In this document: one piece after another, positions 1-64,000 of the stretch
How the letters are laid out: every line of letters starts with the position of its first letter
Numbering within the stretch: the first letter of the stretch is position 1
Made by a program: the position numbers and the translations under genes
Notes under the pieces: generated by a model
The model's input: the letters and a program-made list of their open reading frames with translations, nothing else
Databases searched by the model: none
Told to the model about the DNA's origin: nothing
Assembly (NCBI RefSeq): GCF_016595525.1
Contig: NZ_JAENII010000005.1
Location: 1 to 64,000 of the forward strand
Direction of reading: 5' to 3'
DNA: 64,000 bases
Source: Haloferula rosea
GTDB lineage: Bacteria; Verrucomicrobiota; Verrucomicrobiia; Verrucomicrobiales; Akkermansiaceae

Positions 1-270
1 GCGGAGCGCCTGGCGAAGGCGGGGCTGGAGTGGATGAGATTGCCGCTGAAAGCGAAGGATCTGGTGGGGCGTGGCCGCTGGCTCGATGAGAAGGCGGTGC
101 TGGCGAGTCTGATCCGGGCGCGGACAGGAGTGCGGAATGCCTGGGTGGCGGATCGCCTCGGAATGGGGATGGAGGGAAATGTGACACGGGCCGTGAGGCG
201 AGTCAGGGAAGAGAAAAGGCTGGGAAGAATGTTGAAGGATTGCGAGCGAATGCTTGAAAAACGGGACTGA
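1..270 (+). CDS. REP-type (IS200-like) transposase, C-terminal end only
   Basis: The frame is open from the first base of the window and ends at TGA 268-270, so only the last 89 residues are visible. The text around VRNAWVADRLGMG, followed by repeated basic residues, resembles the C-terminal helix-turn-helix tail of REP-associated transposases common in Verrucomicrobia. The catalytic HUH and Tyr motifs would lie upstream of the window and cannot be checked. The stop codon sits inside GGGACTGACCCC, whose inverse recurs twice downstream. Family assignment is from recall of the tail pattern, so confidence is moderate. Confidence 0.5.
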   Translation, partial: AERLAKAGLEWMRLPLKAKDLVGRGRWLDEKAVLASLIRARTGVRNAWVADRLGMGMEGNVTRAVRRVREEKRLGRMLKDCERMLEKRD

Positions 271-275
271 CCCCA

Positions 276-935
276 ATGGCCGCAGATGTTACCCTGGATG
301 GTTCGGGGTCCTCTGATCCTGATGGTTCGATTGTTTCCTATGCCTGGACCTTCGACAATGGAATCGGTGCTGCAACCACCAGTAACCCCACCCTTAGTTT
401 CCCAGTTGGCACTACCAACGGTGTTCTCGTTGTGACTGATGACCAGTCCAATCTTTCCCCTCCGGCCTCGTTTGAGGTTACGGTCACTGCATCTGCGCCG
501 GACCCATTGGAGGCTTTCGAGAACACTATCGCAGGTCAGGCTCCGACACTCACTGGTTCAGACGCTGAGCCTACGGCGATCCCTTTCAACGATGGTGTCG
601 AGAATTTGCTGAAGTATGCCTTCAACATGAACCTCGGTGGGCCCGATGTCACCACCATGGTCCCCGGCGGATCCTCAGGCTTGCCGCTGGGGCGACTGGT
701 GAGTGTCGATGGCCAAAGCTATTGGAGGGTGGAGTTTGTGCGGCGCAGGAGTAGCGGGTTGATCTACTCGCCGGAGAAGTCCTCGACGCTGGAACCAGGA
801 TCCTTCACATCACTCACCGGGGCTGTGTCAGTTGATGACCTTGGCGGAACTTGGGAACGGGTGACGATCGATGAGCCCTGCAACACAAGTGCTGATACCA
901 GATGCTTCACTCGTGTGGCAGTGACCCTGCCCTAG
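276..935 (+). CDS. PKD-domain surface protein, probably 5'-truncated
   Basis: The 219-residue product starts directly inside a PKD fold (GSGSSDPDGSIVSYAW at about residues 9-24) and has no signal peptide. It ends with a C-terminal module containing NLLKYAFN, a pattern seen at the ends of many secreted Verrucomicrobial proteins. An in-frame stop at 255-257 blocks extension upstream. A PKD domain with no export signal, placed 5 bp after a transposase gene, suggests the front of a larger extracellular protein was removed or separated by insertion. It is probably a non-functional remnant, although translation from ATG 276 is possible. Confidence 0.6.
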   Translation: MAADVTLDGSGSSDPDGSIVSYAWTFDNGIGAATTSNPTLSFPVGTTNGVLVVTDDQSNLSPPASFEVTVTASAPDPLEAFENTIAGQAPTLTGSDAEPTAIPFNDGVENLLKYAFNMNLGGPDVTTMVPGGSSGLPLGRLVSVDGQSYWRVEFVRRRSSGLIYSPEKSSTLEPGSFTSLTGAVSVDDLGGTWERVTIDEPCNTSADTRCFTRVAVTLP

Positions 936-957
936 TTGGCTAACCGCCAAGGTTTTT
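936..957 (+). terminator. Weak Rho-independent terminator after the PKD fragment
   Basis: TTGGC (936-940) and GCCAA (946-950) form a 5-bp stem directly after the TAG stop, followed by GGTTTTT. The stem is short, so this is tentative. Confidence 0.35.
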
Positions 958-1162
958 CCATCTCTCTATGAACCAACGGCCTTGGAATCCTTTCGGGGTC
1001 AGTTCGAAATGGCTATGTAAGGGATCTGAAAGGGGTCAGTTACGGTGATGGAATCAAGGGGTATATTCGGGATATTTCGGGTTGAGGTTGATGCTGGAGA
1101 TGGCGGGTTGGATCAAAGAGTTTTCCGGATCTGAGGACACCGAAGATCAGGTGAAGAAGCTT

Positions 1163-1274
1163 GGTGGTATGAGCCGGGCACATGGGTTACACGTTGACCG
1201 GGGACATGGGTGACAGATCAGGGTGATGAATGCCCTGGGAAACCGAGTCACCAATGTGCCCGGCTCATACCACC
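1163..1274. repeat. Perfect 21-bp inverted repeat resembling insertion-sequence ends
   Basis: GGTGGTATGAGCCGGGCACA plus T at 1163-1183 is the exact reverse complement of 1254-1274. Pairing continues after one mismatch for three more bases. The 70-bp centre contains GGGGACATGGGTGAC (1199-1213) and a partial inverted copy near 1246-1260. The repeated (G)CACATGGGT / GACATGGGTGAC words resemble IS481-family ends from memory. At 112 bp it could be a MITE or fused solo ends. Confidence 0.5.
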
Positions 1275-1323
1275 CAATGGCGAGACCCCAATGGCGACGA
1301 CCCCAATGGCGACCCCAATGGGG
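1273..1323. repeat. Short tandem array of CCCAATGG(CGA)
   Basis: Four copies of CCCAATGG occur within 51 bp, three of them continuing as CCCAATGGCGA (starting at 1273, 1287 and 1302) and the last as CCCAATGGGG (1314-1323). The array starts inside the right arm of the inverted repeat. Confidence 0.6.
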
Positions 1324-1411
1324 CCCCACTGGCAGGTGGGCCCAACCGTGCTCTTGGGGCAGCGCCATTCGGGTCTGAGTGGCTATTCTTTGGGAAGCGT
1401 TGGAGGGTTTG

Positions 1412-3832
1412 TTAGAAGGCGGGCTGCCAGGTTTCGCCGGCCTTCAATTGCTTCTGTTGGGAATCCTTACCGGAGCGGATGACGAGCTTGCCGTCATGGG
1501 TTGCGGTGATGGAGACCTGATCGGGTGCTCCGTCTTTCCACGAGAGATCGACGATGAATCCGCCCCGGGCGCGGAGGCCGCTGAATGAGCCATCGGGCCA
1601 GTCGGTGGGGAGGGCGGGAAGGAGGTCGATCTCGCCACCGTCATCCCGGTAGTGGCTCTGCATGAGCATTTCGGCGATGCCGGCACAGCCGCCGAAGTTG
1701 CCATCGATCTGGAAGGGTGGGTGGACGTCGAGCAGGTTCGGGTTGGTACCTTCCTTGAGAAGGTTACGCACCATGAGGTAGGCGTGGTCGCCATCGTGGA
1801 TGCGGGCCCAGAAGTTGATCTTCCATCCCATCGACCAGCCGGTGGCGCCGTCGCCCCGCTGGATCAGCGTGGTCTTCGCGGCGTCGGCGAGCTCGGGGGT
1901 GTGGACCGGGCTGATCTGGCTGCCGGGGTAGAGCCCGAAGAGGTGGTTGATGTGGCGGTGCTTGTCGTTGGGGTTGTCGATGTCCTCGTACCATTCCTGG
2001 AGCTGGCCGTGCTTGCCGACCCGGTATTTGACGAGCTTGCCGAGGGTGGTCTTCCAGCGTTCGACGCGTGGGCCGGACTCACCGATGGATTCGGCGGCGG
2101 CGATGGCATTCTTCAGTGTCTCGCGGGCCATGGCGATGTCGGCGGTGGCGCCGAGGGAGATCGGGCCGTGCTCGGGAGACCAGCTGGGGGTGCTGGAGAG
2201 TTCGCCGGACGGGAGTTCGAAAAGGAAGTCGGCGACGAAGTCGGCGCTGCCGGAGAGGATGGGCCAAGTACGATTTTTCAAGTAGTTCTGGTCGAGTCCG
2301 AACGCATATTGCTCGAAGGCGTGGGTGCTGAGCCACGGACCGCCGAGGGGGAAGTAGGCCCAGTAGCGCGGGCGGTTCTTGCCCGGGTGGGGGACGGTGT
2401 ATCCCCACAGGTTGCCTGACAGGTGGGCGGTCCACCCTGCGGCGTCATTGTAGGCGCGGGCGGTGATGGCGCCGGGTTTCCGCATGGAGTCGATGTAGTC
2501 GACGAGGGGTTCCTGGCATTCGAGCAGGTTGCAGGGCCCGCTGGGCCAGTAGTTCATCTGCAGGTTGATGTTCAGGTGGTAGTCGCTGTTCCATGCGGGG
2601 ATGGTTTCATTGCACCAGATGCCCTGGAGGTTGGCGGGCAGGCCACCCGGACGGGAACTGCCGATGAGGAGGTAGCGACCGAACTGGAAATACAGCTCTT
2701 CGAGGTCGTGGTCGGCCTGCGACTTGTTGAGCTTCATGCGCTCATCGAGTGGGAGCTTGAGGGTTTTCTCGGCGGTGGTTCCGAGGTCGAGGCTGACGCG
2801 ACCATGCAGGTCCGTGTGGTCCTTGATGTGGCGTTTCCTGAGCTGGTCGAAGCCGGTGCTCATGGCCTTGCCCAGGCGGGCGGCATTCGGTCCCGCGGGG
2901 TGCTTGCCGCGGTAGTGCGGGTAGCTCTGGGCGTAGTCGGTCCCTGCCACGAGGATGAAGGTGGCGGTGTCGGCTCCCTTGACCTGGATGCCCTTGGTGC
3001 TGGCGGTCACCGATCCGCCTTCATGAAGGACGCCGATGCGGGCATCCAGCTGCAGGCCATTGTTCTCGACCTTACCGGCGGCGATGAAGATGCCGTCTTC
3101 GGCGCTGGTGTGGATCGAGTGGGGGGTGAAGAAGCTGAGGGAGAGGTCTTGCTTGGCGGGCTGATCGGCTCCGAAACGGAATACGAGGGCGCGGTCGGGA
3201 TTCGAGCAGAAGGCGGTTCGTTCGAAGCGGGTGCCATCGTGGGTGTAGCTGACGGTGTGGACTCCGGTGGAAAGATCGAGTTGGCGGCGATAGTCCATGG
3301 CCGGGTCGAAAGCCGGGTGCCCGGTTTCGATGAGGAGCTCGCCGAAGGTCTGGTAGCGACCGAAGTTCTTGTCGGCGATGTCGCGGTCGTCGTGGCCGAG
3401 TCCGCGGAGATGTTCGGTGCTCAGGTCCTGGGCCTTCTTGATGCTGGCCTTGTCCCCCTTGAGGAGCAGGGCACGGATTTCGGGAAGGTGCTTGTGGGCG
3501 TCGTGATGGTTCTGGTCGGCGATGAATCCTTCCGATCCGGGGCCGCCGCTCCACAGGCTGTGCTCGTTGAACTGGATGCGTTCGCGGCTGACGTCGCCGT
3601 AGATCATCGCGCCGATGAAGCCGTTGCCGAGCGGGAGGCAGTATTTTTCCCAGGCCTGATCCGGGTTCGGCTTGTGGGTGCGCTTGGGGTTCTCGACGGT
3701 CCAGCTCTGGAGCGGGCTTTTCACGCCATAGGCCTCGGCCGGCCGATCAAACCACATCAGGAGTTCGGAGGCTCCGGCTGAGGATCCCCAGCTCGAAACG
3801 GCGGCGATGGCGTAAAAGCAAAGTTTATTCAT
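1412..3832 (-). CDS. Secreted glycoside hydrolase family 95 (alpha-L-fucosidase)
   Basis: An 806-residue exported enzyme predicted to release alpha-1,2-linked L-fucose, or a related sugar, from glycans. The start at ATG 3832 gives a clear signal peptide (MNKLCFYAIAAVSSWGSSAGA). The GH95 N-terminal domain is recognisable (PLGNGFIGAMIYGD, NEHSLWSGGP). Catalytic-core features follow: the Asn pair in NINLQMNYWPSG, the acid region SWSPEHGPISLG, and the Asp in WARIHDGDHAY. Length matches the family. The open frame extends another 436 residues upstream with no domain and is rejected there. No sulfatase or fucose-catabolism gene is adjacent, so it stands alone. Some GH95 members prefer L-galactose, so the exact substrate is open. 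Confidence 0.9.
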   Translation of the reverse strand: MNKLCFYAIAAVSSWGSSAGASELLMWFDRPAEAYGVKSPLQSWTVENPKRTHKPNPDQAWEKYCLPLGNGFIGAMIYGDVSRERIQFNEHSLWSGGPGSEGFIADQNHHDAHKHLPEIRALLLKGDKASIKKAQDLSTEHLRGLGHDDRDIADKNFGRYQTFGELLIETGHPAFDPAMDYRRQLDLSTGVHTVSYTHDGTRFERTAFCSNPDRALVFRFGADQPAKQDLSLSFFTPHSIHTSAEDGIFIAAGKVENNGLQLDARIGVLHEGGSVTASTKGIQVKGADTATFILVAGTDYAQSYPHYRGKHPAGPNAARLGKAMSTGFDQLRKRHIKDHTDLHGRVSLDLGTTAEKTLKLPLDERMKLNKSQADHDLEELYFQFGRYLLIGSSRPGGLPANLQGIWCNETIPAWNSDYHLNINLQMNYWPSGPCNLLECQEPLVDYIDSMRKPGAITARAYNDAAGWTAHLSGNLWGYTVPHPGKNRPRYWAYFPLGGPWLSTHAFEQYAFGLDQNYLKNRTWPILSGSADFVADFLFELPSGELSSTPSWSPEHGPISLGATADIAMARETLKNAIAAAESIGESGPRVERWKTTLGKLVKYRVGKHGQLQEWYEDIDNPNDKHRHINHLFGLYPGSQISPVHTPELADAAKTTLIQRGDGATGWSMGWKINFWARIHDGDHAYLMVRNLLKEGTNPNLLDVHPPFQIDGNFGGCAGIAEMLMQSHYRDDGGEIDLLPALPTDWPDGSFSGLRARGGFIVDLSWKDGAPDQVSITATHDGKLVIRSGKDSQQKQLKAGETWQPAF

Positions 3833-4003
3833 GAGTTGATGCGCTTTAATACGTGTGATGCGGGCGTTTCTGACGATGAAATCGGAAAATTTTCTACAGG
3901 TCGTGGCTGGTGTTTGGCGGGTTGAGGAGGATTCGTGGGCTTTGGTTGCTTTGACTTCGACATTTGAAGTGGGTCGGATAGACCGTCGCGCGTGACGTTG
4001 AAA

Positions 4004-5080
4004 ATGAACTTCGAGGGAGTCCGGATTGCCGGATTGGTGTTGGCCAAGGTGGGAAACCCGTCGCGTGACGAAGCGCTGCAGACTTCCAAGCAGGTCCTGA
4101 AGGTGGAGGACGAGGATCAAGGGATGTTGTCGTCGATTTTCCTGCGCCCATTCAAGGGGCTGGGGATGCAGGGGCACCGCTTCCATCACCATACGTCGCT
4201 GGAGAAGCATGAGCTCAACGAGTGTGCGGATTCCATTCTGAAGGATGAGGCGACGTTGCTCGAGCGGGGTTGTGAAATCGCCAACCGTCTTTATTCGAAG
4301 TCCAACCACCCGAACATCAAGTCGGGGGACCTGTGCATTGCGCTGGTGGAGGGGATCGAAGTGGAGGGTGAGATGAAGAAGGCGATCTGCATCCTGAAGT
4401 CCGAGAGTGTCACGCCTTTCCTCAGCATTTCGTCCAAGGACGGCGACCTGCAGTTGCTCACCGAGCACGGCATCAATCCCGAGAAAATCGACAAGGGCTG
4501 CCTGATCGTCGATCACTTCCCGGCGAAAGGTTACTACGTGCTGACCTTTGATCGGGCGGGCTCCGAATCGCGTTTCTGGGTGCGGGATTTCCTGAGTGTG
4601 GTGCCGATCAGCGATGCCGCGCTGCTCAGCAAGAAGGTGGCGGAGATGGCGGTGGCTGCCGTGGCGACGACGGCCGGGGCATCGATGGAAGATGGTGGCG
4701 ATGATTCTCCGCCGTGGGAGGCGAACCGGGCGGCGAGCGAGGCGCTGGGATACTTCAAGGACAACAAGAAGTTCAGTCTGGCGGAATTCGAGGAGCAGGC
4801 GCTGCGCACGCCGGAGGCCAAGGCGAAGTTCGCTGAGGAACGCCGGCGCATGGAGGAGGACGAAGGCGTCAAGATCGAGGATGAGTTCGATATCTCGCAG
4901 CGTGATGTCACCAAGGCGAAGAAGATGATGAAGTCGATCATGAAGCTCGACACCGGGGTGGAGCTGCGGCTTTCGCCGAAGGCGATCGAGCAGAAGGTGC
5001 CCGTCATCGAGAACGGCTACGACGAGGAGCGCGGGATGAAATTCGTGAAGATTTATTACAAGCGCGACCTGGCGAAGTGA
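4004..5080 (+). CDS. Nucleoid-associated protein, NdpA/YejK (37-kDa) family
   Basis: The 358-residue protein matches the NA37/NdpA family, bacterial proteins that co-purify with the nucleoid and whose exact function is unclear. Supporting text includes LFDRAG-type and KGYYVLTFD strands near residue 180, a DISQRDVTKAKKMMKS segment near 305, and the long mixed alpha/beta layout. ATG 4004 is chosen; GTG 3992 in the same frame would add four residues. It is divergent from the fucosidase across about 170 bp, which should hold both promoters. Codon use resembles its neighbours. Confidence 0.75.
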   Translation: MNFEGVRIAGLVLAKVGNPSRDEALQTSKQVLKVEDEDQGMLSSIFLRPFKGLGMQGHRFHHHTSLEKHELNECADSILKDEATLLERGCEIANRLYSKSNHPNIKSGDLCIALVEGIEVEGEMKKAICILKSESVTPFLSISSKDGDLQLLTEHGINPEKIDKGCLIVDHFPAKGYYVLTFDRAGSESRFWVRDFLSVVPISDAALLSKKVAEMAVAAVATTAGASMEDGGDDSPPWEANRAASEALGYFKDNKKFSLAEFEEQALRTPEAKAKFAEERRRMEEDEGVKIEDEFDISQRDVTKAKKMMKSIMKLDTGVELRLSPKAIEQKVPVIENGYDEERGMKFVKIYYKRDLAK

Positions 5081-5110
5081 GGCATCGGATCTGCGGGTGA
5101 GCCGCGATGA

Positions 5111-5136
5111 CGCCAAGCCGCCGAGGCTTGGCGTTT
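5111..5136 (+). terminator. Hairpin after the nucleoid-associated protein gene
   Basis: CGCCAAGCC (5111-5119) pairs perfectly with GGCTTGGCG (5125-5133) over a 5-base loop and is followed by TTTG. The stem is strong but the U-tract is short, so termination efficiency is uncertain. Confidence 0.5.
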
Positions 5137-5259
5137 GCATGTACGCGGGTGGGATCTGAACCTGCGAGGCAGGGCCGGGGTGGGGGGTGAGCGGTTGGCT
5201 TGTTCCGATTTTCCGTGCGTGATGGAGGATTGCGGCGTTTGTTCGGGGCGACCTGAGGC

Positions 5260-6180
5260 ATGAGTGAACCCGAAGTCATCGATGTAGAAGTTGAGCAGCC
5301 GGTCGCGCCGGGTCTGCGCAAGGACCTGATGGTACTGATGAAGGTGCGTCTGAACGTGTTCGTGCTCATCACGACGTGCTTCGGCTACCTGCTGGCTTCG
5401 AAGGAGACGGGGTTCGATCTGTCGATCCTGATGCACACGCTGATCGGCACCGCGCTGGCGGCGTTCGGCTCGGCGGCCTTCAACCAGCTGATGGAGGTGG
5501 ATCTGGATGCGCGGATGAAGCGGACGGCGGACCGACCGCTTCCTTCGCGCCGGATGGACCCCTTGTTTGCCTTCGGGGTGGGATGGATGCTTTCGGCGGC
5601 GGGGATCATTCACCTCGCGGTCAAGGTGGGGGCGCTGCCCTCGATCCTGGCGGCGGCGACGGTGGCCATTTACGTGTTCATCTACACGCCGCTGAAGCGG
5701 ATGAGCAGCATCAACACGCTGGTGGGCGCGATCCCCGGGGCGATTCCACCAGTGATCGGCTGGACGGCGGTGGCGGGCCATGAACTCGATCAGGGTGCGG
5801 CCTTCCTCTTCACCTTTTTGTTCCTCTGGCAACTGCCGCACTTCGTGGCGATCAGCTGGCTGTGCCGGGAGGAATATGAGACGGCGGGCTATCGGATGTG
5901 GAGCAATGGTGATGTCAGCGGCAAGCGGAGCGGATTGCTGAGTGCGGTTTTTTCCCTGGTGCTGGCGGTGCTGCCGATCTGGCCGTGGCTGGCGGGGTGG
6001 ACGCCGGGGGTGCCCGGCTACATCGCGCTGGGTGGCGGGGTGCTGCTTGGCTTGATGATGGCGGCGCTTTCCGGGCGTTTCATGCGCGATGGTGAGCGCA
6101 GTTCGTTCCGGCGGCTGTTCCTGTTTACGCTGCTCTATCTGCCGATCGAACTTGGATTGCTTGCCTTTGCGTGGGCCTAG
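5260..6180 (+). CDS. ctaB: Protoheme IX farnesyltransferase (heme O synthase)
   Basis: A 306-residue, roughly nine-helix membrane enzyme of the UbiA superfamily that transfers farnesyl to heme b to make heme O for terminal oxidases. The first polyprenyl-binding motif is NQLMEVDLDARMKRT; the first Asp of the usual N-x3-D-x3-D is Glu here, a substitution I recall in several phyla. The conserved YTPLKR and WQLPHF loops are present. It heads a run with two SCO-like genes and a DUF420 gene, all linked to cytochrome c oxidase assembly. No oxidase structural gene lies in the window. Confidence 0.93.
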   Translation: MSEPEVIDVEVEQPVAPGLRKDLMVLMKVRLNVFVLITTCFGYLLASKETGFDLSILMHTLIGTALAAFGSAAFNQLMEVDLDARMKRTADRPLPSRRMDPLFAFGVGWMLSAAGIIHLAVKVGALPSILAAATVAIYVFIYTPLKRMSSINTLVGAIPGAIPPVIGWTAVAGHELDQGAAFLFTFLFLWQLPHFVAISWLCREEYETAGYRMWSNGDVSGKRSGLLSAVFSLVLAVLPIWPWLAGWTPGVPGYIALGGGVLLGLMMAALSGRFMRDGERSSFRRLFLFTLLYLPIELGLLAFAWA

Positions 6181-6198
6181 GCTAGCGTCCGCGCCCTG

Positions 6199-6984
6199 AT
6201 GAAGCGCTACCCGGCCCAAGACCTCGAGCCCGCCGTTCGCGATCCCAAGAAGTTGAGGCGAACCGCCTTGATTCTGATCGGGATCATGCTGGTTGGGGCG
6301 GTTTTCATCCTGATCGCCTACAATCGTGATGCGGCGCGGCGCGCGGAGGATACGCGCCCGGCCATCACGGGGCGTCTGAACAAGAACTTCAAGGTCTGGC
6401 GTCAGGACGAAACCGAAGCCGGGTTGCTCGACTTGCGCGGCGATGTGTTCGTGATCGTGCCGGTGGTTTTTTCCCAACCCGACTCGTGGGACACGACGCG
6501 TGAGGTGCTGCTCGAGCTGGAGAAGCGGTATGAGTCGCGCGACGACCTGCACATCGTGTGCGTGACCCAGGATCCGGAGAACGAGCCGCCGGAGTTGCTG
6601 GCGGAGGAGGCAAAGAAGCTGGGTGCGGAGTTGCCGAAGTGGTGGCTGGCGGGATCCCGCGAGGAGAGTGTGCACAAGTTTTTCAAGAACGTGCTGAAGG
6701 CGAACATCATGGCTCACCGGAAGGATGGTGAGATCGTTTATGATGCCAGCCTGGTGGTGATCGACCGGGACCGTCACATCCGCCAGCCGACGGTGAGGGC
6801 GAGGAAGGCATCCGGGAAGGAACTGAACTACCGGAACCGTGTGACCTTTGATTTCGAAGGGGCGGCGGAGTGGGATGAAAAAGGTCGTTCGGAAGGGCTT
6901 GAAAAATCCAATGTCGAGACGATGAAGGACTTGCTCTTTGTCACCATCGACGAGCTGTTGGCGCAACCCGTGACTCCTGACTGA
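6199..6984 (+). CDS. SCO1-like membrane-anchored protein lacking copper-binding cysteines
   Basis: A 261-residue protein with one N-terminal membrane helix (about residues 22-41) and a periplasmic thioredoxin-like fold resembling SCO1/SenC. At the place where SCO proteins carry CxxxC the sequence reads PVVFSQPDSWDTTRE, with no Cys; the only Cys nearby is in IVCVTQDPEN. The YDASLVVIDRD strand corresponds to the SCO C-terminal half. Its last base is shared with the next gene's start, so translation is probably coupled. It may be a structural partner of its Cys-containing neighbour. Assignment rests on fold pattern and context. Confidence 0.65.
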   Translation: MKRYPAQDLEPAVRDPKKLRRTALILIGIMLVGAVFILIAYNRDAARRAEDTRPAITGRLNKNFKVWRQDETEAGLLDLRGDVFVIVPVVFSQPDSWDTTREVLLELEKRYESRDDLHIVCVTQDPENEPPELLAEEAKKLGAELPKWWLAGSREESVHKFFKNVLKANIMAHRKDGEIVYDASLVVIDRDRHIRQPTVRARKASGKELNYRNRVTFDFEGAAEWDEKGRSEGLEKSNVETMKDLLFVTIDELLAQPVTPD

Positions 6985-7694
6985 TGACCTCCAAGAAAAA
7001 GATCGTTGCCATCTACTCTTTTGTGTTTGTCGCCTCCGTGGCGATGATCCTGTTCTTCCGCACGCTGGCCCACGACGTGCCTGAGACCGATGGGCCGATC
7101 GCGACGGAGCTCGGCAAGGAGGAGGCGGAGAATTTCTTCCCGATCGAGGAGGACCTCGTCATGACCCGACAAGACGGCGAGGAGGTGAGGATGAGCGACC
7201 TGAAGGGCAAGGTCACCGTGCTGGCCCAATTCTTCGCAGTATGTCCGCACTGTGCGGTGCGGAATGGGGCGGAGCTCGGCGACATTTACGCGACCTTCAA
7301 GGATCATCCGGACTTCCGCATGGTGTGCATCAGCGTGGATCCGGAAACGGATGGAGTGGAGGAACTCGCAGCCTATGCCGAGGCGCTGAGTGCCGATCCG
7401 GAGGACTGGTGGTTCACGACCGCCGGGGACAAGCAGGCGACGCATGACTATCTGGAAAAGGAGCTCGGCTTCTTCAAGATCCGTGAGCGCCGTGATCCGG
7501 TGGACATCGCGTCGAACGGTCGCTTCGCCCATGACTTGGGCTTTCTGGTGATTGATCGGGATCACAATGTGATCGGGAAGTGGCCGTTGCCCGATCTGCG
7601 TAGCGATGAAGGAAAGCGCAACTTTCCCGGTGGCTACGAGCGCCAGAAGAAGGAGATGTATGACCGCCTGACGAAGGAGTTGGAAAATGAGTGA
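6984..7694 (+). CDS. SCO family protein with CPHC motif, cytochrome oxidase assembly
   Basis: A 236-residue membrane-anchored thioredoxin-fold protein (helix at about residues 7-25). The redox or metal site is FAVCPHCAVRN, a CxxC rather than the CxxxC of classical SCO proteins. The later His ligand position may be represented by AHDLGFLVIDRD. SCO proteins deliver copper to, or reduce, the CuA site of oxidase subunit II. The gene overlaps its upstream neighbour by one base and the downstream DUF420 gene by eight. The CxxC spacing leaves a disulfide-reductase role possible. Confidence 0.75.
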   Translation: MTSKKKIVAIYSFVFVASVAMILFFRTLAHDVPETDGPIATELGKEEAENFFPIEEDLVMTRQDGEEVRMSDLKGKVTVLAQFFAVCPHCAVRNGAELGDIYATFKDHPDFRMVCISVDPETDGVEELAAYAEALSADPEDWWFTTAGDKQATHDYLEKELGFFKIRERRDPVDIASNGRFAHDLGFLVIDRDHNVIGKWPLPDLRSDEGKRNFPGGYERQKKEMYDRLTKELENE

Positions 7695-8250
7695 CCGGAA
7701 CGAGTGGCTGAGTCGGCCGGCCAATGAGGCCCTGTGGAAAAAACTGCGGGTGGTCGCGTGGGTGGTTTCGGCGGTGGTGCTGTTGCTGGTCGGCGCCATG
7801 CAGAGGATCCGGATCGATCTGCCGGAAGGATGGGACACTTCGATGCTGCCACCCTTCCATGCGTCGGTGAATGCCCTCGGGGCTCTCGTTCTCGTGGTGG
7901 CACTGGTGTTTATCAAAATGGGCCGTGTGGGGCTGCACCGCGCCGCGATGATGGTGGCAATGGTCCTGTCGGTCTTCTTCCTGCTCTCGTATGTGGCCTA
8001 TCACATCACGAATGATCCCACGGAATATGCGGGCGAAGGTCCGATCCGAACGGTGTATTTCATCCTTCTCATCACCCACATTGTGTCGGCGGCGGTGAGC
8101 TTTCCCTTCATTCTCTTCACCTTCATCGCGGCGTGGACGAATCGCTTCGATGCGCATCGCCGGTTGGCACGCTGGGTCTTCCCGCTGTGGCTGTATGTGG
8201 CGGTGACCGGGCCGGTCTGCTACCTGATGCTGCGGCCCTATTATGCGTAA
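7687..8250 (+). CDS. DUF420 membrane protein (CtaM/YozB-like oxidase assembly factor)
   Basis: A 187-residue integral membrane protein with about five helices, matching DUF420. Hallmarks are PPFHASVNALGA, the second-helix histidines in LLSYVAYHIT, and the LITHIVSAAVSFPFIL and RLARWVFPLWLYVAVTG segments. A Bacillus member of this family (YozB/CtaM) is required for cytochrome aa3 assembly. The start codon lies inside the preceding SCO gene. It closes the assembly run that begins at ctaB. Confidence 0.85.
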   Translation: MSDRNEWLSRPANEALWKKLRVVAWVVSAVVLLLVGAMQRIRIDLPEGWDTSMLPPFHASVNALGALVLVVALVFIKMGRVGLHRAAMMVAMVLSVFFLLSYVAYHITNDPTEYAGEGPIRTVYFILLITHIVSAAVSFPFILFTFIAAWTNRFDAHRRLARWVFPLWLYVAVTGPVCYLMLRPYYA

Positions 8251-8317
8251 AGTGCAGCATGGAATGGGCATTTGGCTTCGTGCTTGAGTTGCCGCTGCGG
8301 ATGCCGATGGTGGCGTT

Positions 8318-10030
8318 GTGAATCGATTGATCCTCAGTGCTCTCGGTGTCCTCGTCGCCCCGCTCGTGGCGGAAACGCATGGCCCCATCGTCCAGTGGTA
8401 TCGCAGCCCGTCGACCTCGGCGGCCCTGCTCTGGATCGAGCATGAGGCGGTGGCGGCGAAGCCGGGAGCGTGGGCGGTCGGGCAGGCGGGCTTCGGCTAC
8501 GGTGACGATGACGACAAGACGGTGCTGCAGGGGATGAAGGGGAAGTATCGCTCGGTGTTTCTGCGCAAGAGCCTCGAACTGAAATCGATCCCGAAGGACG
8601 CGAAGCTGTTGGTTCGCGGCTATTATGATGACGGCTTGATCGTGTATCTGAATGGCAAGGAGGTCGTGCGGCAGCGGGTCGAGGGCGAGGGGAATGTGGT
8701 CCAGCGCGTCGACGACCATGAAGCGACCAAGTGGGAACGGTTTGATGTGGGAGCGGCGGACGGTTTGCTCAAGGCGGGGAAGAATGTGATCGCAGTGGAG
8801 TGCCACAACAAGGGGCTGAACAGTTCCGACCTGTCGGTTGATGTTTCGTTGGTGCTGGTGGCGGGAGGCAAGCGCAAGGTGCTGCTCCAGCCGGGGAGTC
8901 GTTGGGAGTATCTCTACGGCGCGGTGCCCGGAGATGGCTGGAAGATGCGGGCGGGTGAAATCGGGGTTGACCCAAGTGCGGATTTGCCGGAGGCCCAGAA
9001 ATTGAAATTCCGCCCGAAAGGGGCGGGTGATTGGGTGACCAGGGAATCCGAGCGGCGCTTGTTCGGGGATTCCGGGGCGTGGGTTCATTCGGTGGATCTG
9101 GATGGGTTGCAGCCTGCCTCTTCATACGAATTCGAGCTTGAGGGGGGCTCGAAGGGATGGTTCCAGACGGCGCCCACCGAGGTGCCGGACGGGACGAGTT
9201 TCGTCACGGGGGGTGATATGATGCACACCGTCGAACTGCTCGATGCGATGAATCGCCGGGCGGGCAAGGAGGACCCCATGTTCGCATTGTTGGGTGGAGA
9301 TCTGGCCTACGCCAACGGGCTGTCGGCCAGTCGCTGGTATCAGTGGGTGGACAGTTGGACGCGGGAAGCCGTGGCACCCGATGGGCGGATGATCCCCATG
9401 GTGGTGGCAATCGGGAATCACGAGGTGAAGGGCATGGCCTATGCGCCGAAGAACCCGCCTCCAACAAGCGAAGCTCCGTATTTCTACAGTTTGTTCAAAC
9501 TGCCGGAGGGGGTGAGCAACTACAGTCTGGATTTCGGCAAGAGCCTGAGTCTGGTGATGCTCGACTCCGGGCATACCCAGTCGATTTCGTCGCAAACCGA
9601 CTGGCTGCGTGAAACCCTGCAGGCACGGCAGGGTGCGAAGCGGACGTATGTCTGCTACCATCGGCCGGCCTGGGGAACCGGGGTGAAGCCGGATGCGGTG
9701 GATGTGCAGGACGAGTGGGGACCCCTCTTTGAACAGTATGGGGTGGATGCGGTGTTTGAGAATGACCACCACGTTTACAAGCGCACGAAGCCGCTGCTGG
9801 CGGGCAAGGTTGATGAGTCGAACGGAATTCCCTACATTGGAGATGGCGCCTGGGGCGTCAATGTCCGGGTGATTCCCGCAGAAGAGTTGAAGAAGCGCGA
9901 TTGGCTGGCGCATCAGGCACCGAAGAACCACCTGATCCGCGTGACGATGAACGCGGACGGGGCGACCTACGATGCGATGACCGCGGCGGGTGAGATCTTC
10001 GATACCTTCGAGTATGGCTATCGCAAGTAG
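8318..10030 (+). CDS. Secreted metallophosphoesterase, purple-acid-phosphatase-like
   Basis: A 570-residue exported hydrolase. GTG 8318 gives a signal peptide (MNRLILSALGVLVAPLVA). Residues about 75-180 look like a galactose-binding-type beta domain (YYDDGLIVYLNGKEVVR). A fibronectin-like linker and the calcineurin-like core follow. Metal-site motifs are GGDMM, GGDLAYANG, IGNHEVKG, CYHRPAWG and ENDHHVYKR. The last deviates from the usual GHxHxYER by losing the Gly. It probably cleaves phosphomonoesters or diesters outside the cytoplasm. It is monocistronic, between the oxidase assembly run and hisD. Confidence 0.85.
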   Translation: MNRLILSALGVLVAPLVAETHGPIVQWYRSPSTSAALLWIEHEAVAAKPGAWAVGQAGFGYGDDDDKTVLQGMKGKYRSVFLRKSLELKSIPKDAKLLVRGYYDDGLIVYLNGKEVVRQRVEGEGNVVQRVDDHEATKWERFDVGAADGLLKAGKNVIAVECHNKGLNSSDLSVDVSLVLVAGGKRKVLLQPGSRWEYLYGAVPGDGWKMRAGEIGVDPSADLPEAQKLKFRPKGAGDWVTRESERRLFGDSGAWVHSVDLDGLQPASSYEFELEGGSKGWFQTAPTEVPDGTSFVTGGDMMHTVELLDAMNRRAGKEDPMFALLGGDLAYANGLSASRWYQWVDSWTREAVAPDGRMIPMVVAIGNHEVKGMAYAPKNPPPTSEAPYFYSLFKLPEGVSNYSLDFGKSLSLVMLDSGHTQSISSQTDWLRETLQARQGAKRTYVCYHRPAWGTGVKPDAVDVQDEWGPLFEQYGVDAVFENDHHVYKRTKPLLAGKVDESNGIPYIGDGAWGVNVRVIPAEELKKRDWLAHQAPKNHLIRVTMNADGATYDAMTAAGEIFDTFEYGYRK

Positions 10031-10102
10031 GCTCGCAGGATGCGGCAATCTTCACTTGGCGGGATGGGGTGTCGGGGGCAGAGTCCCGGCGTTCGAGCAA
10101 CC

Positions 10103-11392
10103 ATGAAGATACTGAGCTTTCGAGATACCGGCTATGAGCGGTTTGTGGCGGGACTGAATCGCCGGGCGATCCCCGGGGATGATGTCCGCGAGGTGGTTGG
10201 TGGAATCATCGACGAGGTGTCGAAGCGCGGCGACAAGGCGCTGGTCGACTACGCCGAACGATTTGATCGGGTGAAACTCAAGCCGAGCGAGCTTTTCGTG
10301 ACGGCCGATGAGATCGCGGTCGCGCGGAAGCTGGTGGCTCCGAGCACCAAGCGTGCGGTGGCAGCCAGCCTGAAGAACATCACCGAGTTCGCGAAGCGCA
10401 GCATGCGCAAGGACTGGTCCTATCGGAATGCGGAAGGAGCCCGGGTGGGCGAACGTTTCACACCATTCGACCGGGTGGGCGTTTATGTTCCCGGCGGTAA
10501 GGCTCCTTTGGTTTCCACGGCGCTGATGACGGCCGGGTTCGCGAAGGCGGCGAAGGTGCCCGAGGTGCTGGGCGCGACTCCTTGTGGTCCCGATGGCACG
10601 GTGAACCCGGAGCTTCTCTATGCACTGTCTGCGGCGGGGGTGAGCGAAATCATCAAGGTCGGCGGCGCCCAAGCGATTGCCGCCATGGCCCTGGGGACGA
10701 AGACGATTCGCCCGGTGGACCGGATTTTCGGCCCGGGCAACCGGTTCGTCGTCGAAGCGAAGCGACAACTGGTGGGTGCGGTGTCGATTGATCTGCTGCC
10801 GGGGCCCAGCGAGGTGCTGGTGATTGCGGACAAGACCGGCAATCCGGATTTCATTGCGGCGGATCTCCTTGCTCAAGCGGAGCACGGAGGTGACAGCGTG
10901 ATCGGTTTCCTGACGAACTCGAAGGCGCTCATCGGTAAGGTCGAGCGGGCGATCGAGCGTCAACTGAAGACCCTTTCGCGGGCGGACTACATTCGTGAAG
11001 TCCTCGACAAGGGGGCTTTCACCCTGCTGGTGAAGAAATTCGAGGATGCGATTGAGATCTGCAATGCTTTCGCTCCCGAGCACTTGTCACTCGTCTGTGA
11101 GGACGAGAACGGCTGGCTGAAGAAGGTGCGCACGGCGGGAGCCATCTACCTAGGTCCCCTCTCTGCGGTGGCGGTCGGCGACTTCCTAGCCGGGCCGAGC
11201 CACACGCTGCCTACGGGTGGGGCGGGGCGCTCATTCTCCGGTCTGCGTGCCGATCAGTTCCAACGCCGCACCAGTGTGGTGAAACTCACTGCCAAGGCGG
11301 TGAAGAACTCGCTTGAGACGGTGGAGGAATTTGCCCGGATCGAGGGCCTCGACGCCCACGGGCGGTCGGTGTCGATCCGTGTGGAAGGGTGA
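10103..11392 (+). CDS. hisD: Histidinol dehydrogenase
   Basis: A 429-residue enzyme for the last two steps of histidine synthesis: NAD-dependent oxidation of L-histidinol to L-histidine, zinc-dependent. The family signature is intact (KVGGAQAIAAMALGT, DRIFGPGNRFV), as are AEHGGDS and the APEHLSL stretch that carries a catalytic His. ATG 10103 matches the family N-terminus; an upstream GTG frame from 10040 has no conserved content. No other core his gene is adjacent. A PHP-type histidinol-phosphatase candidate lies at 51434-52270. Confidence 0.96.
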   Translation: MKILSFRDTGYERFVAGLNRRAIPGDDVREVVGGIIDEVSKRGDKALVDYAERFDRVKLKPSELFVTADEIAVARKLVAPSTKRAVAASLKNITEFAKRSMRKDWSYRNAEGARVGERFTPFDRVGVYVPGGKAPLVSTALMTAGFAKAAKVPEVLGATPCGPDGTVNPELLYALSAAGVSEIIKVGGAQAIAAMALGTKTIRPVDRIFGPGNRFVVEAKRQLVGAVSIDLLPGPSEVLVIADKTGNPDFIAADLLAQAEHGGDSVIGFLTNSKALIGKVERAIERQLKTLSRADYIREVLDKGAFTLLVKKFEDAIEICNAFAPEHLSLVCEDENGWLKKVRTAGAIYLGPLSAVAVGDFLAGPSHTLPTGGAGRSFSGLRADQFQRRTSVVKLTAKAVKNSLETVEEFARIEGLDAHGRSVSIRVEG

Positions 11393-11442
11393 ATGCGAGC
11401 GGAAGCTTGCATTCCCGTGGGAAGGGTTTAGGCCATGCGGTT

Positions 11443-11904
11443 ATGATGCGAGCATGGATCCTGTGTTGGATGGTCGGTCTGCTGACACTGTCGGTCGACG
11501 CCGACGAAAAGCGAATCGATCAGGTATTTCCAAAGCTGACGCTGCACGAAATGCTCTCTTTGATCGCCAAGCTGGAGAAGAAACCGGTCATCGTCGAGGA
11601 TCCGAGTGTGCTCCTGATTGTCAGCTCCCTCATGCTTCCCGAGGCTACAGAAGAGGAGACCCTGAAGGTCCTGCACGCCTTGTTGCTTCTGAATGGTTTT
11701 GAACTGGAAGAACGCGGTGCAGAGCTGCACCTCATGCGCGTGTTATCGGACAAGCAATGCACTTCGGTGATGCGTTCGCTGGGGGTGGAAGGCGAGTTTC
11801 CGAACCAGTCCGAACGTCCCCTCCCGAGGCCCCGTGTCGTGCGTGGCAGGGGTGGAGCGAACGACTTGCCTGCCAACCGAGTCATCGTGCGCGAAAAGGA
11901 GTAG
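11443..11904 (+). CDS. Small exported protein with a secretin N-domain-like fold
   Basis: The 153-residue product has a signal peptide-like start (MMRAWILCWMVGLLTLSVDA). About 70 residues follow (VFPKLTLHEMLSLIAKLE to LEERGAELHLM) with the alternating helix-strand pattern of the N0/N1 domains of secretins such as GspD. No secretin barrel follows; the rest is a Pro/Arg-rich tail. A frame from GTG 11389 overlapping the hisD stop is possible but would bury the signal peptide. It might be a periplasmic adaptor for a pilus-like system, since pseudopilin genes occur at 35.9-38.2 kb, but that link is inference. Confidence 0.5.
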   Translation: MMRAWILCWMVGLLTLSVDADEKRIDQVFPKLTLHEMLSLIAKLEKKPVIVEDPSVLLIVSSLMLPEATEEETLKVLHALLLLNGFELEERGAELHLMRVLSDKQCTSVMRSLGVEGEFPNQSERPLPRPRVVRGRGGANDLPANRVIVREKE

Positions 11905-11926
11905 ATTTGCTCTTAGTTTCTACTCC
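11898..11926 (-). terminator. Inverted repeat spanning two convergent stop codons
   Basis: GGAGTAGA (11898-11905) pairs with TCTACTCC (11919-11926) across 13 bases. The TAG of the small exported protein and the TAG of znuA both lie within the arms. On the minus strand the hairpin is followed by TTTTC, which fits a terminator for znuA. Confidence 0.55.
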
Positions 11927-12798
11927 GTCAGCGCCTTGACGATGGTTCCCACGTTGTAGTCGACCATGGAGATGTAGTTGTCGGCAGTGGTGCCATCGGC
12001 GATGAGCGGGGGGGCGAGACGGATGCCGGTATCGGCGGTGAGTGCTTCGAGGATTTTCGGGTTGCTGCTTTTTTCCGGGAAGATGGCGGGCACCTTGTCC
12101 TTTTTCAGACGCGCGATGAGTTTGGCGAGGGATCCCGCATCCGGCATCTGTTCGCGGTTGATTCCTTGTACGGGAATCGCCGTAAATCCGAAGTCGCGGC
12201 AGAAGTAGGCGAAGGCGGCGTGGGCGGTGGGAAGGATGCGCAGGTCGCGGGGAACGCGGGCCAGGGAGCGTTTGGTACGCTTTTCGAGGGCGTCGAGCTC
12301 GGCGCGGTAGAGTTGGGCATTGTTGCGGTAGAACTCGGCACCGGCTGGATCGGCCTCGGCGAAGGCCTGGGCGGTGAGGTTGGTCGCCCGGCGGAAGGCA
12401 TCGATGGAGTGCCACCAGTGGGGGTCGAGGCCGTGGCTGTGATCGCCATGGTGGGCGTGGTCAGGATGATCGCAGCCTCCCTCGAGAGCGGGCAGTGAGT
12501 TGCCGATTTCAATGAGCTTGGTGGTCGGCGGGAGGAGCGAGCGAAGTGCGGGTAGGTAACTTTCGAGGCCCATGCCGGAGGCGAGGCAGAGATCGACATC
12601 TCCTGCGGCCCGAATCTGCTGAGGGGTGGGCTCGAAATGGTGGGGATCGGAATTTTTCTCGACCAGTTCGACCACCGTGACCCGGGAACCGCCGACCTGC
12701 CCGGCAAGGTCGGCGAGAAGGGGGTGCAAGGTGGCAACCTTCAGCTCGGCGGCAACGGCCCAGGAGGAGAAGGCAAGGAAGAGTGTGGCGAGACGCAT
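11920..12798 (-). CDS. znuA: Zinc ABC transporter substrate-binding protein (ZnuA-like)
   Basis: A 292-residue periplasmic metal-binding protein of cluster A-1. It has a signal peptide (MRLATLFLAFSSWAVA), the family start KVATLHPLLADLA, and metal ligands in NSDPHHFEPTP, HWWHS and TAHAAFAYF. A His/Asp-rich loop (GGCDHPDHAHHGDHSHG, about residues 108-124) favours zinc over manganese. The usual znuB permease and znuC ATPase are not adjacent, so the gene is an orphan here. An imperfect palindrome 26-48 bp upstream of the start is a candidate metalloregulator operator. Confidence 0.88.
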   Translation of the reverse strand: MRLATLFLAFSSWAVAAELKVATLHPLLADLAGQVGGSRVTVVELVEKNSDPHHFEPTPQQIRAAGDVDLCLASGMGLESYLPALRSLLPPTTKLIEIGNSLPALEGGCDHPDHAHHGDHSHGLDPHWWHSIDAFRRATNLTAQAFAEADPAGAEFYRNNAQLYRAELDALEKRTKRSLARVPRDLRILPTAHAAFAYFCRDFGFTAIPVQGINREQMPDAGSLAKLIARLKKDKVPAIFPEKSSNPKILEALTADTGIRLAPPLIADGTTADNYISMVDYNVGTIVKALTE

Positions 12799-12823
12799 GG
12801 CCGGAAGATGCGCAGGATGAACT

Positions 12824-12846
12824 CAAATGCAAGTGAATTGCGTTTG
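12824..12846 (-). promoter_or_regulatory. Candidate metalloregulator operator upstream of znuA
   Basis: CAAATGCAA (12824-12832) and TTGCGTTTG (12838-12846) form an inverted repeat with 8 of 9 matches around a 5-bp centre. It lies in the 88-bp gap between divergent znuA and maf. Position and symmetry fit a Fur/Zur-type site, but the sequence is not the gamma-proteobacterial Zur consensus. Confidence 0.4.
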
Positions 12847-12886
12847 CAGAACTTGTGCGTTGGGGTTTTTGGCGGTAGGGGAAGCC

Positions 12887-13450
12887 ATGGATATTGTTTT
12901 GGCATCGGGGTCTCCGCGTCGGCGTGAGTTGCTGGCGGGTGCTGGTGTGGAGTTCGAGGTCAGGCCGTCTCCGGCGGAAGAAATCCACGATGCCTCGCTG
13001 GATCCTGCGGTGCTGTGCGAGCGGAATGCGGAGCTCAAGGCCCGGGCGGTGGTGGTTCCGGGAGCGGCGGTGATCGGTGCAGACACCTTGGTTTTCATCG
13101 ACGGCGAGCCGCTTGGCAAACCGAAGGACCTGGATGAGGCCAGGGCGATGCTGCGTCGGCTTTCAGGGAGGGAGCATGCGGTCTGCACGGGGGTTTGTGT
13201 GGTCGGGCCCGATGGTGGGGCGGAGGCGTTTCACGAGATCACGACGGTCCGGTTCCGGGAGCTTTCGGAGGAAGTGATCGAGGACTATTTTTCGAAGGTG
13301 AACCCGCTGGACAAGGCGGGTTCGTATGGGATTCAGGAGCATGGGGAGATGCTGGTGGAGGGGATTTCCGGTGGCTTCGACAACGTGATGGGGCTGCCGG
13401 TGGCGGCGGTTCTCGAGCGCCTCAAGGCTTGCGGGGGCGAGCAGTTCTGA
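12887..13450 (+). CDS. maf: Maf family nucleoside triphosphate pyrophosphatase
   Basis: A 187-residue house-cleaning enzyme that hydrolyses dTTP/UTP or modified nucleotides to monophosphates. The start ATG 12887 is preceded by TAGGGGAAG, one of the better ribosome sites in the window. Motifs are LASGSPRRREL at the N-terminus, GADTLVFIDGEPLGKP, and DKAGSYGIQEHG, which carries the Lys and Gln of the YhdE-type subgroup. It is divergent from znuA and followed 12 bp later by a lipid kinase gene. Confidence 0.93.
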   Translation: MDIVLASGSPRRRELLAGAGVEFEVRPSPAEEIHDASLDPAVLCERNAELKARAVVVPGAAVIGADTLVFIDGEPLGKPKDLDEARAMLRRLSGREHAVCTGVCVVGPDGGAEAFHEITTVRFRELSEEVIEDYFSKVNPLDKAGSYGIQEHGEMLVEGISGGFDNVMGLPVAAVLERLKACGGEQF

Positions 13451-13462
13451 TTGGATTGGGGC

Positions 13463-14422
13463 ATGAGTCTTCCCCGTCGTTACCCGGTGCTTTTCAACCC
13501 CAAGGCGCGCAGCCAACGGGGGCGTCGTGCGCTGGAGTTCCTGATGGACAATGCCGCGGGGCTGGCGCTTTACGCGACCCGGTCGATCGAGGAGGCGCAG
13601 GAGTTGTCGGCTGGGTTCGCCGAGGCGGGTGAGCCGGTGGTGGTGGCGGCCGGTGGCGACGGCACCCTGAATGCCGTGGTCAAGGGCTTGGCCGGATCTC
13701 AAACGGCGCTCGGCGTACTTCCGACGGGCACGATGAATGTGTTCGCCCGTGAGCTGGGCATTCCCTATGACCATCTCGAGCGTGCTTTCGAGGTGATCCT
13801 CGAGGGCAATGTGAAGGAGGTGGATCTGTTTGAGGCGAATGGCACGCCCTTCGTCCAGATGGCGGGTTTCGGGTTTGACGCGGCGGTCATCGAAGAGACG
13901 ACCTGGGAGAGCAAGAAGGTGCTCGGACCTCTCGCCTATCTGCTGTCGGCGGTGAAGGTTCTTGGTGAATCACCACCGAAGATGGTGGTGGAGACCGGAG
14001 ACGGACGCCGGGAGGAAGGCGCCGTGGTGCTGGCGGGGAACGGGTCCTTGTACGGCGGACAGATCAAGTTGTTCCATCGCGCGGACAACCAGGACAGCAA
14101 GCTGGATGTCCTCATTTTCAAGGAGGCCGGATACAAGCTGGTCCGTGACTCACTGCGTGGTCTGGCTCTCGGTGCGATTGATTTTGATCAGTCGACGGTG
14201 TCGTACATCCAGGCTGAGTCCTTGCGGGTGACCGCGGATCGCGAGGTGCCGCTGGAGGTCGATGGTGAGCTGGTCGGGCGCACCAACGAGGTGGTGTTCA
14301 GCGACGACAAGCCGGAGAAGCTGCGGGTGCTGGCACCACGTGAGCCGATCGGCACCCGGTTTGAGGAAGCCCTGAAATCCATGATGGCATGGACCAAAAA
14401 CGTCGTAGCACCCCAGGATTGA
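13463..14422 (+). CDS. Diacylglycerol/sphingosine kinase family (YegS/LCB5-like) lipid kinase
   Basis: The 319-residue protein has the DAGK catalytic fold: an N-terminal nucleotide-binding half with NPKARSQRGRRALEF, the AAGGDGTLNAVVKG loop and LGVLPTGTMNVFARELG. A beta-rich C-terminal half follows (NGSLYGGQIKLF). It phosphorylates a membrane lipid on a hydroxyl; the substrate cannot be read from sequence. ATG 13463 is preferred over an in-frame TTG 12 bases earlier. Its last 34 bases overlap the next gene, which suggests coupling with the SanA-like membrane protein. Confidence 0.85.
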   Translation: MSLPRRYPVLFNPKARSQRGRRALEFLMDNAAGLALYATRSIEEAQELSAGFAEAGEPVVVAAGGDGTLNAVVKGLAGSQTALGVLPTGTMNVFARELGIPYDHLERAFEVILEGNVKEVDLFEANGTPFVQMAGFGFDAAVIEETTWESKKVLGPLAYLLSAVKVLGESPPKMVVETGDGRREEGAVVLAGNGSLYGGQIKLFHRADNQDSKLDVLIFKEAGYKLVRDSLRGLALGAIDFDQSTVSYIQAESLRVTADREVPLEVDGELVGRTNEVVFSDDKPEKLRVLAPREPIGTRFEEALKSMMAWTKNVVAPQD

Positions 14423-15081
14423 AGAAGGGCGGCAAACACGCCTGGAAAAGGCGTGTGGGCATCGCGCTGATCTCGATCGGTGTGGTGGGCCTGCTCGCGG
14501 TGGTGTGGCCGAATGTGGCCGCGGTGATTGCCGGTTCGGGGAAGCTATTCGACCGGGTGTCCGAGGTGCCGGGTGACCGGGTGGGTCTGGTCTTCGGCTG
14601 CGACGACCGGATTCAAGGGCGCGAGAATCTGTATTTCCGCTATCGGATCGATGCGGCGGTCGAGCTGTGGGATGCCGGGAAGCTGCGCTGCATCATTGTG
14701 TCGGGAGACAACCGGACGAAGTATTACAACGAACCGGAGAGCATGCGCCGGGCCTTGATCGAGCGGGGTGTGCCGGGGGAGTTGGTGGTCTGTGACTACG
14801 CCGGTCTCCGTACTTTGGACTCGGTGGTGCGCGCCAAGGAGATTTTCGGGGTGGATGAGGTGACTTTCATCACCCAGCGATTCCAGAACGAACGGGCGGC
14901 CTATCTGGCGAAGGCGAACGATCTGGATTTCGTCGGCTACAATGCCAAGGACGTGGACGGGCAGGGCGGGCTGAAGACGAAGCTCCGGGAGGTTGCCGCG
15001 CGGGTGAAGATGTGGCTGGACGTCAGGATCCTGCGGACCCGGCCGAAGCATCTGGGGGAGCCGGAACGCTTGCCGGTCTGA
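14389..15081 (+). CDS. SanA/YdcF-family (DUF218) membrane protein
   Basis: The 230-residue protein has a positively charged N-terminus, one membrane helix (about residues 24-50) and an extracytoplasmic DUF218 domain. Recognisable parts are RYRIDAAVELWDAGKLRCIIVSG, EPESMRRALIERGVP, DYAGLRTLDSVVRAKEIF and FITQRFQNERA. E. coli SanA affects envelope permeability to vancomycin and ElyC affects peptidoglycan assembly; the reaction is unsettled. The start lies 34 bp inside the lipid kinase gene. It is convergent with thiS, 15 bp apart. Confidence 0.85.
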   Translation: MDQKRRSTPGLKKGGKHAWKRRVGIALISIGVVGLLAVVWPNVAAVIAGSGKLFDRVSEVPGDRVGLVFGCDDRIQGRENLYFRYRIDAAVELWDAGKLRCIIVSGDNRTKYYNEPESMRRALIERGVPGELVVCDYAGLRTLDSVVRAKEIFGVDEVTFITQRFQNERAAYLAKANDLDFVGYNAKDVDGQGGLKTKLREVAARVKMWLDVRILRTRPKHLGEPERLPV

Positions 15082-15096
15082 CGGGCGGGCGTGTCG

Positions 15097-15300
15097 TCAA
15101 CCGCCTGCGGCGATGGTGACGATCTCGATGCGGTCGCCGTCGCTGACGCGGGTGGTTTCATGCGCCCCGGGAAGGATGGGCTCCTGATTCAACTCCACGA
15201 CGACGGGTTTCCCGGCCATGCCGAGGTCGCTGAGGAGGGCGGTCAGGGTGGGCTCGGTGGCGTCGAATTCCCGGGCTTCGCCATTGATGGTGAGGGTCAT
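15097..15300 (-). CDS. thiS: Sulfur carrier protein ThiS
   Basis: A 67-residue ubiquitin-fold protein ending in the required Gly-Gly (TIAAGG). In thiazole synthesis the C-terminal glycine is adenylated and converted to a thiocarboxylate that donates sulfur to ThiG. The pattern FDATEPTLTALLSDLG and VVVELNQEPI fits the family. It begins 9 bp after thiH ends and is surely co-transcribed with it. thiG and thiF are not in the window. Confidence 0.92.
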   Translation of the reverse strand: MTLTINGEAREFDATEPTLTALLSDLGMAGKPVVVELNQEPILPGAHETTRVSDGDRIEIVTIAAGG

Positions 15301-15309
15301 GGGTCGGGG

Positions 15310-16446
15310 TCAGTGGGAGAGAATGGCTTCGTCCCAGTCCTTCCAGACCGGGTCGAGTTTCTTGGAGCGCAGCATTTCCGCGATCTCGGCGGCGGAGCGG
15401 GTGTCGTCGATCTTGAACTGCTCGGTGGCGCGCTCACAGCCGGTGCTCTGTTCCATTTCGACGCGGCGGCCGCGGACGGTGAGGTGGAGGTCGTCGTGGC
15501 CGGCACCGGTGTAGCCGCCGGGCTCGGTGCGGGCGCCTGCGGACATCATGGTGATGCCGAGTGGGGCGAGGGCATTGCGCAGGGGGGCGGGCTCACGGGT
15601 GGAGAGGACGATGCCGACCTGGGGGAAACAGAGGCGGAAGGCGGCGACGAGCTGGACGAGTGCGCGGTCGGACAGCAGGCGATCGGGATCCGGCTCGTAT
15701 TCGTAATTCCCGGCGTAGGGGCGCATGCGTGGGAAGGCGACGGTGAACTGGGCCTTCCAGCAATGCTTGTAGAGATACTCGAGGTGGGCGGCGAGGGAGA
15801 GTGCTTCATGGCGCCAGTCGGCGAGGCCGAACAGGGCGCCGATGCCAATCCGTCTGAAGCCGCCGTTGTAGGCGCGCTCGGGGCAGTCGAGTCGCCAATC
15901 GAAGTTCTTCTTTGGCCCGGCGGTGTGGAGCTCGGTGTAGGTTTCCCGGTGGTAGGTTTCCTGGTAGACGATGAGGCCCTCGGCGCCGTGTTCAACGATT
16001 TCGGCGTATTGGGGGTCCTCCATCGGGCCGACTTCGATGCCCAGCGTGGGAATGAAGCTCTTGAGGGCGTCGAGGCATTCCTGGAGGTAGCCTTCCGAGA
16101 CGAATTTCGGGTGTTCCCCTGCGACGAGGAGGATGTTTCTGAAGCCGAGGTCGTGGAGGTGTCGGGCTTCGCGGACGACCTGATCGACGGTCAGGGTGGT
16201 CCGGAGAATCGCGTTATCGCGGGAAAAACCGCAGTATTTGCAGTTGTTCACGCATTCGTTCGAGAGATAGAGCGGGGCGAAGATCCGCATGGTGCGGCCG
16301 AAGTGCCGGCGGGTGATTTCCTGGGACTGGTGGGCCATCCCTTCGAGTTGGGAATCGCTGCACGGAGCGATCAGGCGCTGGAACCGGCGGAGTAGCGGCG
16401 AGGGCGTGGCGAGGGATTCCTGAAACTGGTTGGAGAAGGTGGCCAT
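15310..16446 (-). CDS. thiH: 2-iminoacetate synthase ThiH (radical SAM)
   Basis: A 378-residue radical S-adenosylmethionine enzyme that cleaves tyrosine to dehydroglycine (2-iminoacetate) and p-cresol for the thiazole ring of thiamine. The cluster motif CVNNCKYCGF (about residues 65-74) is intact, and the ThiH-specific GALFGLADWRHE and FPRMRPYAG stretches follow. Using this route instead of ThiO fits a facultative or anaerobe-capable ancestry. I looked in the roughly 130 bp upstream for a TPP riboswitch and found no recognisable core. Confidence 0.95.
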   Translation of the reverse strand: MATFSNQFQESLATPSPLLRRFQRLIAPCSDSQLEGMAHQSQEITRRHFGRTMRIFAPLYLSNECVNNCKYCGFSRDNAILRTTLTVDQVVREARHLHDLGFRNILLVAGEHPKFVSEGYLQECLDALKSFIPTLGIEVGPMEDPQYAEIVEHGAEGLIVYQETYHRETYTELHTAGPKKNFDWRLDCPERAYNGGFRRIGIGALFGLADWRHEALSLAAHLEYLYKHCWKAQFTVAFPRMRPYAGNYEYEPDPDRLLSDRALVQLVAAFRLCFPQVGIVLSTREPAPLRNALAPLGITMMSAGARTEPGGYTGAGHDDLHLTVRGRRVEMEQSTGCERATEQFKIDDTRSAAEIAEMLRSKKLDPVWKDWDEAILSH

Positions 16447-16578
16447 GGAGCGGCGGGAGCATGGAGCGGTCCGGCGGGCAGGTCAAAATGCGATTCGCAC
16501 GATCGGTGACTTCATGGGAAATCCACGGGGGAGGGCTTGCCAAGCGGGTCTAGCGGGTCTTTTCTGGCGGAGTAACCC

Positions 16579-17397
16579 ATGAGTGAGCGGATCGAGTGCA
16601 AACCCACGCAGTGGTTCCTTTTGAGGGCCGCGGCGATGCTGCTGATGTTCGGCATTTTTGCCGGCATGTTTTTCAAGGACGGCAAATGGGGGTATCGCGA
16701 AAAGAACGTGTCGTACTACACGTGGCGCGCGGTCGAGGAAGCGGCAGCCAAGTTCGGCGAGGAGCAGTCGAAGATGACCCCGGCCGAGTGGAAGGAATAC
16801 GCGGAGAGCCAGACGCTCGATTTGCCCGAGGATCGCAGCATCCTTCCTGTTGGGACACCGGAGAGCCTGCCGTGGCCCGCGCTGTTGGCCGACTATGACG
16901 TCATGAAGGAGGGAATGGCGAATCCCAAGAAACTCCTTTTCGACCGCTACCGCGACGAGGTGGGAATGAAATACGACGCCCCTGACAAGGACTTTACGGC
17001 GGGCAAGATCTTCGAGCAGTGGGTGGTGTTCTGGATTTGCCTGGTGCTGACGCTGGGAGCTCTGATTGTGCTGCTGCGGACGATTTCGCGGAAGATGGTG
17101 CTTCATGGCACGACCTTCCAACCTGCCGGTGGCAAGCCGGTCGATATCGAGGATCTGGTGCGTCTGGACCTGCGGCGTTGGGACCGGAAGGGTCTGGCAT
17201 TTGCGTGGGCCAGATCGGGGAACGGGCCGGAGAGGAAGATCCGCATCGACGGGCTGACCTACGGTGGATTCAAGAAAGAGGAGGGCGAGCCGGCTGAGAA
17301 ATTGATGGAAGGCCTGAAGGCCGGCTTCAGCGGGGAACTCATCGAGTACGAGAGCGAGGAGGAGTCGGCGGAGGCGCCGGAGGCTGCTGGAAGCTGA
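16579..17397 (+). CDS. Hypothetical two-helix membrane protein
   Basis: The 272-residue protein has a first membrane helix at about residues 13-32 and a second at about 150-172. Between them lie about 115 residues rich in charged and aromatic positions (VSYYTWRAVEEAAAKFG). After the second helix comes a soluble segment with LRRWDRKGLAFAWA and IRIDGLTYGGF, then an acidic tail. This suggests an inner-membrane protein with one extracytoplasmic and one cytoplasmic domain. No family recognised. It precedes the lone acpP gene by 111 bp. Confidence 0.7.
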   Translation: MSERIECKPTQWFLLRAAAMLLMFGIFAGMFFKDGKWGYREKNVSYYTWRAVEEAAAKFGEEQSKMTPAEWKEYAESQTLDLPEDRSILPVGTPESLPWPALLADYDVMKEGMANPKKLLFDRYRDEVGMKYDAPDKDFTAGKIFEQWVVFWICLVLTLGALIVLLRTISRKMVLHGTTFQPAGGKPVDIEDLVRLDLRRWDRKGLAFAWARSGNGPERKIRIDGLTYGGFKKEEGEPAEKLMEGLKAGFSGELIEYESEEESAEAPEAAGS

Positions 17398-17508
17398 AGT
17401 TCACGGCCCGGGTGGGTCCCGGAGCGCGGCTTCTGCCACTTTTCGGGGTTGCCAAGATCGGCCCCCATCGCGTAAGCCGTTGCCAACGCAATTACCCCTG
17501 CAACATTT

Positions 17509-17751
17509 ATGTCAGACAAGACCATCGAAGAGCGTGTAAAGGACATCATCGTCGACCAACTCGGCGTCAACGCAGACCAAGTGAATCCGGACGCCAAGTT
17601 CATTGAGGACCTCGGCGCTGATTCGCTCGACACGGTTGAGCTCGTGATGGCTTTCGAAGAAGAGTTCGAAATCGAAGTGCCGGACGAAGAAGCTGAGAAG
17701 CTGACTTCCGTGGGTGACGTGAACGCGTATGTGACCAAGGCACTCGGCTGA
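17509..17751 (+). CDS. acpP: Acyl carrier protein
   Basis: An 80-residue acidic four-helix carrier. The phosphopantetheine attachment serine is in [18 protein letters not shown]. It carries growing acyl chains in type II fatty acid synthesis. In many genomes it sits between fabG and fabF; here it stands alone, with fabH at 60.2-61.2 kb and accA at 19.3-20.3 kb, and is closed by its own strong terminator. Confidence 0.97.
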
Positions 17752-17775
17752 TCCGACCGACGGATTGATTTTTTC

Positions 17776-17814
17776 AACGGGCGGTCCCCATTTCCGGGTC
17801 CGCCCGTTTTCTTT
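17776..17814 (+). terminator. Rho-independent terminator of acpP
   Basis: AACGGGCGG (17776-17784) pairs with CCGCCCGTT (17800-17808), with further C/G pairing inside the loop, followed by TTTTCTTT. It lies 25 bp after the acpP stop. Confidence 0.85.
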
Positions 17815-17846
17815 GCAGTCCTCTGGTTCTGGAGGAGACTGAAGCC

Positions 17847-18383
17847 ATGCATTCACCCGACGACGTACAGTATGCGATGGAGACCACCCGGGTCCTGCTG
17901 GAGCCGGACCGGCGCATCGATACCTTTGGGGACACCAACTTCGAGTTCCTGCTCCTCAGCGAGCTGATGGACGATGCTGGGAAGATCCGGGTCAGAACGG
18001 GGGGCGTGGAAGCGATGCGTCCCCGTTTGGTCAAGCCGGATGGCATGGCCGACATCGAGCTCGAGGGATTCGGTGAGGAAGCTCGTGAGCGTTTCGATCG
18101 TCTGGTGGCCCATATGCGGCAGCAGGGTCAGGAACTGGCTTTCCTGAATTACGGGTTCCGATTCAAGCGTGGCGACGTGCGTGAGGAACTCGTGCATGAC
18201 TCGCTTGTGGCCGTCCGGGACCGGGTGCTGGAGGAGGCCCGAGAGGTCGGGAATCCGGCCCAGGTCATCATCGAAGGCGTGGATGACGCGTGGGAGGTCT
18301 CGATCTTCAAGTTTACTCTGGAAATGATCCACCAGTCGGTGCCGATCAATCGATTCGACTTCCAGCGGCGGGGGCTTCTCTGA
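17847..18383 (+). CDS. Conserved-looking hypothetical protein
   Basis: The 178-residue soluble protein has no signal peptide or membrane helix. It is rich in acidic and arginine residues (LEPDRRIDTFGDTNFEFLL, RPRLVKPDGMADIELEGFG). I recall similar proteins only as uncharacterised entries from planctomycetes and verrucomicrobia. It sits 14 bp before the LysM-protein gene, which suggests an operon. No catalytic motif is apparent, so no function is proposed. Confidence 0.65.
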   Translation: MHSPDDVQYAMETTRVLLEPDRRIDTFGDTNFEFLLLSELMDDAGKIRVRTGGVEAMRPRLVKPDGMADIELEGFGEEARERFDRLVAHMRQQGQELAFLNYGFRFKRGDVREELVHDSLVAVRDRVLEEAREVGNPAQVIIEGVDDAWEVSIFKFTLEMIHQSVPINRFDFQRRGLL

Positions 18384-18397
18384 ATGATGGAGCGCAG

Positions 18398-19285
18398 ATG
18401 AGCCTTTGGACCCTGATCCGGATCGTGGCCGGTCTTGTGGTGGTGGCGGTGATCATTTTCACCGCCCTGATGGTTCGCCATGTGCGCGAGGAACCGCTTG
18501 GTGGGTGGTTTTCGCAGGTGATACCGGTGGATTTCGAGGCCCAGCCGATGTTGGCGCTTCCCGCGGCGGAGGGTGATCTGCCGGAGATTGACCCGGGGGC
18601 CAAGGTGTTTGAGAAGGGGCGTGAGTTGGTTGCCGTCGGCGACTTGGTCGGGGCGAGAGACCGCTTCCGGACCGTGGTCAGCATCTATCCGCGCTCGAAG
18701 GCTGCGCCTGAAGCACGCCGGATCGTCGGGGAAATGAATCTGGATGACCTGCTTTCAACCCGTCGGATGGAGAACAAGGTGGTGCACGAGGTGGTCCGGG
18801 GTGATTCGTATCTGGGCATTGCCGGCAAGCACGACACGAGCCTGGACCTGATCATGCATTTCAACGGGCTGATGGACCTCAAGTCGTTGCAGCCCGGGGA
18901 TGAATTGATCGTGATGCCGCTGAATTTCCGCATCCTCGTCGAGCCAAAGAAGGAACTTCTGTCGCTCTGGGACGGAGGGCGGTTCATCAAGGCCTATCCC
19001 TTGTTGGCTGTCGTGGGAGCCCCGGGAGGGGACCAGAAAACCAAGATCAACGGGAAAAGCGCGGTGAGGGACGGGAGACGCTACCCTCCGGCCTCCGAGG
19101 GCTACCGGGGAGCGTCCAAGGTTCTCACGGTCGAGCGGATGCCGCTCCTGATTGCCGCACTGCCGGAAGAGACGGCTGTTGACGAACTGGCGAGGGGTTT
19201 CTACCTCGCCCCCGAAGACATGGAGGAACTCGCTCTCCTGACAAGAACAGGGAATGAGGTGGAAATCCGCTCGTCCGCCCGATAG
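18398..19285 (+). CDS. Membrane-anchored LysM protein with a degenerate L,D-transpeptidase-like C-terminus
   Basis: A 295-residue protein. ATG 18398 follows GGAG at 18388-18391. It has one N-terminal membrane helix (residues about 6-25), a short helical repeat (VFEKGRELVAVGDLVGARDRF), then a LysM peptidoglycan-binding domain (HEVVRGDSYLGIAGKHDTS to LQPGDELIVMP). The remainder reads like a YkuD domain: it begins ILVEPKKELLSLWDGG and ends with LAPEDMEELALLTRTGNEV, which corresponds to the strand after the catalytic motif. The SHGCIR block that should precede that end is absent. A cell-wall-binding role is likely, catalysis is not. Confidence 0.75.
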   Translation: MSLWTLIRIVAGLVVVAVIIFTALMVRHVREEPLGGWFSQVIPVDFEAQPMLALPAAEGDLPEIDPGAKVFEKGRELVAVGDLVGARDRFRTVVSIYPRSKAAPEARRIVGEMNLDDLLSTRRMENKVVHEVVRGDSYLGIAGKHDTSLDLIMHFNGLMDLKSLQPGDELIVMPLNFRILVEPKKELLSLWDGGRFIKAYPLLAVVGAPGGDQKTKINGKSAVRDGRRYPPASEGYRGASKVLTVERMPLLIAALPEETAVDELARGFYLAPEDMEELALLTRTGNEVEIRSSAR

Positions 19286-19312
19286 AGTCCCGCCAGCCGC
19301 CCTACCGAACCG

Positions 19313-20284
19313 ATGCAGTTGCTCGAATTTGAAAAGCCAATCGTTGAACTCGAACGCGAGTTGGAGAAGCTCCGCGCCAAGGCGGACTCACAGGATATCG
19401 ACATGTCCGGTGAAATCTCTACGATGGAAGCCAAGCTCGCGGAGACGAAGCGCGAGATCTATCAGAACCTGACTCCGTGGCAGCGCGTGCAGATCGCCCG
19501 ACATACCCAGCGCCCGTTCATGCTCGATTACCTCGCGCATGCGTTCACGGATTTCTACGAACTGCATGGTGACCGTCATGTGGGCGACGATCACGCGATG
19601 CCGGGTGGATTCGCCCATATCGGCGGTCGCAGTGTGGTTGTGATCGGCCATCAGAAGGGCCGCGATACGAAGGAGAACCTGAAGCGCAACTTCGGCAGCG
19701 CCCACCCGGAAGGCTATCGGAAGTCGTTGCGGCTGATGAAGCTGGCCGAGAAATTCAACCTGCCGGTGATCGCGATGATCGACACGCCGGGCGCCTATCC
19801 GGGGATTGGTGCGGAGGAGCGCAACATCGCCGAGGCGATTGCCTTCAACCTGCGTGAGATGATGCTGCTCAAGGTGCCGGTCGTGGCCGTCGTCCTCGGT
19901 GAGGGTGGATCCGGTGGGGCGCTGGGCATCGGTGTCGCCGATCGGGTGCTGATGCTGGAGAATGCCTATTATTCGGTCATCAGCCCGGAAGGGTGCGCTG
20001 CGATCCTGTGGAAGCACCGCAAGCACGCTCCGGAGGCAGCCGAGGCCATGAAACTTTCCGCTCCCGATCTGCTCAAGCTCGAGTTGATCGATGCGGTGAT
20101 CCCAGAACCGGAGGGCGGTGCCCACCAGAACCACGAGTTGGCCGCGCTGGGTTTGCAGCAGGCCATTCTGGCACAGCTGGAAGAACTCGAAGCCCTGCCG
20201 GTTTCCAAGCTGCTTGATCAAAGATACGAGAAGTATCGTAAGTTCGGCGAATGGGCCGAACAGCTCGGTGAAGCTGCTGAGTGA
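19313..20284 (+). CDS. accA: Acetyl-CoA carboxylase carboxyltransferase subunit alpha
   Basis: A 323-residue subunit that, with AccD, transfers the carboxyl group from biotin to acetyl-CoA to make malonyl-CoA. Typical landmarks are LEFEKPIVELERELEKLR at the N-terminus, TPWQRVQIARHTQRP, DTPGAYPGIGAEERN, GEGGSGGALGIGVADRVL and SVISPEGCAAILWK. Length matches the family. accD and the biotin carboxylase genes are not in the window. The upstream LysM gene ends 27 bp earlier. Confidence 0.97.
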   Translation: MQLLEFEKPIVELERELEKLRAKADSQDIDMSGEISTMEAKLAETKREIYQNLTPWQRVQIARHTQRPFMLDYLAHAFTDFYELHGDRHVGDDHAMPGGFAHIGGRSVVVIGHQKGRDTKENLKRNFGSAHPEGYRKSLRLMKLAEKFNLPVIAMIDTPGAYPGIGAEERNIAEAIAFNLREMMLLKVPVVAVVLGEGGSGGALGIGVADRVLMLENAYYSVISPEGCAAILWKHRKHAPEAAEAMKLSAPDLLKLELIDAVIPEPEGGAHQNHELAALGLQQAILAQLEELEALPVSKLLDQRYEKYRKFGEWAEQLGEAAE

Positions 20285-20339
20285 GCGGGCGGCGCCGGGT
20301 GGTGATTCAGCTGGTCTTCCCTGTCCGGATGGTCGCTGA

Positions 20340-20377
20340 AAAGAAAACACCCCGTGGCATGATGATGCCAGGGGGTG
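20340..20377 (-). terminator. Rho-independent terminator of the small lipoprotein gene
   Basis: CACCCCGTGGCAT (20348-20360) pairs with ATGCCAGGGGGTG (20365-20377), 12 of 13 positions, over a GATG loop. On the minus strand it is followed by GTTTTCTTTTC, so it serves the gene at 20412-20681. It may also stop accA transcripts, although there is no T-run on the plus strand. Confidence 0.8.
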
Positions 20378-20411
20378 ATGAAAAAGCCTGTTGGGTTCAG
20401 GTCGATCCGGC

Positions 20412-20681
20412 TCAGGAGCGGCTTGCGTAGCCGGAGCGATAGCCTCGAGCGAAGGCGTCCTTCGTCGAGGAGTTGTACATGGTGCTGTACTTGCCGAAGT
20501 TGTTCTGGCGTCCTGACTTGGCGTCCTTGCGGCCCATCATGACCCCTTGGTCAAAGGCTTTGCGTTCGGAGTCGTTCGAAGCTTCGTTGAGCACGGCAGC
20601 GGTCGCGACGGCCCCGCAGGAGCTGAATGGGATGGTGGCGCAAGTGAGTGAGAGTGCGAGGAGGGCGAGTTTCAGTTTCAT
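20412..20681 (-). CDS. Small putative lipoprotein
   Basis: The 89-residue product has a lysine-led hydrophobic start and a lipobox-like IPFSSC, so Cys22 would be lipidated. The mature part is small and hydrophilic with Gly-x3-Gly spacing (FDQGVMMGRKDAKSGRQNN, FARGYRSGYASRS). No family recognised. It is flanked by a strong terminator and a 220-bp upstream gap in which I see no other gene. Confidence 0.7.
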   Translation of the reverse strand: MKLKLALLALSLTCATIPFSSCGAVATAAVLNEASNDSERKAFDQGVMMGRKDAKSGRQNNFGKYSTMYNSSTKDAFARGYRSGYASRS

Positions 20682-20901
20682 GGATGTATTGTCTTTCAGG
20701 TTGGGTCGATGGCTCTGGGAGAATCGGTTTTTCGGGGCTCATCGGAAATGCCCCATGGAAACGGTCAAGCCTTCCAGGATGCCTGGTGGGGCGGGCGCCG
20801 TCGGATGGACCATCGTAGGCTTTAGTGGATAGGATCTGAGGGTTGCTGACTCAAGCCTGAATCCGGGCGCTGCAGCCGTCGCCTGGGAGGTGGGGCTTGG
20901 T

Positions 20902-21414
20902 TCAGAGCTTCGCCGCCCAGAGGGCCGAGTGGATCTTGAAGTCGATCAGAGTGCCCTCGGATCCCTTGTCTTGGAGCCATTGGCGGACCTGGCTGAGTGG
21001 CACGTGATGGAGTTGAATGTCCTCGTTGCCGACGCCTCCGCCTTCGCCGGTGCGGGTCAGGCCGGTGGCCTGATAGATGTGGGTGACCTCGCTGGTCATG
21101 CCGGCGGAGGTGGGGGAACTCAGAAGGAGGGTGACGGATTCGGCCGAGTAGCCGGTCTCCTCGAGCAGCTCCCGACGGGCGGTTTCGGCGAGATCTTCAC
21201 CGTGGAATTCCTCCTCATCGCCAACGAGGCCAGCGGGGATTTCGATGACGCGACGTTGGAGGGGAATGCGGAATTGCTCAACCAGCAGGAGCTCGTCATC
21301 GGGAGTGATGGCCAGAATGCCGACGGCGGCCTCCGAATTCGGGCGCTGGACGTAGTCCCAGTGACCGTTGCGGCGGACGCTGAGCCAGCGTGTTTCAAAC
21401 AGGATTTCGCTCAT
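20902..21414 (-). CDS. Nudix hydrolase, ADP-ribose pyrophosphatase-like
   Basis: A 170-residue hydrolase of nucleoside-diphosphate-linked substrates. The Nudix box region reads AGLVGDEEE, a 4-residue insert, then DLAETARRELLEETGY, with the catalytic REL-EE intact. The preceding LLLVEQFRIPLQRRVIEIPAG is characteristic of the ADP-ribose pyrophosphatase subgroup. ATG 21414 gives the expected short N-terminus. It is divergent from the EboD-like gene, 57 bp apart. Confidence 0.88.
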   Translation of the reverse strand: MSEILFETRWLSVRRNGHWDYVQRPNSEAAVGILAITPDDELLLVEQFRIPLQRRVIEIPAGLVGDEEEFHGEDLAETARRELLEETGYSAESVTLLLSSPTSAGMTSEVTHIYQATGLTRTGEGGGVGNEDIQLHHVPLSQVRQWLQDKGSEGTLIDFKIHSALWAAKL

Positions 21415-21471
21415 TCGGTCTAAGAATCGTTGGCTTGGAGACGTAAAAGGAGGCAGTTTCACCCGCGCCCG

Positions 21472-22662
21472 ATGTCCCGACACGATTTCCAGATTCCCGT
21501 CAGCTTCAAGCACCGCGTTTGTTTCACGCGCGAGGCGTTCGCGACGGGCAATGCCCTGCTCGCGGATTTGTTGAGCGAGGGGGGTGGCCGAAGGGTGCTG
21601 GTTCTCGTCGAGGAAGCCGTGGCGGAAGCGTGGCCTGAGCTGTCGAAGCAGGTGGAAGGTTACTTCGCGGACCTCGGCTTCGATTGGCGTGGGTTGACGG
21701 TGCTTCCGGGCGGTGAGGAGGTGAAAGTGGACGATGCCTTGGTCAACCGGGTGTGGGAGATCATCGATCGTCAGCACATCGATCGCCATTCCTATGTGAT
21801 CACGATCGGTGGTGGCGCGTTTCTCGATGCGACGGGGTATGCGGTGGCGACGGCTCACCGCGGTGTGCGGCTGGTGCGTTTCCCGACGACCACGCTTTCG
21901 CAGGACGACAGTGGGGTCGGGGTGAAGTGCGCGATCAATGGATTCGGCAAGAAGAACTGGATTGGTGCATTCGCGGTTCCCTATGCGGTGGTGAACGATT
22001 TCGAGTTCTTGCAGAGCCAGGATGAAACGACCTGCCGCGATGGGCTGATCGAGGCGGTGAAGGTTTCGCTGGTGAAGGACGGGGAGTTCTTTTCGTGGAT
22101 CCAGTCGAAGGTGGAGGATCTGGCCGAATTGGAACGGGAGGCTCTCGAGGAGTGTGTGCAGCGTTCGGCGCTTGCCCACGCCACCCACATCGCGCAAGGC
22201 GGAGATCCTTTTGAAACGGGAAGCAGTCGCCCCTTGGACTTCGGTCACTGGGCGGCGCACAAGCTCGAGCAGCTGAGTGGCTTCAGTGTGAGCCATGCGC
22301 AGGCGGTGTCGATCGGCCTGGCTCTGGATACGCTGTATTCAGCGCGTTGCGGATTGCTTCGTGAGTGTGATGCCGAGCGGGTGATGGATGTGCTCGATGG
22401 TCTCGGAATGCCGATCTGGCATGACGACATGGACCAGCGGGATGCCTCCGGGCGGCGATTGATTCATGAGGGGCTTGAGGAATTCCGCGAGCATCTCGGG
22501 GGGGAGTTGACGGTGCTTCTGCTGCGTGAGCTCGGTCGGGGGCAGGACGTGCACCATCTGGATGAGGGTCTGGTCGATGCGTGTCTGGATGACTTGAAAC
22601 GCAGGCATCGAATCCGTCACGCGGAGGATGGTGAGGAAGTGGAAAGCGCGGACGCCTCGTAG
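21472..22662 (+). CDS. EboD-like 3-dehydroquinate synthase homologue
   Basis: The 396-residue protein belongs to the sugar-phosphate cyclase superfamily but differs from true AroB. It has the NAD-binding TIGGGAFLDATGY, PTTTLSQDDSGVGVKCAIN and zinc-ligand positions in GLIEAVKVSLVKDG, LDFGHWAAHKLEQ and SVSHAQAVSIGLA. The window also has a standard aroB (38282-39361), so this copy is unlikely to serve the shikimate pathway. The closest group I recall is EboD, from a cluster for export of a prenylated product, but no other ebo gene is adjacent. AAGGAGG lies 19 bp before ATG 21472, an unusually long spacing. Confidence 0.75.
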   Translation: MSRHDFQIPVSFKHRVCFTREAFATGNALLADLLSEGGGRRVLVLVEEAVAEAWPELSKQVEGYFADLGFDWRGLTVLPGGEEVKVDDALVNRVWEIIDRQHIDRHSYVITIGGGAFLDATGYAVATAHRGVRLVRFPTTTLSQDDSGVGVKCAINGFGKKNWIGAFAVPYAVVNDFEFLQSQDETTCRDGLIEAVKVSLVKDGEFFSWIQSKVEDLAELEREALEECVQRSALAHATHIAQGGDPFETGSSRPLDFGHWAAHKLEQLSGFSVSHAQAVSIGLALDTLYSARCGLLRECDAERVMDVLDGLGMPIWHDDMDQRDASGRRLIHEGLEEFREHLGGELTVLLLRELGRGQDVHHLDEGLVDACLDDLKRRHRIRHAEDGEEVESADAS

Positions 22663-22711
22663 TTCCGTTCTGTGGAGGGGGAGGTGCGGTCCGCTGGAGT
22701 GGCGGACCGGT

Positions 22712-23116
22712 TCAATCGTCCCGGCCCGGGCCTTTGCGGAGTTGCTTCTTTTTGGAGAGCAATCGTTTGTCGGCGATCGATCGTTGTTTGGAGCGTCTTG
22801 ATCGCCGGCGTTTCTGACGGCGGATTTTTTCAATCTCCTGCTGCCGTTTGGAAGCCTTGCCGAGGCGTCGTTCGTCGAGTTCGTCGCAGAGTTCCTTGCG
22901 CGCGTGATAGCGGTTGGTTTCGCGTGAGCGCGACGACTGGTTCTTGATCTCGATCCCGGTTGGTTCGTGCTTCAGATAGACGCAGCTGTGGGTCTTGTTG
23001 ATCTTCTGTCCGCCGGCTCCGGAGCCGAGGATGAACTTTTCGACGAGATCGGCCTCAAGGATTCCCATCCGGGCCATCCTTGCTTCGAGAGAGGCTTGTT
23101 TCTCGGCGCTGATCAC
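22712..23116 (-). CDS. Peptide chain release factor-like protein (ArfB/YaeJ-type GGQ domain)
   Basis: The 134-residue protein contains a class-I release factor catalytic domain, with the peptidyl-tRNA hydrolysis motif in GSGAGGQKINKTHS, and no stop-codon-recognition domain. The C-terminus is a strongly basic helix (RRQKRRRSRRSKQR), as in ArfB/YaeJ, where the tail enters the empty mRNA channel of stalled ribosomes. A role in ribosome rescue is likely. Start is GTG 23116. It is last in a minus-strand run after panB, 51 bp downstream. Confidence 0.85.
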   Translation of the reverse strand: MISAEKQASLEARMARMGILEADLVEKFILGSGAGGQKINKTHSCVYLKHEPTGIEIKNQSSRSRETNRYHARKELCDELDERRLGKASKRQQEIEKIRRQKRRRSRRSKQRSIADKRLLSKKKQLRKGPGRDD

Positions 23117-23167
23117 GACCGAACATCGAATACCGAAGGTCGCGCGTCCAACTTCGAATGAGGCGGG

Positions 23168-23935
23168 CTATGCCGAGTGGACCCGCGAGACGTAGGCTTT
23201 GGCCGCGGAGACGATCTGCGGGGCGATATCGGCTTCAGGCCGGGCAAAGGGAGGGACGAACCACGGGTAGGAGCCGATCAGGTCGGTGATCACGGCGACT
23301 TCGCCGTCACAGGTAGCGTCGCCGCAGCCGATGCCGATGGTGGGCACTTCGATTGCCTGGCTCAGGTCGCGGGCGGTGTCGGCCACCACGCTTTCGAGCA
23401 CAATGGCGAAGACACCAGCCTCGATGAGCGCCTTGGCACCTTCGTGAAGTGCCTCCGCCTGCTCCGGGGTCTTGCCCTTCTTTTTGTAGCCACCTTCCTC
23501 GATGACGCGCTGGGGGAGCATGCCGAGGTGACCACAAACGGGGATGCCGGCTGCGGTGATGGCCTTTACTTTTTCGGCTTGTCGGATGCCGCCTTCGAGT
23601 TTGACGGCATCGGCCCCGGCAGCGACGAGTCGCTTGGCGGACTCGAGGGCGGTGGCGGGATCCGGATAGCTGTCGATGGGGAGGTCGCCGAGGACGAGTG
23701 CCTTGGGCTGGGCCCGTGCGACGGCGGCGGTGTGATGGAGCATGTGCTCGAGGGTGACATGGGTGGTGTCGGGAAAGCCGAGCACGACCATGCCGAGGGA
23801 GTCGCCGACCAGCATCAGATCGACCCCGGCTTCGTCGAGGAGCCGGGCGGTCGGGTAGTCGTATGCGGTGAGTGCGGCGATGGGTTCGCCGGACTTTCGA
23901 GCCCTGAGGGCGCTGGCTTTTTCTGAGCCGGTCAC
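23168..23935 (-). CDS. panB: 3-methyl-2-oxobutanoate hydroxymethyltransferase
   Basis: A 255-residue TIM-barrel enzyme that adds a hydroxymethyl group from methylene-tetrahydrofolate to alpha-ketoisovalerate, the first committed step to pantothenate. Recognisable stretches are LTAYDYPTARLLDEAGVD, VGDSLGMVVLG, KLEGG and the C-terminal ITDLIG. The start is GTG 23935. panC and panE are not in the window. It follows folK by 52 bp, a plausible link through the shared folate cofactor. Confidence 0.95.
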   Translation of the reverse strand: MTGSEKASALRARKSGEPIAALTAYDYPTARLLDEAGVDLMLVGDSLGMVVLGFPDTTHVTLEHMLHHTAAVARAQPKALVLGDLPIDSYPDPATALESAKRLVAAGADAVKLEGGIRQAEKVKAITAAGIPVCGHLGMLPQRVIEEGGYKKKGKTPEQAEALHEGAKALIEAGVFAIVLESVVADTARDLSQAIEVPTIGIGCGDATCDGEVAVITDLIGSYPWFVPPFARPEADIAPQIVSAAKAYVSRVHSA

Positions 23936-23987
23936 GCGGGGAGATTGGAGGGGAATGGAGGGGGCGGCAAGGCGGAGGGTGATCCAA

Positions 23988-24497
23988 CTACCAGCGGCTG
24001 TGCTGTTTTTCGAGTGGGGCTTCGCTCGAGGGAAGGGTGGTCAGCAGGTGCCGGGTGGTTTGGGATTGGCCGGGAATGATCAGGTCGGGCCGGATTTCAG
24101 CCAGCGGCTCGAGGACGAATCGTCGCTGGGCGAGACGCGGATGGGGCAGCTCGAGCTGCGGGAGGTGGATCTGCTGATCGCCGAAGTAGAGCAGGTCGAG
24201 ATCGAGCGTGCGTGGGGCGTTCGGGGTGCCGTCGCGCACCCTGCCGAGGGCGAGTTCGATCGACTGGGTGTGAGCGAGGAGTTCGCTGGGGCTGCCCGGG
24301 TAGCTGAACTCGACCACGGTATTCAGGAAGTCCGGGGAGTCGTCCGGGCAGGCGACCGGTGCGGTCTGATAGATGGAGGCCTGCAGGAAGGCATCGCCGG
24401 GAAGGGCGAGTTGCTGGAGCCGATCGCGCGCCGCCTGCAGGTGGGCGAGGCGGTCCCCGAGGTTCGAGCCCAGTGCGATGGCGGTGCGGCAGGCCAT
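23988..24497 (-). CDS. folK: 2-amino-4-hydroxy-6-hydroxymethyldihydropteridine pyrophosphokinase
   Basis: A 169-residue HPPK that pyrophosphorylates the pterin precursor in folate synthesis. The family markers ALGSNLGDR, PRTLDLDLLYFG and LPHPRLAQRRFVLEPLAEI are all present, including the two catalytic Asp residues in DLDLLYF. It lies between dapB (47 bp upstream) and panB in the minus-strand biosynthetic run. Another folate gene, folE2, is at 48.2 kb. Confidence 0.95.
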   Translation of the reverse strand: MACRTAIALGSNLGDRLAHLQAARDRLQQLALPGDAFLQASIYQTAPVACPDDSPDFLNTVVEFSYPGSPSELLAHTQSIELALGRVRDGTPNAPRTLDLDLLYFGDQQIHLPQLELPHPRLAQRRFVLEPLAEIRPDLIIPGQSQTTRHLLTTLPSSEAPLEKQHSRW

Positions 24498-24544
24498 GGA
24501 TGATGGGGCGGGTTGAAAACCCGCGTTCCTGAGTGGGGTGCAGC

Positions 24545-25282
24545 CTACTGGAGACCCAGGACGTCCTGCATGTCGTAAAGACCGGCGGGCTTGTCGGTGA
24601 GCCAGACGGCGGCTTGGACCGCGCCGGCGGCGAAGGTCATGCGGGAAGATGCCTTGTGGGTGAGTTCCACGCGTTCGCCGTCGGCGGCGAACATGACGGT
24701 GTGGTCGCCGACGACATCGCCACCACGGAGGGTGTGCATGCCGATCTCGCGTTGGGTGCGGGCTCCGGTGAGTCCGACACGGCCGTGTTTGATGTCGTCC
24801 TCGTAGTTGGTGCCCGTTTCCTCATTGAGGATCTCAAGGAGGCGCCGTGCGGTGCCGGAGGGGGCATCGATCTTGTGGCGGTGGTGCATTTCGGTCACCT
24901 CGATGTCGAAGCGCTCCTGCTTGAGAACCTGGGCGGCCTTGCGGGTGAGCCAGAACAGGGTGTTGACGCCGATCGAGTAGTTCGGCGCAAAGACGATGGG
25001 CAGGGTCTTCGAGGCTTCGACGATGGCGGCACGTTCCTCGTCGCTGTGACCGGTGGTGCCGATGACCAGGCGTGTGTTGGTCTTCAGCGCCTCGGCGAGA
25101 ACTTCGCCGGTGAACGAGTGGATGGTGAAGTCGATGACGGTGTCCGCTGGAGCCATGGCAGCGGCGAGGTCTTCACCGGCGTCGTGAGTCGAAGCGAGGG
25201 CCGCGTCGGGATTCTCTTCGACGGCTTGAATGATGGTCTGGCCCATGCGGCCGGACTTTCCTGTGACGAGAATTTGGTTCAT
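24545..25282 (-). CDS. dapB: 4-hydroxy-tetrahydrodipicolinate reductase
   Basis: A 245-residue reductase of the lysine/diaminopimelate pathway. It has the N-terminal nucleotide-binding VTGKSGRMGQTIIQA, the TTGHSDEERAAI loop, and the DapB signature EMHHRHKIDAPSGTA. The product also feeds peptidoglycan. Its start lies 3 bp after the dapA stop, so the two are co-translated. dapF is two genes upstream. Confidence 0.97.
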   Translation of the reverse strand: MNQILVTGKSGRMGQTIIQAVEENPDAALASTHDAGEDLAAAMAPADTVIDFTIHSFTGEVLAEALKTNTRLVIGTTGHSDEERAAIVEASKTLPIVFAPNYSIGVNTLFWLTRKAAQVLKQERFDIEVTEMHHRHKIDAPSGTARRLLEILNEETGTNYEDDIKHGRVGLTGARTQREIGMHTLRGGDVVGDHTVMFAADGERVELTHKASSRMTFAAGAVQAAVWLTDKPAGLYDMQDVLGLQ

Positions 25283-25285
25283 GGA

Positions 25286-26167
25286 TCAAAGAAGGGAAAA
25301 ATCTTCGAGGAGGGTGGTCAACTCGGCGCGCTGAGGCTCGCTGAGCGGCACCATGGGCAAGCGGATTTCGTTGGTGCAGTGGCCCTGGAGGGCGACGGCT
25401 TCCTTGATCGGCACGGGGTTGACTTCCAGCGACATGAGTCCGCGGAAAAGCGGGTAGTATTGCTTCTGCAGGGCGAGAGCTTCGTCGTAGGAACCGTTCA
25501 GGCAGGCGCGGACGAGGCGGGCCATAATGTCAGGAATGATGTTGGCTGCGACGGAGACGAGTCCCGTCGCTCCGCATGCCATGAAGGGCAGGGTCAACGG
25601 GTCATCCCCGGAAAGGATGGCAAAATCCTCGGGGAGGGCCTGGGCCAGTTGGTTGACACGATCGACCGAGCCGCCGGCTTCCTTGATGGCGGTCACGTTT
25701 TCGCAGTCGGTGGCCAGTCGGACGGCCGTCTCGATGCTGATCTCGATGACCGAGCGCCCCGGAATGCTGTAGAGCATGATGGGCAGGCTGGTGGCATCGG
25801 CCACGGCCTTGAAGTGCTGGTAGAGACCTTCCTGGGAAGGCTTGTTGTAGTAGGGGCAGACCTGCAGGGATCCGGTGGCGCCGGCTCTTTCGGCGGCCTG
25901 GGTCAGCTCGATCGCTTCGGCGGTGGCATTGGCGCCGGTGCCGGCGACGACCTGACAGCGACCCGCCGCGTATTCGATCGCCAGCTTGATGACCTCGATG
26001 TGTTCATCGGATCGGAGGGTGGGGGACTCGCCGGTGGTGCCGACGGGGACGATGCCATCGACGCCGGCTTCGATCTGGCGTTCGACCAGGGCCTGGAAGG
26101 CGGTGCGGTCGATTTCGCCGTCGCGGAACGGAGTGATGAGGGCGGTGTAGGTGCCACGGAAGCTCAT
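25286..26167 (-). CDS. dapA: 4-hydroxy-tetrahydrodipicolinate synthase
   Basis: A 293-residue TIM-barrel aldolase condensing pyruvate with aspartate semialdehyde. It begins FRGTYTALITPF and contains GTTGESPTL. The Schiff-base lysine is in VTAIKEAGGS, and the catalytic tyrosine in MLYSIPGRS, a slight variant of the usual YNVPGR. It is followed immediately by dapB. The upstream neighbour is a secreted thioredoxin-like gene 61 bp away. Confidence 0.97.
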   Translation of the reverse strand: MSFRGTYTALITPFRDGEIDRTAFQALVERQIEAGVDGIVPVGTTGESPTLRSDEHIEVIKLAIEYAAGRCQVVAGTGANATAEAIELTQAAERAGATGSLQVCPYYNKPSQEGLYQHFKAVADATSLPIMLYSIPGRSVIEISIETAVRLATDCENVTAIKEAGGSVDRVNQLAQALPEDFAILSGDDPLTLPFMACGATGLVSVAANIIPDIMARLVRACLNGSYDEALALQKQYYPLFRGLMSLEVNPVPIKEAVALQGHCTNEIRLPMVPLSEPQRAELTTLLEDFSLL

Positions 26168-26228
26168 GGCCGGGGAGGATGTACGGCTCCGGGCATTTGT
26201 CCAATCCTGCTTTGCTGCAGGTTCGGGC

Positions 26229-26684
26229 TCAGCCCTTCAATTCGTCGCGTGCCTCATCGACCTTCTTTTTGAAGGCCTTGGTGGCGTCGCGGTTGGCCTC
26301 GAGTTCGCTTCGCCCCGCTTTCGCGATGACTCCTTCGAGCTCAGGGTCGAAGACGTAGAAGGTCACCGAAGCGCCACCGGGAGAATTCTTCACCTGCTGG
26401 TGGACTGAGGCGGGGATGTCCTTGCCCGAGCGAGCCTGGGGGACGCGCATGAAGACCATCACGCAATCCGATTTGATCGCCTTGGTTCCGTTTTCCATGG
26501 CGGCGGCACAGCGAGGACAGCCGTCGTCTCCCTTGACCGCGACGGCGATCAATTTCTTCGCCTTACGGGCCTTTTCCTGCGCTTCCGCAAATTCGTCGGA
26601 CTCCATGAATCCACGAGGGGCGTCACCGGCAATGGCAGTTCCGATGACGAATGCGGTGAGGAAGAGACCGATGAGCTTTTTCAT
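26229..26684 (-). CDS. Exported thioredoxin-like protein with CPRC motif
   Basis: The 151-residue protein has a signal peptide (MKKLIGLFLTAFVIGTAIAG). A thioredoxin-like core follows, with the strand KLIAVAVKGDD, then GCPRCAAAMENG as a CxxC pair at about residues 55-58. The later strand ASVTFYVFDPEL fits the fold, but the usual cis-Pro is not obvious. It may act as a periplasmic disulfide or metal-handling protein. It sits between dapF and dapA without an evident metabolic link. Confidence 0.7.
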   Translation of the reverse strand: MKKLIGLFLTAFVIGTAIAGDAPRGFMESDEFAEAQEKARKAKKLIAVAVKGDDGCPRCAAAMENGTKAIKSDCVMVFMRVPQARSGKDIPASVHQQVKNSPGGASVTFYVFDPELEGVIAKAGRSELEANRDATKAFKKKVDEARDELKG

Positions 26685-26740
26685 GATGCTGAAGGATGGG
26701 AGATCGCCGAATCGGCGACAAGCTCCAACCGCTGCGTGGA

Positions 26741-27553
26741 TCAGAGCTCGATGTCGCCTTCGAAGACGAAGTCGGCCGGGCCGGTGAGGGTGACCTTGGC
26801 AAAGGAATTCTCGCCGGTTTTTTCGAAGCCGATCTCGAGGGTGTCGCCACCTTTGACGTCGACCTTGATCGGGGAAGGCGCTCCGTCGTTCAGGTGGTGC
26901 ATCAGGGCGCAGGCGACCATGCCGGTGCCGCAGGCCAGCGTCTCATCCTCGACCCCGCGCTCGTAGGTGCGGATGGCGATGTGGCCGGGGTCGAGCACTT
27001 GGGCGAAATTGGCGTTCGTTCCTTTCGGCGCGAAGCGCTCGTGGTAGCGGATGGCTGCACCATTCCGGACCACATCGGTGGCTGCCAGGTCGTCGACGAA
27101 GGCAACAACGTGAGGGACTCCGGTATTCACTGAGTGGAGGGTGGCATCGAGGCCGTCGACCGAGGCACCAGTGTCCATCACGAGGTCGAAGGGATCGGAC
27201 ATGGCGATGCGGACGTTCTCCTCGACGTTCTCGGCGGCGAGGGTGCCGGCGATGGTTTCGAAGGTGACCTGATCGGGCTCGCCCTCCATCAGGGCGGAGG
27301 TGAAGCGCCCGAAGCAGCGTGCTCCGTTGCCGCACATCTCGGCTTCACCGCCGTCGGCATTGTAGTAGCGGAACTTGAAGTCGGCCCCGTGCTCGGCTGG
27401 CTCGACGGCAAGCAAGCCGTCGGCTCCGACACCGCGGTGGCGGTCGCAGATGAACTCGATCTGCTCGGGGGTCAGCTTGAGTGAGAGGTCACGGTTGTCG
27501 ACGACGACGAAATCGTTGCCGGCGCCGTTCATCTTGTAGAAGTGGAGAAGCAT
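26741..27553 (-). CDS. dapF: Diaminopimelate epimerase
   Basis: A 270-residue cofactor-independent racemase converting LL- to meso-diaminopimelate for lysine and peptidoglycan. The two catalytic cysteines are in EMCGNGARCFGRF and LACGTGMVACAL, and the N-terminus FYKMNGAGNDFVVVDN is diagnostic. It belongs with dapA and dapB, separated from them by the small exported gene. trpA lies 46 bp upstream on the same strand. Confidence 0.97.
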   Translation of the reverse strand: MLLHFYKMNGAGNDFVVVDNRDLSLKLTPEQIEFICDRHRGVGADGLLAVEPAEHGADFKFRYYNADGGEAEMCGNGARCFGRFTSALMEGEPDQVTFETIAGTLAAENVEENVRIAMSDPFDLVMDTGASVDGLDATLHSVNTGVPHVVAFVDDLAATDVVRNGAAIRYHERFAPKGTNANFAQVLDPGHIAIRTYERGVEDETLACGTGMVACALMHHLNDGAPSPIKVDVKGGDTLEIGFEKTGENSFAKVTLTGPADFVFEGDIEL

Positions 27554-27599
27554 GGTCGGGGAAAGCTAGGGCTGGAGGCGCTGGGGTCAATGAGGGGTG

Positions 27600-28394
27600 T
27601 CAGGCGGACTTGGTGGCCTCGATCAGCGGGGTGATGAATTCGCGCACGGCATCTGCGGCACGTTCGGGGTTCAGCTCGATCTGCTTGACGATGGCGGAGC
27701 CCACGATCACTCCGTCGCCGGCCTTGGCGACCATCGATGCCTGTTCCGGGTTGCTGATGCCGAATCCAACGCAGATGGGGGTTTGGGTGTGAGGGGTGAT
27801 GCGTGCCACCTGGGCGGCGATGTCGTCCGAAGGAGCGCCATGACCTCCGGTGACACCAGTACGGGAAAGGGCGTAGATGAAGCCCTCGGCATCCTTGGCG
27901 AGAAGCTCGACCCGTTCCTGCGGGGTGGTGGGCGCGATCAAGCGGATGTGATGGAGGCCTTCACCCTTGGCGAGGTCCTTGTTGGCGGCGGCTTCCTCGG
28001 GTGGCAGGTCGAGCAGCAGGATGCCGTCAGCCCCGGCTGCGGCCGCGTCCTTGTGGAAGGATTCGAAGCCGTAGGTGAAGACGGGATTCAGGTAGGTGAA
28101 GAGCACGATGGGGGTCTCGTGGGTCTTTCTGAATTCGCGGATGAGGTCGAGGCTGCGCGCGGTATTCATGCCCGCCTTGAGGGCGCGGTCCGCGGCCATC
28201 TGGTTGACGATGCCATCGGCAAGCGGGTCGGAGAACGGAAGACCGAGCTCGATCACGTCGGCGCCGGCATCGGCGATCGTGCGGATCACTTCGAGTGAGA
28301 CATCGAACGATGGGTCACCGGCGGCGACGTAGGCGACGAAGGCTTTCTCCTGCTTGGAGCGGAGCTGTTGGAAGACGGCATCGATTCGATTCAT
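27600..28394 (-). CDS. trpA: Tryptophan synthase alpha chain
   Basis: A 264-residue TIM-barrel that cleaves indole-3-glycerol phosphate and passes indole to TrpB. The catalytic Glu is in VIELGLPFSDPLADG, and the loop Asp is present near DLPPEEA. GFGISNPEQA and the GSAIVKQIE phosphate site are intact. ATG 28394 matches the family start. trpB is not in the window. The gene heads the minus-strand biosynthetic run. Confidence 0.96.
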   Translation of the reverse strand: MNRIDAVFQQLRSKQEKAFVAYVAAGDPSFDVSLEVIRTIADAGADVIELGLPFSDPLADGIVNQMAADRALKAGMNTARSLDLIREFRKTHETPIVLFTYLNPVFTYGFESFHKDAAAAGADGILLLDLPPEEAAANKDLAKGEGLHHIRLIAPTTPQERVELLAKDAEGFIYALSRTGVTGGHGAPSDDIAAQVARITPHTQTPICVGFGISNPEQASMVAKAGDGVIVGSAIVKQIELNPERAADAVREFITPLIEATKSA

Positions 28395-28477
28395 GGCGGC
28401 GGCGCTTGATAGGCGCGGCGGCGGGGTTTTGCAACCGTGCGTCTCGTTCCCGACCGGGTGGGGCAGATCGGCTTCAT

Positions 28478-30529
28478 TCACTCTTTGGCCACGAAGCAGG
28501 TGCCGATCTCGGCCTTGTGGGCTTCGTCGGGGATGCGGAAGTGATCGGCAGGGAAGGCTCCCGGGACTTTTGCGGAGGTAAGGCTCAGCGAGAACTGCCC
28601 GGAGCTCTTCAGGCGATCTTCCTCCTGCACCCAGCTGGTGTTCCTCAGGTTCGTCCAATGGATCCGGAGGGGGAGCAGGTAGTGGTCGACAAACCGGGGG
28701 CCGATTTCGCGAAGCCCGTTGTGATTCGAGACTTCGGTGCTGAGGCTGAAGACAATGCTCCGTTGGCGGGTAGGGTCCTTGGGGTTGTCTGGATTGCGGT
28801 CGGCGGGTGGACCGGCATTGAGCATCTGGTAGATGGCGGTCATCGCGGTGGGCTCCTTGATGAGGGTGAATTCGACCCGGGGCTGGGTGAAGGTTTTCCC
28901 CGCGACCGAGAATGAGGCGGACCGGGCGGGGAATCGGAACGAGTCGGATGCCGGAGCGCCTCTCACCGTGTCGGTGAATGCCTCATGTTTCTTGGATTCA
29001 TCGATCGAAGCGAACCGTTGCAGCGGGACCAGTCCGGTGCCGCCCCAGCGGCCGAAGTAGCGGCGGGATTTCCGGATGCACGAATACGCCTGATCCTTCA
29101 GGTCGAAGATGAGGCTGGAGGCCAGCTGCGGGCAATCGACCCGGCCGAGGGAGCCCTCGGTGGTGATGATGAACTCGTAGTCGTCGCCGTGTTGGGTCTT
29201 GAGTTGATAGTGCAACTCGAGCCTTTCAGGGGTGGCGGCGGCCCCTGAGCAGCCGTGGGCGAAGTGGTAGGTGGCTTGGTCTTCCTCGGTGAGCGAGGAA
29301 ACATCCAGGGGGCGGGTTTTCCCGGAATTGTCCCGGAGGGATGGCTCGCCCGTGCGGTCGAAGCTCAGTTTCCCTTCGAAGGAGGAGCCATCGGCGAAGT
29401 GCCATGGGCGGGATGGGGTGGTGCTGGAGCGGAAATCGAGGGGCAGCTCGATGCGTCCCGCTGTCTGGGCGTTGACCGGGGGTGCTTTCCTGAAAACGGC
29501 CGGTTTGAAAAGCGGGTCGTCTGTGGGTGGAGTGCGGCGTTTGCCTTCAGTCGCGAACAGGTAGGGCTTGGCGATCACGACGGTGTCCCATTCCTTGGGG
29601 TCGACGTAGAGTTTCGCCTCATTGTCGCCGACGAAATCGGGGAGGCCGTCGAGGTTCTCGGGGATGATCTTGTAGCTGTCCATCGATGACGACAGCGATC
29701 TCCCCATCGATTTGGGAGGTCGGCGTTTGTCGATCTCGATGCGCACCTTCTTCCGGCACCCCCACAGGTGGAGGACGGCGTCGCCATTCGGCTCGACGGA
29801 CTCGACTGCGGCGCAGGCGCGATAGCGTCGACCCGACTCGTAGATCATCGACAAGCGAAGGACGACGGCATTCATGTCGCTGGCGTACTGGTGCAGCCTG
29901 GCAGGGCTGAAATCCGTGTCTTCCCGGACGACGATGGTGGCCTTGTCCTTCAGGTGTTCTTCGAAGTATTCCTCAAGGCCTTCGCGGAGTTTTTCGACGT
30001 CGATGACGCTGCCTCCGGTCCGGATTTTGCAGTAGCGGGCGAGGCGTTCGTGGGCCCATTCCAAGCGTTCATCGAAGTCGCCTTCTCGGGGGATCGGGAG
30101 GACTTTTTCGGTGTCCCACCAGCCGATGAACTGCCAGAAGGGATCGACGAGTTCGTCGGATTTCCGCGAGCCGACCGCTTCCGGCGTGGTGGGCATGATG
30201 GTGCTCCGCGGCATGGGCGGTGGGTTCTTGAATCCGTCGAGATTGTTTTCCCCGGCCTCGGCAGGCTGGTCTGCAGCGGGTTCTCGCGAGGAGGGACGGC
30301 TGTCGAGGATCAGCTGGCGATCGGGGTCACTCAGATTGGCAAGCGCGATGGTGAAGACCTTGCCGGTATTGGATGCGATTTGAGCGCTCTTCTCATCGGT
30401 GGTGACCTGGAGGAAGATGCCACGGAAGGTCTTGCCGTTCTTGCCGGTCCAGATTCGTTCCTCCCGAAGGTTGTCGCCGTGGGCGACGATGATGCAGAGC
30501 AGGAGCGCGGCGAGCGTTTTGAGATTCAT
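28478..30529 (-). CDS. Secreted SHD1 protein with an inactive C39-peptidase-like domain
   Basis: The 683-residue paralogue of the next gene upstream has a signal peptide (MNLKTLAALLLCIIVAHG) and an SHD1 domain (RIWTGKNGKTFRGIFL, about 25-75). A domain that aligns with the C39-peptidase-like region of its neighbour spans about 120-275. At the nucleophile position it reads SDELVDPFW where the neighbour has SDCVPSAFC, so Cys is replaced by Glu126. The catalytic His position is Ala. A second, weaker SHD1-like repeat (WHFADGSSFEGKLSF) and a C-terminal region with no recognised family follow. It starts 17 bp after its paralogue ends. Confidence 0.75.
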   Translation of the reverse strand: MNLKTLAALLLCIIVAHGDNLREERIWTGKNGKTFRGIFLQVTTDEKSAQIASNTGKVFTIALANLSDPDRQLILDSRPSSREPAADQPAEAGENNLDGFKNPPPMPRSTIMPTTPEAVGSRKSDELVDPFWQFIGWWDTEKVLPIPREGDFDERLEWAHERLARYCKIRTGGSVIDVEKLREGLEEYFEEHLKDKATIVVREDTDFSPARLHQYASDMNAVVLRLSMIYESGRRYRACAAVESVEPNGDAVLHLWGCRKKVRIEIDKRRPPKSMGRSLSSSMDSYKIIPENLDGLPDFVGDNEAKLYVDPKEWDTVVIAKPYLFATEGKRRTPPTDDPLFKPAVFRKAPPVNAQTAGRIELPLDFRSSTTPSRPWHFADGSSFEGKLSFDRTGEPSLRDNSGKTRPLDVSSLTEEDQATYHFAHGCSGAAATPERLELHYQLKTQHGDDYEFIITTEGSLGRVDCPQLASSLIFDLKDQAYSCIRKSRRYFGRWGGTGLVPLQRFASIDESKKHEAFTDTVRGAPASDSFRFPARSASFSVAGKTFTQPRVEFTLIKEPTAMTAIYQMLNAGPPADRNPDNPKDPTRQRSIVFSLSTEVSNHNGLREIGPRFVDHYLLPLRIHWTNLRNTSWVQEEDRLKSSGQFSLSLTSAKVPGAFPADHFRIPDEAHKAEIGTCFVAKE

Positions 30530-30546
30530 GGGGCTGGGAAACCGGG

Positions 30547-31575
30547 TTAGCGGGAGGCTTTCTCCGAGAGCATGAGGGGATCGAGTGGAGGAGGAGAGGG
30601 TTTGCCTTCCTCGGCGAATGCGTAGGGGCGCAGGGTGTAGATGCCGTCCCATTGCTCCGGGATCAGGAGGAACTGCACCGAGTCCTCCTTCATGCGCTCG
30701 GGCAGGTCCTCTTGGTTCTGCACTTTGATTTCGTAGGAGGTTCTGGGGATGGTCTGGCCGCCGATGGTGACGTCGGTGGGGTCCTCTTCGAGAACGGTGA
30801 TCTTGCCGATGAAACGTTGGCCCCATGTGTGGAAGACGATGGTGCCATCCGGGCTGGCGGAGATCAGGGCGACCCAGTGGCCGGAGTCGTGGCGGGGTCC
30901 CCGGCGAATGCTCATGCCGAGCATGGTGGCATTGGCGCCCACCGTGTAGCGGGCCAGATTTTGCGGGCGAATGTCGTAGTCTGCCTTGAAGCGCAGGGTG
31001 GCGGTGTCTTCGAGCCGCTTTTCGAAGTATTCAGTGAATCCCTCTTTGGCTTCCTGAAGGCTGGTGCCGCTGGTGTTTCGGGTGCCGCAGTGGCGCGCCA
31101 TTTGGCTGTGGATCCACTCGGCCTTGTCTTCGAAGTCACCGCGTTTCGGGATCTCCAGGTAGCCTTCGGTGTCCCACCAGAGGACGAAGTTGCAGAAGGC
31201 ACTCGGCACGCAGTCGCTGGCCTTCTGGCCGAAGTCGCCTTGGGAAATGATGGGGATCTTGCTGCGATCGATGGTGTGGGGCTTGAACTTTCCGGAGCTC
31301 TCCCAGGTGGGGAGTGCGGCGGGACCATCTTCGTCGTTCTTGGGGCTGGATTGCTCGAGGATGAAGCGCTGATCGGCCTCGGAGAGGTTATGGATGCCGA
31401 TCTTGTAGGCTTTGCCCGAGGTGGAGATAATCTCCACTTGCTCGTCGAGGATCCGGGCGAGCTGGCCGCGGAAGGAGCGCCCGTTCTTGCCGGTCCACGT
31501 GCGGACGTCGTCGGGTGGGGCGGCGTGCAGCACGCCCGCGAGGGCGAGAATCCATGGTAGGACGGCGGATTTCAT
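30547..31575 (-). CDS. Secreted SHD1 protein with a C39-like cysteine peptidase domain
   Basis: The 342-residue exported protein has a signal peptide (MKSAVLPWILALAGVLHA), an SHD1 domain (RTWTGKNGRSFRGQLA, 25-75) and a papain-fold domain resembling peptidase C39 proteins. The likely catalytic set is Gln117 and Cys122 in FGQKASDCVPSAF, and His233 in DSGHWVALIS, followed by the IVFHTWGQ strand. SHD1 domains fused to exported modules are typical of Planctomycetes and Verrucomicrobia. Substrate is unknown. The inactive paralogue follows 17 bp downstream, so the pair is probably made together. Confidence 0.75.
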   Translation of the reverse strand: MKSAVLPWILALAGVLHAAPPDDVRTWTGKNGRSFRGQLARILDEQVEIISTSGKAYKIGIHNLSEADQRFILEQSSPKNDEDGPAALPTWESSGKFKPHTIDRSKIPIISQGDFGQKASDCVPSAFCNFVLWWDTEGYLEIPKRGDFEDKAEWIHSQMARHCGTRNTSGTSLQEAKEGFTEYFEKRLEDTATLRFKADYDIRPQNLARYTVGANATMLGMSIRRGPRHDSGHWVALISASPDGTIVFHTWGQRFIGKITVLEEDPTDVTIGGQTIPRTSYEIKVQNQEDLPERMKEDSVQFLLIPEQWDGIYTLRPYAFAEEGKPSPPPLDPLMLSEKASR

Positions 31576-31673
31576 CCGGTTAGAAAGCAGAATTCGGGAC
31601 CGGGAATCAAGTGATCTGAAAGGGAATGGCATGATTTGGCCCGTCGGCGCCGTTTGCTCAGGCTCCGGGGGCT

Positions 31674-31689
31674 TGTGAAAACTTTCACA
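31674..31689 (+). promoter_or_regulatory. CRP/FNR-type palindrome upstream of nuoB
   Basis: TGTGAAAACTTTCACA matches the CRP consensus TGTGA-N6-TCACA perfectly and extends to an 18-bp palindrome at 31673-31690 (TTGTGAAA, AC, TTTCACAA). It lies 48 bp before ATG 31738, in the gap between the divergent peptidase-like gene and nuoB, so it could serve either. No crp gene is in the window. Confidence 0.55.
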
Positions 31690-31737
31690 AACCGCTTGAG
31701 GATGGCGCGGGTGGAGGACATGGTCCCGCCGCCCGCC

Positions 31738-32277
31738 ATGGAAACCGAGAACGGACAGATTACCCACACCGCCTACGATTCGAAGATCGAGGGCAACGTG
31801 ATTTTTACTCGTGTGGACGCCGCAATGAATTGGATGCGGAAGAACTCGCTATGGCCGATGCCGATGGGTCTTGCCTGCTGCGCGATCGAGATGATGGCGA
31901 CGGCGTGTTCGCGCTTTGACCTCTCTCGCTTCGGCATGGAGGTGATGCGCTTTTCCCCACGTCAGGCGGACGTGATGATCGTCTCCGGCACGGTGACCTA
32001 CAAGATGGCCCTCGCGGTGAAGCGGATCTGGGACCAGATGCCTGAGCCGAAGTGGTGCATTGCGATGGGCGCCTGTGCGTCGAGTGGTGGCATGTATCGC
32101 AGCTACGCGGTGCTGCAAGGAATCGACCAGTTGATCCCGGTGGATGTTTACATTTCCGGCTGCCCGCCGCGTCCTGAAGCTCTGATCGAAGGGTTGATGA
32201 AGGTGCAGGCGAAGATCGAGGGCGTGGAAGCCCTGTCCGAGCAGAAAAAGGAATTTTTCGAAGAGCTTTCCTCCTGA
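31738..32277 (+). CDS. nuoB: NADH-quinone oxidoreductase subunit B
   Basis: The 179-residue subunit of respiratory complex I carries the terminal 4Fe-4S cluster N2. Ligands are visible as the tandem pair in [11 protein letters not shown], then [10 protein letters not shown] and [14 protein letters not shown] 31738 is chosen because the CRP-type palindrome lies upstream; ATG 31720 and ATG 31702 remain possible in frame. nuoC follows 5 bp later, but nuoA precedes neither gene and nuoD does not follow, so the complex I genes are split. Confidence 0.93.
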
Positions 32278-32282
32278 GAACG

Positions 32283-32852
32283 ATGTCAGCGGTGAACGAT
32301 ATTGAAGCGATTCAAGCCAAGTGGGCGGATGCCGTGGTTGGCACCAAGGAATTCCGCGGTGAGCACACGGTCAGCGTGAAATTGGACTCGTTGTTGGAGA
32401 TCCTCACCCATGCACGGAAGGAACTCGGCTATGATTTCCTGCTCGATATCTCGAGCTTGGATCATTTCGGTCAGGATCCGCGTTTTGAGATGGTTTACGA
32501 GTTGGCGACGGCGGATGACTCGAAGCACCTGCGTGTGAAGGCGAAGGTCGGCGAAGAGGAAGAGGTTCCCAGCGCAACCGGACTTTGGTCGGCTGCCGAT
32601 TGGCACGAGCGCGAGGTTTACGACATGATGGGAATCCGGTTTTCCGGTCACCCCAACATGAAGCGCATTCTGATGTGGGAAGGGTATCCATTCTACCCCC
32701 TGAGGAAGGATTTCCCGCTGGCTGGCAGACCCAGTGAAATGCCCGACGTGGCGTTCACCGGGGTGGCACCCCTTGAGGGCGGCCCATTCGTGACCAGCCC
32801 GGGAGAAGGTGATCCTGTGACGCGCGAGCCCCGGTCGAGGGAGTTCGAGTGA
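32283..32852 (+). CDS. nuoC: NADH-quinone oxidoreductase subunit C
   Basis: The 189-residue hydrophilic complex I subunit. The 30-kDa-subunit signature is in WHEREVYDMMGIRFSGHPNM, followed by RILMWEGYPFYPLRKDFP. It is translated 5 bp after nuoB. The C-terminal tail after FPLAG is extended and Pro/Gly-rich. The next gene is an unrelated rhomboid protease, so nuoD and the rest must lie elsewhere. Confidence 0.95.
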   Translation: MSAVNDIEAIQAKWADAVVGTKEFRGEHTVSVKLDSLLEILTHARKELGYDFLLDISSLDHFGQDPRFEMVYELATADDSKHLRVKAKVGEEEEVPSATGLWSAADWHEREVYDMMGIRFSGHPNMKRILMWEGYPFYPLRKDFPLAGRPSEMPDVAFTGVAPLEGGPFVTSPGEGDPVTREPRSREFE

Positions 32853-33003
32853 CTCGGGCAGGACTGCCCATGCTGTGTGAATTCCCGACGAATCACGGGT
32901 TTTTGCGTTCGGGTATCGCTTTGAGTGGATTGAATGCCTTCGTGAAGGATGCTTTCAGGATTGCTCCGATGCGATCGGGTGCCATCACCTCGGAAGGAGG
33001 CCC

Positions 33004-33717
33004 ATGTTGATCCATCGAGCGAGAGATCTGGTTACGGCTCGCGTGACCCTGATTCTGGCAACGCTACTCCTTGTCGTCCATGGGGTGGTTGAAGTCTGCG
33101 GCGGCCCCGAAGGAGTCTCCGCATGGTATTTGACCTTCGGGTTGAGCCGCGAGGGGTTGTTGCAGGGGCAGGTCTGGCAGCTGTTCACCTATGGCTTTCT
33201 GCATGGCGACTGGCTGCACCTGGGCCTGAATTTGCTGGCGTTGCTGGCCGTTGGTGCCCGGTTGGAGCGGATCGGCGGGCCTGAGATGGTGCTCAAGACC
33301 GTGGCAGTCGGTTTGCTCGGTGGTGGCGTTTTTCACGTAGCACTCTCGGGGTCGGATTCCCAAGTGCTGGTGGGGGTTTCGGGAGCGGTTTTCGCGGGAG
33401 TTCTGTGTTTGAGTGGCATTTCGCCGGGGTCCCGCATGTGGCCGCTGCCGATCTCGGGAAAAAATTTCGGCTATGGGGTGCTGATTGCGTCCGCAGTGCT
33501 TGCCAGTTTGAATCCACGGCTACGCCTGGGTGATTGGTCGGATTGGGGTCGACAGCTCGATGACCTGGGTGGCGGCTTGGTGTTCAGCACCTCCCATGCC
33601 TGCCACTTGGGTGGAGCCTTGGCCGGACTGGTCGCAGCGCACCGGTTGCTGCGACCCCGCGTGTCTCTGGCACAGTTGCAGGCCGACCGCCGCCGCCGGG
33701 AAGGCCCGTGTGGCTGA
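33004..33717 (+). CDS. Rhomboid family intramembrane serine protease
   Basis: The 237-residue protein has about six membrane helices. Rhomboid hallmarks are HGDWLHLGLNLLAL (HxxxN), the nucleophile in VGVSGAVFAG (GxSG), and the catalytic His in SHACHLGGALAG. It would cleave transmembrane substrates within the bilayer. AAGGAGG ends only 3 bp before ATG 33004, a tight but usable spacing. It is convergent with the lipoprotein gene, 26 bp apart. Substrates are unknown. Confidence 0.9.
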   Translation: MLIHRARDLVTARVTLILATLLLVVHGVVEVCGGPEGVSAWYLTFGLSREGLLQGQVWQLFTYGFLHGDWLHLGLNLLALLAVGARLERIGGPEMVLKTVAVGLLGGGVFHVALSGSDSQVLVGVSGAVFAGVLCLSGISPGSRMWPLPISGKNFGYGVLIASAVLASLNPRLRLGDWSDWGRQLDDLGGGLVFSTSHACHLGGALAGLVAAHRLLRPRVSLAQLQADRRRREGPCG

Positions 33718-33743
33718 TCCGTCCAAGGGTGTCCGGGCTGGGC

Positions 33744-34646
33744 TCAGCGGCGCTGTCCCCGACCGCTCTGGGGCTTCACGTTCTGCAGGCCTGCGGCTGG
33801 ATTCCCACGCGGCGATGACCACGGCTTGGCAGCAGGTGCCGGAGGACGGCTTGGCGCTTGGGGTTGTGCCTGGGTCCGGTTGCTGGCGGGTGGGGTCGAG
33901 CGGGTCGCAACCGGTTGGTTGTATCCCGGTCTTGTGGTTTTCACGGAAGGTCGGGAGGGTTGACGGGGTTGCTGAGTGGCTTGTGGGCGGTTGCGGCCCG
34001 AGGACTGGATCTGTGGTCGGGTCGGTTGCGGGCTCGAGAATCCGGGCTGGACGGAACTCTGAGTGGGGCGGCCGCGACGCACGATATTGCCGGATGCTGG
34101 CTGAGTCGGCTGAGTCGGGCGATATGCCCCGTTGTTTCCCCGCGAAGGCTGAGTCCGATTGTTTGCGAAGGTGGCTGCCTGACGGGCGCGTTGTTCCTGC
34201 CATTTGTGGGCGGTCTCACTGCGCTTTTCCTGAACGTTTCGGGCCCAGGCGTGATTCTTTGCCCGCAGGAGGGCCATCCGGTCCTTGTAGCGGTCAATCT
34301 GATGGTTGTTCACGCCGCGGGGTGGAGGGCACGCTCCACGTCCGTTCCAGCCGTAGGGATGGGGGACATGGGCAACGGGACGCGGGCAATAGCCACGCGG
34401 ATAGTATCCGTTGAGCCAGGGGTCGTAGTAGCAATGGCGGGTCCGGTCGTAGTAGCAGCGGACACTGCTGTCGTAGAACCAGCGGTCGCTGCTGGTGTAA
34501 ATGAACGAGGTTCCGGCGCCGGAGAACCCGTAGCTGTCCGAGTAGCCGGAATTGTAACCGCTGTCGTATCCCCCCGGGTAGTAGCAGGAGGCGAGGGACG
34601 TCGCGGCCAAGGCGGCGAGCGCCAGTCGTCGAAAGTGAATCGTCAT
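33744..34646 (-). CDS. Proline/glutamine-rich putative lipoprotein
   Basis: The 300-residue product has a signal peptide and lipobox (ALAATSLASC, Cys21). Tyr/Gly/Ser repeats follow (YNSGYSDSYG), then a Cys/Tyr-containing segment (YDSSVRCYYDRTRHCYYD). A short charged helix comes next (YKDRMALLRAKNHAWA), then a long disordered Pro/Gln/Arg/Ser-rich tail. No family recognised. The composition suggests a surface-exposed, possibly wall-interacting, lipoprotein. The start at ATG 34646 is set by the lipobox distance. Confidence 0.7.
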   Translation of the reverse strand: MTIHFRRLALAALAATSLASCYYPGGYDSGYNSGYSDSYGFSGAGTSFIYTSSDRWFYDSSVRCYYDRTRHCYYDPWLNGYYPRGYCPRPVAHVPHPYGWNGRGACPPPRGVNNHQIDRYKDRMALLRAKNHAWARNVQEKRSETAHKWQEQRARQAATFANNRTQPSRGNNGAYRPTQPTQPASGNIVRRGRPTQSSVQPGFSSPQPTRPQIQSSGRNRPQATQQPRQPSRPSVKTTRPGYNQPVATRSTPPASNRTQAQPQAPSRPPAPAAKPWSSPRGNPAAGLQNVKPQSGRGQRR

Positions 34647-34771
34647 GCGGGTATGACGAAGGATCCGGAGAATCATTCAATCGGATTGGGCAAACCGTCT
34701 TTCATCAAATGTCGGCATTCGGGCGCGAGGGCGTTGACAGTCGGAGGATAGCTTCGTTTTCTGAGTGCCCA

Positions 34772-35779
34772 TTGAGCGCACAAAATTCGATACTTGTCAC
34801 AGGTGGAGCGGGCTACATCGGTTCCCACACGGTCCGGCTTCTGGCTTCCCAGGGTCGCAAGGTGGTGGTTCTCGACAGTTTGGTATTCGGCCACGAGGGC
34901 GCGATTGTCGATGAAGGTGTGGAACTGGTCGTGGGCGAGGTGGGAGACCGGGAACTGGTGGACCGCCTGTTCACCGAGCACAAGTTCGACGCGGTGGTGC
35001 ACTTTGCGGCCTTTGCCTATGTGGGTGAATCCGTGACGGACCCTCTCAAATATTATCGGAACAACACCGCCGAGCCCCTGACCCTCCTCGAGGTCATGCA
35101 GAAGCATGGCTGCAAGACCTTCGTCTTTTCCTCCACCTGCGCCACCTATGGCGTGCCGGAATCCGTGCCGATCGTGGAAAGCAATCCACAGGACCCGATC
35201 AATCCCTACGGACGGTCGAAGTTGATGGTGGAGTGGATCCTGCGCGACTGCGACTCGGCGTGGGGTCTCAAGAGTGCTTGCCTGCGCTACTTCAATGCGA
35301 GTGGCTCCTCGGCGGACGGAAAAATTGGCGAGGATCATGATCCGGAGACGCACCTGATCCCTCGTGTTCTGATGGCCATTACGGGGGAAATCTCCCATTT
35401 GGATGTCTTCGGAACGGATTATCCGACTCCGGACGGCACCTGCATCCGGGATTACATCCACGTCGAGGATCTGGCTTCAGCGCATGCGAAAGCGATCGAC
35501 CATCTCGCCGCCGGAGGCGATTCCGTTCGCTGCAACCTCGGCACCGGTGTTGGTGTTTCGGTAAAGCAGATCATTCAGGCAGCTGAAGAGGTTACCGGCA
35601 AGGAGGTCCCGATCAAGTATGGACCCCGGCGTGAGGGAGATCCCCCGCAATTGCTCGCCGATCCTAGCTACGCCAAGGAAAAACTGGGCTGGGAGGCCCA
35701 GTTCAAGGACGTCCATGACATGGTCCGATCGGCGTGGTCATGGATGAGTGGCCCGCAGAAGGGACGATACGAAAAATAG
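34772..35779 (+). CDS. galE: UDP-glucose 4-epimerase
   Basis: A 335-residue SDR enzyme interconverting UDP-glucose and UDP-galactose for surface polysaccharide or galactose use. It has the Rossmann motif VTGGAGYIGSHTV, the catalytic STCATYG and PYGRSK (Tyr-x3-Lys), and YFNASGSSADGKIGEDH. The start is not obvious: no ATG lies near the family N-terminus, so TTG 34772 is used, putting GGAGY at the usual position. ATG 34709 would add 21 residues with no homology. Confidence 0.92.
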   Translation: MSAQNSILVTGGAGYIGSHTVRLLASQGRKVVVLDSLVFGHEGAIVDEGVELVVGEVGDRELVDRLFTEHKFDAVVHFAAFAYVGESVTDPLKYYRNNTAEPLTLLEVMQKHGCKTFVFSSTCATYGVPESVPIVESNPQDPINPYGRSKLMVEWILRDCDSAWGLKSACLRYFNASGSSADGKIGEDHDPETHLIPRVLMAITGEISHLDVFGTDYPTPDGTCIRDYIHVEDLASAHAKAIDHLAAGGDSVRCNLGTGVGVSVKQIIQAAEEVTGKEVPIKYGPRREGDPPQLLADPSYAKEKLGWEAQFKDVHDMVRSAWSWMSGPQKGRYEK

Positions 35780-35867
35780 CTCCTGATCGGTAATTGCGTT
35801 GTAATCACCTTACGGCTTGATGCCGATCCCTTTGTAGGCTTTCTTAAACAAAACTCAACGAACGTTC

Positions 35868-36557
35868 ATGCAATCAAATACCCATCGACAACCCCGAGCC
35901 TTCACCCTGGTGGAGTTGCTGGTCGTCACCCTCATCATCAGCATCCTTCTTACGGTTGGCTCGGTTGCCTTCAAGGGAGCCGGCGGTAAAGGAGTCACAT
36001 CCGCTCTGGCGACGACGGAAGCGCTTTTTGACGAAGCTCGATCCATTGCGGTCGGCAAGGGAACCCGAGCCCGGGTTCTGGTCGATGTCGACGATGTGAA
36101 CTCGGACACGTATCTTCGCCGTGTGGTTGTAGCTTTCGAGGAACTCGACGATGAAGGCAATCCGGTCACCAATTCGTGGGAACTGGTCGGACGTGGATAC
36201 TCGCTGCCCGACAGGACCTACTTCAGTCGACAATACAGCAAGCGGAACCATGAAGGTGGCTCCGGTGATTTGCAGGAGATGACCTTGGTGGGTGTCAGCG
36301 GTCTCTACGACGGCAGATACCTCTACTACGAATTCAATTCCGAAGGGATCTGCACGACCGGACTCAACAACAGCGGAGATTATACGGGTCCGAGCTTCGT
36401 GCTCGGCAACGGTATCCGCCCGAAGGGCCAGGACCCGAAGACTGCAGGTGATGGCAAGCGTGACTTCGGTGGCTTTGTGATCTGGCGGAATGGTTCCACC
36501 TCGATCTTCCGCAGCCCCGACCAAATCCTCGGTGGCGCGACACCAACCACTTTCTAA
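35868..36557 (+). CDS. Prepilin-type protein, GspH-like pseudopilin
   Basis: The 229-residue protein has a class III prepilin leader: RAFTLVELLVVTLIISILL, with Ala rather than Gly at -1 and no Glu deviation at +5. After the hydrophobic helix, a soluble domain with ALFDEARSIAVGKGTRARV resembles GspH minor pseudopilins. It is the first of three consecutive prepilin-like genes. No prepilin peptidase, ATPase or secretin lies in the window. Confidence 0.8.
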   Translation: MQSNTHRQPRAFTLVELLVVTLIISILLTVGSVAFKGAGGKGVTSALATTEALFDEARSIAVGKGTRARVLVDVDDVNSDTYLRRVVVAFEELDDEGNPVTNSWELVGRGYSLPDRTYFSRQYSKRNHEGGSGDLQEMTLVGVSGLYDGRYLYYEFNSEGICTTGLNNSGDYTGPSFVLGNGIRPKGQDPKTAGDGKRDFGGFVIWRNGSTSIFRSPDQILGGATPTTF

Positions 36558-36562
36558 TTCTC

Positions 36563-37282
36563 ATGAAGACTCAATCAAGCATGCGCACGAACAGGGGCTT
36601 TACCCTGATGGAAACCGTGATCGCGATTGGCGTGCTCGCGGTTCTATTGACTGCCTTCCTCGCCGTGTTTGCTCCTGCGGCGCAGGGGATCCGGAAAGCC
36701 ATCAGTGTGCAGGAGGCGGATCGCCTCGCCTACACGCTCGAACGTGAACTCGTCACCTTGCGGAGTGGTGATTCCGATGACTACAAGACTGGATTCGAGA
36801 AGGCTTACGAGTGGATCATTGACTCGAACGATTCATCCAAGGCGCTGCTGATCTATCAGTATCGTGGTGATCCGAATTCACTCCGTTCCGATGGGACGAT
36901 GGAGCCCTACACCGGAAATGGTGTGGCGGGGCAGGATTTCATCGTTCAGCCAGTGGTTCGCCCGAAGGATTCAACCGAGTTGGAAGACGACTTGAAAGCC
37001 ATTGAAGGACGGGTTTACACCGTTCAGATGACCCAACTGGTGTTCAATGGCGGCCAGTTGGCAAAGGGGACTGCAGGAGAGATCGTCGACCCGACGCCGG
37101 GTGATGGAGATTCCGGCGGCGGATCCGGTGTCGATGGCTACCCGGAAGCCGTGATTGCCTTCGCTGCCGAGTTCTATGCCGTTCCCAACTCCTCCTATTC
37201 CTACATCACCACGAAGATAAATGCGGCGACTTTCGCCAACGCGAAGCCCATCTTCACGCGCAACCTGGCCGTTCGTCGCTAA
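36563..37282 (+). CDS. Prepilin-type protein, GspI-like pseudopilin
   Basis: The 239-residue protein starts with the cleavage site RGFTLMETVIAIGVLAVLL and a hydrophobic helix. A soluble part with low-complexity acidic/Gly segments follows (PGDGDSGGGSGVDGY). Order and size suggest the GspI position in a set of minor pseudopilins. It begins 5 bp after the preceding gene stops, so the genes are almost certainly co-transcribed. Confidence 0.78.
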   Translation: MKTQSSMRTNRGFTLMETVIAIGVLAVLLTAFLAVFAPAAQGIRKAISVQEADRLAYTLERELVTLRSGDSDDYKTGFEKAYEWIIDSNDSSKALLIYQYRGDPNSLRSDGTMEPYTGNGVAGQDFIVQPVVRPKDSTELEDDLKAIEGRVYTVQMTQLVFNGGQLAKGTAGEIVDPTPGDGDSGGGSGVDGYPEAVIAFAAEFYAVPNSSYSYITTKINAATFANAKPIFTRNLAVRR

Positions 37283-37294
37283 ATCACCACGCTT

Positions 37295-38236
37295 ATGAAA
37301 ACCCTTTCTGCAACTCATCCCCGCCGTCGGGCCGGTGGTTTCACCCTCATCGAGTTGATGGTGGCCATGGGCATTACGGCAATCATCGTAGGTGTCTTGG
37401 TGACGATCACCGGTGTGGCCACGGACACGTGGACGCGCAGTCGCTCCGAGATCCGTGCTTCCCGCCAGGCGAAGGCCATGATCGAGACGATGGCGAAGGA
37501 CTTCGAGTCCTTGGTCTCCCGCCGCGGTAACAACTTCGAATGGCTCCACTCCGAGATCGTCAGTGACGGCAACTTCCCGAAGGTGTCCGAGCGGCAGGGT
37601 GGTGCCTCTGCAGCGGCGAAGGTGACTTTCCTGACCGCCGCCACCGACCGCTACCTGGGTCAGGTCGGGGATTCCCAGTTCGACAAGGGGGGCGACATCT
37701 CCTGCGTCTCCTACAGCCTGAAGTATCGCGATCCCATCGAGGGTGGAACCGGTGGCAAGAATTCGACTTTTGTGCTCTACCGTTCGCTGGTGAATCCAGA
37801 CAAGACCTTCACCGATCTCCTCGGGCAGGAAGATCTGGATCAGGCATTCAGCGGCTACGAATCGGCGGTCGATGATCAGGAGAACTTCATCTGTGAAAAC
37901 GTCCACCAGTTTACCCTGACCTATCTGGTCGAGGTGACGAAGGAAGCATCGGGTGGAGGAACGACCCAGGAAGTCGTCCGCGTGACCCTCGGGAGCAGCA
38001 GCCCATCCGGGGAATTCAGCATCACCGGTAATGGTCTGGACACGAATTTGACATCGACCGGGGTCAGCCTGGACGAGATCAAGGCAGGCCGTTTGACAGG
38101 CGTGGAGATCAGCATTTCGGTGATCTCGGATGCGGGACTTGCCCGCATGGGATCGACTGGAAATGGTTTGAACGAGAAGGACTACGCCCGCCAGGTCTAC
38201 CACTACTCGCGGATCGTCGAGGTCCCGGGAATGTGA
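37295..38236 (+). CDS. Prepilin-type protein, GspJ-like pseudopilin
   Basis: The 313-residue protein has a leader with GGFTLIELMVAMGITAIIVG, followed by a region with SRQAKAMIETMAKDFESL, typical of GspJ/PulJ family sequences. The large C-terminal domain is beta-rich. It closes the three-gene prepilin set and is followed by a clear terminator. A tip-complex role in a type II secretion-like or type IV pilus-like machine is inferred. Confidence 0.78.
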   Translation: MKTLSATHPRRRAGGFTLIELMVAMGITAIIVGVLVTITGVATDTWTRSRSEIRASRQAKAMIETMAKDFESLVSRRGNNFEWLHSEIVSDGNFPKVSERQGGASAAAKVTFLTAATDRYLGQVGDSQFDKGGDISCVSYSLKYRDPIEGGTGGKNSTFVLYRSLVNPDKTFTDLLGQEDLDQAFSGYESAVDDQENFICENVHQFTLTYLVEVTKEASGGGTTQEVVRVTLGSSSPSGEFSITGNGLDTNLTSTGVSLDEIKAGRLTGVEISISVISDAGLARMGSTGNGLNEKDYARQVYHYSRIVEVPGM

Positions 38237-38242
38237 CAATCG

Positions 38243-38268
38243 GCCCCCTACTTTGAGGGGGCGTTTTT
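38243..38268 (+). terminator. Rho-independent terminator of the prepilin operon
   Basis: GCCCCC (38243-38248) pairs with GGGGGC (38257-38262) and is followed by GTTTTT. It starts 6 bp after the last prepilin stop codon. Confidence 0.85.
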
Positions 38269-38271
38269 CAA

Positions 38272-38295
38272 ACCTCCGATCTCAGGATCGGAGGT
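38272..38295 (-). terminator. 10-bp perfect hairpin overlapping the aroB stop
   Basis: ACCTCCGATC (38272-38281) pairs perfectly with GATCGGAGGT (38286-38295) over a TCAG loop; the aroB TGA lies in the loop region. It probably ends aroB transcripts, although the following minus-strand sequence is not T-rich. Confidence 0.55.
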
Positions 38296-39361
38296 ATTCG
38301 ATTGCTTCGCGCAGGTGTTCGATGGTGACGTCCTTCGATAGGAAGGCGTCGCCGGCATCGCGGAGCAGCACGAATCGAATTTGACCGGATTGGAATTTCT
38401 TGTCGCGTGCCAGACGGTCGAGAACCGTTTCGGTGGTGATGGCATCGGGAAGCTGGACCGGCAGGTGGTATTGCTTGAGCAGATCTTCGATTTCCTGCGC
38501 CTTGGCAGCCGGTAGATCGCTCAGTTTTTTGCTCAGAAAGAGGGCGGCTCGAAGACCCAGTGAAATGGCTTCGCCATGAAGCATCTCACCGTAAGGAACG
38601 GCGGCTTCGATGCCATGGCCGATGGTGTGGCCGAAGTTGAGCAGCGCGCGGGTCCCGAGTGTTTCCAGTTCGTCCTCTTCGACGATGCGTGCCTTGATGG
38701 CGATGTTCCGAGCGATCAGTTCGGCGGGGACCTGTCGGTTGTCCGGGTCCAGAGCGGCCAGCTCGCCGATCATGGCGGCATCGCGGATGGCGGCGTGCTT
38801 GATCGCCTCGGCGAAGCCTTCGTGGAACTCCCTGGGAGGAAGGGTTGTCAGTGTGTCTGGATCAACCAGAACGAGGCTGGGCTGGTGGAATGCACCGACG
38901 AGGTTCTTTCCTTCCGGGAGATTGATTCCGGTTTTGCCGCCAACGGATGAGTCGACCTGGGCAACGATCGTGGTGGGGATCTGCACGAAGGGGATGCCCC
39001 GGAAGAAGCTCGCGGCGACGAAGCCGGCCAAGTCTCCGATCACGCCTCCGCCGAGGGCGACGATGAAGGACGACCGATCATGGCGTTCCGCCGCGAGTTC
39101 GCTGCACAGCTTGCCAAGTTGGGTGAAGCACTTGGAGGATTCTCCCGCCGGGACGATGTGGCGGGTGCTCTCGATGCCGGCGGCCGTGAGGGAGGCGATC
39201 AGGGTGTCGCCATGGTGTGGATCGACGTTGGAGTCCGAAATGACGGCGGCACGCTTTCCTGAGTGCAAGGGGGCGATGGCTTCTCCAGCTCGGACAAGTA
39301 GCCCGTTTTCCACCATGACCTGATAGGCCCGGTCGGCGAGATCGACATGAACGGTCGGCAT
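38282..39361 (-). CDS. aroB: 3-dehydroquinate synthase
   Basis: A 359-residue NAD- and metal-dependent enzyme of the shikimate pathway. It has GGGVIGDLAGFVAASFFRG, PTTIVAQVDSSVGGKTGIN, the metal-ligand Glu in FAEAIKHAAI, and His ligands in LLNFGHTIGHGIEAA and LHGEAISLGL. All match authentic AroB, unlike the EboD-like protein at 21.5 kb. It ends inside a strong hairpin and is convergent with the prepilin operon. Confidence 0.96.
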   Translation of the reverse strand: MPTVHVDLADRAYQVMVENGLLVRAGEAIAPLHSGKRAAVISDSNVDPHHGDTLIASLTAAGIESTRHIVPAGESSKCFTQLGKLCSELAAERHDRSSFIVALGGGVIGDLAGFVAASFFRGIPFVQIPTTIVAQVDSSVGGKTGINLPEGKNLVGAFHQPSLVLVDPDTLTTLPPREFHEGFAEAIKHAAIRDAAMIGELAALDPDNRQVPAELIARNIAIKARIVEEDELETLGTRALLNFGHTIGHGIEAAVPYGEMLHGEAISLGLRAALFLSKKLSDLPAAKAQEIEDLLKQYHLPVQLPDAITTETVLDRLARDKKFQSGQIRFVLLRDAGDAFLSKDVTIEHLREAIEYLRS

Positions 39362-39420
39362 GCGCGGAGAGTTGAGAGAGTGGCTCCGGGATGCCAGTGA
39401 AAAGATGACGACGTGTCATC

Positions 39421-40044
39421 TCAACCGTGCCGCAGACGATGCCAGCGGGAGGTGTCGGGATGGGTCAGGTGGCTGAGCGGAAGGTCGGATAATCCAAATT
39501 CCTGCACGATGTCCTCGAGGACGACAAGTGACGCGACGGTGTCGAAGAGCGCGTCGTGCCACGTTTTATCCTCGATCATCCCGGCGATGCGATCGCTCAG
39601 CCCGCGGGAGTCACAAATCGCGGACAGGGAGTGATCTTTGAGCTCCGGCCATGCGGAGCGGGCAAGGAGCAGGGTGTCGACCCAGGGCCCGAATCCATGA
39701 CCGGGAAAGGCGCGGAGAAACCGCTTCTCGGTGCCTTTTCCATGAGCGACGACGACGCTCTGGCCGAGGTAGCGTTTCACGGTCGGCCAGAGTTCCAATA
39801 GCCGGGGGGCCCCGACCACGTCTTCGTCGGTGATGCCGTGGACCTTCCGGGCCGACCAGGTGATCGGGGCGTCGCTTGCGAGAAATGAGACGAAGGGGGC
39901 CTGATGGCCCTCCGAGCATGACCACCAGGCGAGACCAATCTGAACCGGAACGTCGGTGCGACCGCGGCTTGCTCCGGCAGACTCGAAGTCGATGCCCGCG
40001 AAACGAAAGTCGCGGATGGGGCAGTCTGACGGCTGGACGGGCAT
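39421..40044 (-). CDS. DnaQ-like (DEDDh) 3'-5' exonuclease
   Basis: The 207-residue protein has the exonuclease fold. Exo I is FAGIDFESAG (Asp-x-Glu), Exo II is in VVVAHGKGTEKRFL, where His replaces the usual His-Asn context, and Exo III is TWHDALFDTVA with the HxxxxD pair. It may act in proofreading, repair or RNA turnover. ATG 40044 is chosen; the longer frame from 40200 has no conserved content. It is divergent from the UbiA-like gene, 80 bp apart. Confidence 0.82.
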   Translation of the reverse strand: MPVQPSDCPIRDFRFAGIDFESAGASRGRTDVPVQIGLAWWSCSEGHQAPFVSFLASDAPITWSARKVHGITDEDVVGAPRLLELWPTVKRYLGQSVVVAHGKGTEKRFLRAFPGHGFGPWVDTLLLARSAWPELKDHSLSAICDSRGLSDRIAGMIEDKTWHDALFDTVASLVVLEDIVQEFGLSDLPLSHLTHPDTSRWHRLRHG

Positions 40045-40124
40045 GAGGTGGCGCGAGGATGGGGGACTTGCCGGGAATCTCAAGCTTGCCATTGGGGCGG
40101 GGGTCACTGAAGTTCCGGCGCCCG

Positions 40125-41009
40125 ATGTCCGACAGGAAGACACCGCTTTGGCTTTGGCCGAACCTGCTGAGCCTCGACGCCCCGCTGGTGGCTGTCGCAT
40201 GGCTCTACATGTTTGCGCAGGCGTGGCAGGTGAACTACCTGCCGTGGCAGGCCTACCTTGCCCTCGGGCTGGGCGTGTGGGTGATCTACGTGCTGGACCG
40301 GTTGTTGGATCGGCAGGTTCGAAATCCGGGAGACCCTCTCATTGGTGACCGCCACGACTTTCACGCGAAGTATCAGACGGCCTTTCTTGTCGGTGTGGTG
40401 GGGGCTCTGGCATCCATCGTGGCGATCGTACTGACGGTGTTGCCGGTGGAGTTGCTGGTTTCCTATTCCGGTCCGGCGGTTGGCCTGGTCATTGCCTTCT
40501 TCGGAATGGTGCTCACCTCGGCGCAGAGCCAGGAGGTGCCGTATATGCGGAATCTGGTCGCTGGCCTGGCGTTCGGCTACGGCACGGCGATGATGGCCCA
40601 CATTTATGTGCCGACGCAGGGCATGTATTCCCTCTTGTTCTCTCGGGAAATGCTTGGCTTCGCCATCTTGTGTGTCCTGAACATCACCGCGATCCACCTG
40701 TGGGAGCATTCGAGGATGTCGGATGATCCTGAGCAAAAGGCGGCCGATGAGATGACGCTGACCTTTCCTCTGCTCGTCGTCGCAGGGGTTTCCCTGGTCT
40801 TCGCTTATCAGGATAACCCGGGAATCTTCTCGGACGGAGCCGATGGAACCGAGCATCGTCCGTTTTTCTATGCCATCCTCGTGGCCGCGGCGTTGCTGCA
40901 GGTCATCAACCGGACGAGGAGCCGGTTCTCACTGGATGCCCAGCGGACTTTGGCGGATGGTGCGATGATCGCCCCCTTGCCGCTGTTTGTGATATTCGCG
41001 GCAGGCTGA
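40125..41009 (+). CDS. UbiA-like polytopic membrane protein
   Basis: The 294-residue protein has about eight predicted helices. The loop after helix 2 reads WVIYVLDRLLDRQVRN, then DRHDFHAKYQTAF, giving two Asp residues four apart, as in the polyprenyl-diphosphate site of UbiA prenyltransferases. The second Asp motif of UbiA is less clear (HLWEHSRMSDD), so the substrate cannot be named. It starts a plus-strand run leading into the adenylate-kinase-like gene 41 bp later. Confidence 0.6.
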   Translation: MSDRKTPLWLWPNLLSLDAPLVAVAWLYMFAQAWQVNYLPWQAYLALGLGVWVIYVLDRLLDRQVRNPGDPLIGDRHDFHAKYQTAFLVGVVGALASIVAIVLTVLPVELLVSYSGPAVGLVIAFFGMVLTSAQSQEVPYMRNLVAGLAFGYGTAMMAHIYVPTQGMYSLLFSREMLGFAILCVLNITAIHLWEHSRMSDDPEQKAADEMTLTFPLLVVAGVSLVFAYQDNPGIFSDGADGTEHRPFFYAILVAAALLQVINRTRSRFSLDAQRTLADGAMIAPLPLFVIFAAG

Positions 41010-41050
41010 GCTTGCCCGGATTCATGGGGCTGCCTACCGTCCCGCCTCTC

Positions 41051-41683
41051 ATGAGTAAGGCGCTTTCAGTCCGTAGACCCGCCCTCCTTTTCCTTGGTGC
41101 GCCCGGATCCGGCAAGGGAACCCAGGGGAAGATCCTGGGTGCGATCCCTCGCTTTTTCCACTGTGCCTGTGGGGATGTCTTCCGATCGCTCGACACCCGG
41201 ACCTCGATCGGCCAGCGCTTTGTCGAGTACTCGAGCCGCGGTGATCTGGTCCCCGACGAATTAACCGTCGAGCTGTGGAAGGCGCAGGTGGACAACTGGG
41301 CGGACTCCCACGTTTACAAGCCGGACATCGACTTCCTGGTGCTTGATGGCATCCCTCGCAATGTCGAGCAGGCGAAGATGCTGGAGGAGTTCCTTGAAGT
41401 GCATCAGGTCTTCCATTTGTCGTGTCCCGAGCGGAGCGAGCTTGCGCGCAGGATGCGGAAGCGTGCGCTGAAGGATAACCGCCTGGACGATGCGAATGAG
41501 ACGGTGATCCAGAACCGGATTGCACTCTATGAGGCGGAGACCAAGCCGATTCTCGAGCATTACCCGGACGACATCATCACCGAGATCGATGCCACCAAAC
41601 AACCGGTCGAGGTGCTCGGCGACATCATCCAACGGGTGATCGAGCTACCGGCCTATGCCGAGTTCGCGAGGGAAAAGGTGTGA
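41051..41683 (+). CDS. adk: Adenylate kinase-like nucleoside monophosphate kinase
   Basis: The 210-residue P-loop kinase has FLGAPGSGKGTQGKIL, the NMP-site GDVFRSLDT and LVLDGIPRNVEQA, with Ile in place of the usual Phe in DGFPR. The lid is short (RKRALKDNRLDD). It likely interconverts AMP/ATP with ADP, but the divergent lid leaves other nucleotide substrates possible. Its stop codon overlaps the fmt start, so the genes are translationally coupled. Confidence 0.82.
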   Translation: MSKALSVRRPALLFLGAPGSGKGTQGKILGAIPRFFHCACGDVFRSLDTRTSIGQRFVEYSSRGDLVPDELTVELWKAQVDNWADSHVYKPDIDFLVLDGIPRNVEQAKMLEEFLEVHQVFHLSCPERSELARRMRKRALKDNRLDDANETVIQNRIALYEAETKPILEHYPDDIITEIDATKQPVEVLGDIIQRVIELPAYAEFAREKV

Positions 41684-42630
41684 TGGAGACGGAGAGGATT
41701 ATTTTTCTTGGAACGGGGGATATTGCCATCCCGTCATTCGAATGGTTGATCGAGTCGGGCAGGGTGCCCGTCGCTCTGGTGACCCAGCCAGATCGGCCAG
41801 CGGGGAGGCGTCGGCAGATGAAGGCACCGAGGATCAAGGAGATTGCTCTGGCACATGGCATCGAGGTGCTGCAACCCGAACGGGTCAGGGAAAGTGGCTT
41901 TCTTGACGAACTGGAAGGCCTGGCTCCCGACCTGATGGTGGTCATGGCCTATGGCCAGATCCTGCCGCAGAGGCTGATCGAGATGGCGCCGCTGGGATGT
42001 GTGAACCTTCACGCGTCCCTGCTTCCCAAGTATCGAGGTGCGGCGTGCATTCAGGCGGCGATTGATGCCGGGGATGCCTCCACGGGGGTCACCCTGATGC
42101 ATGTGGTCAAGCAACTGGATGCCGGCGACGTGATCGTGGCATGTGAGACTCCGATCCGGGCGACCGATACGGGTGGCTCGATTCACGACCGCTTGGCGGA
42201 GGTGGCGGTGGACGCTTTAAAGGCAGGTTTGCCGGGATTGCTCGACGGTTCGGCGGAGCGGCGATCGCAGGCGGAGATGGGCGAGATCAGCCATGTGCCG
42301 AAGCTTGGTCGGGACGATGGTCGGCTGGATTGGTCGTGGTCGGCTGCGCGGATCGAACGACGGCTGCGTGCCTACGACCCATGGCCGGGTTGTTGGGCGG
42401 AATACGACGATTCCGGGACCATGCGACGAATCAAGATCTTCCCGGTGGCGGAACTCGTCGAACTGCATGCCGAGGCAGGGTCGATCCATGAGCTGGATGG
42501 CCGTTTGTGTGTCGCTTGTGGCGATGGGGGACTGGCGCTCGCGGAGGTTCAGCCGGACGGGTCGCGGCGCATGGCGGCGGGCGACTGGTGGCGTGGGATG
42601 AGGGGTGACGGGCCGAAAGGTCTCCATTGA
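41683..42630 (+). CDS. fmt: Methionyl-tRNA formyltransferase
   Basis: A 315-residue enzyme that formylates initiator Met-tRNA. The formyltransferase core is intact: FLGTGDIAIPSFEWL, VNLHASLLPKYRGAACIQ (catalytic Asn and His) and the catalytic Asp in VKQLDAGDVI. The C-terminal OB-like tRNA-binding domain follows. ATG 41683 overlaps the upstream TGA; GGAAAAGG at 41671-41678 provides a site. Peptide deformylase, its usual partner, is not adjacent. Confidence 0.95.
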   Translation: METERIIFLGTGDIAIPSFEWLIESGRVPVALVTQPDRPAGRRRQMKAPRIKEIALAHGIEVLQPERVRESGFLDELEGLAPDLMVVMAYGQILPQRLIEMAPLGCVNLHASLLPKYRGAACIQAAIDAGDASTGVTLMHVVKQLDAGDVIVACETPIRATDTGGSIHDRLAEVAVDALKAGLPGLLDGSAERRSQAEMGEISHVPKLGRDDGRLDWSWSAARIERRLRAYDPWPGCWAEYDDSGTMRRIKIFPVAELVELHAEAGSIHELDGRLCVACGDGGLALAEVQPDGSRRMAAGDWWRGMRGDGPKGLH

Positions 42631-42665
42631 TTGCCAGCCCCCAACCTGTCAGGGTCCTCCAATCG

Positions 42666-43205
42666 ATGAAGTTGCTCGCCTGTCTTCTGCTCCTCTGTGC
42701 TCCGGCATTTGCAACGACCCTGTCGTTGGTCTCCGTGTTTGAACCGATCAGTCTGCACGGCACCGATGTGGACGATGCGGTCAGCAAGTCGGGTGAGACC
42801 CTGCAGGCGGCGGTGGTGGCACGACCGATGGTTCTGAGCGGGGCACTGCCCGAAACGCTGGTGGAAGCCGTGAGGTCGCCGCATCGAATGCCTTCGAACG
42901 ACCCCAATTACACGGTCGAGGAAGTGAACCTGCTTGAGCTGTGCCGGATCGGGCTGACGGCCGAGATGGAAGATGGTTGGTTGGAGGTTCGACTGGATGT
43001 GTCCAAGAGAGCCATTCCCGAGGAGGTCAAATTGACGATCCGGCAGGTGCTGGAACTTGGGTTTCGAGCGGTTCGTTCCACCCTCGAGCTCTACCAGAAG
43101 CCGCAGCATGAAGCACTTAAGGTGCGCTTGCGTGTGGCGGGCACGGATGAGGGAACGGCCTCGTTGAAGGATCTTGATGCCGAGTTTGAATTGGAGGGCT
43201 CCTGA
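42666..43205 (+). CDS. Exported protein of unknown function
   Basis: The 179-residue product has a signal peptide (MKLLACLLLLCAPAFA). The mature protein has no recognised domain; it contains VEEVNLLELCRIGLTAEME and VKLTIRQVLELGFRAV. It sits 35 bp after fmt and 54 bp before pyrH, inside the translation-related run, which may be incidental. No family recognised. Confidence 0.65.
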   Translation: MKLLACLLLLCAPAFATTLSLVSVFEPISLHGTDVDDAVSKSGETLQAAVVARPMVLSGALPETLVEAVRSPHRMPSNDPNYTVEEVNLLELCRIGLTAEMEDGWLEVRLDVSKRAIPEEVKLTIRQVLELGFRAVRSTLELYQKPQHEALKVRLRVAGTDEGTASLKDLDAEFELEGS

Positions 43206-43259
43206 CCGGCTTTTGCCTTTGCAAGTCGAGGTCGCTGCTGCTTGGATCAAGCCATTCAC

Positions 43260-44003
43260 ATGACGAGTGCCAAGAAGCTTTCCTCCAAACGACGGGTCAT
43301 CCTGAAACTGAGTGGCGAAGCACTCCGTGAGGCGGGCAGCAAGGACAACATTTCGCCTGAGATCGTGGATCGGATGGCGTGTGAGGTGAAGGCCGCCATG
43401 GACACCGGCAAGGTGGAGTTGGGGGTGGTTGTCGGTGGAGGGAATTTCTGGCGTGGAGCCTCTGCGAGTGCGCGCGGTATGGACCGTGCCACCGCCGATT
43501 ACGTCGGCATGCTGGCGACGGTCATGAATGCTCTCGCTCTGCAGGGTGCTCTCGAAGAGAAGGGAGTCCCGACCATCGTGCAGTCGGCCATCGAGATGAA
43601 GAATGTCGCGGAGACCTTCATCCGCCGTAAGGCATCCCGGCAGCTCGCCAATGGTCATGTGGTGATTTTCGCAGCCGGCACGGGAAGCCCGTTCTTTTCC
43701 ACCGATACGACCGCGGCCCTTCGCGCCAGCGAGATGGGTGCCGATCAAGTGCTCAAGGCGACGATGGTCGACGGAGTCTATGATTCCGACCCGAAGAAGA
43801 ACCCCGATGCGAAGCGCTACGATCGTGTGAGCTTCCAGGAGTGCATCAGCAGGCAGCTGCAGGTGATGGACTCCACGGCGTTCAGCCTGTGCATGGACAA
43901 CAAGATTCCCATCATCGTGTTTGATCTTGAGAAGCCCGGCAATGTGACTGCGGCACTTCTTGGGGAAGACATTGGAACCGTCGTAGACTCGGGCGACGCC
44001 TGA
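43260..44003 (+). CDS. pyrH: UMP kinase
   Basis: A 247-residue hexameric amino-acid-kinase-fold enzyme making UDP from UMP. Landmarks are VILKLSGEALREAG, VVVGGGNFWRGA, MLATVMNALALQ, PFFSTDTTAALRA and KATMVDGVYDSDP. ATG 43260 is chosen; an in-frame TTG at 43242 has no support. It is paired with frr 31 bp downstream, a very common bacterial arrangement. Confidence 0.97.
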   Translation: MTSAKKLSSKRRVILKLSGEALREAGSKDNISPEIVDRMACEVKAAMDTGKVELGVVVGGGNFWRGASASARGMDRATADYVGMLATVMNALALQGALEEKGVPTIVQSAIEMKNVAETFIRRKASRQLANGHVVIFAAGTGSPFFSTDTTAALRASEMGADQVLKATMVDGVYDSDPKKNPDAKRYDRVSFQECISRQLQVMDSTAFSLCMDNKIPIIVFDLEKPGNVTAALLGEDIGTVVDSGDA

Positions 44004-44034
44004 GAGCCTCCTCCTCATTCAACCGAACAAAGCC

Positions 44035-44601
44035 ATGGACCCAGCAGAATCACTCCTTGAGACCGAAGATACGATGCAGAAAACCGTCGAGCATCTCGGC
44101 CACGAATTTGCCTCTGTCAGGACGGGGAAAGCCTCTCCTTCGCTGATCGAGAATCTCGATGTGTTCGTCCACAGCTACGGCAGCCAGATGAAGCTCAAGC
44201 AGCTTGCCGTGATCAGCACGCCGGAGCCACGCATGCTGTCGGTCTCACCATTCGACCCATCGACCACGCCTGAGATCGAGAAGGCCATCCGTGAATCGAA
44301 GCTGGGCCTCAATCCGGCCGCGGCGGAGCGCTCGATTCGGGTGCCCATCCCCGAGCTGTCCGAGGAACGACGCAAGGAGATGGTCAAGATGGTGAAGCAG
44401 CTCGGTGAGGAAGCCAAAGTCCGGATCCGTGCGATCCGAAAGGAGGGTATGGACGCCGCCAAGAAGATGAAGGCCGACAATGTCCTCACCGAAGATGGTC
44501 AGAAGGACCACGAGTCCGAAGTCCAGAAGCTGACCGATCGTTTCGTCAAGGAGATCGACACGATCAGCGCCGCCAAGGAAGCGGAAGTGATGAAGGTCTG
44601 A
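44035..44601 (+). CDS. frr: Ribosome recycling factor
   Basis: A 188-residue tRNA-shaped factor that splits post-termination ribosomes with EF-G. It has the family core VRTGKASPSLIENLDV, SVSPFDPSTTPEIEKAI and VPIPELSEERRKEMVKMVKQ. Length matches the family. It ends the plus-strand run; no clear terminator follows. Confidence 0.97.
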   Translation: MDPAESLLETEDTMQKTVEHLGHEFASVRTGKASPSLIENLDVFVHSYGSQMKLKQLAVISTPEPRMLSVSPFDPSTTPEIEKAIRESKLGLNPAAAERSIRVPIPELSEERRKEMVKMVKQLGEEAKVRIRAIRKEGMDAAKKMKADNVLTEDGQKDHESEVQKLTDRFVKEIDTISAAKEAEVMKV

Positions 44602-44910
44602 GCCGGGAGGTGGAAAGCCTTTTTCCGTCGGGGTGGTTCATCCGCTGTTGATCCTCACGATCATCGGGCTTGTCGGTTGGCTTAAGTAGCCAAGGACTCT
44701 CGAGGTCTGTTTGTGATCCGGCTTCGACGGCCCCTTTGATGTCTCGATGATTCGAGCCGCAGTGCCTTCCGCTACGACGAGCACGGTAGATGAGCCGGTC
44801 GCTCGTTGTGGCACCGGGCCGTGGGTGTTTCCACGGCAGGTGGGTGCGATGCTGGTGAAGATCGAATCCACCCGGGGACCGCGGATCCGTCGATTGAACC
44901 CAGTCCTGAA
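44602..44910. other. 309-bp gene-free stretch between frr and pheA
   Basis: This separates convergent frr and pheA. Short open frames exist on both strands (44747-44932 plus, 44638-44871 minus), but they lack ribosome sites and recognisable content. No tRNA, clear terminator or repeat is seen. It may hold the 3' ends of both transcripts or an undetected small RNA. Confidence 0.5.
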
Positions 44911-45981
44911 TTACTCGTTCGTGTCGGGATAGGATCCGAGGATCTTCACCATTGAGCAGTGTTTCTCGAGGGCACCAAGCGCTTCCTTGAGGGCATCGTC
45001 ATCGCAATGGCCGGCGAGGTCGACGTAGAACACATATTCCCAGTCCTTCCGTTTGGATGGGCGGGACTCGATCTTCGACATGTTGATGTCGAAGTGCTCG
45101 AAGGCCTGCAGCGCGCGGACCAGTGATCCGGGTCGGTCATGGATGGCGAAGAGCAGGGAAGTCCGGTCGTCACCCGTCGGTGGACAGGTCTTCTCTCCGA
45201 TGACCAGAAAGCGGGTCGTATTGGTGGCCCGGTCCTGGATGCACTCCTCGAGCATGGTCAGGCCGTGCAGTTCGGCTGCAAGCTTGCCTCCCATGGCGGC
45301 GGCCCCTTCGCCCGCCTTGTCGCGTGCGATCTCCGCGGCGCGGGTCGTCGAGGAGACCTCGACCAAATCGGCATCGGGGAAGTTCTGAAGGATCCAGCTA
45401 CGGCACTGACCGAAGACCTGGGGATGGGAATAGAGCGTTCGGATTTCTTCACGTGGGATCGAGGCCATCAGGCCGTTTTCGATCCGCAGGAGGATCTGGG
45501 CACAGATCTGGAGCGGCGAGTCGACGAAAAGGTCGAGGGTGTGCGACACCGCACCTTCGGTCGAATTCTCGATGGGAACCACGCCATAGTCGGCCTTGCG
45601 GCGGCTGACCTGATCGAAGACTTCGGCAAAATTCGGTTGAGCACTGTAGGCGACCGAGTGACCGAATTTCTTGATCGCGGCCTGATGCGTCCAGGTGCCT
45701 TCAGGGCCGAGGTAGGCGATTTGAAGATCATCCTCGAGAGCGAGAGCCGCGGACATGATCTCGCGGTAGATGGCGCGAATCGATTTTTCCGGAAGCCGAC
45801 CCTCGTTCATCTCGACGAGCTTGCGAAGCAAGGCTTCCTCGCGCTCCGGAGCGTAGATCTGGAGGCCGTCGCGTTTTTTGACCACGCCCACTTCATGGAC
45901 GAGGTCGGCTCGTTGGCTGAGGAGGTCGAGCAATTGGCGGTCGATCTTGTCGATGCCGATGCGAATGTCGTCGAGGTTCAC
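44911..45981 (-). CDS. pheA: Bifunctional chorismate mutase / prephenate dehydratase
   Basis: The 356-residue enzyme for phenylalanine synthesis. The N-terminal chorismate mutase helix bundle is residues 1-90 (IDKIDRQLLDLLSQRADL). Prephenate dehydratase covers about 95-270, with IENSTEGAVSHTLD and the Thr-Arg-Phe of ATNTTRFLV. An ACT regulatory domain follows (DRPGSLVRALQAFEHFD), so feedback by phenylalanine is expected. The start is GTG 45981, overlapping the scpB stop by four bases. Confidence 0.96.
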   Translation of the reverse strand: MNLDDIRIGIDKIDRQLLDLLSQRADLVHEVGVVKKRDGLQIYAPEREEALLRKLVEMNEGRLPEKSIRAIYREIMSAALALEDDLQIAYLGPEGTWTHQAAIKKFGHSVAYSAQPNFAEVFDQVSRRKADYGVVPIENSTEGAVSHTLDLFVDSPLQICAQILLRIENGLMASIPREEIRTLYSHPQVFGQCRSWILQNFPDADLVEVSSTTRAAEIARDKAGEGAAAMGGKLAAELHGLTMLEECIQDRATNTTRFLVIGEKTCPPTGDDRTSLLFAIHDRPGSLVRALQAFEHFDINMSKIESRPSKRKDWEYVFYVDLAGHCDDDALKEALGALEKHCSMVKILGSYPDTNE

Positions 45982-46784
45982 GATTGGATGGGATCAGCAG
46001 AGGGTTCTTCCCCGGAGGTTTCCTCGGCAGCGGTGTCGTCAGCTGGCGGGGTCTCGATGGATGCTTCCGATTCGGTCGAGGACTCCTCGGCCTCGGTGGT
46101 TTTGGCTCCAGTGGCGGCGAGAGCGAGTTGTTCTTCCGGGCTGGCCTCAGCGGATTCTTCCTCCGGTTCAGGGAGTTTGACACGCCGAAGCTCATCGGAA
46201 TTCGGCAGGTCCTCGATCGAGCGGATGCCGAAATGCTCGTAGAACACCTCGGTGGTCTCGTAGAGCAGTGGGCGCCCGGGGAGTTCGGCCCGGCCCCCGA
46301 TGCGGACGAGTTCGCGGTCGAGGAGTTTTTGGAGCATGCCGTCGCACGAGACCCCGCGGACGGCTTCGATGGCGGCCTTGGTGATGGGTTGGCGGTAGGC
46401 GATGATGGCGAGCGTCTCCATGGCGGGAGCGCTCAACCTCTCCGGACGTCGGCCAGGGAAGAGCTGCTTGATGAACTCGCCGTAGTCGGTGCGGGTAAAG
46501 ATTCTCCAGCCCTTCGCGCGCTCCGTCAGGTTGAATGCCCGACCGGTCGCGTCGTATTCCGCGTTGAGCTTGGCGATCGCGGCAATGACCTGATCTGGAG
46601 TGACTTCTGCGTAAGAGAGGAGCCACTCAGGGAGTTCAGCCGGGCTTTCCCCATCCTCAATGGCCGCAGCGCGGGCATCCTCGGCTTCGGCGACGCGGGA
46701 CCGGATCAGTCGGGCGAGGTCTTCGCTGCTCAGCGCCTCGTCGGAGGCGGTGACCAGAGCTTCAATGATTGAGGCGAGTTCCAT
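45978..46784 (-). CDS. scpB: Segregation and condensation protein B
   Basis: A 268-residue kleisin-associated subunit of the Smc-ScpAB condensin. Winged-helix features include IIEALVTASDEALSSEDLARL, FLNLTER-like text and LAIIAYRQPITKAAIEAVRG, plus the following LLDRELVRIGGRAELPGRPLLYETTEVF. The C-terminal 65 residues are acidic and low complexity (EEESAEASPEEQ). scpA is not adjacent. It is translationally coupled to pheA by a 4-base GTGA overlap. Confidence 0.95.
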   Translation of the reverse strand: MELASIIEALVTASDEALSSEDLARLIRSRVAEAEDARAAAIEDGESPAELPEWLLSYAEVTPDQVIAAIAKLNAEYDATGRAFNLTERAKGWRIFTRTDYGEFIKQLFPGRRPERLSAPAMETLAIIAYRQPITKAAIEAVRGVSCDGMLQKLLDRELVRIGGRAELPGRPLLYETTEVFYEHFGIRSIEDLPNSDELRRVKLPEPEEESAEASPEEQLALAATGAKTTEAEESSTESEASIETPPADDTAAEETSGEEPSADPIQS

Positions 46785-46970
46785 GACAGGGCGCGCAGCT
46801 TAGGCAAGACGCCCGCCAGTTCAAGCGTGCTGCGTGATTGGGACGAAGATCGGCAAAGGTCGATGAAATTTCAACTTGCAGGCGAGGGTATGAGGCGCTA
46901 ATCGACCGCGCCCCGGTTGTTTCTTCGCTAGAGGAAGTGCCGGGAAACCTAGCTTCCAATTCCTCAATCC

Positions 46971-47660
46971 ATGGCTGCAAAAAAGAAGACCGCTAAGAAG
47001 GCGGTGAAGAAATCCACCGCCAAGAAGGTAGCCAAGAAGGCAGCCAAAAAAGCCCCCGCGAAGAAAGCTCCGGCCAAGAAGGCCCCCGCGAAGAAGGCCC
47101 CCGCCAAGAAAGCAGCGAAGAAGGCGCCCGCCAAGAAAGTGGCCGTGAAGAAGGTGGTGGCCAAGAAAGAGGAAGCCCCTGCAAAACCCGTCAAACTGAC
47201 CGCATTTGCCCTGAAACAACGTCAGCGTCTCCTCGATCTGCGCGATGAACTGGTGGATGCCATGTCCGGTGTGACCGGTGAAATCCGCAGCGCAGCCGAT
47301 GGCAGTGACGCTTCGGGCAGTGGGATGCACCAGGGAGACGCGGGAAGCGATGCCTATGACCGCGATTTCGCTCTGAGTGTGCTGGCCAAGGAGCAGGACG
47401 CCCTTTACGAGATCGAGCAGGCCCTGCGGCGGATCGAGCGCGGTGTTTACGGCGTTTGCGAGATGTCCGGAGCCAAGATTCCCCAAGCGCGCCTCGAGGC
47501 CATTCCATTCGCCCGCCTGACCGTCGATTGTCAGGAGAAATGGGAGAAGGAATACGGCAATCAGCGCTTCCGACTGCCCAGCGAAGTGGGCTTCAGCAAT
47601 GGCCGTCTGACCGATGATGAAGAATCTGGTCCGGTTTCGCTTGACGGCTCCGACGATTGA
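46971..47660 (+). CDS. DksA/TraR-family protein with an N-terminal histone-H1-like tail
   Basis: A 229-residue fusion. Residues 1-75 are almost only Lys, Ala, Pro and Val in KKAPAKKAPA-type repeats, like bacterial histone-H1 mimics, and would bind DNA non-specifically. Residues 76-215 resemble DksA: a coiled coil (LKQRQRLLDLRDELV, LEIEQALRRIERG) and the zinc-finger region with Cys163, Ser166, Thr184 and Cys187. Two of the four usual cysteines are therefore missing. DksA proteins act at the RNA polymerase secondary channel. It is followed 37 bp later by rpmG-rpsR. Confidence 0.85.
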   Translation: MAAKKKTAKKAVKKSTAKKVAKKAAKKAPAKKAPAKKAPAKKAPAKKAAKKAPAKKVAVKKVVAKKEEAPAKPVKLTAFALKQRQRLLDLRDELVDAMSGVTGEIRSAADGSDASGSGMHQGDAGSDAYDRDFALSVLAKEQDALYEIEQALRRIERGVYGVCEMSGAKIPQARLEAIPFARLTVDCQEKWEKEYGNQRFRLPSEVGFSNGRLTDDEESGPVSLDGSDD

Positions 47661-47697
47661 ATTAGGCTCCGCGCCCCAACTTTCCGACCCGTTTTCC

Positions 47698-47871
47698 ATG
47701 CCACGCGACATCATCATCCTCGAATGCACCGAAGCACGCGCTGAGGGCAAATCGCCGTCCCGTTACGTGACGACACGCAACAAAAAGAGCCTTCGGACGC
47801 CTGGTCGTTTGGAGAAGGTCAAATTCAATCCAGCGCTGAAACGTCGTACGATTCACCGCGAACTCCGCTAA
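47698..47871 (+). CDS. rpmG: 50S ribosomal protein L33, zinc-free form
   Basis: The 57-residue protein matches L33 (YVTTRNKKSLRTPGRLE, KVKFNPALKRRTIHRE). It lacks the two CxxC pairs of zinc-binding L33; the only Cys is in ILECTEA, so this is the C-minus form. The start ATG 47698 gives the standard length. It overlaps no neighbour and is 5 bp before rpsR. Confidence 0.93.
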   Translation: MPRDIIILECTEARAEGKSPSRYVTTRNKKSLRTPGRLEKVKFNPALKRRTIHRELR

Positions 47872-47876
47872 TCATC

Positions 47877-48119
47877 ATGTCCGAACCGAAGACCGTTGAA
47901 CGCCGGATCGCCTTCCGTAAGGCGAACCGCACCATGCCCCGCCGTCGCCTCGACATTCCTGTCGACAAGGTGACCTACACACATCCGGAGATCCTTTCGA
48001 AGTTCACCTCGGACACGGGCAAGATCCTTCCTCGTCGCGTGACCGGCGTTTCCGCCAAGCTTCACCGCAAGATCACTCGGGAAATCAAGCGCGCCCGCGC
48101 TGTGAACCTGATGCAGTAA
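47877..48119 (+). CDS. rpsR: 30S ribosomal protein S18, cysteine-free form
   Basis: The 80-residue protein has the S18 core (ILSKFTSDTGKILPRRVTG, SAKLHRKITREIKRAR). It contains no cysteine, so it is the non-zinc-ribbon type. It pairs with S6 on the 30S platform, but rpsF is not adjacent. It follows rpmG by 5 bp and is closed by a strong terminator 25 bp downstream. Confidence 0.95.
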   Translation: MSEPKTVERRIAFRKANRTMPRRRLDIPVDKVTYTHPEILSKFTSDTGKILPRRVTGVSAKLHRKITREIKRARAVNLMQ

Positions 48120-48144
48120 TCCCGCGGGTTACGAACCTTTTAGG

Positions 48145-48179
48145 AAGGCCTGCCCGTATTTGCGCGGCAGGCCTTTTTT
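48145..48179 (+). terminator. Strong Rho-independent terminator between rpsR and folE2
   Basis: AAGGCCTGCC (48145-48154) pairs perfectly with GGCAGGCCTT (48166-48175) and runs into TTTTTT. The folE2 start codon is only 10 bp after the T-run, leaving little room for an independent promoter. Confidence 0.9.
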
Positions 48180-48189
48180 ATGCACAGCG

Positions 48190-48987
48190 ATGAAGGAGCT
48201 CAAGGACACGCAGAATGAACGGGACGACCGCCAGCTTCCGATTGATCGGGTTGGTGTGAAGGGACTGCGTTTCCCGGTCGAAGTCCGGGACAAGGATGAA
48301 TCGGTCCAGCGGACGATTGCGACCGTCGCCCTGGCGGTCGATCTGCCGGAGCACTACAAGGGCACGCACATGAGTCGCTTTGTGGAGGCGCTCAATGCCC
48401 ATGGCAGCTGCCTCGATGTGCGCTCCATGGCAGGACTGCCTCGGGAGCTTCTGGAGCGTCTCGACGCGGGGAAGGCGCACGTGGAGTTCGAATTTCCCTT
48501 CTTTCGCTCGAAGGCGGCTCCGGTGACCGGGAAGCCCGGTTTGCTGGACTACGAGGTGCGTTTCGAGGTGGAGGCAAGCAAGGGTGGAGGATTGGACTTC
48601 GTGGTCACGGTCATGGTGCCGGTCGCCACACTGTGCCCCTGCTCGAAAGAGATCAGCGACCGTGGTGCCCACAATCAACGTGGGATCGTCACCTACTCGG
48701 TGCGCTCGCGTGAGCCGATTTGGATCGAGGATTTGATCGAACTGGTCGAGCGCTCGGCCAGCTGTGAACTCTACAGCCTGCTCAAGCGTCCGGATGAGAA
48801 GGCAGTCACCGAGCGTGCCTACGACAATCCGGTTTTCGTCGAGGATCTGGTGCGCAACGTGGCGTCACGATCGAACAGCCACGACGACATCACGTGGTAT
48901 CGGGTCGAAGCGGAGAATTTCGAGTCGATCCACAATCATCAGGCCTATGCCGTGATTGAGAAACACGTCGAGAAACCGGCTTCTTGA
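48190..48987 (+). CDS. folE2: GTP cyclohydrolase I type 2 (FolE2)
   Basis: A 265-residue enzyme converting GTP to dihydroneopterin triphosphate at the head of folate or queuosine synthesis. It is the FolE2 fold, which does not require zinc: VGVKGLRFPVEV, TVALAVDLPEHYKGTHMSRF, the catalytic Cys in VATLCPCSKEISDRGAHNQRG and FVEDLVRNVASR. No ribosome site precedes ATG 48190, so the mRNA may be leaderless or depend on readthrough of the terminator. In several bacteria folE2 is induced by zinc starvation. Confidence 0.95.
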   Translation: MKELKDTQNERDDRQLPIDRVGVKGLRFPVEVRDKDESVQRTIATVALAVDLPEHYKGTHMSRFVEALNAHGSCLDVRSMAGLPRELLERLDAGKAHVEFEFPFFRSKAAPVTGKPGLLDYEVRFEVEASKGGGLDFVVTVMVPVATLCPCSKEISDRGAHNQRGIVTYSVRSREPIWIEDLIELVERSASCELYSLLKRPDEKAVTERAYDNPVFVEDLVRNVASRSNSHDDITWYRVEAENFESIHNHQAYAVIEKHVEKPAS

Positions 48988-49082
48988 GGGGCGGGAATCG
49001 GCGTCGTTTCGCGTCGATTCCGCTTGCAAAACTTCACCTCTTGCCACGGTGGACGGGACGCGTTTAGAAGTGCGCTTCACCC

Positions 49083-51389
49083 ATGACTGAAGCGACTTCT
49101 TCCGCCCATCTCGACATCATTGCCCAAGAGTCGGGCATTCCACTTTCATCGGTTTCCTCAACCGCCAAGCTGCTTGCCGAGGGGGCTACGGTTCCCTTCA
49201 TTTCCCGCTACCGGAAGGAAGCGACGGGGTCCCTTGATGAGGTTCAGATCCAGACGGTTCGCGACCGGATGGTGCAGCTGGCGGAGCTCGATACCCGTCG
49301 GGGTTCGATCCTCAAGTCGCTCGAAGAACGGAATCTGCTTTCTCCCGAGCTGAAGAAGAAGGTGCTCGCGGCGAAGACGATGAGTGCCCTTGAGGATGTT
49401 TTCGCGCCCTATCGCCCGAAGCGACAAACAAGGGCGACGAAAGCCAGGGAGAAGGGCCTGGAGCCCTTGTCCGTCTGGTTGCTTGAGAATCAGGATGCGG
49501 ATCCGTCGGAGAAAGCTGCTGAGTTCGTGGATGCGGCGAAGGAGGTCAATGACAAGGATGAGGCGCTTGCAGGTGCCCGTGACATCATCGCTGAGCAGGT
49601 CGCTGATGATGCGGACCTCCGCGGACGAACGCGGACGATCTACGAGGAGGAGGCCGTCGTTTCATCCCGTGTCATGTATGGCAAGGATGAGGACAAGGAG
49701 GCGGCTCGGTTCCGCGACTACTTCGAATGGAGTGAACCCCTCAAGGCCATTCCTTCCCACCGCATGATGGCGATTCGCCGTGGCGAGAAGGAAGGCTTCC
49801 TCATCATGCGGATCGAGGTGCCGCTCGAACGGGTGGCTACCCCGGCGGTGGGCGATTGGGTCAAGGGAGCTGGTGGTGCTGCCGAGCAGGTGAGGATGGC
49901 CGTCGAAGACGGGTGCAAGAGGTTGCTGATGCCTTCGATGGAGACCGAGATGCGTCTGAAGGGGAAGAAGGCTGCGGACGAGACTGCCATCCAGGTGTTT
50001 GCGGACAACCTGCGCGAGCTGCTGCTTGCCTCGCCGCTCGGCCGCAAGAGAACGCTGGCCATTGATCCGGCATTCCGGACGGGGTGCAAGACGGTGGTGC
50101 TCGATGCCCAAGGGCAGTTGTTGCATCATACCGTGCTGCACGCGACCGCAGGCTCGAGTTCGCAGCAGTACGAAGCGGCGGTTGAGCTGGCGGGATTGAT
50201 CAAGAAATATCGCATCGAGGCGGTGGCGATCGGCAATGGCACCGCGAGCCGTGAGACCGAGACCTTCGTGCGGAAGCTCAAACTGCCTGCTTCGATTCCC
50301 GTTCTCATGGTCAATGAGAGTGGGGCATCAGTGTATTCTGCGTCCGAGGCGGCACGTGAGGAATTCCCCAATGAGGATGTCACCGTGCGTGGCGCGGTCA
50401 GCATCGGTCGCCGGCTGATGGATCCATTGGCCGAGCTGGTCAAGATCGACCCCAAGGCGATCGGTGTGGGACAATACCAGCACGATGTCGACCAGCGCGC
50501 CTTGAAGCGGAGTCTGGATGATACCGTGGAAAGCTGCGTGAACGGGGTGGGTGTCGAGCTGAATACCGCTTCCAAGCAGCTGCTGGCCTATGTTTCGGGG
50601 CTGAATGACAGTCTGGCGGCGAACATCGTCGAGTGGCGATCGAAGAACGGCCCGTTTGAGTCACGGGCGCAGCTGAAGGAGGTCTCTCGATTGGGAGAGA
50701 AGGCATTCGAACAGGCGGCCGGGTTCCTCAGGATTCGCGAAGCGGCGAACCCGCTGGATGCTTCCGCCGTGCACCCGGAACGGTACTCCCTGGTCGAGCG
50801 CATGGCCTCGGACCTGGGCTGTGGTGTCGATGAGTTGATGCGGGACCCGGCGCGCCGGAAGAAGATCGATCTCCGACAGTATGCCGATGACGAGGTCGGG
50901 CTGCCGACGCTCAAGGACATCATGGCCGAGCTGGACAAGCCGGGCCGCGATCCGCGGAAAGCCTTCGAGGTCTTCTCGTTTGCCGAAGGCATTGAGAAAC
51001 CATCCGATTTGACCCAAGGGCTGAAGCTTCCCGGGATCGTGACCAACGTCACCGCGTTCGGGGCATTCGTCGACGTCGGGGTCCACCAGGACGGTCTCGT
51101 TCACATCAGCCAGCTCTCGGACCAGTTCGTTTCGGATCCCAATGATGTGGTGAAGGTCGGTCAGAAGGTGAACGTCACGGTCATGGAGGTCGATATGGCG
51201 CGCAATCGGATCTCACTCTCGATGAAGTCGGCTCCGGATCTCGGGGGCGGGACCCCGCGTCGTGGTCAAGGCGGTGGCGGTGGGCACGACCGTCGTCCGG
51301 CACAGCGCCGCGATCGTCGTGAAGCGCGTCCCTCTTCCGGCGGAAACGATTGGTTCAGTCAGGCGTTGAACCAGGCGAAGAAGAAGTAG
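49083..51389 (+). CDS. tex: Tex-family transcription/RNA-binding protein
   Basis: A 768-residue Tex protein. The N-terminal Tex domain (EGATVPFISRYRKEATGSLDE) is followed by an HtH segment and the YqgF-like core (LAIDPAFRTGCKTVVLD). A helix-hairpin-helix stretch (TASKQLLAYVSGLNDSLAANI) and an S1 RNA-binding domain (GIVTNVTAFGAFVDVGVHQDGLVH) complete the standard order. Residues after about 715 form a Gly/Arg-rich tail (RRGQGGGGGHDRR), which may add RNA affinity. Tex influences transcription elongation and stress tolerance. Confidence 0.96.
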   Translation: MTEATSSAHLDIIAQESGIPLSSVSSTAKLLAEGATVPFISRYRKEATGSLDEVQIQTVRDRMVQLAELDTRRGSILKSLEERNLLSPELKKKVLAAKTMSALEDVFAPYRPKRQTRATKAREKGLEPLSVWLLENQDADPSEKAAEFVDAAKEVNDKDEALAGARDIIAEQVADDADLRGRTRTIYEEEAVVSSRVMYGKDEDKEAARFRDYFEWSEPLKAIPSHRMMAIRRGEKEGFLIMRIEVPLERVATPAVGDWVKGAGGAAEQVRMAVEDGCKRLLMPSMETEMRLKGKKAADETAIQVFADNLRELLLASPLGRKRTLAIDPAFRTGCKTVVLDAQGQLLHHTVLHATAGSSSQQYEAAVELAGLIKKYRIEAVAIGNGTASRETETFVRKLKLPASIPVLMVNESGASVYSASEAAREEFPNEDVTVRGAVSIGRRLMDPLAELVKIDPKAIGVGQYQHDVDQRALKRSLDDTVESCVNGVGVELNTASKQLLAYVSGLNDSLAANIVEWRSKNGPFESRAQLKEVSRLGEKAFEQAAGFLRIREAANPLDASAVHPERYSLVERMASDLGCGVDELMRDPARRKKIDLRQYADDEVGLPTLKDIMAELDKPGRDPRKAFEVFSFAEGIEKPSDLTQGLKLPGIVTNVTAFGAFVDVGVHQDGLVHISQLSDQFVSDPNDVVKVGQKVNVTVMEVDMARNRISLSMKSAPDLGGGTPRRGQGGGGGHDRRPAQRRDRREARPSSGGNDWFSQALNQAKKK

Positions 51390-51433
51390 TCCGTGGAAGT
51401 GGAGACTTCGGGGTTTCTTGGATACGCGGGGTT

Positions 51434-52270
51434 TCAGGCCAGCGGTTCAGCCCGGCGCTGTCGTTTCTCGAACAACTGCGTTTCCCGATAGCCGGCGCTC
51501 TTGGCGATGGCGATGGCCTCGGGGAAGTCGCGGGCCACTTCGTCCGGGGCATGGGCGTCGGAGGAAATCACCATGGGGATGCCGGCTGCGGCAGCGAGCT
51601 CGAGAAACAACGGTTCGGGATAGGCCTCCGCGCATGGCTTGTGGCGACCTGCGGTGTTGAGCTCAATGGCGGTGCCCTGGTCCGCGATCGCCTCAATGCA
51701 CGGCTCGTAGAAACGTCGTAGATCGCCCTCGGGGCGGTACGAGAACTTCTTGATGAGATCGGGGTGTCCCAGGATGTCGAACAGCCCACTGCGGGCCATC
51801 GAGGTGTAGCTCTTCCAGTAGTGGGACCAGACCGCTTCCACATCACATTCGGCCCAACGCCCCAGCCAGGCCGGGTTGTCGAAATCCCAGTCGTCGAGGT
51901 AGTGGACCGATCCAATCAGATAGTCCCATGGGTATCGCTGGGCGAGGGATTCGATCCATCCTTCGCATCCGGTCAACCAATCGCATTCGAGGCCGGCGCG
52001 AATGGATAGACGTCCCGCCGCATGGCGCTCAGCTCGCTGGATCCAATCAAAGTAATCGGGGAGTTGAGCCTCCAACATGCGCCAGTCATCGAAGGGCTCG
52101 GGGTGAGCCGGGGCGTGATCCGAGATGCCGTATTCGGTCAAGCCGGCTCGGATCGCGGCATCGACGTAATCCTCGGGTTCTCCCTCGGCGTGTTGGCACA
52201 GCGGCGTGTGGGTGTGATAGTCTGCAGGCAAGATCGTGTTTCGGGTTGCGGGTCGAAGCTCGGGCGACAT
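51434..52270 (-). CDS. PHP-domain histidinol-phosphatase-like protein
   Basis: The 278-residue protein belongs to the HisJ/HisK PHP phosphatase family. Metal ligands are visible as DYHTHTPLCQHA, GISDHAP, AGLECDW, GSVHYLDDWD, ILGHPDLIKKF and ISSDAHAP. It may dephosphorylate histidinol phosphate, one step before HisD at 10.1-11.4 kb, but the family has other substrates. ATG 52270 is chosen; ATG 52282 and 52303 are in frame. It is divergent from pta, about 41 bp apart. Confidence 0.85.
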   Translation of the reverse strand: MSPELRPATRNTILPADYHTHTPLCQHAEGEPEDYVDAAIRAGLTEYGISDHAPAHPEPFDDWRMLEAQLPDYFDWIQRAERHAAGRLSIRAGLECDWLTGCEGWIESLAQRYPWDYLIGSVHYLDDWDFDNPAWLGRWAECDVEAVWSHYWKSYTSMARSGLFDILGHPDLIKKFSYRPEGDLRRFYEPCIEAIADQGTAIELNTAGRHKPCAEAYPEPLFLELAAAAGIPMVISSDAHAPDEVARDFPEAIAIAKSAGYRETQLFEKRQRRAEPLA

Positions 52271-52311
52271 AGGATACAGCATGGTCGCACGACGCTGCGG
52301 CATTCTCGACG

Positions 52312-53382
52312 ATGGACGAATCTAGCCAAGCTCAAGCTGCAGCCCGTTTTATCGACCCTCTTGTGGAGAAGCTTCGGCGGCATCCCAAGCGTGTCGTTTT
52401 CACCGAAGGGGAGGACATCCGCGTGTTGAGGGTCGCCGAGCGCCTGGTGAAGCTTGAAGCAGTCGTGCCCATCCTTCTTGGATCCCGTGAGCGGATCGTG
52501 GCGCTGGCGGAAGCGGAAGGGGTGAGTCTTCAGTTCGTGAAGGTCCTCGAGCCGGAGAAATCCTCGGACTTCGATTTGTTCTGTCGGCGCTATGCGAAGA
52601 TCGAGCGCTACCGGAAAGGGCGTGACGTGGATGCTGCGGCGCTCGTCAAATTGCCCCATTACTTCGGAGCCCTGATGGTCCAGTATGGTCAGGCCGACGC
52701 CTTGGTGGGCGGGAATCAGGCGGTTCCCGCCTTGCTGTTTCGGGCACTCCAGCAGGCCATCAAGCCGATGCCGGGCATCCAGAAAATGTTCGGGGTCACG
52801 GTCCTGTCCGCTCCGCATCTGGATCATTTCGGTGGCGATGGGCTGCTTCTTCTCGCCGACTGCGGTCTCATTCCCGAGCCTTCGGTGGAAGAGTTGGCTC
52901 AGATCGCGGTGGAGACCGGGCGATTGGCGCAGCACTTCCTCGGGCGTCAGCCCCAGGTGGCCTTCCTCAGTCACTCTACCAAAGGTTCTTCGCCAAGTGA
53001 TTCTTCGAAACGGGTGGCTGCGGCTGTCGGACTGGCCCGTGAGAAGGTCTTGGCCCCCGGGTTGGATCTGATGATTCGAGGTGAACTTCAAGCGGATGTG
53101 GCTCTCGATCCTGCGGCAGCTGAAGTGAAGATTCCGGACTCCAAGGTCCGAAAATCAGCGGACGTGCTGGTGTTTCCGAACCTCGACTCGGCGCACATCG
53201 CGATGAAGTTGCTGCAGCACTGCGGTGGGGCCCGAAACTACGGGCAGTTCCTGGTGGGGCTGGCACGACCCGCGGCGCAGGTCCCGCGGACGGCTTCCGA
53301 AGACACGATTTTCGGAACAGCTGCTGCAGTCGCCGTCGAGGCGATCAAGTATCACGAGCTGTATCCGGACGGAGAAGTCTGA
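52312..53382 (+). CDS. pta: Phosphate acetyltransferase
   Basis: A 356-residue single-domain PTA/PTB-family enzyme exchanging CoA and phosphate on an acetyl group. Landmarks are RVVFTEGEDIRVLRVAER, ADALVGGNQA, QVAFLSHSTKGSS, MIRGELQADVALD and VLVFPNLDSAHIAMKLL. The N-terminal regulatory domain of long Pta proteins is absent. Acetate kinase is not adjacent. It ends 7 bp before the convergent SirB1-like gene. Confidence 0.92.
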   Translation: MDESSQAQAAARFIDPLVEKLRRHPKRVVFTEGEDIRVLRVAERLVKLEAVVPILLGSRERIVALAEAEGVSLQFVKVLEPEKSSDFDLFCRRYAKIERYRKGRDVDAAALVKLPHYFGALMVQYGQADALVGGNQAVPALLFRALQQAIKPMPGIQKMFGVTVLSAPHLDHFGGDGLLLLADCGLIPEPSVEELAQIAVETGRLAQHFLGRQPQVAFLSHSTKGSSPSDSSKRVAAAVGLAREKVLAPGLDLMIRGELQADVALDPAAAEVKIPDSKVRKSADVLVFPNLDSAHIAMKLLQHCGGARNYGQFLVGLARPAAQVPRTASEDTIFGTAAAVAVEAIKYHELYPDGEV

Positions 53383-53389
53383 AGCCAAT

Positions 53390-54250
53390 TCAGAAGGGGA
53401 CGGGAACGAGGCTCTCCACCAGCTCCTCCATCAAATCGCCATCAACTCCGTCGCCGCGGAAGGCGAGGGCCATCGCCAGTTCCTCCGTCGTTCGCACGAG
53501 GAGCTCACCGGGTGTCGCAGCACGTCGGCACAGGGTCTGAATCTCCTTCGGGTAACGCCGGATGCGGTGTTCGAAGTCCCTTGGGCGGAGTACCTCACCC
53601 CCATGTTCCGGATCCAGGATGACCGGACCATCCGGTCCGTCCACCCTCAGGAAGAAGGTGCCGGGAAGGCTCAAGCCGTCCGCCTCGATGCGGAGTCGAC
53701 GAAGGACGAGCAGGATGACCACGCCCGCACCAAGGGGGCAGGTGCTTCCACCGGCAGCCACCCGCGCCAGGTCGAGAAATTCGGGTTGGAGGTCAGTCCG
53801 GGTTTCGCACTTCAATGGATTGCCCTTCAGCAGATACTGACAGAGCTCCATGGTGTTGCGTCCTTCAGTCATTGCCTCGGTTTCCTCGGCGAGGAGGTCC
53901 AAGGCATCGCCGAGAGGTTGGCGGACGGTGGTACCGTCGTGGAGGTAGTCGGAGAGCACCCGGAACAGGGACTCGACTCGGTCCCAGTCATCGGCCAACC
54001 CATTGATGCCATTGGAGGGGACGACCCATTCGCGGCGCAAGCGTTCACGGCGTGCCGAGCGGAGGAGGTCGGAGAGAACCTTCAGGTCTGCGTCCGAGGC
54101 CGGGTAGGAGGTCTGGGTGAGAAGTTCGCTGACATCACCCTCAAAGACTTCCAGCGCTTCTGCGAGTGATTGCCGAACCTCAGGGGTTTCATCGTCGATC
54201 AATCTCAGCAGGGTCGACAGCGTGTCTGCGGTTGGAAGCAGGGTGGGCAT
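53390..54250 (-). CDS. SirB1/transglutaminase-like family protein
   Basis: The 286-residue protein aligns in outline with the SirB1 (Transglut_core2) domain: an N-terminal helical part (TLLRLIDDETPEVRQSLAEAL), then CPLGAGVVILLVLRRLRIEADGL-type text and LPGTFFLRVDG with LDPEHGGEVL. SirB1 proteins usually read PGHFLxR here; the His is Thr, and no Cys nucleophile is evident, so it is probably non-enzymatic. The N-terminal segment may be a HEAT-like repeat. Function unknown. Confidence 0.65.
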   Translation of the reverse strand: MPTLLPTADTLSTLLRLIDDETPEVRQSLAEALEVFEGDVSELLTQTSYPASDADLKVLSDLLRSARRERLRREWVVPSNGINGLADDWDRVESLFRVLSDYLHDGTTVRQPLGDALDLLAEETEAMTEGRNTMELCQYLLKGNPLKCETRTDLQPEFLDLARVAAGGSTCPLGAGVVILLVLRRLRIEADGLSLPGTFFLRVDGPDGPVILDPEHGGEVLRPRDFEHRIRRYPKEIQTLCRRAATPGELLVRTTEELAMALAFRGDGVDGDLMEELVESLVPVPF

Positions 54251-54284
54251 CGGTGCGGATCGAAGTGTGAATGCCGCGGAGAAA

Positions 54285-54359
54285 TGGTGCGCGATACTGG
54301 GATCGAACCAGTGACCCCCTCCGTGTCAGGGAGGTGCTCTACCGCTGAGCTAACCGCGC
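54285..54359 (-). tRNA. tRNA-Val (anticodon GAC)
   Basis: Reading the minus strand, the cloverleaf starts GCGCGGTTAGCTCAG at 54359, with anticodon stem CCTCC/GGAGG and loop CTGACAC, giving anticodon GAC (valine). The T-arm GGTTCGATCC and the acceptor end follow, with the discriminator and CCA encoded at 54285-54288. The acceptor stem pairs with one G-T wobble. It lies between the SirB1-like gene and the histone-tailed repressor. Confidence 0.95.
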
Positions 54360-54428
54360 TTTAGGGCCTGATGAGGCAGGTGCCCCGGGCAGGTGCGGGA
54401 AATTAGGGAGCAGGCCGGATCGATGCAA

Positions 54429-54450
54429 TGCTTTTTCCGCGGAAAAAGCA
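54429..54450. repeat. 22-bp perfect palindrome between tRNA-Val and the histone-tailed repressor
   Basis: The sequence is perfectly self-complementary, centred on CCGCGG, with arms TGCTTTTTC and GAAAAAGCA. It lies about 70 bp upstream of the tRNA start and downstream of the repressor gene's terminator. It could be an operator or a second hairpin. Confidence 0.5.
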
Positions 54451-54503
54451 GCGCTCTGTCTGAGGCTGGGATCGGGCTGTATGAAAGTGGAAGACCGGGC
54501 ACG

Positions 54504-54537
54504 AAAAAGAGGCGGAGGAACTGGTCCTCCGCCTCTT
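54504..54537 (-). terminator. Rho-independent terminator of the histone-tailed repressor gene
   Basis: AAGAGGCGGAGGA (54507-54519) pairs perfectly with TCCTCCGCCTCTT (54525-54537) over a 5-base loop, and on the minus strand it runs into TTTTTC. It lies about 70 bp after the stop codon. Confidence 0.85.
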
Positions 54538-54605
54538 AAAACGTCAACTCAACACGCACAGGCGATCACCTTGGTGACGCAGCTGGTGCGGGGGGTTGGG
54601 AAATG

Positions 54606-55361
54606 TTACTTGCGGCGCGCGCGCTTCTTGGTCGCCTTCTTGGCGGACTTTTTCTTCGCGACCTTTTTCTTCGAAGCTTTCTTGGCGACCTTTTTCTTGG
54701 CTGCCTTCTTCTTCGACGCCTTCTTCGCTACCTTTTTCTTGGCGGCTTTCTTGGCTGCCTTTTTCTTGGTAGCCTTCTTGGCTGACTTCTTCTTGGCGGC
54801 TTTCTTTGCCGTCTTTTTCTTCGTCGCCTTCTTCGCTACCTTTTTCTTGGCGGCTTTCTTGGCTACCTTCTTCTTGGTGGCCTTCTTGGCGGACTTTTTC
54901 TTCGCGACCTTTTTACGGGTCACCTTTTTGGCGGCGCGTTTCACGGATTTTTTCCGTGCGGCCTTCTTGGTGGATTTCTTTGCAGCCATGGCTTTGTGTC
55001 GTTTGAGTTCGCGTTCGATGTTTGATTTCTCTTCCGGTGTGAGATTGCCGGCGGAGAGGAGTGCGAGGATCGCCTCAGCCAGGCGGCCCCCGAAAGCGTT
55101 GGTCAGGAAATCGGATGTCGCCTTGCCAGCGATCTCTTCCTGGGAGTGTGATGCTTCGTAGACGTGTGCCCGTCCGAACCGTGTCCGCTTGACGAGCTTC
55201 TTTCGTTCGAGGCTCTGCATCACCGAGAGCACCGTGGTGTAGGCTCGGTCTTTGCCGTCGGGCAGTGCTTCTAGTACTGCGCCTACCGTGGATGGACCTT
55301 CGTGCCACAGCACGGAGAGTGCCTGTAGTTCGAGGTTGGAGGGTTGGGTTGCCTTGGCCAT
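54606..55361 (-). CDS. BlaI/CopY-type repressor fused to a histone-H1-like Lys/Ala tail
   Basis: A 251-residue fusion. Residues 1-120 are a penicillinase-repressor-type winged helix (LELQALSVLWHEGPSTVGAVL, RAYTTVLSVMQSLERKKLVKR) with the usual dimerisation helices. Residues 125-251 start at an internal Met (MAAKKSTKKAARKKS) and consist of Lys/Ala/Thr/Val repeats such as KKKVAKKATKKK, resembling chlamydial Hc2 and other bacterial H1-like proteins. No BlaR1 sensor is adjacent. A perfect inverted repeat just upstream suggests autoregulation. The internal ATG 54989 could also give a free histone-like product of 127 residues. Confidence 0.88.
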   Translation of the reverse strand: MAKATQPSNLELQALSVLWHEGPSTVGAVLEALPDGKDRAYTTVLSVMQSLERKKLVKRTRFGRAHVYEASHSQEEIAGKATSDFLTNAFGGRLAEAILALLSAGNLTPEEKSNIERELKRHKAMAAKKSTKKAARKKSVKRAAKKVTRKKVAKKKSAKKATKKKVAKKAAKKKVAKKATKKKTAKKAAKKKSAKKATKKKAAKKAAKKKVAKKASKKKAAKKKVAKKASKKKVAKKKSAKKATKKRARRK

Positions 55362-55367
55362 GAGGGG

Positions 55368-55385
55368 GTGTAATTCAAATTACAC
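55368..55385 (-). promoter_or_regulatory. Candidate BlaI-type operator upstream of the fused repressor
   Basis: GTGTAATT and AATTACAC form a perfect inverted repeat with a 2-bp centre (55368-55385), 7 bp upstream of the start codon. BlaI/CopY operators contain TACA/TGTA half-sites in dyads; here the TGTA and TACA orientation gives TGTAATT-N2-AATTACA. The position would block transcription or initiation. Confidence 0.6.
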
Positions 55386-55511
55386 GCATCATGAAGCTGA
55401 TAGTGGCATGTCGCGTCAAGAACAAATTCAGCTTTGTTAAGAAAACGAACCTCCGGTGTTAGTCCGGAATCCAATGAGGAAGCTCAAAGTACGATGTCTA
55501 TCGTAAAACGA

Positions 55512-56465
55512 TCAGTGGCCGTTACCGTCCACTTCGGGACGCTTGAAGCCGGGGGCGATGCCCTTGACTTCCGACCACAACGACGGGTCGGACGGATGTC
55601 CGTTGAAGCGGATGGTCCCGTCCAGTTCGACGAGGACCATGGTCGGTGCCGCCTGGATCCGAAGTGTCCGGGAGAGTGGGGATGTGTCGTGGTCGATCAG
55701 CCAGCTTCCCGTCAGTCCGGGAGTCGCTTCGAGGATGGCGCGGGTGTCGGCGATGGCCTCGGGCATGGATTCACCAATGATGGTGACGACCGCAATGCCC
55801 GCCTGTTCCAATGCTTTGGCACTCGCCGTGAAGTCCGGAAGACTTTCCTCACATTCGCGGCTCCAGGGAGAAAAGAAGTGGAGGAGGACGGCTTTCCGAT
55901 CCTTGGCCAGGGACTGCAGTAGCGCGGTCTCGCCGTTGAGGTCCTGCACGGAGAGGCTGAAGTCGACCTTCACCTTTTTCATGGCCTCTTCGAGACGGAG
56001 GCGTTCGATGTGTGGGGCGAAGGCGGCACCCTGTTGCGGGCTCAGCCAGAAAGCTTCGGTGATGTGCTTCTTGAAACCGTCGCGGTCCTTTTCTTCGAGG
56101 GCCTTGATCGCGCGGACGTATTCGAGGATGGCGAACCAGTCTTCCTCGACGGCAAAGATCTGGGATTCGGAGAGCTTGAAGTTTTTTGCCTGCGCCTCGA
56201 GTTCCGGAAGCATGGCGGCGAGCTTGTCATCCTCGCGTCGGTCGACGTGATAGAGGAAGCGTGCTTCGAGGATGGCCTGTTCGGTGGCACCCAGTTTCCG
56301 CGCTGCTTCGATGCGTTCGTCCAGCGCTCCGGGAGATTCCCGTTCCGAAAGCATGTCCTGCAGCGCCTGATCAAGCCTGCTCGGCAGCTGGGATTCGTCC
56401 TGCCCGAAGGCGGGAGCGACGAAGAATCCGGCAACGAGCAGGCTGATCAGAAGGGGGCGTCGCAT
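55512..56465 (-). CDS. Exported thioredoxin-fold (TlpA-like) protein with a single active-site Cys
   Basis: The 317-residue protein has a signal peptide (MRRPLLISLLVAGFFVAPAFG), then about 160 residues of helical sequence (LPELEAQAKNFKLSESQIF). A TlpA/redoxin domain follows from about 165, with AVLLHFFSPWSRECEESLPDF and ITIIGESM-type strands. The motif is W-S-R-E-C, so the first Cys of WCxxC is Ser and only the resolving Cys remains. The tail has LRIQAAPTMVLVELDG. It may act as a redox chaperone rather than an oxidoreductase. It is next to a LysM lipoprotein gene. Confidence 0.75.
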   Translation of the reverse strand: MRRPLLISLLVAGFFVAPAFGQDESQLPSRLDQALQDMLSERESPGALDERIEAARKLGATEQAILEARFLYHVDRREDDKLAAMLPELEAQAKNFKLSESQIFAVEEDWFAILEYVRAIKALEEKDRDGFKKHITEAFWLSPQQGAAFAPHIERLRLEEAMKKVKVDFSLSVQDLNGETALLQSLAKDRKAVLLHFFSPWSRECEESLPDFTASAKALEQAGIAVVTIIGESMPEAIADTRAILEATPGLTGSWLIDHDTSPLSRTLRIQAAPTMVLVELDGTIRFNGHPSDPSLWSEVKGIAPGFKRPEVDGNGH

Positions 56466-56483
56466 GAGACCGAGGGGTCGAGC

Positions 56484-56885
56484 TCAGGGAGCCGGGATGT
56501 TGATCGTTTGGCCGAGGCGCACGTTGTTGTCGTCCGCAGCCATGCCGTTCGCGGCGCGGATGGCATCGACGGTGACGTTGTATTTCCGGCTCAAGCCCCA
56601 GAGCGTATCGCCTTTGGCCACAGTGTGGGTCGAGGCCACGGCAGGTGGAGGGGTCGGTGCGGTCGGTGTGGCGGTCGCGGGTGCCGTCTCTTCGTAGGCC
56701 GCGCTACCGTAGGTCGGATTGGATGCCGGCGGGTTCACATCCTGATAGGGGGCGGACTCGTAGCCGCCTGCATCAGGGACACCATAGGGGTCCGAGGTGT
56801 CATAGTCTTCGTCGCCTCCACCCAGCCCACAGGACGGGAAGATGATGAGGGCGGACAAGCCGAGAAGGTAGGTAGGTTTGAACAT
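56484..56885 (-). CDS. LysM-domain lipoprotein
   Basis: The 133-residue lipoprotein has a lipobox (LIIFPSC, Cys19), an acidic Gly/Tyr/Pro-rich linker and one C-terminal LysM domain: THTVAKGDTLWGLSRKYNVT, DAIRAANGM and LGQTINIP. It should tether to peptidoglycan from the membrane. It lies 18 bp before the TlpA-like gene, which suggests a shared transcript. ATG 56885 fits the signal. Confidence 0.82.
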   Translation of the reverse strand: MFKPTYLLGLSALIIFPSCGLGGGDEDYDTSDPYGVPDAGGYESAPYQDVNPPASNPTYGSAAYEETAPATATPTAPTPPPAVASTHTVAKGDTLWGLSRKYNVTVDAIRAANGMAADDNNVRLGQTINIPAP

Positions 56886-56972
56886 GATGATCTAGGGGTG
56901 GAAGGTTCGTCTCCGATAAAGATGGATTCAACGCGTATCGCAATCACTAACGCCGCAGAGGGGCCCATTTAT

Positions 56973-57776
56973 TCAAGATAGCCGAAAGAAATCTTCCGCG
57001 GTCGCGGTGGTGTGCCCTGCAAGGTCGGCGACAGTTTCGCCCCGGGCTTCGGCCAATTTCTCCGCGACCACCCTGACCAAGGCCGGTTCATTTCTGCTGC
57101 CGCGATGTGGGTGGGGGGCGAGGTAGGGGGAGTCGGTCTCGACCATGAAGGTGCCGGTCGGGAGGTCGGCAGCGACGTCCAGCACGTCCTTCGCATTCTT
57201 GAAGGTGGCGACCCCACCGAAGGACACCAGTCCTCCGAGGTCGATCACCCGCCGGGCATTCTCCCGGGTGCTGATGAAGCAGTGGAAGACCGCGCGGGCG
57301 TGGTGGGCGTGCTTGCGGTAAATGGCGAGTGCCTCCTCAAAGGAGGCGGAACCTGTGCGATCGCGGGTGTGAATGACCACATTCAGGCCCGCTTCAGCAG
57401 CGAGCGTGAAATGCTGATCGAGCATCAACTTCTGCCGATCCCGAAAAGTTTCCTCGCTCCATGTCCCGGGTGCGGGATGAAAGTAATCCAGGCCCGTCTC
57501 TCCGATGCCGCAAACGCGGGGGTCGGTGAGGTGGGAGCGGAGTTGGTCGACGGCATCGTCCGGTGCCTCGTGGACATCGCATGGATGGATGCCGATGCAG
57601 GACCTGACGGAAGGGTGGTCCCGGCAGATCGAGAGATTCGTTTCCAGGTCTCCCAGGCAGGTTGCCAATGTGACCAAGCGGGTGACGCCCGACGCCATCG
57701 CATCGGCGATCAGGGTGGGGAGTTCGTCTGCGGGGAATTTGTGCGAGGCGAGGTGACAATGGGAGTCGGTCAACAT
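56973..57776 (-). CDS. tatD: TatD-family metal-dependent DNase
   Basis: A 267-residue TIM-barrel metallohydrolase. Family features are LTDSHCHLASHKF, CIGIHPCDVH, CGIGETGLDYFHP, NVVIHTRDR, FHCFISTREN, SFGGVATF and VETDSPYLAPHPHRG. It acts in DNA repair or degradation, and some members remove D-amino acids. It follows the POT transporter by 20 bp on the same strand. Confidence 0.94.
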   Translation of the reverse strand: MLTDSHCHLASHKFPADELPTLIADAMASGVTRLVTLATCLGDLETNLSICRDHPSVRSCIGIHPCDVHEAPDDAVDQLRSHLTDPRVCGIGETGLDYFHPAPGTWSEETFRDRQKLMLDQHFTLAAEAGLNVVIHTRDRTGSASFEEALAIYRKHAHHARAVFHCFISTRENARRVIDLGGLVSFGGVATFKNAKDVLDVAADLPTGTFMVETDSPYLAPHPHRGSRNEPALVRVVAEKLAEARGETVADLAGHTTATAEDFFRLS

Positions 57777-57796
57777 GGGGAGAGGGGAGTTCGATC

Positions 57797-59668
57797 TCAG
57801 TGCTGCATGTAGGTCCGTGGACGATAGACGAATGCGAACGGGATGAACAGGATGGCGGTGACTGCCATCAGTTTGGTGAAGAACCAGAAGTAGGCTGCGC
57901 CTTCAAGCCGGGTTCCTCCCCCGACCTGGTAGCTGATCTTGGTGGCCGAAACCTCATCCTGGTTCTGGACTCCATGGCGATCGAGCCATGGAGAGGATGG
58001 ACGGAAGGCGTCCATCCACGACTTGGCGGGAGGAGCGGAGGGAGGGGTGATGGTTAGTTCGGCCACCTGATCCCACTGGGTGCCAGCGGTCTTGTCGGGG
58101 CCGGCGCTACGGACCTGGAGCTTCTTGGCACTGATGATCCGGTATTCGATCGGATTTCCCCAAGGATCCGTGCCGAGGTCGCCGACCTGTTCAGGGGAAG
58201 GGGCCAGAGTTTCGTTTTCTCCGGTCGCAGCCATGCGTTGAAGGACGAGTGCTTCGACCTTCTCAGCAGGAGACTTCAGGATGTTCTCCACGGGCAGTTC
58301 GATCTCGTCCAGTTCGCCGTTCTTCAGGCGGGCCATGAAATCGTCTTCGGTGCCGGTTACTCCGTCGAACCCGGGAAGGGCGATGCTTCGAGGTGACTGC
58401 TCCCATCCGGGTTCAAGCTTGGCCACTGCTGCTTCGAGCTGGGCTTGAGCGGGTTCGGGAATCTGGATGTAGCCATTGATCAGGCCGGTGATGGCATTGC
58501 CGATCGATACCGAGACCAGGAAGAATGCCATGATGAGGGATTTGATGCGTCGCGGTGCCTGCGTGTAGGAGAATTCGAGGCAGACGATGGAGATGAGGAT
58601 CTCCGCGGCCGTGAAGATGAGGTAGGAGAGAAGCTGCCAGCCGACGCTGGGAGTCTCGCCGCGGTCGATGGCTTCCTGGGCCCAGGCCAGCACGGCGAAG
58701 GAGACGACCATCAGGGCGAGTCCGGTGCCGATCTTCCGGAGCGGGGTGAAATTGATGAAGCGGTTCACCGTCGGATAGATGACGAGGGTGAAGAGGGGGA
58801 TGAAGATGAGGATCAGGAAGGGATTGAAGGCCTGGATCTGGGACGGGAGGACTTCGATGCCGAGGATGTTCAGATCCATCTTCTCCGCCTGGAACACCAG
58901 ACTCGAGGCGGTCTGGTCGAAGAGGCACCAGAAGATCGCGACGAAGAGGTAGAGCGGCGTGAGCTTGCCGACCGCTTTCAGACCTTCGGCGCTGAAGAGT
59001 TCACGCAGGAACTCGCCGGGGTTGGCGGGGACGTGAATGAAACGTCGTCGGCCCATCCAGAAGAACAGGGTGGCGAGTGCCATGAGGACTCCCGGGATGC
59101 CGAACGCCCAGTGGGGTCCGTACCATTTCAGGACCCATGGGATGAGTAGGTTGGAGACGATCGCGCCGGCATTGATGGAGAAGTAGAAAATGTTGAAGAT
59201 GCGGGTGAGCAGGTGCTGGTTGCTCTTGCCGAACTGATCTCCGACGTGGGCGGAGACGCAGGGCTTGATGCCCCCTGCTCCGAGGGCGATGAGCCCGAGT
59301 CCGCTGAGGAGCCAGACCTCGACCATGCCTCCGACGCCCATCATGGCCAGACTCAGGTGGCCGAGGCAGTAGACGATGGAGAGGGTGATGATGGTACGAT
59401 ACTTTCCGTAGAAAAGGTCGGCGAGGAAGGCTCCGAGGATGGGGGTGAGGTAGACGGCCGAGTTGAAGTAGGAGACGTAGGAGGTGGCCGCCGCTTCGTT
59501 CAGGTTGTCTCCGCCCAGGGCGACGAGGTAGTTGGCGAGGAAGATCGCGAGAGCGGCCTTCATGCCGTAGAACGAAAAGCGTTCGGCCGCTTCGTTCGAA
59601 ATGATGAAGGGAATGCCTGAGGGCATCCCCTTGGTTTCGGTCGGGGTGGTGCGATAGGAAGTGGCCAT
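57797..59668 (-). CDS. POT-family oligopeptide transporter with a large inserted soluble segment
   Basis: The 623-residue protein starts ATSYRTTPT and has the POT signature NEAAERFSFYGMKAAL and GGIKPCVSAHVGDQF. Membrane helices cover residues 25-395 and a last helix about 590-615. Between them, about 400-589 is soluble and includes LGTDPWGNPIEYRI and LQVRSAGPDKTAGTQWD, a pattern seen at the C-terminus of GspG pseudopilins. POT proteins normally have only a short loop there. Transport is proton-coupled di- or tripeptide uptake. It is preceded 19 bp by a small membrane protein gene. Confidence 0.85.
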   Translation of the reverse strand: MATSYRTTPTETKGMPSGIPFIISNEAAERFSFYGMKAALAIFLANYLVALGGDNLNEAAATSYVSYFNSAVYLTPILGAFLADLFYGKYRTIITLSIVYCLGHLSLAMMGVGGMVEVWLLSGLGLIALGAGGIKPCVSAHVGDQFGKSNQHLLTRIFNIFYFSINAGAIVSNLLIPWVLKWYGPHWAFGIPGVLMALATLFFWMGRRRFIHVPANPGEFLRELFSAEGLKAVGKLTPLYLFVAIFWCLFDQTASSLVFQAEKMDLNILGIEVLPSQIQAFNPFLILIFIPLFTLVIYPTVNRFINFTPLRKIGTGLALMVVSFAVLAWAQEAIDRGETPSVGWQLLSYLIFTAAEILISIVCLEFSYTQAPRRIKSLIMAFFLVSVSIGNAITGLINGYIQIPEPAQAQLEAAVAKLEPGWEQSPRSIALPGFDGVTGTEDDFMARLKNGELDEIELPVENILKSPAEKVEALVLQRMAATGENETLAPSPEQVGDLGTDPWGNPIEYRIISAKKLQVRSAGPDKTAGTQWDQVAELTITPPSAPPAKSWMDAFRPSSPWLDRHGVQNQDEVSATKISYQVGGGTRLEGAAYFWFFTKLMAVTAILFIPFAFVYRPRTYMQH

Positions 59669-59687
59669 GGTGATGGAGTCTTGGGGG

Positions 59688-60164
59688 CTAGAGGGGACGG
59701 GATCCGGAGGACGGATGGGGTCGGAATGAAGTCGAGAGCGCTGTGGCGAGGGCGATGGAAGTGGCGGATGCCAGGCTCGACCAGAAAACGATGGCTCCGT
59801 AGGGGCTGCCGGCGCAGCGATTGAAAACGACGTGGCCCAGATCGTGGGCGAGGCCGCCACGCAGGGCGTTGACCGAGTAGGCCGCACCCAGTCCACCGAT
59901 GAGGGCGAGCCACTTGGGCATCGGTTTCCTGCCGACGTGAAGGATGAGCAGGATGCCGGCCACGAGGGTCGTCATGGCGGGGCCTGCCGCCAGTCTGGCC
60001 GAGATTTCCGTGAGGGAACTGGGGCTGAATGCCACACCGAATTCCTCGGAAAGTCCGAGGATGCCGAGCGTATGCATGATGAGGCAGCCGATGCCGAGCA
60101 CCATGGAGGAGCCGAGCAAGAGGATCGGCGTTTTCCTTAACGTTCCCGGGGACGGCTGTTTCAT
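59688..60164 (-). CDS. Hypothetical four-helix membrane protein
   Basis: The 158-residue protein has about four predicted helices (TPILLLGSSMVLGIGCLIM, ATTLVAGILLILHVG, LIGGLGAAYSVNAL, FWSSLASATSIALA). It contains a His-rich loop (GGLAHDLGHVVFNRC). No family recognised. It sits 4 bp after fabH and 19 bp before the POT gene, so it is likely in their operon. Confidence 0.65.
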   Translation of the reverse strand: MKQPSPGTLRKTPILLLGSSMVLGIGCLIMHTLGILGLSEEFGVAFSPSSLTEISARLAAGPAMTTLVAGILLILHVGRKPMPKWLALIGGLGAAYSVNALRGGLAHDLGHVVFNRCAGSPYGAIVFWSSLASATSIALATALSTSFRPHPSSGSRPL

Positions 60165-60168
60165 GAAC

Positions 60169-61173
60169 CTACCATCGGACCGCCGCAGCGGCCCAGGTCA
60201 GGCCGGCACCAAACACGACGAGCACGACGTGATCGCCTTTTTTGATCGCTCCGGTCCGGTTGGCTTCATCCAGTGCGATGGCAACCGCGGCTGCCGAGGT
60301 GTTCCCGTAGTGCTGGAGGTTGGTGAAGACGCGTTCCTTCGGCACCGAAAGCCGATCAGCGATGGCATCGATGATCCGCAGGTTCGCCTGATGGGGAACG
60401 ACGAGGGCGATGTCTTCCGGTTTGAGGCCGGATCTCTCGATGACCTTTTCGGCGGATTGGCGCATCCGGGTCACGGCATGCTTGAAGACTTCCTTGCCGA
60501 GCATGGCCAGGGTGGCGAGGCGCTTGTCGGCATTCTCGATGGTGATCGGGCAGGCGGATCCACCTCCGGGAATGTTGAGAAGGTGGGTCTGACGACCGTC
60601 GGTCCCCATTTCCGTGGCGAGAATCTCACCGTCGTCCGGCCCGGCCTTGCGCAAGACGGCGGCACCGGCACCGTCGCCGAACAGAACGCAGGTCGTACGG
60701 TCTTCCCAGTTGATGAATGAGGACAGCTTCTCCGCGCCGATGATCAGGGCGTTGGAAAAGGCTCCATCCGAGATGAGCCGCTTGGCGATCTTCATGGAAT
60801 AGAGAAAACCCGAGCAGGCGGCGGAGATGTCGAACGCGACGGCTCCTTGGGCACCGATGTGCTGCTGGACGTAGCAGGCGGTGGCCGGGGTGAGGGTGTC
60901 GGGGGTGATGGTGGCGACGATGATGAGTTCGACGTCAGCGGCATCGATCCCTGCTTGTTCGAGCGCCTTCTCGCCGGCCTTGGCTGCCATGTGCGAGGTG
61001 AATTCACCGTCGGCGGCGATGCGGCGTTCGCGGATTCCGGTGCGGGTGACGATCCATTCGTCATCCGTATCCACGATCTTCTCAAGGTCGGCATTCGTCA
61101 GGATCTTCTCGGGAAGATAGCTACCTGTGCCTGCAATGCAGACGGGAATGGCTGAGTGGTCGGCGTCGCTCAT
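60169..61173 (-). CDS. fabH: 3-oxoacyl-ACP synthase III (FabH)
   Basis: A 334-residue condensing enzyme that starts fatty acid synthesis from acetyl-CoA and malonyl-ACP. The Cys-His-Asn triad is in DISAACSGFLYSM, VPHQANLRIIDA and QHYGNTSAAAVA, and the ITRTGIRERR-type substrate loop is near residue 45. The start is ATG 61173. It complements acpP and accA elsewhere in the window. A minus-strand operon continues into the small membrane protein and POT transporter. Confidence 0.96.
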   Translation of the reverse strand: MSDADHSAIPVCIAGTGSYLPEKILTNADLEKIVDTDDEWIVTRTGIRERRIAADGEFTSHMAAKAGEKALEQAGIDAADVELIIVATITPDTLTPATACYVQQHIGAQGAVAFDISAACSGFLYSMKIAKRLISDGAFSNALIIGAEKLSSFINWEDRTTCVLFGDGAGAAVLRKAGPDDGEILATEMGTDGRQTHLLNIPGGGSACPITIENADKRLATLAMLGKEVFKHAVTRMRQSAEKVIERSGLKPEDIALVVPHQANLRIIDAIADRLSVPKERVFTNLQHYGNTSAAAVAIALDEANRTGAIKKGDHVVLVVFGAGLTWAAAAVRW

Positions 61174-61261
61174 TGGCGGGGAATTTGGAGCGGAGACGCG
61201 GCGAGGGCAAGGGTGGAGACGGAGGGTCGGCGGGAACTCCTGAAATTCCCAACTTCCCAAA

Positions 61262-61293
61262 CAAAAACCCCACGGCCAAGAGGACACGTGGGG
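61262..61293 (-). terminator. Rho-independent terminator of leuB
   Basis: CCCCACG (61268-61274) pairs with CGTGGGG (61287-61293), and on the minus strand it is followed by TTTTTGTTTGG. It lies 49 bp downstream of the leuB stop and isolates leuB from fabH. Confidence 0.8.
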
Positions 61294-61341
61294 CGTTTGC
61301 AGGGGGTCGGTGAAATGGCTCGAAGGCCCAGATCCGGGTCT

Positions 61342-63574
<2,233 letters not shown>

Positions 63575-63591
<17 letters not shown>

Positions 63592-64000
63592 TGCTGAAGG
63601 CGTGGAGGAAGTTCACGCCATCGATCTGAGGGATGGAATTCCACCCCTGTCCATCGCTCCATCCGGCGAGAGGGCTTCGGAAATCGAGGTTGAGCTGGTG
63701 GGTGGTTCGGTTGGCGGGGCCACCGCTTCCGTCGAGCGCGAAGTTGATCCGAAGCAGGGGGAGGTAGAATGCTTGGCTGGCGGAGCTGATGAAGTCACCG
63801 GTCTGGGGAGCCAGGTCGGTCACGGAGAAGGATGTCATGGCGCCTGAATCACCGTCGCTGTCCGTCCAGGTCCCGCCACCCGCGCCGTCGGGTGCCAGTG
63901 TCAGACTTGAACCCGACCTCGTGGTGAAGGTGATGGTGGAACCTGTGCCGAGCACCGCTGGCTCGGGGTTCTCGAGTGCCGAGTAGTCGACCACGGCCAG
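63575..64000 (-). CDS. C-terminal part of an unidentified, probably secreted protein
   Basis: The frame is open at the right edge of the window and stops at TGA 63577-63575. The visible 142 residues are rich in Gly, Ser, Thr and Asp with alternating hydrophobics (STITFTTRSGSSLTLAPDG, SVTDLAPQTGDFISSASQAF), as in beta-sandwich extracellular proteins. No family recognised. Its end overlaps the antiporter gene on the opposite strand. Confidence 0.6.

Follow-up and report, generated by a model that had tools for sequence, protein, structure and literature searches.

A protein in which a BlaI-type winged-helix repressor is joined to a lysine-rich, histone-H1-like tail was found to be encoded in the window (the whole stretch of 64,000 nucleotides of Haloferula rosea DNA that was analysed). 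The pairing, conserved in a large part of the bacterial family, suggests a regulator that binds the chromosome and not the usual switch for sensing antibiotics. At a probability of roughly one half, the protein would be a stand-alone, BlaR1-independent, tail-assisted and site-specific chromosomal regulator, convergent with linker histone H1 and not a beta-lactam switch. The parts are of known kinds and it is the combination of winged-helix repressor and K-rich tail which is new. No description of a BlaI or penicillinase repressor with a histone-like or lysine-rich tail was present among the open-licence papers listed, and as far as those papers go the initial annotation was right that the fusion seems undescribed. 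One paper considered as an earlier description of a winged helix in an H1-like layout (PMC4989314) was set aside, its subject being, in the portion available, chlamydial transcription factors.

Architecture and nearest families

The gene and the two parts of its product are positioned as follows.
54606..55361, minus strand: tailed BlaI-type regulator gene (open reading frame of 251 aa plus stop, ATG start)
54996..55361, minus strand: winged-helix and C-terminal helical domain, residues 1-122 (Pfam, AlphaFold2, Foldseek)
54609..54989, minus strand: histone-H1-like K-rich tail, residues 125-251 (127 aa), with zero D/E (sequence)

The gene had been annotated as a BlaI-type winged helix fused to a 127-residue histone-like tail, and both the open reading frame and the Pfam search bear this out. 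Residues 8-120 of the 251-aa protein match PF03965 with 82 bits (cut-off 22.6), and the tail is composed almost entirely of Lys, Ala, Val, Thr, Ser and Arg. The single-chain AlphaFold2 model has a mean pLDDT of 66.2 and a pTM of 0.40, the latter being low because of the tail. The domain (residues 1-122) has pLDDT values of 66-96 per ten-residue block and its C-terminal helices are present in the model, and the tail is mostly below 50 from residue 148 onward. The top 13 Foldseek matches are all MecI, BlaI or Rv1846c (best TM-score by target 0.81), which places the domain in the BlaI/MecI fold; the best matches, MecI and BlaI, include the DNA complexes 1sax, 2d45 and 1xsd at an identity of 16-17%. 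The nearest solved relative is Rv1846c (2g9w, E 3.3e-12) by sequence and MecI/BlaI by fold.

The protein shares its winged helix and C-terminal helices with the BlaI/MecI repressors (S. aureus 1sd4 and 1okr; M. tuberculosis Rv1846c 2g9w), but it alone carries a 127-residue K-rich tail and it has no adjoining BlaR1. The cleavage pair of S. aureus BlaI has been reported as Asn101-Phe102 (PMC9834060), whereas the aligned residues of the window protein are A100-L101, a weak comparison in that the genome's own BlaR1-paired paralog is also without the Asn-Phe pair. The CopY/TcrY copper repressors belong to the same superfamily, but the TIGR02698 match of 39.3 bits is far below the cut-off of 121.95, and the CxC metal motif described for them (PMC7253601) does not occur in the window protein, which has no Cys in its 251 residues.

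With regard to layout, the protein is similar to eukaryotic linker histone H1, which consists of a winged helix and disordered tails (PMC6615755), in that a winged helix is followed by a long, disordered, K/A/P-rich tail. However, the domain is of BlaI type and not GH1, and no linker-histone family was detected in the protein by Pfam at E 0.01. The H1 resemblance is a case of convergence, not homology, and is an argument about how the protein works, not about membership. Lysine/alanine-rich tails are also a feature of AlgP and PhaF of Pseudomonas, Hc1/Hc2 of Chlamydia and the K-tailed HU proteins HupB/HupS. To our knowledge, the remainder of PhaF, Hc1/Hc2 and HupB/HupS contains no BlaI-type winged helix. 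TrmBL2 is a member of the archaeal TrmB family for which we know of no K-rich tail. The likeness of TrmBL2 of Thermococcus to the window protein is that of a transcription-factor-type protein serving as a chromosomal protein (PMC7325993). The remainder of AlgP, in the available part of its description, also holds no BlaI-type winged helix (PMC9239181).

Distribution, gene neighbourhood and upstream region

PF03965 matches were found in all of the 18 genus genomes compared (the window's own among them), each of which has one K-tailed ortholog. The 17 orthologs in the other genus genomes have a domain which is 80-90% identical to that of the window protein, and a K-rich tail is present in 17/17. 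In a sample of the family, matches were obtained in 71/117 genomes (E 1e-8) and orthologs in 65/117, one per genome and in 8/16 genera, the ortholog threshold being 47% identity (L044, L110 and L111, at <40% identity, are outside the ortholog counts). No ortholog was found in family genus g3 among the matches listed. Named relatives among the best 80 of 155 are Haloferula, Luteolibacter, Roseibacillus, Akkermansiaceae or Verrucomicrobia records; several records bear the name Akkermansia muciniphila or Prosthecobacter debontii, bin labels which may be wrong but which preclude a firm claim of absence from Akkermansia. Over the genus and family collections, 118 distinct orthologs were obtained (window's own counted), of which 99 have a frame uncut by a contig end.

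Three features adjoin the gene.
55512..56465, minus strand: TlpA/AhpC-TSA-like thioredoxin-fold gene, the usual upstream neighbour (Pfam)
54285..54359, minus strand: tRNA-Val(GAC), a frequent downstream neighbour
54507..54537, minus strand: Rho-independent terminator hairpin ~70 nt past the stop codon (13-bp stem, then U-run)

BlaR1 was found beside 0/118 distinct ortholog loci when searched for by tblastn with the genome's own BlaR1 as query (E 1e-3), flank lengths varying and some loci stopping at contig ends, and the same query found it beside 17/17 untailed paralog loci, which had been drawn from the 40 further matches to PF03965 in the genus. This agrees with the initial annotation, according to which the gene has no BlaR1 partner. 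That annotation had also raised the question of a BlaR1 elsewhere in the genome; a single M56 (BlaR1-like) match was found in the whole genome at E 0.01, on contig C33, where it directly follows the genome's other PF03965 gene, which is untailed. The TlpA-like gene immediately precedes the ortholog, in the same orientation, in 95/116 distinct ortholog loci with enough flank, tRNA-Val is downstream on the same strand within 450 bp in 52/94 such loci, and a transglutaminase-like neighbour gene was identified in 31/71 distinct ortholog loci. The strong terminator that had been noted after the gene is the hairpin given above, with a folding energy of -27.7 kcal/mol (z -5.06); it is missing from the list of the consensus scan.

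The region ahead of the start codon contains a promoter-like block and a dyad.
55414..55419, minus strand: -35-like TTGACG (upstream alignment of orthologs)
55391..55396, minus strand: hexamer CTTCAT in the -10 position, 17 bp after TTGACG (upstream alignment)
55368..55385, no strand: perfect dyad GTGTAATT-CA-AATTACAC, candidate operator (8-bp arms, 6 bp before the start codon)

A perfect, autoregulatory dyad 7 bp before the start codon had been proposed. The dyad does exist, at a spacing of 6 bp, and is the sole copy in the genome at up to 2 mismatches (one other site has 3). Of 4000 dinucleotide-shuffled versions of the 110 bp upstream, 46 held an inverted repeat (arms of at least 8, spacer of up to 10), so that chance would yield such a dyad at about the 1% level, which is mildly unlikely. 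It is absent from the 116 other ortholog upstream regions, with just one lone half-site (L064), and for this reason was rejected as a conserved family operator; seen only in the window's species, it is a candidate operator there. The operator motif of BlaI/MecI has been given as a TACA/TGTA inverted repeat, TACANNTGTA (PMC7253601). The dyad has TGTA and then TACA, 8 bp apart, which is the reverse order of that motif and was not found in the 116 other orthologs. Inverted repeats were more numerous in the 117 upstream regions than expected from shuffles (68 observed vs. 35.4 for arms of at least 6, 33/117 vs. 10.8 for arms of at least 7, and 12/117 vs. 3.0 for arms of at least 8). This excess was rejected as a sign of a common operator: the sequences are related, the repeats differ and a shared sequence is absent. 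At L036 a perfect 11-bp inverted repeat is located round the -35.

TTGAC is found 40-85 bp ahead of the start codon in 87/117 ortholog upstream regions, and TTGACG in 74/117. The hexamer CTTCAT is a weak match to the sigma-70 -10 and was not called by the consensus scan. On the alignment, read by eye, CTTTAT occupies the -10 position in 11/18 genus members, and in 18/18 a CTTTAT-like hexamer stands at a fixed distance after TTGAC, the hexamer being preceded by GAACTACTAG in part of the genus. The block GAACTACTAGCTTTATGGTG was identified ahead of the tailed gene in 12/18 genomes at up to 3 mismatches (a control pattern gave 10 matches in the 18 genomes); in the window genome the block has diverged and no match was found. 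All four other matches have 3 mismatches and lie inside long open frames, on which ground a regulon defined by block matches was rejected. Outside coding frames the recurrent block was found only ahead of the tailed gene, and the search found no target other than a possible self-site. Where it is present (10 genomes), the exact pattern TTGACN{7,10}ACTACTAG is found a single time per genome, always before the tailed gene.

Between the -35 and the -10, AACTA-C-TAGTT is perfect in 18/117 upstream regions and TACTAG alone is present in 47, so that one arm is kept better; its outer pairs do not covary on the alignment as read by eye. As an operator it is a lead, as is TGGTG-N-CACCA, which lies just past the -10 in part of the genus. 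In Clostridium thermocellum, the regulons of two BlaI regulators have been reported as very small, with GTCTAT/GACTAT as half-sites and with evidence that the regulators control their own genes (PMC8457756), which makes it plausible that the tailed protein could regulate its own gene through an ACTA-type site.

These observations lend themselves to a narrower reading, in which the protein is a local repressor that acts mainly on its own gene and on few others if any, the tail serving just to speed the search and tighten binding, with no nucleoid-scale role. The restriction of the block and of the exact pattern to the tailed gene speaks for such a repressor, as do the small regulons in C. thermocellum, where the half-sites are near the ACTA core seen here. 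However, the block may be plain promoter conservation, and domain constraint over many genera together with tails of up to 178 residues exceeds the apparent need of one promoter. We regard local repression as possible but doubtful, and prefer a chromosomal regulator whose tail assists site-specific binding.

Constraint on the domain and the tail

A phylum search matched 24/387 sampled genomes at E 1e-18 (up to 11 candidates scored per genome). The 13 relatives found in 9 genomes outside the family are all without a K-rich tail, as is one match in family genus g14. L042 and L043, which were unmatched by the domain query, are untailed on reading, and among the 40 further matches to PF03965 in the genus, the 21 that were read showed no K-rich tail. 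A tree was built from 61 domain rows, with 29 of the 118 distinct tailed rows and without L111 (= L146) and L044; in it the 29 tailed rows are on one side of a branch and the 32 untailed on the other (SH-aLRT 99, quick method). As far as these sequences go the tree fits one gain of the tail, gain and loss not being separable by it.

The mean domain identity over seven genomes is 86.5% for the tailed protein vs. 76.2% for the BlaR1-paired paralog, and is higher in 21/21 pairs. In the 18 genomes, 15/17 positions are invariant in residues 38-54 round the recognition helix, 24/30 in residues 7-36 and 5/20 in residues 71-90. The tailed gene behaves as a vertically inherited gene, more constrained than the classic BlaI-BlaR1 pair. 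It might be supposed that the main partner of the tail is not DNA at all, being instead RNA, ribosomes or polyphosphate, or that the tail is a lysine-modification sensor which tunes the regulator; the KPAA-tailed AlgP joins polyphosphate granules (PMC9239181), and a DksA-like protein in the window also has a K-rich extension. However, the recognition-helix region is the most conserved part of the domain, so that DNA is the nearest polyanion, and a partner of another kind is judged improbable.

A K-rich tail is present in 64/65 family-sample orthologs (51 complete and 13 running off the contig end), and the remaining one ends at the contig end ahead of the tail. Beyond position 122 the 99 uncut orthologs continue for 26 to 178 residues (median 130), with at least 70 in 91/99 and <50 in 7/99. 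Past this position there are no D/E in 92/99 and no F/W/Y/C in 99/99. Pooled from residue 126, the tails consist of K (43.5%), A (36.5%), V (6.6%) and P (6.5%). A common opening (M, A or P, optional A, KK) is seen in 90/99 uncut orthologs, and KSAKKA in 53/99. The composition of the tail is kept while its sequence drifts. It is highly improbable that the protein is an ordinary BlaI with a functionless tail arising by neutral low-complexity expansion; tail length and sequence do vary (short tails occurring in part of genus g10) and the repetitive DNA looks slippage-prone, but the tail has been kept almost throughout the family sample, nearly without acidic and wholly without aromatic residues, with a recurrent start and a composition held through sequence drift.

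Short tails were found in five genus g10 genomes (26-37 residues), in L184 (29) and in L091 (39, with D/E), and a long coating arm is therefore not always needed; genus g10 also has tails of 56 and 135 residues (L070, L071). The short-tailed g10 loci L073-L077 are in another neighbourhood, in which the window's neighbour genes and tRNA-Val were not found. These loci represent a natural tail-shortened comparison, and long-tailed and short-tailed orthologs together provide a natural comparison set. Nineteen of the 118 distinct ortholog frames leave the contig, 17 of these >30 residues into the tail, and the tail-encoding repeats seem to break assemblies (e.g., L078, L079, L082, L107). In L069 and L204 there is a run of N with a frame change after it.

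Proposed function

Judged from sequence, the protein is most likely a site-specific regulator whose tails would add non-specific DNA binding. The winged-helix domain is expected to dimerise, and the dimer would read specific operators through its recognition helix, which is nearly invariant. The two H1-like tails, which are disordered and strongly cationic, would bind flanking DNA non-specifically, which would raise affinity and residence time and possibly bridge or coat nearby DNA. The protein would then act as a chromosomal regulator of the nucleoid-associated type, with repression and autoregulation. The KPAA tails of AlgP and PhaF have been reported to bind DNA in vitro (PMC9239181). Three HU-family proteins, all untailed, are encoded in the genome itself, and these could provide basic nucleoid packing independently of the tailed BlaI protein, which would add to HU and not replace it.

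It has been stated in a review that bacterial linker-histone relatives are essentially sequence like the C-terminal tail of H1, the globular domain having been joined later, in eukaryotes (PMC6615755). A conserved bacterial winged helix with an H1-type tail is the H1 layout arrived at independently, and it opens to experiment the question of whether a local repressor can become a regulator of the chromatin type by gaining a basic tail. The stronger proposal, that much of the family has independently built an H1-like protein which would use specific operators as nucleation points for compact and silenced chromatin, is considered unlikely.

K-rich extensions were also noted on two other proteins, and such an appendage may therefore be of general use. 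The first, encoded at 46971-47660 of the window (plus strand), is a 229-aa protein with an N-terminal K-rich stretch and a DksA/TraR zinc-finger domain, and has an HC2 histone match of 19.9 bits, below the cut-off of 40. The second is encoded on contig C22 (L124, ~1485-1743) by a short frame which starts MGQQHRKVTKRNRRKK and has a K/A-rich tail at its end.
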